Source: Nevskia sp. (lineage in GTDB: Bacteria > Pseudomonadota > Gammaproteobacteria > Nevskiales > Nevskiaceae). Taken from it: DNA of 32,074 nucleotides. Where the stretch lies: assembly GCF_023266035.1 (NCBI RefSeq), contig NZ_JAHFRY010000037.1, positions 1-32,074 of the forward strand. Direction: 5' to 3'. The notes beneath the pieces were generated by a model, which had not been told where the DNA came from, made no database searches, and saw nothing but the letters and a program-made list of their open reading frames with translations. Made by a program: the position numbers and the translations under genes. The first letter of the stretch is position 1, and each line of letters opens with the position of its first letter. Positions 1 to 32,074 of this stretch are shown one piece after another.

Positions 1-3029
<3,029 letters not shown>

Positions 3030-3110
3030 GGCTAACCTTAGGAAGGTCTGGCAGGGGGACAGGAGCGTACTGCGCCGCAACAAGAATGCCAAGACCACAC
3101 AACCATATTT

Positions 3111-3173
3111 AATTGGGGTCAGATACAGATTGATTTCGCATGACGCCAGCCCGCATTTAAATTAGGGACAGAT
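3111..3173. repeat. Paired AATT(G/A)GGG(T/A)CAGAT motifs flanking the transposase
   Basis: The 14-mers at 3111-3124 and 3160-3173 match at 12 of 14 positions in the same orientation. From memory, very similar GGGGTCAGAT strings are common beside Y1-type transposase genes in proteobacteria, so I infer they belong to the transposase unit ending at 3231. No counterpart is visible on the other side of the gene. Confidence 0.5.
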
Positions 3174-3182
3174 TTAAATCTG
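3169..3182. repeat. Perfect 14-bp palindrome CAGATTTAAATCTG
   Basis: The sequence CAGATTTAAATCTG is its own reverse complement and overlaps the second CAGAT motif. It lies about 50 bp downstream of the transposase stop codon. It could be an end-recognition hairpin for the transposase or a transcription signal; the sequence alone does not decide. Confidence 0.5.
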
Positions 3183-3230
3183 TTGTTAACTATTTGTTTG
3201 AAGCTGAAATGTGCCGAATCTGAGCGCCGG

Positions 3231-3926
3231 TCAACCCGGCTTTTTCAGTGCTGGACGTCCGGCACGACCGCGCGTGGTCCGACGATCGGTCTGCACTTCG
3301 ATCTGTTCGAGAAAAGAACGATCGCCCAATGCCCAGCCTTTGAGCGTTGCATCGGTGAGCTGCGCCTGCTGATCAAGCGCGACACCTTGCTGCACCAGAT
3401 CGGCGTAAGCCGCTTCGCGCGCGAACGGCGTGTTGCCGAGCGCCCAGCACAGCGGATGCGGCGTCAGCAGCCGATCCTGATGCAGCCCGATGTAATGGCG
3501 ATGGCTGGACCAGCGCCAGTCGGCCGCTTTCGTCACCAGCCCGGCGCGCACCGGATTGAGATCGATGTAGGCCATGCAGGCCAGCAGGTAGCGATCGGTC
3601 TGCACCAAAGTGGCGCGATAACGCCCTTCCCAGAGCGTGCCGGTGCGCACGTGGCGCCGGTTGAAGATCTGCACGTAACGCCGGCCGAGCGCCTGCATCA
3701 TCAGCGGCAAGCCCTTGTCGGTAGCCGGCGTGGCCAGCAGATGAAAATGGTTGCCCATCAGCACCCAGGCATGGATCGCCACCTTGTGCTTCGTCGCGTA
3801 TTCGCTGAGCAGACCGAGCAGGGTTTCCCGGTCCTGATCGTCGACGAACACCGGCTGGCGGTTGTTGCCGCGCTGGATGACGTGGTGCGGATAGCCGGGG
3901 ACGGTCAGGCGGGGGAGGCGGGCCAA
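3231..3926 (-). CDS. REP-associated tyrosine transposase (Y1/HUH, RAYT type)
   Basis: This single-domain protein of 231 residues belongs to the IS200-like Y1 transposase superfamily, which cuts single-stranded DNA at hairpins. The N-terminus MARLPRLTVPGYPHHVIQRGNN is typical of RAYT proteins. The HUH metal site is seen as MGNHFHLLAT (His60, His62), and the candidate catalytic tyrosine lies in GRRYVQIFN (Tyr84). AYIDLNPVRAGLV is a further family hallmark. The start is a TTG at 3926, chosen because a GGAG sits 8 nt upstream and the protein aligns from there. The gene appears intact. It sits between dgt and gltB, 35 bp past a duplicated dgt tail and close to two hairpins that could be its REP-like substrates. 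RAYTs are usually domesticated single-copy genes; whether this one is mobile is unknown. Confidence 0.93.
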   Translation of the reverse strand: MARLPRLTVPGYPHHVIQRGNNRQPVFVDDQDRETLLGLLSEYATKHKVAIHAWVLMGNHFHLLATPATDKGLPLMMQALGRRYVQIFNRRHVRTGTLWEGRYRATLVQTDRYLLACMAYIDLNPVRAGLVTKAADWRWSSHRHYIGLHQDRLLTPHPLCWALGNTPFAREAAYADLVQQGVALDQQAQLTDATLKGWALGDRSFLEQIEVQTDRRTTRGRAGRPALKKPG

Positions 3927-3961
3927 GGTCGTCGCTCCAGAGCGTCAGCAGACTGACCGAT

Positions 3962-4015
3962 TCACCGAAGCTGCCTCAAGTCGTAAAGCCTCGCATGCTC
4001 ATCCTGCGCATAGCG
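3962..4015 (-). repeat. Duplicate of the dgt 3' end (17 codons plus stop)
   Basis: Aligned codon by codon to 4117-4170, this 54-bp stretch differs at nine positions spread over seven codons. Every difference is synonymous, including Leu TTG/CTT and Arg CGC/AGG, so both encode RYAQDEHARLYDLRQLR and end in TGA. The longest identical run is 17 bp, at 3999-4015 and 4154-4170. Similarity stops abruptly after that run. This is either the original dgt tail displaced by an integrated element, or a remnant of a second allele. Confidence 0.9.
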
Positions 4016-4120
4016 GTGGCGACGCGAGCCACCGAGCGGGCCCCACGCGCTGTTGGCGTGGGTGCGAGCAAGGCGAGTCGGCGCCGGATCGCGGGCCAGT
4101 AACGGGGGCTGCGTCATCAT
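3962..4120 (-). CDS. Possible small ORF (52 aa) ending in a copy of the Dgt C-terminus
   Basis: The frame opens with two ATG codons (4120 and 4117) overlapping the dgt TGA, so a ribosome ending dgt could restart here. It runs 52 codons to a TGA at 3962-3964. The first 35 residues are rich in Arg, Pro and Ala and are translated from hairpin-containing DNA. The last 17, RYAQDEHARLYDLRQLR, are identical to the C-terminus of Dgt. It is shorter than typical annotated genes and I know of no homologue. It may be only the chance fusion of element DNA to the displaced dgt tail. Evidence for translation is positional only. Confidence 0.3.
   Translation of the reverse strand: MMTQPPLLARDPAPTRLARTHANSAWGPLGGSRRHRYAQDEHARLYDLRQLR
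4015..4062. repeat. Two adjacent REP-like hairpins
   Basis: Hairpin one has arms GGTGGC (4015-4020) and GCCACC (4028-4033) around a 7-nt loop. Hairpin two has arms CCCACGC (4042-4048) and GCGTGGG (4056-4062) around a 7-nt loop. Both stems are perfect. Paired short GC-rich palindromes next to a RAYT gene are the expected form of a REP/BIME element, but I cannot confirm that the unit is repeated elsewhere in the genome. Confidence 0.5.
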
Positions 4121-5265
4121 CGCAACTGCCTCAAGTCATACAGGCGCGCGTGTTCATCCTGCGCATAGCGATCGGTCATCCCCGCCACGTAATCCGCCAC
4201 CACCCGCGCCTGACCGGTCTCGCCGGCCGTCGCTGCTGCCGTGCCCGCTGCGGCATGAAACTCGGGCGGCAGCAGGCGGATGTCGGCATGCAGCGCTTCG
4301 AACAGTTCGCGGACGATGCGCCGGGCCTTGTGCATCACCCGATAGACTTGGTGGTGGCTGTACAGGTGCTCGCTGAGGTAGCGCTTCAGGTCGCGGTTGT
4401 CGCGCTGCATCGCTTCGCTGAACGAGACCAGCGGTTTGCTATGGCTGCGCACGGCGTCGATATCGGCCAGTTCCTGCTCGGCCAGACGCCGCGTGGTTTC
4501 GCTGTGCAGGTCGATGACCAGTGCATTGATCATCCGGCGGATCGTTTCGTGGCGCAGCTGGCGCGGCGTCAAGGCGGTGTAGCGCGCCGTGACTTCGGCG
4601 TGGAAGCGCGCGAACAGTGGCACTTCGCACATCTGCTCGATCGTCAGCAGGCCGGCGCGCAGGCCGTCGTCGACATCGTGATTGTTGTAGGCGATCTGGT
4701 CGGCGATGTTGGTCAGCTGGGCTTCGAGGCCGGGCTGATGCTTGCTCAGGAAGCGCTCGCCGACATCGCCGAGCGTCGCCGCGCGGCTCTGCGAGCAGTG
4801 CTTGAGGATGCCCTCGCGGGTCTCGAAGGTGAGGTTCAGGCCGCGGAACTCGGCGTACTTGTCTTCCAGTTCATCGACCACCCGCAGGCTTTGCGCGTTG
4901 TGCTCGAAGCCACCGTGCGCTTTCAGGCAGTCGTCGAGCGCGTCCTGGCCGGCGTGGCCGAACGGCGTGTGCCCCAAGTCATGCGCGAGGGCGATGGTTT
5001 CGGCCAGGTCCTCGTTCAGATGCAGGCCGCGGGCAAGGCTGCGGGTGATCTGGGCGACTTCCAGCGAATGGGTCAGGCGATTGCGATAGAGATCGCCTTC
5101 GTGACTGACGAAGACCTGGGTCTTGTACTCGAGCCGGCGGAACGCCGCCGAATGGATGATCCGATCGCGATCGCGCTGGTATTCACTGCGGCCCTGCGGC
5201 GGTGCTTCGGCGTGGCGGCGACCTCGCGAGCGATCCTCGCGCGCGGCGTAGGGCGCGAGCGTCAT
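4117..5265 (-). CDS. dgt: Deoxyguanosinetriphosphate triphosphohydrolase-like protein
   Basis: This HD-domain enzyme of 382 residues hydrolyses dNTPs to nucleosides and triphosphate. It matches the Dgt-like family of moderate length (about 380 residues, shorter than E. coli Dgt). The metal-binding set is visible as NRLTHSLEVAQ (His66) and IALAHDLGHTPFGHAG (His95, Asp96, His99, His104). The start ATG overlaps the aroB stop as ATGA, and the N-terminal REDRSRGRRHAEAPP segment is typical. The C-terminus RYAQDEHARLYDLRQLR is repeated just downstream with only silent changes, suggesting the 3' end has been replaced or duplicated. The last gene of the pil-aro-dgt run, it is probably translationally coupled to aroB. 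Function is inferred from family; substrate preference cannot be read from the sequence. Confidence 0.95.
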   Translation of the reverse strand: MTLAPYAAREDRSRGRRHAEAPPQGRSEYQRDRDRIIHSAAFRRLEYKTQVFVSHEGDLYRNRLTHSLEVAQITRSLARGLHLNEDLAETIALAHDLGHTPFGHAGQDALDDCLKAHGGFEHNAQSLRVVDELEDKYAEFRGLNLTFETREGILKHCSQSRAATLGDVGERFLSKHQPGLEAQLTNIADQIAYNNHDVDDGLRAGLLTIEQMCEVPLFARFHAEVTARYTALTPRQLRHETIRRMINALVIDLHSETTRRLAEQELADIDAVRSHSKPLVSFSEAMQRDNRDLKRYLSEHLYSHHQVYRVMHKARRIVRELFEALHADIRLLPPEFHAAAGTAAATAGETGQARVVADYVAGMTDRYAQDEHARLYDLRQLR

Positions 5266-6386
5266 GCGGCTTGCGTCGCGGTGCCCGCTGCGTCGGAAGC
5301 CGTGCAGAAATGGTCCAGGGTGGCGTCGAGTGCGGCAACATCGAAATCGGCCGTGGTCGCCGCTTCGCCGATCGCCCGCATCAGCACCAGGCGCAGCTTG
5401 CCGGCCGCCACTTTCTTGTCGCGCGCCATCAGGCTACGAAAATCGTCCGGCGTCATCGCCGCCGGCGGGCGTACCGGCAGCTTGGCGCGCTCGATCAGCT
5501 TCAGGCAGCGCTCGGCGTCCTCGGGCTTCAGCCAGCCGAGGCGCATCGACATGTCCGCCGCCATCGCCAGACCGAGACCGACCGCTTCGCCATGCAGCCA
5601 GGTCTCGTACTGGGTGAAGGTTTCGACCGCATGGCCGAAGGTATGGCCGAGATTCAGCAAGGTGCGTGGACCGCCGGCCAACGATTCGCGTTCGTCGAGC
5701 GCAACGATCCGCGCCTTCAGCTTGCAGCAGCGTTCTACGGCTTCGGCGACCGCGTTCGGATCGAGCGCCAGAATCGCGTCGAGATCGCGTTCCAAGCGTG
5801 CGAACAGCGCGGCGTCGCCGAGCATGCCGCACTTGATCACTTCAGCCAGACCGGCCGACAGCTCGCGCGGCGGCAGCGTGTTCAGGGTGTCGGTATCGGC
5901 GAACACGGCGATCGGCTGATGGAAGGCACCGATCAGATTCTTGCCGCGCGCGTGGTTGACGCCGGTCTTGCCGCCGACCGAGGAATCGACTTGGCTCAAC
6001 AGAGTCGTCGGCATCTGCACGAAGGCGATGCCGCGCTGGTAGATCGAGGCGACGAAGCCGGTCAGATCACCGATCACGCCGCCACCGAGGGCGATCAGCA
6101 CGCCATCGCGGGCGATGCGGCTGGCCAGCAGCCAGTCGAGCACCTGTTCGGAATTGGCCCAGGTCTTCTGCAGTTCACCGGCCGGCAGCACGAAGGCGTG
6201 CTCGCGGGTCAGGCCCAGCGCATCGAGCACCGGATCGAGGTAGCGGGCAGCGACGTTGGCATCGGTGACGATGCGCAGGGTCTTGCCGCGCAGCTCGGCA
6301 TAGGACTCCGGATCGGCCAGCAGGCCGGCGCCGATCGCCAGCGGGTAGCTGCGTTCGCCGAGTTCAACGCTTAGGAGTCGACGCAT
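5262..6386 (-). CDS. aroB: 3-dehydroquinate synthase
   Basis: This cytoplasmic enzyme converts DAHP to 3-dehydroquinate, the second step of the shikimate pathway, using NAD+ and a divalent metal. The 374-residue length is normal for the family. The NAD-binding glycine motif ALGGGVIGDLTGFVAS, QMPTTLLSQVDSSVGGKTGVNH, the metal-ligand region GLAEVIKCGM and NLGHTFGHAVE are all present. The start ATG at 6386 has a TGAAG just upstream and overlaps the 3' end of aroK by 16 bp. The stop overlaps the dgt start (ATGA). The aroK-aroB pair behind pilQ is the standard gammaproteobacterial arrangement. Nothing unusual is seen. Confidence 0.98.
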   Translation of the reverse strand: MRRLLSVELGERSYPLAIGAGLLADPESYAELRGKTLRIVTDANVAARYLDPVLDALGLTREHAFVLPAGELQKTWANSEQVLDWLLASRIARDGVLIALGGGVIGDLTGFVASIYQRGIAFVQMPTTLLSQVDSSVGGKTGVNHARGKNLIGAFHQPIAVFADTDTLNTLPPRELSAGLAEVIKCGMLGDAALFARLERDLDAILALDPNAVAEAVERCCKLKARIVALDERESLAGGPRTLLNLGHTFGHAVETFTQYETWLHGEAVGLGLAMAADMSMRLGWLKPEDAERCLKLIERAKLPVRPPAAMTPDDFRSLMARDKKVAAGKLRLVLMRAIGEAATTADFDVAALDATLDHFCTASDAAGTATQAA

Positions 6387-6937
6387 GGCTTCAATGGTGC
6401 GGCAGGGGCGGGTGCGGCAATGGGGCGGACCAGATGATCTTCAATCTCGCGGGCAAGGGCGCGAGCGTTGCGCCCATCGGTGTGGACGATGAAATCGGCA
6501 ATTTCGCGGTACAGCGGATCGCGCAGCGCGAACAGGCGCTGGAGCGTGTCACGGCGATCCCCGACCTGCAACAACGGCCGGTTGTCGGTGCGCTCGGTGC
6601 GGGCGATCTGATGATCGACGCTGGCGTGCAGGTAGACGACGAAGCCGCGGGCAGCGAGCAGGGCGCGGGAATCAGCATCCATCACTGCGCCGCCGCCGGT
6701 CGACAGCACGATGCCGTCGCGCTGCACCAGCTCGGCGATCGCCGCAGATTCGCGCTTGCGGAAACCGGCCTCGCCTTCCTTCTCGAAAATGAACGCGATA
6801 TTGACGCCGGTGCGCGCCTCGACGACCTGATCGGAATCGACGAATTCCAGCCGACAGGCATCGGCGAGCCGGCGTCCGACCGTAGTCTTGCCGGCGCCCA
6901 TCGGGCCAACGAGGTAGATGTTGCGCTTGCTGTTCAC
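6371..6937 (-). CDS. aroK: Shikimate kinase
   Basis: This enzyme phosphorylates shikimate at the 3-hydroxyl with ATP, step five of the shikimate pathway. The P-loop GPMGAGKTTVGRRLA lies close to the N-terminus. EFVDSD (shikimate contact), STGGGAVM, and the lid arginine region RTERTDNRPLL follow in order. I favour a GTG start at 6937, giving NSKRNIYLVGPMG as N-terminus exactly as in other AroK proteins. An ATG at 6988 in the same frame would add 17 unconserved residues and lacks a clear ribosome site. The GTG also has only a weak GAAG, so the choice rests on family alignment. Length from the GTG is 188 residues. It follows pilQ closely and overlaps aroB. Confidence 0.95.
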   Translation of the reverse strand: MNSKRNIYLVGPMGAGKTTVGRRLADACRLEFVDSDQVVEARTGVNIAFIFEKEGEAGFRKRESAAIAELVQRDGIVLSTGGGAVMDADSRALLAARGFVVYLHASVDHQIARTERTDNRPLLQVGDRRDTLQRLFALRDPLYREIADFIVHTDGRNARALAREIEDHLVRPIAAPAPAAPLKPCVDS

Positions 6938-7003
6938 CGGCTTCGGATGCTGGTTGAAGGTTGAAGGTTGGGCGACCCTCAACCGCATCCGGGGCCGCAG
7001 CCG

Positions 7004-9298
7004 TCAGTTTACCTTCAGGCCTTCGCTGAGGATTTTCGGCGTGATGAAGATCAGCAACTCGGTCTTGTTCTGGATCTTGATCTTGTTGCGGAACAGCACG
7101 CCGAGCACCGGGATGTCGCCGAGCAGCGGCACCTTGGTGACACTGTCGTTGGTGGTCTGCTCGTAGATGCCGCCAAGGACCACGGTCTGGCCGTTGTCGA
7201 CCAGCACCTGAGTGGTGACCTTGCGGGTATCGATCGCCGGCGCCGAACCGCCGCCGCTCTGGGCGACATCAGTACCCTGCGAATCGTTGGTGACCGCCAG
7301 ATCCATGATCACCCGGTTGTCCGGCGTGATCTGCGGCGTCACGTTCAGGCTCAGCACCGCCTTCTTGAACTGCACCGCCGTGGCGCCGCTGGAAGTGGCG
7401 TTCTGGAACGGGATTTCCCGGCCCTGTTCGATCGCCGCCTGCTTGCCGTTGGCGGTGATCACTCGGGGTGAGGAAATCACTTCGCCCTTGCCTTCGGACT
7501 GCAGCGCCGACAGTTCCAGATCGATCAGCGAATTGCGGCCGAGGATGGCCAGCGCGATGCTGCCGGCCGGATTGGCGACCGGCAGATTGACGTTGTAGCG
7601 ATCGCCGATCGCACCCGCCGCGCGCGGTGCAGGCGTCGAGCCGCCGATCGATGGCAAGCCAGTCGGCGAGCCGCTCAACGAGGTATTGGTGCCTTCGCCG
7701 CTGCCGCTGGTCGAGATCAGGCCGCCGTTGCCGCCGTCCCGCGTGCGGTTGCCGCTGAAGCCGAAGCGGGCGCCGAATTCACGATCGAAATTCGAGCGGG
7801 CGACGACGATGCGCGACTCGATCAGCACCTGGCGCACCGGGATATCGAGACGCTGCACCAGCGCGCGGATCTCGCCGAGCTTGTCGCGCGTCTCCAGCAC
7901 CAGCATGGTGTTGGTGCGCTCGTCGACGGTGACGCTGCCGCGTTCGGACAGCACCGAGTTGTCCTTCGACTTGATCAGGCTCGCCAGCTCGCTGGCCTTG
8001 GCGTAGTTGACCTGGATGATTTCCGAACGCAGCGCGGCGAGCTGCACCTTCTGCTTCTCGTTCTCCAGATCGGCTTTTTCGCGCTGGGCGAGTTCGTCGA
8101 GCGGTGCCACCAGGATCACGTTGCCGGACTTGCGCTGGCCGAGGCCCTTGGTGCGCAGGATGATGTCCAGCGCCTGATCCCAGGGCACGTTCTGCAGGCG
8201 CATCGCGATCTGGCCGGTCACCGAATCGGAGACCACCATATTGGTCTGGGCGACGTCGGCAATGATCTGCAGCAGCGAGCGCACATCGATGCTCTGGAAC
8301 GACAGGCTGATCTTTTCGCCGGTGTACTGCGGCTCCAGCCGGCGACGCTCGTCGAGCTTCTCCTGCGAGATCGGCTGCAGTTCCAGGGTGAACACGTTGC
8401 CGGACTGATAGGCGACCTGCTCGAAGTCACCGGCCGCGATCGGGGTGACGATGATCTGGGCGTTGGCGCCATCGCGGGAAGCGTCGATGAACTTCACCGG
8501 CGTGGCGAAATCGAGCACGTCGAAACGCTTGGCAAGGCGTTCTGGTACCGAGGTGTTCTTGAAACGGACCACGATCTTGCCGCCTTCTTCGCGGACATCG
8601 ACCGCATTACGGGTGTCGCCAAGCGCGATGATGACCCGGCCTTCACCCTTCTCGCCACGGCGGAAGTCGATGTTCGAGATCAGGCCCTGTACCGGTGCCG
8701 TGCTCGCAGCAGCTCTTGCCGGAGTAATCGCCGGGGCACCCGTCGGCACAACAGTAGTGGACGTCCGCGGCGGCAACGGCTTGGCCGCCATCGGTGACGA
8801 CAAGGCGCCGGTGAGACCGGCGAGTTCGAGGTAGATCTTGTTGCCGTCGACTCGCACCGTGTGCGGTGTCAGCGCGTTCATTTCGACGACGATCCGCGAC
8901 CGGCCCTTGGCCTCGGCGGCGGCAACCGAACGAACCAATCCGACATTGACCTTGCGATAGCGATTGAGCAGCGCCAGCGTGGTATCCGGCAGATCGATCG
9001 ACAGGCGCGCAGGCTTGTCGATGGCGAACACCACCGGCTCCGGTGCCGGCGACGACAGGGTCAAGGTCAGCAGCACGCGATCACCGTCGAGCGCGACGAA
9101 ATCCATGCTCTGCAGCGAGCGCACCGTCTGAGTCTGAGTCTGAGTCTGAGTCTGAGTCTGGGCCCGCACCGGCAGGCCCAGGCTGACAAGCGCCAGCAGC
9201 AGCAATGCGGCGGCACGGTGCAGCCATCCCGCCCCGCTGATCACAGCCTTGTTTCCCGGGCGAGTCCTCCGATCGGCAGAGGCGGTTCGAGTCGACAT
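7004..9298 (-). CDS. pilQ: Type IV pilus secretin PilQ
   Basis: PilQ forms the outer-membrane ring through which type IV pili pass and also serves DNA uptake. From the chosen start the protein has 764 residues. It has a Sec signal peptide (hydrophobic AALLLLALVSLGLP, about residues 30-45) ending in VRA. A Gln-Thr repeat and two AMIN regions follow, in the segments containing VFAIDKPARLSIDLP and GRVIIALGDTRNAVDVRE. A secretin short domain (KISLSFQSIDVRSLLQIIADVA), a NolW-like domain and the secretin core come next, with VPLLGDIPVLGVLF near the end. A Gly/Ser-rich loop interrupts the core. I choose the ATG at 9298 because GGAG sits 7 nt upstream and a normal signal peptide results. An ATG at 9364 overlaps the pilP stop but lacks a ribosome site. 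Identity is secure; the start is less so. Confidence 0.97.
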   Translation of the reverse strand: MSTRTASADRRTRPGNKAVISGAGWLHRAAALLLLALVSLGLPVRAQTQTQTQTQTQTVRSLQSMDFVALDGDRVLLTLTLSSPAPEPVVFAIDKPARLSIDLPDTTLALLNRYRKVNVGLVRSVAAAEAKGRSRIVVEMNALTPHTVRVDGNKIYLELAGLTGALSSPMAAKPLPPRTSTTVVPTGAPAITPARAAASTAPVQGLISNIDFRRGEKGEGRVIIALGDTRNAVDVREEGGKIVVRFKNTSVPERLAKRFDVLDFATPVKFIDASRDGANAQIIVTPIAAGDFEQVAYQSGNVFTLELQPISQEKLDERRRLEPQYTGEKISLSFQSIDVRSLLQIIADVAQTNMVVSDSVTGQIAMRLQNVPWDQALDIILRTKGLGQRKSGNVILVAPLDELAQREKADLENEKQKVQLAALRSEIIQVNYAKASELASLIKSKDNSVLSERGSVTVDERTNTMLVLETRDKLGEIRALVQRLDIPVRQVLIESRIVVARSNFDREFGARFGFSGNRTRDGGNGGLISTSGSGEGTNTSLSGSPTGLPSIGGSTPAPRAAGAIGDRYNVNLPVANPAGSIALAILGRNSLIDLELSALQSEGKGEVISSPRVITANGKQAAIEQGREIPFQNATSSGATAVQFKKAVLSLNVTPQITPDNRVIMDLAVTNDSQGTDVAQSGGGSAPAIDTRKVTTQVLVDNGQTVVLGGIYEQTTNDSVTKVPLLGDIPVLGVLFRNKIKIQNKTELLIFITPKILSEGLKVN
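9126..9161. repeat. Hexanucleotide tandem repeat (six units) coding (Gln-Thr)6 in PilQ
   Basis: The plus strand shows GTCTGA repeated five times followed by a sixth unit GTCTGG. In the pilQ frame this reads as six Gln-Thr pairs starting at the predicted signal peptidase site. Because the unit is six bases, slippage would add or remove dipeptides without breaking the frame. Confidence 0.95.
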
Positions 9299-9360
9299 CG
9301 TGGTGCTCCAGTGCAGCATCGTTCGGGGGTGGTGACGTTCAGTCAGGTGTGGCTGGCGAT

Positions 9361-9885
9361 TCATTCGGTTGCGGCCAGCGCCGCCGCCCGTTCGGTGAAA
9401 CCGCCGAAGCCATCTGGAATGATTTCGGTGAGGCTCACTTCGGCCTCGGTGACCTTGTTGATCCGGCCGTAGTTCTGGCCCATGTGATCGCCGATGGTGA
9501 CCCGGTGGATGACCGCGTCCGGCGCTCTGACCATCGCGTAGGTCTTGCCGCTGAAGACCACCATGCCGACCAGGCGCAGCGCGTCGATCGGGAATTCCTC
9601 GAGCGGTTCCTTGTTGCGGTTCAGGTCCGGGCGCAGTGCCGAGCCTTCACCACCTTCGGCACGCTGCTGGGCCTCCGGCGAATTCACGAACGGATCGCGG
9701 CGGTTGTCGCTGACGTAGGCGTAGGCCTCGTACTGCTTCATCTGCGGAATCGGATCGATCTGCGAGTTCTTGCGCGCCTTGACCTCGGCCACCCAAACCT
9801 CGAGATCGCTCATGCTGCTGCTGCAGGCCGACAGCGTCAGGCTGACGGCCAGCAACGGCAGGACCCAGCGGTGAGGGCGGCTCAT
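9361..9885 (-). CDS. pilP: Type IV pilus lipoprotein PilP
   Basis: PilP is an inner-membrane lipoprotein that links the PilMNO alignment complex to PilQ. The protein has 174 residues, close to the family norm. A short signal peptide ends in the lipobox LSAC, giving lipidation at Cys21. The linker contains the conserved NRRDPFVNS stretch. The C-terminal half forms the beta-sandwich domain (FPIDALRLVGMV, VTIGDHMGQNYGRI). The start ATG overlaps the pilO stop as ATGA, so it is likely coupled to pilO. Position between pilO and pilQ confirms the call. Confidence 0.97.
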   Translation of the reverse strand: MSRPHRWVLPLLAVSLTLSACSSSMSDLEVWVAEVKARKNSQIDPIPQMKQYEAYAYVSDNRRDPFVNSPEAQQRAEGGEGSALRPDLNRNKEPLEEFPIDALRLVGMVVFSGKTYAMVRAPDAVIHRVTIGDHMGQNYGRINKVTEAEVSLTEIIPDGFGGFTERAAALAATE

Positions 9886-10559
9886 TGGCGCGCTCCACGG
9901 CGGCCCGCGCGGCCAGCGGTGCCAGCGGGATCGGTGGTGGTGATCTCGCTTTCATCGAGATAGCGGTAAGTCTTGGCCAGCGCACTCATCCGCAGGGCAC
10001 CTCGACCGAGGCCCTGCTGCGCCGTGCCACCGGCCGGCTTGATCTCGACTTCATCGATGGTGACGATGCGCGGCAGCGCCGCGACGCCGCCGACGAAGGC
10101 ACCCATCTGGTGATAGCTGCCGGTGACCACGATCCGGTTCGGCACCTCGGCGTAGAAATCCTTGGGAATCTCCGTCTGCGGCTGGAACAGCTCTTCTTCC
10201 AGGCTCGACGCGACGCGCGTCTGCGAGATGTCGTTGAGCAGATTCTCGACCTCGGTCTTGCTCGGCAGCTGGCGCAGCATGGCGCCGAAATCGCGCTCCA
10301 TGGTTTCCAGCTGCGCCTTGTAGGCATCGAGGGCCGCGACCTTCTGCTGCTTCTTCTCGAACTCGGCACGCAAGGTCTGTTCGGTATGCTCTTCGACACC
10401 GAGCGTTTCGTACTCGGGCTTGAGGAACATCCAGACCCCGAAGCCGACCAGCACGATGAACGCCAGCACCGCAGCGCCGATATGCGCCCAGCGTGGCCAG
10501 GCGCCCGGATTCTTCAGGTCCAGCGCCTGCAGTTCGGCGAATGCCTCCTGAACGGTCAT
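9882..10559 (-). CDS. pilO: Type IV pilus inner-membrane protein PilO
   Basis: PilO is a bitopic inner-membrane protein that pairs with PilN in the pilus alignment subcomplex. The 225-residue protein has a cytoplasmic N-terminus and one membrane helix (IGAAVLAFIVLVGFGVWMFL, about 27-46). A coiled coil rich in Glu, Lys and Gln (about 55-100) and a periplasmic ferredoxin-like domain follow; the latter includes NRIVVTGSYHQMGAFVGGVA, a PilO hallmark. The C-terminal tail is basic and Gly/Ala rich. The start overlaps the pilN stop as ATGA and its own stop overlaps the pilP start, indicating strict coupling. Confidence 0.97.
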   Translation of the reverse strand: MTVQEAFAELQALDLKNPGAWPRWAHIGAAVLAFIVLVGFGVWMFLKPEYETLGVEEHTEQTLRAEFEKKQQKVAALDAYKAQLETMERDFGAMLRQLPSKTEVENLLNDISQTRVASSLEEELFQPQTEIPKDFYAEVPNRIVVTGSYHQMGAFVGGVAALPRIVTIDEVEIKPAGGTAQQGLGRGALRMSALAKTYRYLDESEITTTDPAGTAGRAGRRGARQ

Positions 10560-11158
10560 GGCTTCACCTCGGTGCGGCCTGAGGCACTGGCCGCGGCAGC
10601 GTCATTCGCCGAAGCCTTGGTCAGGTTGGTGACCTGCAGGGTGAAATCGCTGTTGCGCTGGCGGTTCTTTTCGCCAGTCTTGATCACCACCAGCTTCGGG
10701 TCCTTGAACCAGGGGCTGGAATCGAGGTTCTTCAGATACGCCGAGATGCGGCCGGACGATTCCGCCACGCCTTCGATGGTGACGTTCTGGCCGCTCTGCT
10801 TGATCGAGTTCAGATAGATGCCGTCGGGCAGCGTGTTGACGATCTCGTCGAAGAAATGGACGGTGGCCGAACGGCTTTCCTGCAGTTGCAGGATCACGTT
10901 CATCCGCGACACCAGATTGGCCTTGACCTTCTCCAGCTCCTCGATTTCCTTGATCTGCTTGTCGAGATCCTTGATCTGCGCGGTCAGGTACTGGTTGCGA
11001 TTCTGCTGGTGTTCGACCGCGCCAGTGATCGTCACATAGCCAAGCCCGAGCAGCGCCACCGCGGCGCCGACGCCGAGCCCGACCATGGTCAGGAATTCCT
11101 GGCGCCGTCGCGCGCGCCGGGCGGCGCGCCAATCGAGCAGATTGATCCGGGTTGTCAT
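10556..11158 (-). CDS. pilN: Type IV pilus inner-membrane protein PilN
   Basis: PilN binds the cytoplasmic actin-like PilM through its extreme N-terminus and pairs with PilO in the membrane. The N-terminus here, TTRINLLDWR, is the PilM-binding motif. A single membrane helix (about 27-46), a coiled coil (QYLTAQIKDLDKQIKEIEEL) and a periplasmic ferredoxin-like domain with LPDGIYLNSIKQ follow. At 200 residues the length is normal. The ATG at 11158 has an AGG upstream and lies 8 bp after the pilM stop. Confidence 0.97.
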   Translation of the reverse strand: MTTRINLLDWRAARRARRRQEFLTMVGLGVGAAVALLGLGYVTITGAVEHQQNRNQYLTAQIKDLDKQIKEIEELEKVKANLVSRMNVILQLQESRSATVHFFDEIVNTLPDGIYLNSIKQSGQNVTIEGVAESSGRISAYLKNLDSSPWFKDPKLVVIKTGEKNRQRNSDFTLQVTNLTKASANDAAAASASGRTEVKP

Positions 11159-11166
11159 GTCTGGAC

Positions 11167-12252
11167 CTAACTTTCCTGGTCGAAGGCGCGCAGCGCCAAT
11201 CCGGCTGCGATCAGCATCGACGCCTGGTCCTGACCGAGCTGCGCCGGCTTGGCGCGGGAATCGACATTCATCTTGGCGAACGGCTGAGCGATCACGCAGG
11301 GAATCTGCAGACGCTTCTGGATTGCCGCGTCGACACCTGGAATATGGGCGCAGCCACCGGCCAGAATCAGCTGGTCGATGACGTTGTGGCGCGAGGCGGC
11401 GGCGAAGAAGAACTGCAGCGCGCGATCGATCTGCTGAGCCATGTCGGCAATGAAATGACTCAGCACTTCGGCATCGTAATTGGCCGGCAGGTTGCCGAGG
11501 CGCGTGGCCTTGCCAGCCTCTTCGAAGCTCATGCCGTAGAACCGCATGATGTCCTCGGTCAGTTGCCGGCCGCCGAAGGACTGATCGCGGGTGTAGACGG
11601 TCTGCAGGTCGTGAAGCACCAGCAGCGAAGTCGTCGAGGCACCGACATCGACGATGGCAACGGTCTTGCCGACACCGAGCGCCGGCATCTGATGGGTCAG
11701 CAGTTCGCAGGAATTCTCGAGCGCGTAGGCTTCGATGTCGACGATCAGCGGGGTAAGGCCGGCAATCTCGAGTGCCGCGATCCGCGATTCGACCTGTTCC
11801 TTGCGGCAGGCGGCGAGCAGCACGTCGACGCTTTCCTTGTCATGGGCCGTGGGGCCAAGCACCTGGAAATCGAGATTCACTTCGTCGATCGGATACGGAA
11901 TGTACTGATCGGCCTCGGCCTTGATCTGCTCTTCCATGTCGTTGTCCTTCAAGGACGCGGGCATGGAAATGACCTTGCTGATCACCGAGGAACCGGCGAC
12001 CGCGACGGCGCATTGACGGTTGCGGGTGCCGGCCCGGTTCATCGCTTTCAGGATCACTTCGCCGACCGCGCGCGGATCGGCAATCTGGCGGTCGACGATG
12101 CAGTTCGGCGGCAGCAGTTCGATGGCGAAGGATTCAACGCTGTAGCGATCGCCGCGACGGCTCAACTCCAGCAGCTTGACCGCGCTGGATGAAATATCCA
12201 GACCGATCAGCTCCCGGCTCCGCCTTCCGAACAGCGACTGTTTGATCGACAT
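11167..12252 (-). CDS. pilM: Type IV pilus actin-like ATPase PilM
   Basis: PilM is a cytoplasmic actin/FtsA-like protein that docks onto PilN. The protein has 361 residues from the ATG at 12252, the usual length. LIGLDISSSAVKLLEL is the first phosphate motif, VAIVDVGASTTSLLVL the second, and LILAGGCAHIPGVDAAI the adenosine motif. I reject the longer frame to 12345 because MSIKQSLFGRR is the usual family N-terminus and TGGGGA precedes this ATG at a suitable distance. It is the first gene of the pil run and is transcribed divergently from ponA. Confidence 0.97.
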   Translation of the reverse strand: MSIKQSLFGRRSRELIGLDISSSAVKLLELSRRGDRYSVESFAIELLPPNCIVDRQIADPRAVGEVILKAMNRAGTRNRQCAVAVAGSSVISKVISMPASLKDNDMEEQIKAEADQYIPYPIDEVNLDFQVLGPTAHDKESVDVLLAACRKEQVESRIAALEIAGLTPLIVDIEAYALENSCELLTHQMPALGVGKTVAIVDVGASTTSLLVLHDLQTVYTRDQSFGGRQLTEDIMRFYGMSFEEAGKATRLGNLPANYDAEVLSHFIADMAQQIDRALQFFFAAASRHNVIDQLILAGGCAHIPGVDAAIQKRLQIPCVIAQPFAKMNVDSRAKPAQLGQDQASMLIAAGLALRAFDQES

Positions 12253-12559
12253 GTTGTCCCCACACACCCCAGTTGACGAGCCCTCGCGAACTGCGGCGGT
12301 CGGGCTTTGATGACGGCTTCCCGAGCAGGACTTAATATAGTCCATGTTGTTTACGCCGCAGCAACAACTTATTTGCCTAAGTGCCTGATGGGAGTCCCAA
12401 AGCAGGCGATGAAAGGTGAACCTTCAAGCGCCGCTGCGGGTGACCGGAAAGATCACCAGAAAGCTCTCCCCAGAGCCTGCAGTTTCCGGTCCATTACAGC
12501 GCATTTCCCAAGTCATTCGCCGGGCCATTCCCCAAGGCTTAATTCAGTGATCGAAACCC
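12253..12559. promoter_or_regulatory. Divergent ponA/pilM intergenic region
   Basis: This 307-bp gap must hold promoters for both directions. For pilM, a TATATT on the minus strand (12334-12339) has a TTGCTG 19 bp upstream (12359-12364), a poor-spacing sigma-70 candidate. For ponA I see no convincing promoter. On the ponA side there is a nested inverted repeat at 12442-12491, listed separately. No gene-sized frame here looks real. Confidence 0.4.
12442..12491. promoter_or_regulatory. Nested inverted repeat upstream of ponA
   Basis: Nine-base arms GACCGGAAA (12442-12450) and TTTCCGGTC (12483-12491) pair perfectly. Between them a smaller stem GCTCT/AGAGC (12463-12467, 12472-12476) closes a CCCC loop. 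If transcribed it would form a two-level structure about 70 nt before the ponA start. It could be a leader RNA structure or a protein-binding site; the sequence does not say which. Confidence 0.4.
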
Positions 12560-14992
12560 GTGTCTCCTGATCGACGCCGCCTCGTCGGCCGCATCGCCCT
12601 GATCAGCCTGCTGGTGTTGAGCCTTGCTGCCGCCGGCGGTTTTCTGATGCTGCGCGCCTGGGTGATGCCGCAACTGCCCTCGGTGGCAAGCCTGCACGAA
12701 ATCCGTCTCGGCGTGCCACTCCGGGTTTATACGCGGGACGGAAAACTGATCGGCGAGTTCGGCGCCGAACGGCGTGAACCGCTGACCTATGCGCAACTTC
12801 CCAAGCCGCTGGTGCAGGCTTTCCTGGCCGCAGAGGATGATCGCTTCTTCGAGCATTCGGGTGTCGATGTCGCTGGCCTTGCGCGTGCCGCCGTGGTGCT
12901 GGCCACCACCGGCCAGAAACGCCAGGGCGGTTCGACGATCACCCAGCAGCTGGCGCGCAACGTCTATCTGACCAACGAGCGCAGCTTCACCCGCAAGATC
13001 AAGGAAATCTTCCTGGCCCGGAAGATCGAAAGCGAGCTGAGCAAGGAGCAGATTCTCGAGCTGTACCTGAACCGCATCTTCCTCGGCAATCGCGCCTACG
13101 GTGTCGGCGCCGCGGCTTCGGTCTACTTCGGCCGCGAAGTCGGCAAGCTCACCGTCGGCGAGATGGCCTTGATCGCCGGCCTGCCGAAGGCCCCATCGCG
13201 CGACAACCCGCTGAACAACGCCGACCGCGCCAAGAATCGCCGTGACTACGTGCTGCGCCGCATGCACGATCTCGGCTATATCGACGACAGCGCCTGGAAG
13301 ACCGCCACCGCCGAACCGATCACCGCCTTCGAGCACCCGGCGCTGGTTGAAGTGGAAGCCAGCTATGTCGCCGAGATGGTTCGCGCCGAGCTGTATGCCA
13401 AGCATGGCGAAGCGACCTACACCGATGGCTATGTGGTGACCACGACGCTCGACTCGACCCGTCAGCTCGCCGCCAATGCCGCGCTCAGGGGCGGCCTGCT
13501 GGCTTACGAGGAGCGCCACGGCTTCAACGGCGCCGAAGCGAAACTGCCGCCCGCACTGCTGGCGACGCTGAACAGCAAGCCATCGTCACCGGAAGTGCTG
13601 GTGCAGCTGGCCGCACGGCCACCGGTGGCCGGCCTGCAGCCAGCCGTGGTGCTCAGCCTGACCCCGGAACTGCTGCGCGTGGTCACCGACAGCGGCGTCG
13701 TCGAACTGCCGAAGGCCGCGTTCGCCTGGGCCGGCTTCAACGAGAAACGGACGCTCGCCGCCGGCGACATCGTTCGCATTGCCAAGATCGGCAGCAACCT
13801 GAGACTGACCCAGATTCCCGAAGTGCAGGGCGCGTTCATCGCGCTCGATCCGCACGACGGCGGCGTGCAATCGCTGGTCGGCGGCTACGATTTCTTCCTC
13901 GGCAATTTCAACCGCGTGACCCAGGCACGTCGCCAGGTCGGCAGCGGTTTCAAGCCGTTTCTGTACACGGCGGCCTTGTCGAAAGGCTACACGCCCGCCT
14001 CGATCTTCCTCGACGCGCCGGTGGTGTTCACCTCCAGCGTCAACCCGGACGACGACTGGCGGCCCGGCAACTACGAAGGCAAGTTCCGCGGCCCGATGCG
14101 GCTGCGCGACGCGCTGGCGCTGTCGCGCAACCTGGTGTCGGTGCGCGTCGCGCAAGCGGTCGGCATCGAATACACGCGCGAGTTCGCCTCGCGCTTCGGC
14201 TTCGACAAATCCCGCCTGCCGGCCGATCTGACCGTCGCCCTCGGCAGCGCCTCGATGACGCCGATGGAGCAGGCACGCGCCTATGCCGTGTTTGCCAACG
14301 GCGGCTTCCTGATCGATCCCTACTTCATCGCCTCGATCACCGACGGCACCGGCCGCGAGGTATTCCACGCCCGGCCGAAGCTGGCCTGCCCGGCCTGCGA
14401 TGCGCCGCCGCCGGAACCCGTGCTTGATCCGGTCACCGGTCAGCCGGTCGCCGTTCCGGAGCCGCAGACAGTGGAAGTACCCGAAGCGCTGGTGCCGCCT
14501 GAAGATCGTGCACCGCGGGTGCTGGCATCGACGCTCGACTACCTGATCAGCAGCATGTTGCATGACGTGGTCACGCGCGGCACCGCGTCCCAGGTCAAAA
14601 GCCTTGGCCGCGATGATCTGGCCGGCAAGACGGCGACCTCGAACGACGAGACCGATGCCTGGTTCAACGGTTTTTCGACGACGCTGGTTGCCGTCGCCTG
14701 GGTCGGTTTCGACCAGCCGAAGCCGCTCGGCCGCGGCGAAGTCGGTGGCCGTGCGGCGGTGCCGATGTGGATGGACTACATGAAGACCGCGCTGAAGGGC
14801 GTGCCACAGCTGAAGCAGCCGAGGCCGCCGGGGCTGACCGATATCGCGATCAATCCGGCCACCGGCAAGCTGGTGGCCGGTGGCACACCGGGTTCGCTGT
14901 CCGAGATCGTGCAGAGCGATCACCTGCCGCCACCGGATGACGGCATCAGCCCTTACGGCAATCCGGACAATGCCGCAGCCGACATTTTCTGA
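12560..14992 (+). CDS. ponA: Penicillin-binding protein 1A (glycosyltransferase/transpeptidase)
   Basis: This bifunctional class A enzyme polymerises and cross-links peptidoglycan. At 810 residues it has the normal length. An N-terminal membrane anchor (about 9-32) leads into the GT51 domain, with AAEDDRFFEHSG (catalytic Glu92), GGSTITQQLARN and RKIKEIFLA. An OB-like insertion of PBP1a type follows. The transpeptidase domain has SGFK (Ser462, Lys465), SRN (Ser522) and the third motif as K690-T-A rather than the usual KTG. The start is a GTG at 12560 with a weak ribosome site; no better in-frame start gives the membrane anchor. It is divergent from pilMNOPQ, the classic gammaproteobacterial arrangement. 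Its stop overlaps the next gene's start by one base. Confidence 0.96.
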   Translation: MSPDRRRLVGRIALISLLVLSLAAAGGFLMLRAWVMPQLPSVASLHEIRLGVPLRVYTRDGKLIGEFGAERREPLTYAQLPKPLVQAFLAAEDDRFFEHSGVDVAGLARAAVVLATTGQKRQGGSTITQQLARNVYLTNERSFTRKIKEIFLARKIESELSKEQILELYLNRIFLGNRAYGVGAAASVYFGREVGKLTVGEMALIAGLPKAPSRDNPLNNADRAKNRRDYVLRRMHDLGYIDDSAWKTATAEPITAFEHPALVEVEASYVAEMVRAELYAKHGEATYTDGYVVTTTLDSTRQLAANAALRGGLLAYEERHGFNGAEAKLPPALLATLNSKPSSPEVLVQLAARPPVAGLQPAVVLSLTPELLRVVTDSGVVELPKAAFAWAGFNEKRTLAAGDIVRIAKIGSNLRLTQIPEVQGAFIALDPHDGGVQSLVGGYDFFLGNFNRVTQARRQVGSGFKPFLYTAALSKGYTPASIFLDAPVVFTSSVNPDDDWRPGNYEGKFRGPMRLRDALALSRNLVSVRVAQAVGIEYTREFASRFGFDKSRLPADLTVALGSASMTPMEQARAYAVFANGGFLIDPYFIASITDGTGREVFHARPKLACPACDAPPPEPVLDPVTGQPVAVPEPQTVEVPEALVPPEDRAPRVLASTLDYLISSMLHDVVTRGTASQVKSLGRDDLAGKTATSNDETDAWFNGFSTTLVAVAWVGFDQPKPLGRGEVGGRAAVPMWMDYMKTALKGVPQLKQPRPPGLTDIAINPATGKLVAGGTPGSLSEIVQSDHLPPPDDGISPYGNPDNAAADIF

Positions 14993-15648
14993 TGAGCCGG
15001 CGCAGCACCCCCAACAGCAGTCACGGCAGCGATCTGAGCCGTGAAGTGATCGCCGAAACGGCGCGGATCATCTGCGAGGAAGACGTGCTCGACTACCGCA
15101 GCGCCAAGCTGAAGGCGTTGCAGCGGCTCGGCCTCAGCAGCCGTGGCGCGCTGCCGGACAACGCCAGCATCCAGGCCGCGGTGATCGAGTACCAGCGGAT
15201 CTTCGGCGGCAGTGATTACGCCGGCCACCTGATCGCCATGCGCCGCGCCGCCGTGCAGGCGATGAAGCTGCTGCAGTCGGGCTTCTCACCTAGGCTGGTC
15301 GGTGCGGTGGTCAGCGGCGCGATCACCGCGGCGCACCGCGTGCAGATCCACGGTTTTGCCGATCGTCCCGAGACGCTCGATTTCTTCCTGCAGGATCGCG
15401 GCATCCCGTTCGAACAGGACGAGCGCGACTACCGCTACCCGGATGGCAGCGAAGTGCCGGTGCCGCTGGCCCGCTTCGAGGCCGGCGAGATCGGCATCGA
15501 CATCGCGATGTTCGGGCTCGACGATCTGCGCCGCACGCCGCTGTCACCGAGCGATGGCCTGCCGATGAAGCGCCTGAATCTGGCTGACGCCGAAGCGCTG
15601 GCAGCCATCGGCGTCGACGCGATACTCGGCGGCTCGACGCCCAGCTAG
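14992..15648 (+). CDS. Conserved protein of unknown function coupled to ponA
   Basis: The ATG shares its A with the ponA TGA, so translation is probably coupled. The 218-residue protein is soluble, with no signal or membrane segment. Residues about 15-80 look helical (EVIAETARIICEEDVLDYRSAK, LKALQRLGL). The middle reads SPRLVGAVVSGAITAAHRVQ, then IHGFADRPETLDFFLQDRGI, then a charged segment and ADAEALAAIGVDAI at the end. I recall similar gammaproteobacterial proteins annotated as hypothetical or nucleotidyltransferase-like, but I cannot verify this and see no clear catalytic triad. A strong terminator follows it. The gene is real; the function is unknown. Confidence 0.88.
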   Translation: MSRRSTPNSSHGSDLSREVIAETARIICEEDVLDYRSAKLKALQRLGLSSRGALPDNASIQAAVIEYQRIFGGSDYAGHLIAMRRAAVQAMKLLQSGFSPRLVGAVVSGAITAAHRVQIHGFADRPETLDFFLQDRGIPFEQDERDYRYPDGSEVPVPLARFEAGEIGIDIAMFGLDDLRRTPLSPSDGLPMKRLNLADAEALAAIGVDAILGGSTPS

Positions 15649-15687
15649 ACAGTCTCGGTTAGCGAGTTGGTGAGAAGCGCCGCAACG

Positions 15688-15717
15688 AAAAAGGCCAGCT
15701 CGAAAGCTGGCCTTTTT
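15688..15717. terminator. Bidirectional intrinsic terminator
   Basis: A 13-bp perfect stem, AAAAAGGCCAGCT and AGCTGGCCTTTTT, encloses a CGAA loop. With A-runs on one side and T-runs on the other, it can stop transcription of the ponA run on the plus strand and of gltA on the minus strand, which converge here. Confidence 0.93.
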
Positions 15718-15733
15718 CTGCTGCCTCAGACGA

Positions 15734-17023
15734 TCAGCGCGTCGAGATCGCCTGATATTCCCGCACCGGCGCGCCGGTGTAGACCTGACGCGGACGGGCG
15801 ATCTTCAGGCCGGCCGGATCGGCGTTCATCTCGTTCCAGTGCGCGACCCAGCCAACGGTGCGGGCGATCGCGAACATCGGCGTGAACATGTTCACCGGGA
15901 TGCCGAGGGCCTTGTAGATGATGCCCGAGTAGAAATCGACGTTCGGGTACAGCTTGCGCGACTTGAAGTAGTCGTCGTTCAGCGCGATCTCTTCCAGCTT
16001 CATCGCCAGCTCGAGCTGCGGATCGTCGATCTTCAGCTCCTTGAGCACCTTGTGGCACTGCTCGCGGATGATCGTCGCGCGCGGATCGAAGTTCTTGTAC
16101 ACGCGATGGCCGAAGCCCATCAGGCGGACGCCGGAATTTTTGTCCTTGACCTTGTCCATGAAGGTCTGGACGTTCTTCACGTCGCCGATTTCCTCGAGCA
16201 TCCTCAACACGGCTTCGTTGGCGCCGCCGTGTGCCGGGCCCCAGAGCGCAGCAATGCCGGACGAAATCGCAGCATACGGATTGGTACCGGTCGAACCGGC
16301 CATACGCACGGTGCTGGTCGAGGCGTTCTGCTCGTGATCGGCGTGCAGGATGAACAGCACGTCCAGCGCCTTGGCGGCGACCGGATTGATCTCGTAATCC
16401 TCGGCCGGCACCGCGAACATCATGTGCAGCAGGTTCGAGCTGTAATCGAGCGAGTTCTTCGGATACATGAACGGCTGGCCGAAGTACTTCTTGTAGGCGG
16501 CGGCCGCGATCGTCGGGATCTTGGCGATCATCCGGTGGGCAAAGATCTCGCGATGCTTGGGATCCTTGTTGTTGGTGGTGTCGTGATAGAACGCCGACAG
16601 CGAACCGACGATGCCGGTGAGCATCGCCATCGGATGCGCGTCGTAGTTGAAGCCCTTGTAGAAGCTCAGCAGCGACTCGTTGATCATCGTGTGGCGACGG
16701 ATCGAGGCGTCGAAGTCTTCGAGTTCGGTCTTGTTCGGCAGCTCGCCGTGCAGGATCAGGTAGGCGACCTCGATGAACGAGGAGTGATTCGCCAGCTGAT
16801 CGACCGGATAGCCGCGATACAGCAGGACGCCCTTGTCGCCATCGATGTAGGTGATCGCGCTCTTGCACGAGCAGGTCGACGTGAAGCCGGGATCGTAGGT
16901 GAACAGATCCATCTTGTCGTAGACCTTGCCGACATCGGCGCCAGCCGGCCCCAGCGTGCCTTTCACCAGCGGCAGATCGACCTTCTCGCCAGTTTCGTTG
17001 TTCAGCAGGCTGTAGCTCGTCAT
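15734..17023 (-). CDS. gltA: Citrate synthase, type II
   Basis: This enzyme condenses acetyl-CoA with oxaloacetate at the entry to the TCA cycle. The 429-residue length matches the hexameric, NADH-inhibited gram-negative type (E. coli 427). The N-terminal domain with [19 protein letters not shown] is typical of that type. Catalytic segments [30 protein letters not shown] and PNVDFYSGI (active-site Asp) are present. I choose the ATG at 17023, with GGAGA at good spacing, over an ATG at 17113 that would add 30 unconserved residues. It is probably a single-gene unit, closed by the terminator at 15688-15717. Nothing is odd. Confidence 0.98.
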
Positions 17024-17270
17024 CGCATCTTCTCCGTCGGACTGTTGGGACGGCATTGCGTCCCGCAAGAAATGTGCAGTGCCGCAATCAATCCGCACAA
17101 AAGCCCAGTGCACACCGTGGGAGGTGGCAGAAGGGTCTTGGGGGATTTCCCGGCGAGTCCGGCAAGCATAACGATTTTCGGTGTCCTTCGGCCATAGTCT
17201 GGCTCGATCAAAACACCGGAAGCCTGTGTTTTCCTGCGCTCAGCGCGAACCGGACCCAGCAAGGGACACA
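17024..17270. promoter_or_regulatory. gltA upstream region
   Basis: About 250 bp separate gltA from the rpmE terminator. The region must contain the gltA promoter. I looked for -35/-10 pairs on the minus strand and found only weak candidates, such as a TTATGC box with no matching -35. I see no gene, repeat or clear operator here. Confidence 0.4.
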
Positions 17271-17296
17271 AAAAAGCCGCCCGAGGGCGGCTTTTT
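17271..17296. terminator. Intrinsic terminator after rpmE
   Basis: A 12-base arm AAAAAGCCGCCC pairs with GGGCGGCTTTTT around a minimal GA centre (effectively a 4-nt loop after opening one pair). It lies 24 bp beyond the rpmE stop in the direction of rpmE transcription, with the required U-tract. Confidence 0.92.
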
Positions 17297-17320
17297 CACA
17301 GCGTACGGCTTGAAGACCGC

Positions 17321-17560
17321 TCAGGAAGCGTAGCGCTTGCGGAACTTGTCGATACGGCCGCCGATGTCGGCAACCTTCTGCTTGCCCGTGTAGAACGGGT
17401 GCGAAGCGCTGGACACGTCCAGGTTCAGCAGCGGATAGGTCTTGCCGTCGATCACGATCGTTTCACGCGGCTTCAGCGTGGTACGGATGATGAAGGTCTT
17501 GTCGGCGGAGTTGTCCTTGAAGGCAACTTCGGAATATTCGGGATGGATGTTGGGCTTCAT
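17321..17560 (-). CDS. rpmE2: 50S ribosomal protein L31, type B
   Basis: This is a 79-residue ribosomal protein of the large subunit. MKPNIHPEYSEVAFKD, DVSSASHPFYTGKQK and GGRIDKFRKRYAS identify the type B (zinc-free) form. No cysteine is present, unlike the C+ zinc-binding type A. In many bacteria type B is the Zur-controlled paralogue. Here no Zur-like site is evident upstream, and this may be the only copy, which the window cannot show. A GAGGA ribosome site precedes the ATG and a strong terminator follows. Confidence 0.97.
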   Translation of the reverse strand: MKPNIHPEYSEVAFKDNSADKTFIIRTTLKPRETIVIDGKTYPLLNLDVSSASHPFYTGKQKVADIGGRIDKFRKRYAS

Positions 17561-17656
17561 GGCGTCCTCGGAGGTTGGTGCCTACCGGACAGCGGAGGGC
17601 GAAAGGACGCGGATTCTAATGAACTGGCCGGATCGAGGCAAGTGCGCTGCCCGAGT

Positions 17657-18055
17657 TCAATCGTTTTCGGCTTCGACGTCGACCGTGTGCTCTTCCATAT
17701 CGTCCGAAATCCAGACCCGCACCGTCATCGGCCGGCAGCAGACGCTGCAGTCCTCGCTGTAGGTCTGCGAGCCGGCGCTGAGATCGATGGTCAGCGGAAT
17801 GATCTCCCAGCAGGCCGGACAGGTGACCTTGGTTTCTTCGAGGATGCCACTGTCTTCGGCGTCATCGACCGCTTCGACGACTTCCTTGACGCTGATCGTG
17901 TATTCCTCGTCCTCGTCGACCAGCAGCCGCACCGTCATCGGCGAGTCGCAGACACAGCATTCCTCGACCCAGGTTTTCGAACCCTTGTCCGGATCGACCG
18001 TCAGCGGGATCGATTCGTGGCAGGCCGGGCAGATGACTTCAGCTTCTTCGCGCAT
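17657..18055 (-). CDS. Double CPXCG-motif cysteine-rich protein
   Basis: The 132-residue acidic protein contains two tandem copies of the small Cys-rich CPXCG domain, which normally stands alone in a protein of about 60-70 residues. Copy one (about 9-45) has CPACHESIPLTVDPDKGSK and ECCVCDSPMTVRL. Copy two (about 79-112) has CPACWEIIPLTIDLSAGSQ and DCSVCCRPMTVRV. Each copy has two CxxC pairs suited to binding zinc or an iron-sulfur centre. An acidic linker joins them and another closes the protein. The nucleotide sequences of the copies are also similar, so the duplication is internal to the gene. It follows hemW by 28 bp. The biochemical role of the family is unknown. Confidence 0.88.
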   Translation of the reverse strand: MREEAEVICPACHESIPLTVDPDKGSKTWVEECCVCDSPMTVRLLVDEDEEYTISVKEVVEAVDDAEDSGILEETKVTCPACWEIIPLTIDLSAGSQTYSEDCSVCCRPMTVRVWISDDMEEHTVDVEAEND

Positions 18056-18083
18056 GGTCGGTAGTGCGGAGTTGGAGGCAGGA

Positions 18084-19235
18084 TCAGAGAAACTCGCTGA
18101 TTAGTGTATTCAGATGCGCGCGGCCGAGGGCAGTCGGTCGAATGATCGTGTCTTCCCGCTCGATCAGTCCCTGTGCCTCCAGCTTCGCCAGTCTGGGCCC
18201 GATCTCCGACAGTGCAAGCCCGGTGCGCGCCTCGAACAGCGCCGGGCTGAAGCCTTCGTTCAGGCGCAGCGCGTTCATCGCGAACTCGAACGGCAGCTCC
18301 GGCGCGCCGACTTGCCGCTGTTCCTGCAGCGCCGATGCCCGTCCGGCAGCCGCCTGATAGGTCTTCGGCAGCTTGTGCCGCGCACGGCGCTCGATGCGAT
18401 CCGCGAACGTGCGCTTGCCGTGGGCGCCGGCACCGATGCCGAGGTAGTCGCCGAACTGCCAGTAGTTGCGATTGTGCCGGCTCTGCCGCCCGGGCTGCGC
18501 ATAGGCCGAGACCTCGTATTGCGCATAGCCCTGCTCGGCGAGCAGCGCTTGTCCGGCCAGCTGCATCGCCCAGGCCGAATCGTCGTCCGGAAGCGCGGGC
18601 GGCCGGGCGGCAAATTCGGTATTCGGCTCCAGGGTCAGCTGGTAATAGCTCAGATGTTCGGGGCCGAGCGCGATCGCCTCGCGCAGATCGGCCGCCGCTT
18701 CGGCCTCGCTCTGCTCAGGCAGCGCGAACATCAGATCGAGATTCAGATTGTCGAAGCCCGCTGCGCGGGCAATGCGCACGGCACTCACCGCATCGTCATG
18801 ACCGTGGATGCGGCCAAGCCGTTTGAGCATCGCGTCGTTCAGGCTCTGCACGCCGATCGACAGGCGATTGACCCCCGCTGTTCGGTAATCACGGAAATAG
18901 CCGGCGTCGACGGTACCCGGATTGGCTTCCAGGGTGATTTCGATGTCCGGCGCGAAGTGGAGCCGCTTGGCAAACGCTTCGAGCACCGCCGCGATCGCCC
19001 GCCCAGAAAACAGGCTCGGCGTACCGCCGCCCATGAAGATCGACTGGATCGGCCGTGATTCCGGCTGCTGCAGCTCGAATTCGAGATCGCGGATCAGCGC
19101 CGCGACGTAAGCGTCTTCCGGCAGCGCACCGCGCAGGCCGTGCGAGTTGAAATCGCAGTACGGACACTTGGCCACGCACCAGGGAAAGTGCAGGTATAGC
19201 GACAGCGGAATCGCTGCCGCATCGACGCCGGTCAC
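18084..19235 (-). CDS. hemW: Radical SAM heme chaperone HemW
   Basis: HemW is a radical SAM family protein that binds heme and hands it to apo-proteins; it was long misannotated as a coproporphyrinogen oxidase. The cluster motif is [16 protein letters not shown] (CxxxCxxC followed by DF), the HemW form that lacks the extra cysteine of Hem[12 protein letters not shown] and [15 protein letters not shown] follow, and a HemN_C-type domain closes the protein at 383 residues. The start is a GTG whose GTGA overlaps the rdgB stop, so it is coupled to rdgB. The rdgB-hemW neighbourhood is widespread in gammaproteobacteria. Confidence 0.97.
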
Positions 19236-19822
19236 GGCCGCAGTTGCGCCAGCAGCGCCGCAAATGCCCGGGCGCGATGGCTACGGGTGTTCTTGTCGGC
19301 CGCGCACAGTTCGGCGGCGGACTGGCCGGATTCGAGATCGAGAAACAGCGGGTCGTAGCCGAAGCCGTTGGCACCGCGCGGCTCGCGCAGTATGCGGCCC
19401 GGCCAGGCGCCGAAAGCGATCAGCGGCACCGGATCGTCGGCATGGCGCAGCAGCGCCAGCACCGAGACGAAGCGGGCGTCGCGCTGCTCGTCAGGCGTTT
19501 CGGCCAAGGCGGCGAGCAACTTGGCGTTGTTGGCGGCATCGTCGCCCTGGGTTCCCGCGTAGCGCGCCGAATAGACGCCAGGTGCGCCACCGAGCGCGCC
19601 GACTTCGAGACCGGAGTCGTCGGCAATCGCCGGCAGACCGGACACCTGCGCCGCATGCCGTGCCTTGATCAGCGCGTTCTCGACGAAGGTCGGCGCGGTT
19701 TCTTCCGGCTCGACATCGCTGAACTCGGAGACCAGCTTCAGCTGGTAACCGAGCGGCGCGAGCAGGCTTTCCAGCTCGATCAGCTTCTTGCGGTTGCGGC
19801 TGGCAAGGACGAGCGCGCCCAT
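19232..19822 (-). CDS. rdgB: XTP/dITP diphosphatase (Ham1/RdgB)
   Basis: This house-cleaning enzyme removes non-canonical purine nucleoside triphosphates such as dITP and XTP. The 196-residue protein begins [19 protein letters not shown]. It contains [36 protein letters not shown] and a final TRSHRARA motif, all diagnostic. I choose the ATG at 19822, 16 bp after the rph stop, because the longer frame to 19915 runs inside rph and adds unconserved sequence. It is coupled to hemW by overlap. Its position behind rph is standard. Confidence 0.97.
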
Positions 19823-19838
19823 CGGGATCAGGCGGGGA

Positions 19839-20555
19839 TCAGCGGCTGGCCAGCGCAGCCTGCTGGATCGCACACAGCTCGGCGATGCCCTTCTGGGCGA
19901 GGCCGAGCAGGGCATCGAGTTCGCTGCGCTGGAAGGCGTGGCCTTCGGCGGTGCCCTGCACTTCGATGAAGCCGCCGGCGGCGTTCATGACCACGTTCAT
20001 GTCGGTCTCGCAGTTCGAGTCCTCGGGGTAATCGAGGTCGAGCACCGGCGTGCCGTTGTAGATGCCGACCGATACCGCGGCGACCTGGCCGTGCAGCGGG
20101 TCGCGCTTGATCTTGCCGATCTTGCGCAGATGGGCGATCGCATCGGCGAGCGCGACGTAGGCGCCGGTGATGGCCGCGGTGCGGGTGCCGCCATCGGCCT
20201 GCAGCACGTCGCAGTCGATGGTGATGGTCAGGCCGGCCATGGCGTCGAGATCGAGCACCGAACGCAGGGACCGGCCGATCAGGCGCTGGATCTCCTGGGT
20301 GCGGCCGCTCTGCTTGCCCTGGGCCGCTTCGCGCTTGGAGCGCGTGTGCGTGGAGCGCGGCAGCATGCCGTATTCGGCGGTCAGCCAGCCGCCGTCCTTC
20401 TTCCACGAGGGGCCCCGTTCCTCGACGCTCGCCGTGCACAACACCTGGGTATCGCCGAACGCGACCAGCACCGAACCTTCGGCATGGCGCGTGAACTGAC
20501 GCTGGATCGTGACGGGACGAAGCTGGTCAGGCGCGCGGTTTGAGGGACGGGTCAC
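19839..20555 (-). CDS. rph: Ribonuclease PH
   Basis: RNase PH trims the 3' ends of tRNA precursors phosphorolytically. The 238-residue length is normal. [16 protein letters not shown] opens the protein, and [49 protein letters not shown] (phosphate site) and [17 protein letters not shown] follow. The start is a GTG at 20555 with little ribosome site; family alignment supports it. The start lies 29 bp inside the 3' end of msrQ, an overlap of two same-strand genes in different frames. Confidence 0.97.
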
Positions 20556-21213
20556 GGGGGTCTGCGGCAGGGGAGCGGGCGCGGAGTATACCGCCGCCCA
20601 TCCGAGGCCAAGCCCGGGCCCAGGGCAGCCGCCAGGCGAGCAGCACGGTGAGGATGGCGGCGTACAGCAACGGTTCCGACAGGTCTTTCTTGACCAGCCA
20701 GACGTAGTGCAGCACGCCGAGGACCGCCGCCGGATAGACCAGTCGATGGATCATTTTCCAGCGCCGCTTCAGGCGCCGCTGCCAGCCATCGGTCGAGGTG
20801 ATCGCCAGCGGCAGCAGGAACAGCCAGGCGGTGAAACCGACGGTGATGTACAGGCGCTTGACCAGGTCCTCGCCGAGCTTCGCCACGGCCTGGGCCGGCG
20901 CCAGGATGTTGAGATCGAAAACGATGTAGACGGCAAAATGCAGGCAGATGTAGGCGAACGCCCACAAGCCGACGGTGCGCCGCAGCTTCAGCGGCCAGAC
21001 CCAGCCGGTGAGGCTGCGCAGCGGCGTCATCGCCAGACTCAGGAGCAGGAAGCGCAGCGACCAGTCGCCGAGCGCGTGCTCGAGGAACTCGATCGGATTG
21101 GCGCCGAGGCGGCCATTCAGCAGCCGCTCGACGAGCATTGCCAGCGGCGCCAGCGCCAGCAGCCAGATCAGCGCGCGCGCCAGCCGCAGCCGGGCCACCG
21201 GACCGATGGTCAT
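20527..21213 (-). CDS. msrQ: Heme-binding membrane subunit MsrQ of the periplasmic Met-sulfoxide reductase
   Basis: MsrQ is a b-type heme membrane protein that passes electrons from the quinone pool to MsrP. The 228-residue protein has about six membrane helices. Candidate heme-ligand histidines lie in [13 protein letters not shown] and in [20 protein letters not shown]. The ATG at 21213 overlaps the msrP stop (TGATG), so msrP and msrQ are coupled. A long 5' extension in the same frame, reaching 21474, is msrP sequence read in the wrong frame. The final residues are basic and Pro rich, and the gene runs 29 bp into rph. Confidence 0.96.
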
Positions 21214-22202
21214 CAGTAGTTCTTGCGCAGGTCCATGCCGGCGTACAGCGAGGCCACTTCCGGATAGCCGTTGAACGGCAGGGTCGGACGCCGGAACAGT
21301 TCGCCGAGGCGGCGCTCGCTGGCCTGGCTCCAGCGCGGATGATCGACCGTCGGATTGACGTTGGCGTAGAAGCCGTACTCGCTGGCGCCGATCTGGTTCC
21401 AGGTGGTTTCCGGCTGGGTTTCGGTGAAGCGGATCCTGACGATCGACTTGACGCCCTTGAAACCGTACTTCCACGGCGTGATCAGGCGCAGCGGCGCGCC
21501 GTTCTGGTTCGGCAGCACCCGGCCGTAGAGGCCGACGACCATGAACGCCAGCGGGTGCATCGCTTCATCGATGCGCAGGGCTTCGCGGTACGGATACGGC
21601 AGCACGCCGCGCTTGATCATCGGCATCTGCACCGGATCGGCGAGCGTGAAGAACTGCACGTACTTGGCCTTGGCGTTCGGCTTGAAGCGTTTGATCAGAT
21701 CGGCCAGCGGAAAACCGATCCACGGCACGACCACGCTCCAGGCTTCGACACAGCGCATCCGGTAGATACGCTCTTCAAGCTGCTGCGGCTTGATCAGATC
21801 GTCGATGCCGAGCACGCCGGGCGCATCGCATTCACCTTCGACGGTCACCGTCCACGGCCGGGTTTTCAGGGTGCCGGCAGTGCTCGCCGGATCGGACTTG
21901 CCGGTGCCGAACTCGTAGTAGTTGTTGTACTGGGTGATGTCGTCGTAGCTGCAGACCTTTTCGCCGCCGGCCATCTCGGTCTTCTTGGCGACTTCCAGCG
22001 TCGCCAGCCCGGACTTCGCCGCGCCATCGACGGCGGCGGGCTCGGCCTTCGGTGCCTCCTTGGCGTCGCTGCACGCGGACAGCGCCAGCCCGGCGGTCGC
22101 CAGGCCCATCCTGGCGAGGAAATGGCGGCGATCCTGGAACACCGGCTCGGGCGTGATCTCGCTGGACGCGATCGGAAACTCGGGGGCTACGCGAATCAGC
22201 AT
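21213..22202 (-). CDS. msrP: Protein-methionine-sulfoxide reductase catalytic subunit MsrP
   Basis: MsrP is a periplasmic molybdenum-cofactor enzyme that repairs oxidised methionine in envelope proteins. The 329-residue protein starts with a twin-arginine signal, [21 protein letters not shown]. The molybdenum ligand is Cys151 in [17 protein letters not shown], and [17 protein letters not shown] and [11 protein letters not shown] are family hallmarks. Unusually, the Tat signal ends in LSAC-S, which reads as a lipobox, so the protein may be lipid-anchored rather than soluble. A low-complexity Ala/Lys/Glu linker follows. It is divergent from sufE and coupled to msrQ. Confidence 0.97.
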
Positions 22203-22269
22203 GGCGGTGGCTCAGGTCAGGCAGTGATGACGGTCTGACCGCAGCTTAACCAGCCGGTTTCGCCGTAAC

Positions 22270-22731
22270 ATGGTTCAAGTACGCGAAGACATGAAAGACG
22301 GACGCTTGAACACGCAAGACAACGAAGCGCTGCAGGAACTGGTCGATACCTTCGACCTGCTCGGCGATTGGGAGGAGCGCTATCGCTACCTGATCGAACT
22401 CGGACGCAAGCTGCCGGCCATGCCGGACGCCGAGCACAGCGAGATCAACAAGGTGCGCGGTTGCATGAGCCAGGTCTGGCTGGCCGGCGAAGTCGGCGAT
22501 GACTCCCGCCTGCATCTGCGCGGCGATTCCGACGCCCACATCGTCAAGGGCCTGATCGCGCTGATCCTGGCGCTGACCGATGGCCGCACCGCGCAACAGG
22601 TGCTCGATACCGACATCAAGGCCGCGTTCGCGCAGCTGGGCCTGGAAAGCCATCTGTCGATGAACCGCCGCAACGGCTTCTACGCGATGGTCGAACGGAT
22701 CAAGGCGATGGCCGCTGTCGCCGCGAACTGA
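22270..22731 (+). CDS. sufE: SufE-family sulfur acceptor
   Basis: SufE proteins accept persulfide sulfur from a cysteine desulfurase for Fe-S cluster assembly. The 153-residue protein carries the active-site cysteine in KVRGCMSQVWL (Cys65). WEERYRYLIELGRKLP and the C-terminal NRRNGFYAMVERI are conserved. The first ATG at 22270 is taken. A second at 22291 would remove seven residues and cannot be excluded, as neither has a strong ribosome site. No sufBCDS or csdA lies nearby, so whether it partners SufS or CsdA is open. Confidence 0.93.
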   Translation: MVQVREDMKDGRLNTQDNEALQELVDTFDLLGDWEERYRYLIELGRKLPAMPDAEHSEINKVRGCMSQVWLAGEVGDDSRLHLRGDSDAHIVKGLIALILALTDGRTAQQVLDTDIKAAFAQLGLESHLSMNRRNGFYAMVERIKAMAAVAAN

Positions 22732-22802
22732 GCGAAATCACCGGCGACACAAGGCACTCACAGATCGGCGGGTAGAATCGAGGCGTCTACCGGAGTAACC
22801 CC

Positions 22803-23756
22803 ATGTCGATCTTTGCGCTGGCGCTGCTCGCATTCGCCCTTGTCACGCTGTTCAAGGCCGTGGTCACGGTGCCGCAGGGCACGGAATACACCATCGAACG
22901 CTTCGGCAAGTACCGCGCGACGTTCACGCCCGGCCTGCAGTGGCTGGTGCCCTTCGTCGATCGCATCGGCCGCAAGCTGTCGATGATGGAGCAGGTGCTC
23001 GACGTGCCGTCGCAGGAAGTGATCACCAAGGACAATGCGATGGTCGGCGTTGATGGTGTCGTCTTCTACCAGGTGCTCGACGCCGCCCGCGCCGCCTACG
23101 AAGTGCAGAACCTGCAGTACGCGATCCTCAATCTGACCCAGACCAATCTGCGCACGGTGATGGGCTCGATGGATCTCGACGAGCTGCTTTCGCAGCGCGA
23201 TCACATCAACACCCGCCTGCTGGCAGTGGTTGATCAGGCGACCTCGCCCTGGGGCATCAAGGTCACTCGCATCGAGATCAAGGACATCCGGCCGCCGATG
23301 GATCTGGTCGAAAGCATGGGCCGGCAGATGAAGGCCGAGCGCGACAAGCGCGCCTCGATCCTCGAAGCCGAAGGCATGAAGCAGAGCGCCATCCTCAAGG
23401 CCCAGGGCGCGCAGCAGGCGCAGATCCTGTCCGCCGAAGGCATGAAGCAGCAGGCGATTCTCGATGCCGAAGGCCGCAAGGAAGCCGCGTTCCGCGATGC
23501 CGAAGCCCGCGAGCGCCAGGCCGAAGCCGAGGCCAATGCAACGGCGCGGGTCTCCGCCGCCATCGCCCAGGGCGACGTGCAGGCGATCAATTACTTCGTC
23601 GCCACCAAATACATCGAAGCCTTGAAGGACATCGCCACCAGCCCGAACCAGAAGCTGGTGTTCATGCCGCTGGAAGCGGCCAGCGTGATCGGCGCGATCG
23701 GCGGCATTGCCGATCTCGCGAAAGCGGCGTCCGCGCAGGCCACAACGAAGTACTGA
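22803..23756 (+). CDS. qmcA: Stomatin/prohibitin-family (SPFH) membrane protein, QmcA-like
   Basis: SPFH proteins form large membrane-anchored cages linked to membrane microdomains and protease control. The 317-residue protein has one N-terminal membrane segment (about 3-22) and then the SPFH domain (VPQGTEYTIERFGKY, EVITKDNAMVGVDGVVFYQV). A long coiled coil follows with repeated EAEGMKQ/AILKAQG units (about 180-245). The C-terminal segment GAIGGIADLAKAA resembles the tail of QmcA/paraslipin. CCGGAG lies before the ATG. It heads a run with nfeD, as in qmcA-ybbJ of E. coli. Confidence 0.95.
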   Translation: MSIFALALLAFALVTLFKAVVTVPQGTEYTIERFGKYRATFTPGLQWLVPFVDRIGRKLSMMEQVLDVPSQEVITKDNAMVGVDGVVFYQVLDAARAAYEVQNLQYAILNLTQTNLRTVMGSMDLDELLSQRDHINTRLLAVVDQATSPWGIKVTRIEIKDIRPPMDLVESMGRQMKAERDKRASILEAEGMKQSAILKAQGAQQAQILSAEGMKQQAILDAEGRKEAAFRDAEARERQAEAEANATARVSAAIAQGDVQAINYFVATKYIEALKDIATSPNQKLVFMPLEAASVIGAIGGIADLAKAASAQATTKY

Positions 23757-23781
23757 GTCGCCGCGAACGGGAGCAAGACTC

Positions 23782-24252
23782 ATGGACGCAATCATCACCG
23801 ACGGCTTCGTGTTCTGGCACTGGTGGGTGCTCGGCTTCCTGCTGCTGGTCGCCGAAATCCTGACGCCGGGCACCTTCTTCATGTGGATCGGCTTCGCCGC
23901 TTTCGTCACCGGCCTGGCCGCATGGCTGATCCCGGGCCTGAGCTGGGCCGGCGAGATCGTGATGTTCGCGGTGCTGTCGCTGGCGGCGGTGGTGCTGTGG
24001 CTGAAGTACCGGCCGCTGACCCGCAATGATGCCGAAGACAACGGCCTGAACCAGCGCGGCCGGCACACCATAGGCCGAGAGCTGACCTTGGTTTCCGACA
24101 TCGAGAACGGCATCGGCCAGGCGCGGCTTGATGATTCCGTCTGGCGCGTATCCGGCCCGGCACTGAAGGCCGGCAGCCTGGTCAAAGTGATCGGCGCCGA
24201 TGGCGCGACCCTGAAAGTTGAAGCACTGAACGTGGAGCCTCGTCATTCCTGA
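23782..24252 (+). CDS. NfeD-family membrane protein
   Basis: Short NfeD proteins pair with SPFH proteins. The 156-residue product has three or four membrane helices (about 10-75), with WWVLGFLLLVAEILTPGTFFMWIG a typical opening, and a C-terminal OB-fold region with SLVKVIGADGATLKVEAL. GGGAG precedes the ATG at 23782. An in-frame extension to 23707 is the qmcA 3' end. The gap to qmcA is 25 bp. The last codons overlap the proposed start of the next gene by 8 bp. Confidence 0.94.
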   Translation: MDAIITDGFVFWHWWVLGFLLLVAEILTPGTFFMWIGFAAFVTGLAAWLIPGLSWAGEIVMFAVLSLAAVVLWLKYRPLTRNDAEDNGLNQRGRHTIGRELTLVSDIENGIGQARLDDSVWRVSGPALKAGSLVKVIGADGATLKVEALNVEPRHS

Positions 24253-25015
24253 ACTACAGCCTCACTCGCCGGAGCCGGATGCCGACGCCGATATCGCGCC
24301 GGCCGGCGAACAACGCGCCATCGCCGCAATCCGCGAAGCGACCCACAACCTCTACAGCTTCGGCGAAGAACTGGTCCACAGCCTGACCCACGGCCTCGGC
24401 GCGCTGCTGGCGATCGTCGGCCTGTGCGTGCTGGTCGCCCGCTCCGTGCTCTACGGCGGCACCCGGGAGCTGGTGGCCAGCAGCATCTTCGGCGGCGCGC
24501 TGATCCTGATGTACGCAGCCTCGACCTTGTTCCACAGCATTCCGATGCCGCGGCCCAAGCACATCTTCCGGGTGCTCGATCACTGCCTGATCTATGTGCT
24601 GATCGCCGGCACCTACACGCCGTACACCCTGCTCGCGCTGCGCGACAGCCCCTGGGGCATCGGCCTGTTCATCTTCGTCTGGGCCCTGGCCGCCGTCGGC
24701 ATCGTCTTCAAGATCTTCACCACCGGCCGCTTCGAATGGCTGTCGCTGGCGGTGTATCTGCTGATGGGCTGGTGCGGCGTGGTCGCCGGCAAATCGATGA
24801 TCGCGGCGATTCCCAATGGTGGCCTGTGGCTGCTGCTGGCCGGTGGCCTGTCATACAGCTTCGGGACCATCTTCTATGCCTCGACCCGCCTGCGTTACCA
24901 CCACGCGATCTGGCATCTGTTCGTGCTCGCCGGCAGCATTTTTCATTACTTCAGTGTGCTGTTCTATGTCCTTCCGGGACCCGGCAATCTCCTGGGCAAT
25001 CCGGTGACGCCATGA
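24245..25015 (+). CDS. Hemolysin III / TrhA-family membrane protein with probable AUU start
   Basis: This family of seven-helix membrane proteins is related to PAQR receptors; the true role in bacteria is uncertain, with membrane-lipid homeostasis proposed. The conserved first-helix region EELVHSLTHGLGALLAIVG, then ASTLFHSIP, LDHCLIYVLIAGTYTPYTL and the C-terminal YHHAIWHLFVLAGSIFHYFSV, are all present. The frame is open from 24230, but between there and the GTG at 24428 it has no ATG, GTG or TTG. Starting at 24428 would delete the conserved glutamates and histidines of helix one. An ATT at 24245 has GGAG exactly 7 nt upstream and yields a 256-residue protein. The stop overlaps the ppk2 start as ATGA. 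Family is confident; the start is inferred. Confidence 0.85.
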   Translation: MPELQPHSPEPDADADIAPAGEQRAIAAIREATHNLYSFGEELVHSLTHGLGALLAIVGLCVLVARSVLYGGTRELVASSIFGGALILMYAASTLFHSIPMPRPKHIFRVLDHCLIYVLIAGTYTPYTLLALRDSPWGIGLFIFVWALAAVGIVFKIFTTGRFEWLSLAVYLLMGWCGVVAGKSMIAAIPNGGLWLLLAGGLSYSFGTIFYASTRLRYHHAIWHLFVLAGSIFHYFSVLFYVLPGPGNLLGNPVTP

Positions 25016-25899
25016 GCAAGAAACCGATCGTCGACGGCAGCCCTTATCGGGTCCCGGACGACGGCAGCTTTCGCGTCGACAAGGCGCGTACCGCGCCGCC
25101 GAAGCGTGCTGCGGACGACGACGTGCAGAAAGACCGGCTGCGCGACGAGATCGCCAAGCTCGACGATCTGCAGAAGATCCTCTTCGCCCACGATCATCAC
25201 TCGGTGCTGCTGGTGTTCCAGGCGATGGACGCCGCCGGCAAGGATTCGACGATTCGCGCCGTGCTGTCCGGCGTCAATCCGGCCGGCTGCCAGGTGCATG
25301 CCTTCAAGCGCCCGAGCCTGGAAGAACTGGACCACGACTTCCTCTGGCGCACCACTTGCCGCCTGCCCGAGCGCGGCCGCATCGGCGTGTTCAACCGCAG
25401 CTACTACGAAGAAGTGCTGGCGGTGAAGGTGCATCCGAAATTCCTCGACGCGCAGCGCCTGAGCATCGGCAAGCATCCGAAGAAATTCTGGAAGCAGCGC
25501 TACGCCTCGATCCGCGATCACGAGCGTCATCTGGCCCGCAACGGCACGGTGATCATCAAGTTCTGGCTCAACGTCTCGAAGGAAGAACAGCGCCAGCGTT
25601 TCCTCGCCCGCCTGACCGAGCCGGAGAAGAACTGGAAGTTCGAAGCCGCCGACGTTGCCGAGCGCGAGCACTGGGACGCCTACATGCAGGCCTACGAAGA
25701 CGCCCTCAACGAAACCTCACGCCCCTGGGCGCCGTGGTACGCGATTCCTGCGGACTCGAAGCCGTACATGCGCGCGACCGTCGCCGACGTCATCGTCCGC
25801 ACGCTGGAAAACCTGAACCTGCAGTACCCGGTTTCCAGCGCCGAGCAACTGGCGCAGTTCGCGGAACTGCGGATGCGGCTCGAAAACGAGTTCAACTAG
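25012..25899 (+). CDS. ppk2: Polyphosphate:nucleotide phosphotransferase, PPK2 family (class III-like)
   Basis: PPK2 enzymes phosphorylate nucleotides with inorganic polyphosphate, or run the reverse. The 295-residue protein has Walker A in FQAMDAAGKDSTIRAV (Gly76-Lys77-Asp78), LDHDFLWRT, the lid region LPERGRIGVFNRSYYEEVL with Walker B, and NWKFEAADVAEREHWDAYM. The sequence resembles the subgroup I know as class III (AMP and ADP substrates). This assignment is from motif memory and not tested. The ATG overlaps the stop of the hemolysin III gene, so it is translationally coupled to the membrane-protein run. Confidence 0.94.
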   Translation: MSKKPIVDGSPYRVPDDGSFRVDKARTAPPKRAADDDVQKDRLRDEIAKLDDLQKILFAHDHHSVLLVFQAMDAAGKDSTIRAVLSGVNPAGCQVHAFKRPSLEELDHDFLWRTTCRLPERGRIGVFNRSYYEEVLAVKVHPKFLDAQRLSIGKHPKKFWKQRYASIRDHERHLARNGTVIIKFWLNVSKEEQRQRFLARLTEPEKNWKFEAADVAEREHWDAYMQAYEDALNETSRPWAPWYAIPADSKPYMRATVADVIVRTLENLNLQYPVSSAEQLAQFAELRMRLENEFN

Positions 25900-25965
25900 G
25901 GTCGAGTTTGCAGATGAAATCAACATTCCACAGCAAGTTTTCGAGTATCTGAAGTCGCCGATGTC

Positions 25966-27102
25966 TCAAGCCGCATTGGGCGTGGGTGAAGTGGCCGGCG
26001 TGTCGGCGTTGGGCGGTGGTGGCGGCGATCCTTCGGGTTTCTCGCCTTTCATGATTTCGGCGCGCAGGTGTGGCAGGTACAGCGGGAATTCACGCGCGAT
26101 GAACGAGATCACGCCTTCACGCACGCGGCAGCGCAGATCGAAGTTGCGCCCCGAGTCGGAAGATGAAAGCAGCACGCGCAGCTGCATCTGCGATTCGCTG
26201 GTATCGGTGACCTGCACGATGCCCACGCGGCCGTCCCAGTCCTTGTCCTGCTCGCACAGTCGCGTCACCTCACCACGGATCGGATCCACCGGCAGGCGGT
26301 AGTCGGCCCAGATCATCACGGTGCCGAGAATGTCCGAACTCTGGCGCGTCCAGTTCTGGAATGGTTTCTCGATGAAGTACTGCAACGGCACGATCAGTCG
26401 GCGCTGATCCCAGATGGCCACCACCACGTAGGTGCCGGTCACTTCTTCCACTCTTCCCCATTCGCCTTCCAGCACGAGAACGTCGTCGATGCGGATCGGC
26501 TGGGTGAGTGCGAGTTGCAGACCGGCGAGCAGGTTGCCCAGCGCGGGCTTGGCCGCAAGGCCGATCGCAAGGCCGGCGATGCCTGCCGAGGCCAGCAGGC
26601 TGGTCCCCACCTGGCGCACGCTGGGGAAGGTCATCAGCGCAATCGATACGCCGAGGACCAGGATCACCACGTATAGCGTGCGCGTGAGTACTCGGGCCTG
26701 CGTGAGCCGCGTGCGTGCGACCAGGTTGTCCGCGGCGTTGGCGTAGGGGTTGAGCTGAACGATGGCTTCGCCCGCCACCGCCACGCAGCGCAACAGCAGC
26801 CAAGTCATCGCGCCAATCCACAGCACGCCGGTGGTATGGCGCAAGGGGCCGATCAAGGGCAATTCGTCCGCGGCGGCCTGCCACACCAGCCCGAGCGCGG
26901 TGAGTGCCGCCAGGGTCGTCACTGGCGGATTCGTGCGCCGGACGATCAGGCCCAGGATCGTGAGATGACTGGTGGCGCGTGTTGCCGCCGCGCGCAGAAG
27001 GCGCATGGCCAGCAGCACCAACAGCAGGATTCCCGCGGCGGCGGCGCCGGTCAGAGCCCACGGCGGCGCCTCGTTACGCAGATATTCAAGGAAGGCTTGC
27101 AC
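25966..27102 (-). CDS. MscS-type mechanosensitive channel
   Basis: Channels of this family open under membrane tension and release solutes on osmotic downshock. The 378-residue protein has about five membrane helices. The pore helix ASAGIAGLAIGLAAKPALGN follows the Gly/Ala pattern of MscS TM3, and QPIRIDDVLVLEGEWGRVEEV begins the beta domain. The C-terminus ends in a Pro-rich tail. The start is a GTG at 27102 with AAAGGA 8 nt upstream. It converges with ppk2 across 66 bp. Length exceeds E. coli MscS (286) because of extra N-terminal helices, as in YnaI-like channels. Confidence 0.93.
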   Translation of the reverse strand: MQAFLEYLRNEAPPWALTGAAAAGILLLVLLAMRLLRAAATRATSHLTILGLIVRRTNPPVTTLAALTALGLVWQAAADELPLIGPLRHTTGVLWIGAMTWLLLRCVAVAGEAIVQLNPYANAADNLVARTRLTQARVLTRTLYVVILVLGVSIALMTFPSVRQVGTSLLASAGIAGLAIGLAAKPALGNLLAGLQLALTQPIRIDDVLVLEGEWGRVEEVTGTYVVVAIWDQRRLIVPLQYFIEKPFQNWTRQSSDILGTVMIWADYRLPVDPIRGEVTRLCEQDKDWDGRVGIVQVTDTSESQMQLRVLLSSSDSGRNFDLRCRVREGVISFIAREFPLYLPHLRAEIMKGEKPEGSPPPPPNADTPATSPTPNAA

Positions 27103-27194
27103 GACGAGAATCCTTTCTCAGGCGAGTTGCGCTCACCTGCAAGCCTTGCAGAGAGCGTGCCTGGGACGATGGGTTCGCGGGAAGCAACGGCTCC

Positions 27195-27232
27195 CGGATC
27201 GTGATCGGGCATCAGCGCCCGACCACGATCCG
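27195..27232. terminator. Strong hairpin after the dehydrogenase gene (no U-tract)
   Basis: Outer arms CGGATCGTG (27195-27203) and CACGATCCG (27224-27232) pair perfectly. After one A-C mismatch and a T-A pair, the inner CGGGC/GCCCG stem closes a 6-nt loop. It sits 10 bp past the stop of the minus-strand dehydrogenase and before mscS. Without a U-run it may be a 3'-stabilising stem or a Rho-type boundary rather than an intrinsic terminator. Confidence 0.5.
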
Positions 27233-27242
27233 AGCACAAGGC

Positions 27243-28118
27243 TCAGGCCGCGGCAAAGTCGGTCGACAGAGCCAGCGCACGCCACTGGTTCAGCTCCTTG
27301 GCCACGCTGGCGTTCTTGCTCTCGATCCGCGCCACCGTGTCGCTGCCCAGCGCCAGACGCACCGGCGGGTTCTTCGCATTCACCAACTGCAACATCGCCA
27401 CCGCGAGCTTGGCCGGATCGCCCGGCTGCTGGTGGTTGTGCTCGGCCGCGAAGTCACGCATCGCTCCGGCGGTCTCGTGATAGTCGCCGATGTTCTGCGC
27501 GACCTTGACCAGCGAACTGTCGTCGAGAAAATCGGTACGGAAGAAACCGGGCTCGACCACCGTGACCTTGATGCCCAGCGGCGCCAGTTCGATCGCCAGG
27601 GATTCACTGATGCCTTCGACGGCGAACTTGGTCGCGCAGTAGACGCCCCAGCCGGAGAACGCCGCCGAATAGCCGCCGATCGACGACAGGTTGATCACGT
27701 GGCCGCTGCGCTGTTCGCGCATCTGCGGCAGCACCGCGCGGGTCACCGCCAGCAGGCCGAAGACATTGGTGGAAAACACCTTCTGCACTTCTTCGGCGCT
27801 GGATTCCTCGACCGCGCCGAGCAGGCCGTAACCGGCGTTGTTGACCAGCACGTCGATGCGACCGAACTGCTTCAGGGCCTGCGCGACTGCTGCATGCGCC
27901 TGATCGTCGCGGGTCACGTCGAGGGCGACCGGCAGCAGACGCGGATGCTCGCCGAGGCGGGCGGTGACCGTCGCCGGGTTGCGGGCGGTGGCGACCACCG
28001 CATCACCTGCGGCAAGGGCCTGCTCGGCGATCAGCGCGCCGAAGCCGCGGGAGGCGCCGGTGATGAACCAGACGCGGGGCTGGGCGGTGGTCGAAGCCTT
28101 GGAAGTGTCGTTGCTCAT
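27243..28118 (-). CDS. Short-chain dehydrogenase/reductase
   Basis: This classical SDR of 291 residues has the cofactor motif TGASRGFG (about 20-27), the structural NNAG, a catalytic Ser in NLSSIGGYSA and the YCATK active-site Tyr-Lys. Arg after the first Gly region (TARNP) favours NADP(H). The substrate is not predictable; the fold resembles the large group of oxidoreductases paired with LysR regulators. AGGAGA precedes the ATG at 28118. It is divergent from a LysR gene across 126 bp with two similar inverted repeats, so regulation by that LysR is likely. Confidence 0.95.
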   Translation of the reverse strand: MSNDTSKASTTAQPRVWFITGASRGFGALIAEQALAAGDAVVATARNPATVTARLGEHPRLLPVALDVTRDDQAHAAVAQALKQFGRIDVLVNNAGYGLLGAVEESSAEEVQKVFSTNVFGLLAVTRAVLPQMREQRSGHVINLSSIGGYSAAFSGWGVYCATKFAVEGISESLAIELAPLGIKVTVVEPGFFRTDFLDDSSLVKVAQNIGDYHETAGAMRDFAAEHNHQQPGDPAKLAVAMLQLVNAKNPPVRLALGSDTVARIESKNASVAKELNQWRALALSTDFAAA

Positions 28119-28190
28119 GGTGTTTCTCCTGGGTGGATTGCGAGGCCGGTTCGGGTGTCTTGCCGGAGTGCAAGCACGGTAAGCCTGGGG

Positions 28191-28244
28191 TACTGTTGAA
28201 ACAATCAGTCCAGTTTTTGATGATCTACTGAGTTTTATTCAGTA
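28191..28244. promoter_or_regulatory. Two TACTG/CAGT inverted repeats in the SDR-lysR divergent region
   Basis: Site one is TACTG (28191-28195), ten bases, then CAGT (28206-28209). Site two is the perfect repeat TACTGA (28226-28231), seven bases, TCAGTA (28239-28244), ending directly before the LysR ATG. The two left half-sites are 35 bp apart. Spacing and symmetry suit LysR-type regulators. Site two, sitting on the start region, would suit autorepression. This is inference from sequence only. Confidence 0.55.
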
Positions 28245-29150
28245 ATGAGCAGACTCTCTCCTTCCGACCTCTCCGCCTTCCTGGCCGTTGCCCGCCACCG
28301 CAGCTTCCGCAAGGCGGCGGTCGAGCTTGGCGTCTCGCCGTCCGCGCTCAGCCATGCGCTGAGAGTCATCGAGGAGCGCGTCGATCTCCGGCTTTTCAAC
28401 CGCACCACGCGCAGCGTCGCCCTGACCGAAGCCGGCGAGCGCCTGTACGCCCGCGTATCGCCGGCATTTCGCGACATCCAGGACGCGCTCGAAGACCTCA
28501 ATGCCCTGCGCGGCAAACCGGCCGGCACGCTGCGCATCAACGCCGGCCGTGCCGCCGTGCAATTGGCCCTGCTGCCGGTGGCCACGAAGTTCCTGAAGGC
28601 TTATCCGGATGTGCGCCTCGAGATCGTCGTCGACGATGGCCTGGTCGATATCGTCGGCGCCGGCTTCGATGCCGGCCTGCGTTTCGGCGAGACCCTGGCC
28701 GGCGACATGATCGCCCTGCCGATCGGCCCCAGACAGCGCTCGGCGGTGGTCGCCACGCCGGAGCATTTCGAGCGCTACGGCATTCCTCAAACGCCGCGCG
28801 ATCTCGACGCCCATCCCTGCATCCGTCAGCGCTTCCTGAGCGGCGCGCTGTATCGCTGGGAGTTCGAGCGCGGCGGCACCGAGCTGAGCATCGAAGTCGA
28901 TGGTCGCCTGACACTGACCGACTGGGATCTGGTGCTTGAAGCCGCACTCGCCGGCAATGGCCTGGCCTATCTGTTCGAAGCCCGCGTGCTGCCGCTGATC
29001 GAGGCTGGCCACTTGCAGCGCGTGCTTGCCGACTGGTGTCCCTACTATCCCGGCCTGCACCTGTACCACCCCAGCCGCCGCCAGCAGCCGGCCGCGCTGA
29101 AGGCGTTCATCGAGTTCGTCAAGAACGACAACGCGGAACGCGCCCGCTGA
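28245..29150 (+). CDS. LysR-family transcriptional regulator
   Basis: The 301-residue protein has an N-terminal winged helix-turn-helix (LSAFLAVARHRSFRKAAVELG, VSPSALSHALRVIEERV, LFNRTTRSVALTEAG, residues about 5-65). A linker helix and a periplasmic-binding-like effector domain follow, with AGFDAGLRFGETLAGDMIALPI typical of the CrgA/AaeR-like subgroup. It likely controls the divergent short-chain dehydrogenase and itself. The effector is unknown. The start ATG abuts a palindrome and has no classical ribosome site, which may matter for regulation. Confidence 0.95.
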   Translation: MSRLSPSDLSAFLAVARHRSFRKAAVELGVSPSALSHALRVIEERVDLRLFNRTTRSVALTEAGERLYARVSPAFRDIQDALEDLNALRGKPAGTLRINAGRAAVQLALLPVATKFLKAYPDVRLEIVVDDGLVDIVGAGFDAGLRFGETLAGDMIALPIGPRQRSAVVATPEHFERYGIPQTPRDLDAHPCIRQRFLSGALYRWEFERGGTELSIEVDGRLTLTDWDLVLEAALAGNGLAYLFEARVLPLIEAGHLQRVLADWCPYYPGLHLYHPSRRQQPAALKAFIEFVKNDNAERAR

Positions 29151-29156
29151 ACCTGC

Positions 29157-29190
29157 GCACTCCCTGCGACTTCAGAGTGGCAGGGAGTGC
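29157..29190. repeat. 11-bp inverted repeat at convergent gene ends
   Basis: GCACTCCCTGC (29157-29167) and GCAGGGAGTGC (29180-29190) pair perfectly around 12 bases. The repeat spans the short gap after lysR and the last codons of the opposing gene. There is no T-run on either side. It may slow convergent polymerases or protect 3' ends. Confidence 0.5.
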
Positions 29191-29813
29191 ACCTGTACGC
29201 CGCTAGCCGATTGCCGCGCCTTCAGCAGCATCGCATCGGCGACTTCTTCCGCCGTGATCGGCCGGTACTTGCGCAGCGGCCCCACGCATAGCGGAGACAG
29301 CAGCGGCGCCAGCTTCTGGCCCAGCGCCTCGGCGGGACGGGATTCGCTGCGCGCACCCAGCAGCAACGACGGCCGGAAGAACTGCGTGGACGCGAAGCCG
29401 ACCGCGGCCACATCGCGCTCCATGCGCGCCTTGAGCCGTGAATAGAACGCCAGCGATGTCGTGCTCGCCCCGGCGGCGGACACGCCGAAGAAGCGCGTCA
29501 CGCCACCCGCCTGCGCGGCGCGAGCCACGGCGAGCACCATCGTGTAATCGACCCGTTCCAATCCAGCATTGCCGCCGGCTGCCTTGGTGGTGGTGCCGAG
29601 GCAGCAGAACAGATCATCGGCAAGCAGCGGATCGCCAAGGCCATCCAGGTCTTCGAGCGTGGACTGCACGAAGCGCAGCTTTGCCTGAGTGCGCGTCGGC
29701 GCACGGCGACCGAGCACGATCACCGTGGCGTATTCCGGCGCGGCCAGCAGACGATCGAGCAGCGCCGCACCGACCAGACCGGTGGCGCCGACCAGCAAAG
29801 CAGTTCGGGTCAT
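29172..29813 (-). CDS. NAD(P)-binding Rossmann-fold protein (atypical SDR, TIP30/HTATIP2-like)
   Basis: The 213-residue protein opens with LVGATGLVGAALLDRLL, the GxxGxxG nucleotide-binding motif. It continues with DDLFCCLGTTTKAAGG, RVDYTMVLAVARAAQAGGV, RFFGVSAAGAS and FYSRLKARMERDV, where Tyr and Lys sit in YxxxK order. FRPSLLLGAR is another conserved piece of the TIP30-like and NmrA-like groups. Bacterial members have no firmly assigned reaction. It converges with lysR and diverges from the thioesterase gene. The ATG at 29813 has GGAG a short distance upstream. Confidence 0.92.
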   Translation of the reverse strand: MTRTALLVGATGLVGAALLDRLLAAPEYATVIVLGRRAPTRTQAKLRFVQSTLEDLDGLGDPLLADDLFCCLGTTTKAAGGNAGLERVDYTMVLAVARAAQAGGVTRFFGVSAAGASTTSLAFYSRLKARMERDVAAVGFASTQFFRPSLLLGARSESRPAEALGQKLAPLLSPLCVGPLRKYRPITAEEVADAMLLKARQSASGVQVHSLPL

Positions 29814-29921
29814 GCGCGATCCTCCAGCTGTTCAGTCAGGGCACCGAGTGTAAGCGAGCAAGTCGGCCCGGCAGTCGCGTTAAAGTGGCGGCCCCTCTTT
29901 CTCACCCCTTCAATCATTCAC

Positions 29922-30365
29922 ATGAGCATCTGGAAACAGCCAGTCACCATTGGTCAGGAATGGCCGATTCCGCAGAACAGCCTCGGCGGTCATCTCGGCC
30001 TGAAAGTCACCGAGATCGGCGTCGATTACCTGCGCGGCACGATGCCGGTCGACCATCGCACGGTGCAGCCGTTCGGCCGCCTGCATGGCGGCGCGTCCTG
30101 CGTGCTGGCCGAAGAACTCGGCAGCATCGCTGCCTTTTTGTGCATTCCCCCGGGCACCGGCGCGCCGGTGGGGCTGGACATCAACGCCAACCACATTCGC
30201 CCGCCGACCAGCGGCATCGTCATCGGCACCGCGCGGCCACTGCACATCGGCCGCAGCACGCAGGTCTGGGAAATCCGCATCGTCGACGAACAGGATCGGC
30301 TGGTCTGCATTTCGCGGCTGACCGTTTCGGTGATCGCGCTCGACAAGGCCAAGCCTGTCGCCTGA
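29922..30365 (+). CDS. Hotdog-fold thioesterase (PaaI/MenI-like)
   Basis: The 147-residue protein matches the PaaI/YbdB/YdiI hotdog family that hydrolyses acyl- or aroyl-CoA thioesters. The active-site helix region is seen as HRTVQPFGRLHGGASCVLAEELGS, with HGG and the following Glu as expected. HIRPPTSG is also typical. Which thioester it prefers cannot be read; menaquinone-type DHNA-CoA or medium-chain acyl-CoA are possible. No ribosome site is evident before the ATG at 29922. It leads a compact three-gene run with 10-bp and 7-bp gaps. Confidence 0.92.
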   Translation: MSIWKQPVTIGQEWPIPQNSLGGHLGLKVTEIGVDYLRGTMPVDHRTVQPFGRLHGGASCVLAEELGSIAAFLCIPPGTGAPVGLDINANHIRPPTSGIVIGTARPLHIGRSTQVWEIRIVDEQDRLVCISRLTVSVIALDKAKPVA

Positions 30366-30375
30366 GATTCCTCAC

Positions 30376-30663
30376 ATGCTCAAAGTCGCGACCATCGCCG
30401 AAGCACGGCGCTTCACCGATCTGCCGAACATCGGTCCGGCGATGGCCGGCGATTTCGTGCAGCTTGGTCTCAAGCAGCCGCAGGAGCTGCGCGGCGCCGA
30501 TCCGCTGCGGCTGTATCGCCAGCTCTGCAAGCTGACCGGCCAGCGCCAGGATCCCTGCGTGCTCGACACTTTCATCGCCGCGGTCGACTTCGCCAACGGC
30601 GCTGCCGCCAGGCCCTGGTGGGATTACACCGCCGAGCGCAAGCGCCTGCATCCTGATCTCTGA
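30376..30663 (+). CDS. Helix-hairpin-helix protein (Cdd1-like)
   Basis: The 95-residue protein has the helix-hairpin-helix FTDLPNIGPAMAGDFVQLGL near residues 13-32. CKLTGQRQDPCVLDTF and PWWDYTAERK follow, which are characteristic of the small family known as Cdd1 or 'pathogenicity locus' proteins. Helix-hairpin-helix suggests non-specific DNA binding, but no activity is established. It lies 10 bp after the thioesterase gene and 7 bp before the HIT gene. Confidence 0.88.
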   Translation: MLKVATIAEARRFTDLPNIGPAMAGDFVQLGLKQPQELRGADPLRLYRQLCKLTGQRQDPCVLDTFIAAVDFANGAAARPWWDYTAERKRLHPDL

Positions 30664-30670
30664 CCCGACA

Positions 30671-31105
30671 ATGAACGACGCCACCTGGTCCCTGCATCCG
30701 CGCCTGGCGGCCGACACCGTGCCGGTCGGCGATTTCGTCCTGAGCCGCCTGCTGCTGTCGAACGACGCCCACTATCCCTGGCTGATCCTGGTGCCGCGCC
30801 GCGCCGACATCCGCGAGATTCACGAGCTGAGCGAGGCCGATCAGCAGCAATTGCTGCGCGAGTCGATGCTGCTGTCCCGAGCCTTGATGACGGCGTTCTC
30901 GCCGACCAAGCTGAACATCGCCGCCCTCGGCAACATGGTTCCGCAGCTGCACGTCCACCACATCGCCCGCTACGACAACGACGCTGCATGGCCGGCGCCG
31001 GTCTGGGGGCGAGTGCCGGCGATCGATTACGAGGCAGCCGTGCGTTCGGAACGGATCAGGACGCTGCGCGAGCTGCTGGGCGGGGCGCTGCACACTGCCG
31101 ACTGA
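30671..31105 (+). CDS. HIT-domain (histidine triad) protein
   Basis: HIT proteins hydrolyse or transfer nucleotides from phosphoramidates and dinucleotide polyphosphates. The 144-residue protein has LNIAALGNMVPQLHVHHIARY, where His94-Val-His96 is the core triad and the first triad position is Gln92. A Gln at that place is, as I recall, usual for this gammaproteobacterial subgroup. YPWLILVPRR near residues 35-44 and AAWPAPVWG at the end also fit it. Substrate is unknown. It is the last gene of a compact run. Confidence 0.92.
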   Translation: MNDATWSLHPRLAADTVPVGDFVLSRLLLSNDAHYPWLILVPRRADIREIHELSEADQQQLLRESMLLSRALMTAFSPTKLNIAALGNMVPQLHVHHIARYDNDAAWPAPVWGRVPAIDYEAAVRSERIRTLRELLGGALHTAD

Positions 31106-31247
31106 GCTTTCATCAGGGAACAGCGTTCGTGAAATCCGGGGCATTCAAGATCAGTACGCCCCAGTATGAAAAGCGCAGCATGCGCCGGTACACTCGTCCA
31201 CCAGCGCGCCTCAAGAGCGCGTCCCAAGGCGCAAAAAGGGGATGCGG

Positions 31248-32074
31248 ATGAACCGGAAACTGTCTGCTGCGGCCGTGCTGGCCGCGGTCCTGATGCTGTC
31301 CTTCGCCAGTGCTGCCAGCAAGCCGGCGAAGCCTGAAGCGCCTTCGACAGTCACGCCGCCGCCGGTGGCCGATGCGCCGTACGGCATGACCCTGCGCTCG
31401 GTGTCTCTGGAAGATCTCGCCAAGCGCGATCTGCTGCCGCTCGGCACCTACAAGGGCACCCCGCAGCTCAACGAAAAGCGCGCCTGGTACGACGAAAACT
31501 TTTACGCGACCCTGGCCGCCCGCAAGGTCTGGCCCGATGGCGGCCAGCACTACACGCACGGGCCGATCAGCTGGAAGTTCGCGCCGATCCCGCAGGCCGC
31601 ACCGCCGCCTTGCGGCGAGCCGCAGCCGACCGGCTACGACACCGAGTCCTGTCGCTATGTCGGCACCTTGTTCAAGGACGTCGAAGCCAGCGATCCGGCC
31701 AAGGCAAAAGCGCTGCGCGCACAGGCCCGGCGCGGCCGCGACGTCTGGTTCAAGGGCACCTTCGGCAACCAGGACGAGATCTACCTGCACTTCGCCCGCA
31801 CCGTGCCGAACGGCATGGCGGACATCTGGTACCCCTGGCTCGACACCCGCGAGCGCGGCAAGCGCTTCGAGAAATACGGCCTGATCAACGATCCGGACTG
31901 CACGGAAGGCGATGCCAGCACCTACTGGTGGGACCGTTGCCCTGACGAGCATTCCAGCGGCGTGCTCGGCTATCGCAAGTACACAGCCGATCCGACCAAG
32001 GACACCGCCGGCAAGATCGTCTTCGATCCGCTCAAGTCGCCGTATCAGCCCGACGAGCTGAAGAAGAACCTGCG
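31248..32074 (+). CDS. Secreted protein of unknown function, C-terminus beyond window
   Basis: The gene begins at ATG 31248, with GGGG about 6 nt upstream; an ATG two codons earlier is too close to that site. A Sec signal peptide is clear (LSAAAVLAAVLMLSFASA), followed by a Lys/Pro/Glu-rich linker. The visible 275 residues contain many Trp, Tyr and paired Cys (PPPCGEPQPTGYDTESC and INDPDCTEGD to RCPDEHSSG). RRGRDVWFKGTFGNQDEIY could be the approach to a cytochrome-like domain, but no CxxCH is seen within the window. I do not recognise the family with confidence. Localisation should be periplasmic or outer. Confidence 0.8.
   Translation, partial: MNRKLSAAAVLAAVLMLSFASAASKPAKPEAPSTVTPPPVADAPYGMTLRSVSLEDLAKRDLLPLGTYKGTPQLNEKRAWYDENFYATLAARKVWPDGGQHYTHGPISWKFAPIPQAAPPPCGEPQPTGYDTESCRYVGTLFKDVEASDPAKAKALRAQARRGRDVWFKGTFGNQDEIYLHFARTVPNGMADIWYPWLDTRERGKRFEKYGLINDPDCTEGDASTYWWDRCPDEHSSGVLGYRKYTADPTKDTAGKIVFDPLKSPYQPDELKKNL

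Follow-up and report, generated by a model that had tools for sequence, protein, structure and literature searches.

The dGTP triphosphohydrolase gene dgt of a Nevskia species ends twice: a second copy of its last codons lies behind the gene in the 32,074-nucleotide stretch of DNA analyzed here (the window; contig NZ_JAHFRY010000037.1, positions 1 to 32,074). The locus thus raises the question of how this copy arose and why it still reads as the same peptide. A repeat search of the window delineated positions 3962-4015 and 4117-4170 as a direct repeat of 54 nt with 83% identity and a spacing of 155 (BLAST E 8.7e-10). Both tails encode RYAQDEHARLYDLRQLR followed by a stop, the last 17 codons of dgt. 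In the dgt frame, 9 of the 54 bases differ (2, 0, and 7 at the three codon positions) without changing a residue; the two other frames tested on the same pair gave 7 and 9 residue changes. The preliminary description, made from the sequence alone, had reported a duplication with only silent differences and an abrupt end of the similarity; both observations were borne out, the similarity stopping gene-inward after 17 identical bases. A chance repeat was ruled out by the BLAST E-value, the silent-only changes, and the control windows. In the order in which they follow each other on the minus strand, from dgt through the spacer and the second tail to a transposase gene, the features of the locus are:

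4117-5265, minus strand: dgt, dGTP triphosphohydrolase (NCBIfam NF002326, 587 bits, cut-off 390; Pfam HD and HD_assoc)
4117-4170, minus strand: copy B, the tail that belongs to the dgt frame, comprising the stop and the 17 codons before it (repeat search, frame comparison)
4016-4116, no strand: imperfect palindromic element of 101 bp between the dgt tails, with the model core at 4017-4089 on the plus strand (covariance model R1, 86 bits; the model was built from 11 sequences that include this copy)
3962-4120, minus strand: predicted 52-codon mini-ORF, whose ATG overlaps the dgt stop (ATGA) and which crosses the palindrome to terminate together with the second tail
3962-4015, minus strand: copy A, the second dgt tail, with 9 silent changes in 54 bases (repeat search, frame comparison)
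3231-3926, minus strand: REP-associated tyrosine transposase gene (NCBIfam NF047646, 88.5 bits, cut-off 80; Pfam PF01797), 35 bases from copy A

Two of these features go beyond the preliminary description: the 101-bp spacer is a dispersed palindrome, and the 52-codon frame starts on the dgt stop and stays in frame with the second tail across the whole palindrome. The transposase gene is not evidently part of the dgt unit, because the same gene lies directly behind dgt in unit-free relatives too. It holds this unusually fixed place in several genera (G021, G032, Stenotrophobium G028, and Nevskia). Behind it, at 3098-3190 of the window, two AT-rich stretches that look alike by eye, AATTGGGGTCAGATACAGATT and AAATTAGGGACAGATTTAAATCTG, may mark the terminus of the transposase element.

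Comparison of the dgt locus with eight close relatives (Dgt 85-98% identical) revealed empty, single, and tandem alleles. The preliminary description had proposed to align the locus with genomes that have a single dgt end, and such empty sites were found: dgt ends once in six of the eight relatives, directly before the transposase gene in five of them (G002, G010, G015, G014, and G011) and before another gene in G016. Units are present in the other two, with a double end in G005 and three tails in tandem, plus a third, weak palindrome, in G008; in both genomes, a frame similar to the mini-ORF of the window starts at the gene stop, crosses the palindrome, and reaches the next tail. A dgt unit was also found in Solimonas (G077), where the 44-bp repeat carries 8 base changes and no residue change. 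Comparison of the tails with those of relatives gave a less simple picture. The dgt end of the unit-free sister G010 has 4 differences to the fused tail of the window and 7 to the second tail, contrary to a simple replacement. The proposed search of the window's own genome (G000) for further copies of the spacer yielded contigs C53 and C212 (rlmN) and a weak match on C183 (argG, E 0.06).

Palindromes bounded by copies of gene ends

A DNA search of the genus located the spacer sequence at other places, some again at a spacing of about 150 bp. The covariance model R1, built from 11 palindrome copies, matched 62 places in 17 of 18 Nevskia genomes at a low copy number (0 to 11 per genome), and it overlooks some copies, such as that of G010 argG. 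At E up to 0.01, matches were present in 43 of 58 genomes of the family Nevskiaceae; at E up to 0.001, the count was 40 of 58, compared to 1 of 27 genomes from other families of the order. Within the order, the palindrome is found almost only in Nevskiaceae. The motif GACG (CGTC on the other strand) was seen, uncounted, at the left end of several copies. A typical unit pairs a gene-end copy (mostly 35-80 bp) with an imperfect palindrome some 75-100 bp in length. Total unit length ranged from 95 to 168 bp and was mostly 130-165 bp, and tandem units occur. The lengths of the repeats vary by site from about 25 to 90 bp, and no short target duplication of fixed length was seen.

Long direct repeats (score 19 or more) flank 37 of 63 Nevskia palindromes (29 of 53 loci), compared to 9 of 1650 control windows drawn at random from the loci searched, and no flanking repeat was detected at the other 26 palindromes at this threshold. 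Among palindromes with a model score of 40 or more, 25 of 31 in the genus are flanked. The 63 palindromes were obtained from 65 entries after removal of two duplicates of places already counted (L047 and L057); they leave out L050 (G000 argG, a weak match) and some weak matches outside the loci analyzed, e.g., G006:C63. In the family set, repeats flank 26 of 33 palindromes (17 of 20 loci), a proportion biased upward because these 20 loci were hand-picked with a preference for tandem matches. Two palindromes without a detectable direct repeat lie between lolC and lolD, as read by eye (L038 1495-1570 in G002 and L048 1501-1575 in G000); in the former, a short frame bridges the stop of the first gene and the start of the second.

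The repeated segments are the ends of rlmN, argG, dgt, dcd, smpB, htpX, metF, glyQ, and rsxA and the starts of tsaB, the transhydrogenase beta subunit gene (pntB), a permease gene, and a reductase gene, the last three named from family matches below the curated cut-off. The host gene keeps its reading frame at the repeat-bounded palindromes. In five Nevskia arrays (G014 rlmN, G014 tsaB, G017 permease, G008 argG, and G008 htpX), n palindromes alternate with n+1 copies. Of the Nevskia loci examined, G008 argG (L084 2044-2714) has the longest array, with four palindromes and five tails in tandem. An assembly artefact is unlikely, as repeat-flanked units occur in genomes of 2 (G019), 6 (G016), and 10 contigs (G002); no weight was placed on two cases in G004 that reach contig ends (L091 and L097).

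At other genes, too, the changes were mostly silent. Across 34 copy pairs compared in the gene frame, 219 base changes were accompanied by 30 residue changes, compared to about 148 under random placement; in three groups, 12, 11, and 7 residue changes were seen, compared to 84.7, 35.9, and 27.3. The test omits identical pairs (G005 pntB, G004), inner array pairs, G014 argG (in which the second tail has lost its frame), the rlmN pairs of genus g11 (several of them decayed), and the family loci L155-L157, L160-L163, L165, L167, L169, and L173. Gene conversion alone was rejected on this count, as it would by reasoning be expected to give many residue changes in an untranslated copy.

Some units bear a further mark at the palindrome end. 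In 13 of 45 units, the palindrome is followed by at least 7 nt that are reverse-complementary to the end of the repeat, compared to 2.0% of 1862 mismatched pairs. These inverted end copies span seven genes, including Solimonas dgt (9 nt); 5 of the 13 come from rlmN units and do not count as independent cases. The dgt unit of the window has an inverted copy of only 4 nt, without a clear mark, and in G000 argG the hairpin reaches into the host gene by 11 such inverted bases. Of three hairpins folded, that of G000 argG was strong (z -5.3), and those of the window (z -1.5) and G015 rlmN (z -1.3) were weak.

Tail types at argG and rlmN

The argG locus offers an empty site for comparison. In the unit-free G002, the gene runs ...GCGCGCTAA|GCTCAGCTAG, with a TAA stop before GCTCAGCTAG. 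In G000 and G010, tail 1 (TGA) is fused to the gene and is followed by the palindrome, tail 2 (TAA), and the same flank as in G002. Tail 1 of G010 departs from G002 at 11 of its 78 bases, compared to 6 of the 222 bases ahead of the tail (Fisher p 0.0006). Within the final 57 nt, the G002 tail has 5 mismatches to tail 2 of G000 and 10 to tail 1 of G000. Since the stop, a residue, and the flank are shared with the unit-free sister, the downstream tail would be the native one in G000 and G010. For G010, whose tail 2 is 10 bases from the G002 tail and no nearer to it than tail 1 is, the assignment as native would follow only from the TAA stop, a threonine, and the flank. In G014 argG, the second tail is without an intact frame. 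The tails of two unit-free genomes, G002 (L262) and G015 (L261), differ by 17.9%, compared to 2.8% in the 72 bases before, which is perhaps the footprint of lost units. As unit-free argG tails are themselves sharply divergent, divergence alone cannot mark a tail as foreign.

For rlmN, we surveyed 30 loci of the family; 14 have a single tail, and 16 have at least one additional tail, with the repeat starting at almost the same point. At all 16 multi-tail loci, the reading frame of the additional tail extends uninterrupted to beyond the gene stop, and an ATG or GTG lies at that stop. The unit lengths 149, 152, 158, 161, and 164 are 2 mod 3, as in 18 of 19 units, the exception being 165 (G012). 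Between clades, first tails have a mean of 5.8 differences (6 pairs) and unit-free tails a mean of 12.5 (2 pairs; 12.0 over 4 pairs with G005), and the mean between first tails and unit-free tails of their own clade is 13.8 (8 pairs; 12.4 over 10 pairs with G005). The single tail of G005 was kept out of the unit-free group, being of the unit-bearing type: it has 5 to 9 differences to first tails and 10 to 15 to unit-free ones, the state expected after the loss of a unit.

The last tails retain the other type to different extents. That of G016 is nearest to the tail of the unit-free sister G011 (9 differences, compared to 16 to its own first tail); the 16 base differences between the G016 tails change no residue, and the change of type sits at the repeat start. 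In G000, the last 39 nt of the second tail are identical to the tail of the unit-free G010. The last tail of G014 is 6 from its own first tail and 13 from G011, with only the last 15 bases of the native type. Between the unit-free tails of G002 and G010, 9 of 75 bases are different. Over the 120 bases that precede the tail, G000 and G010 differ by 10%, compared to 2.6-4% further up, and the unit-free G002 and G010 differ there by 7.5%. In genus g11, second tails gather residue changes (G075 and G067). In G008 (L113), Q is replaced by S ahead of the stop in both tails alike, a pattern expected from gene conversion or a recent re-duplication.

Origin of the second gene ends

We think it probable that the dgt locus of the window holds a unit belonging to a family of small, palindromic mobile elements in Nevskiaceae that supply genes with new ends. 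As judged by tail comparison, argG (G000 and G010) and rlmN (G016 and, by the last part of the tail, G014 and G000) show a fused tail of another type than that of the sister and a downstream tail that matches the type or the flank of the sister. The fused tail would then have arrived with the unit, and the downstream tail would be the old native end. The same replacement may have taken place at dgt in the window, where both tails would have been working dgt ends until a recent exchange; we propose that the displaced tail was functional until then, which would explain why all differences are silent. Units would cross between species at the same gene through recombination inside the short tail, and they would be lost by recombination between tails. 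The weakest step is the first colonization of a new gene, which might occur when DNA synthesis switches to the palindrome, snaps back on the hairpin, and restarts upstream; a snap-back in which the hairpin copies its own foot would yield the inverted end copy, and the upstream restart would yield the long repeat. Because the unit-free tails of argG (G002/G015) and rlmN (G002/G010) diverge too, either tail exchange is not tied to the units now present or the odd unit-free tails would be sites of lost units. More tentatively, and with less confidence than doubt, we suggest a class of mobile cassettes, each made of a palindrome and the terminal codons of a housekeeping gene, that have no enzyme of their own, spread between species by end replacement, and colonize new genes by hairpin-primed template switching in which the end of the new gene is copied afresh.

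The preliminary description had likened the locus to site-specific elements that integrate at the 3' end of a gene and supply a replacement tail, with an enclosed element of only about 155 bp. This holds in outline, for a dispersed element does lie between gene ends, the tails of argG and rlmN agree with such a replacement, and the unit is about that size; at dgt itself, either tail may be the native one, and the unit encodes no recombinase. Recombination between dgt alleles, named there as the main alternative, may be how units pass between species. As the sole cause, it would make the locus a scar left by homologous recombination of transformed DNA, with the palindrome as a passive REP, an explanation that we hold to be somewhat unlikely. 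The exchanged tails of unit-free species (argG of G002 and G015) speak for it, as does the elevated divergence between G000 and G010 just before the rlmN tail, although the unit-free G002 and G010 diverge there as well. However, the architecture of a palindrome between copies recurs at more than 10 genes in several genera, and the stretch of the other type is about unit-sized in G010 argG and G016 rlmN.

Alternatively, both tails may be old, and the second may have been kept by selection, either as the C-terminus of the mini-ORF protein or because the mini-ORF couples translation to the next gene. The frames agree with this idea: the start overlaps the gene stop and the frame reaches the next tail at dgt of the window, G008, and G005, the same open frame occurs at 16 of 16 multi-tail rlmN loci, 18 of 19 rlmN units are 2 mod 3 in length, and the 16 differences between the G016 rlmN tails leave every residue intact. 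In contrast, several downstream tails are nearer to the unit-free type than this idea predicts, namely, at rlmN, the last tail of G016 and the terminal parts of those of G014 and G000 and, at argG, tail 2 of G000. The 2 mod 3 pattern also does not hold throughout for units elsewhere (argG 145, 146, 152, 153, 157, and 168; smpB 131 and 141). Selection on the mini-ORF as the sole cause is further weakened by the decay of second rlmN tails in g11; we keep it as a rival, although an unlikely one. Movement of the palindrome by the REP-associated transposase is suggested by the gene lying 35 bases from copy A, but we regard it as improbable, since that gene also stands behind dgt where the palindrome is absent and nine palindrome-bearing genomes of the family, some incomplete, gave no Y1 transposase match (G003, G004, G017, G018, G019, G061, G069, G072, and G074). 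Finally, the palindrome could be the folded recombination site of an integron-like cassette moved by an integron integrase of the genome. IntI (TIGR02249) scores above the cut-off in 10 of 18 Nevskia genomes, including the window's own, where it lies outside the window (G000:C189:668-1612, 467 bits), and units do form tandem arrays. The attC core motifs are RYYYAAC and GTTRRRY; 0 of 28 units have both of these motifs, compared to 1 of 560 shuffled sequences, and palindromes occur in G016 and G002, which have no IntI above the cut-off. We consider this explanation very improbable.

Comparison with known systems

A literature search found no printed description of gene-end palindrome units, with subscription papers mostly beyond its reach. 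Among the nearest known systems are REP and REPIN sequences, palindromes with a GTAG or CGTC tag at one end. The accessible parts of the published accounts describe them as short, dispersed, imperfect palindromes, often just past stop codons, some of them overlapping coding regions (PMC3733652, PMC3116915). The family of the window shares the dispersed, short, imperfect palindromes. It differs in its few copies per genome, long local gene-end repeats, and gene-end copies of differing ancestry, features absent from those parts of the REP and REPIN accounts, and it would differ in having no steady link to a transposase: such a gene is adjacent at dgt, but the nine palindrome-bearing genomes gave no Y1_Tnp match. 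Palindrome families of the CGTC type are described, in the part of the source available, as having no linked transposase (PMC3733652). The palindromic elements of Rickettsia, presented there as being of the CGTC type and inside coding sequence (PMC3733652), lie inside proteins, whereas the units described here leave the frame of the host protein intact and provide an additional gene end. Classical MITEs differ in their short target duplication of fixed length, as opposed to a repeat of about 25 to 90 bp by site. Integron gene cassettes resemble the units in their small size with palindromes, their tandem arrays, and the IntI gene in the genome; the units differ in lacking the attC cores in all 28 cases and in having the end of the host gene as their content. 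The presence of defined sites with known empty alleles makes the movement of REP-type palindromes testable, and two tails of different ancestry provide a natural record of gains and losses of units.

A further parallel is with integrative elements at gene ends. ICEs with ends that correspond to the 3' terminus of the gene they target are known and bring an integrase. According to the accessible part of one account, the end of such an ICE or genomic island is often identical to the 3' end of the gene, which stays whole (PMC3715440). Direct repeats of a gene end lie on both sides here too. However, the unit is about 155 bp in size and has no integrase, the 101 bp between the dgt copies being too short for one, and related palindromes serve more than 10 genes, each with the end of its own gene. 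These differences suggest that the replacement of conserved gene ends, so far tied to large elements with an integrase, is possible with a unit of about 155 bp that serves many genes within one family.
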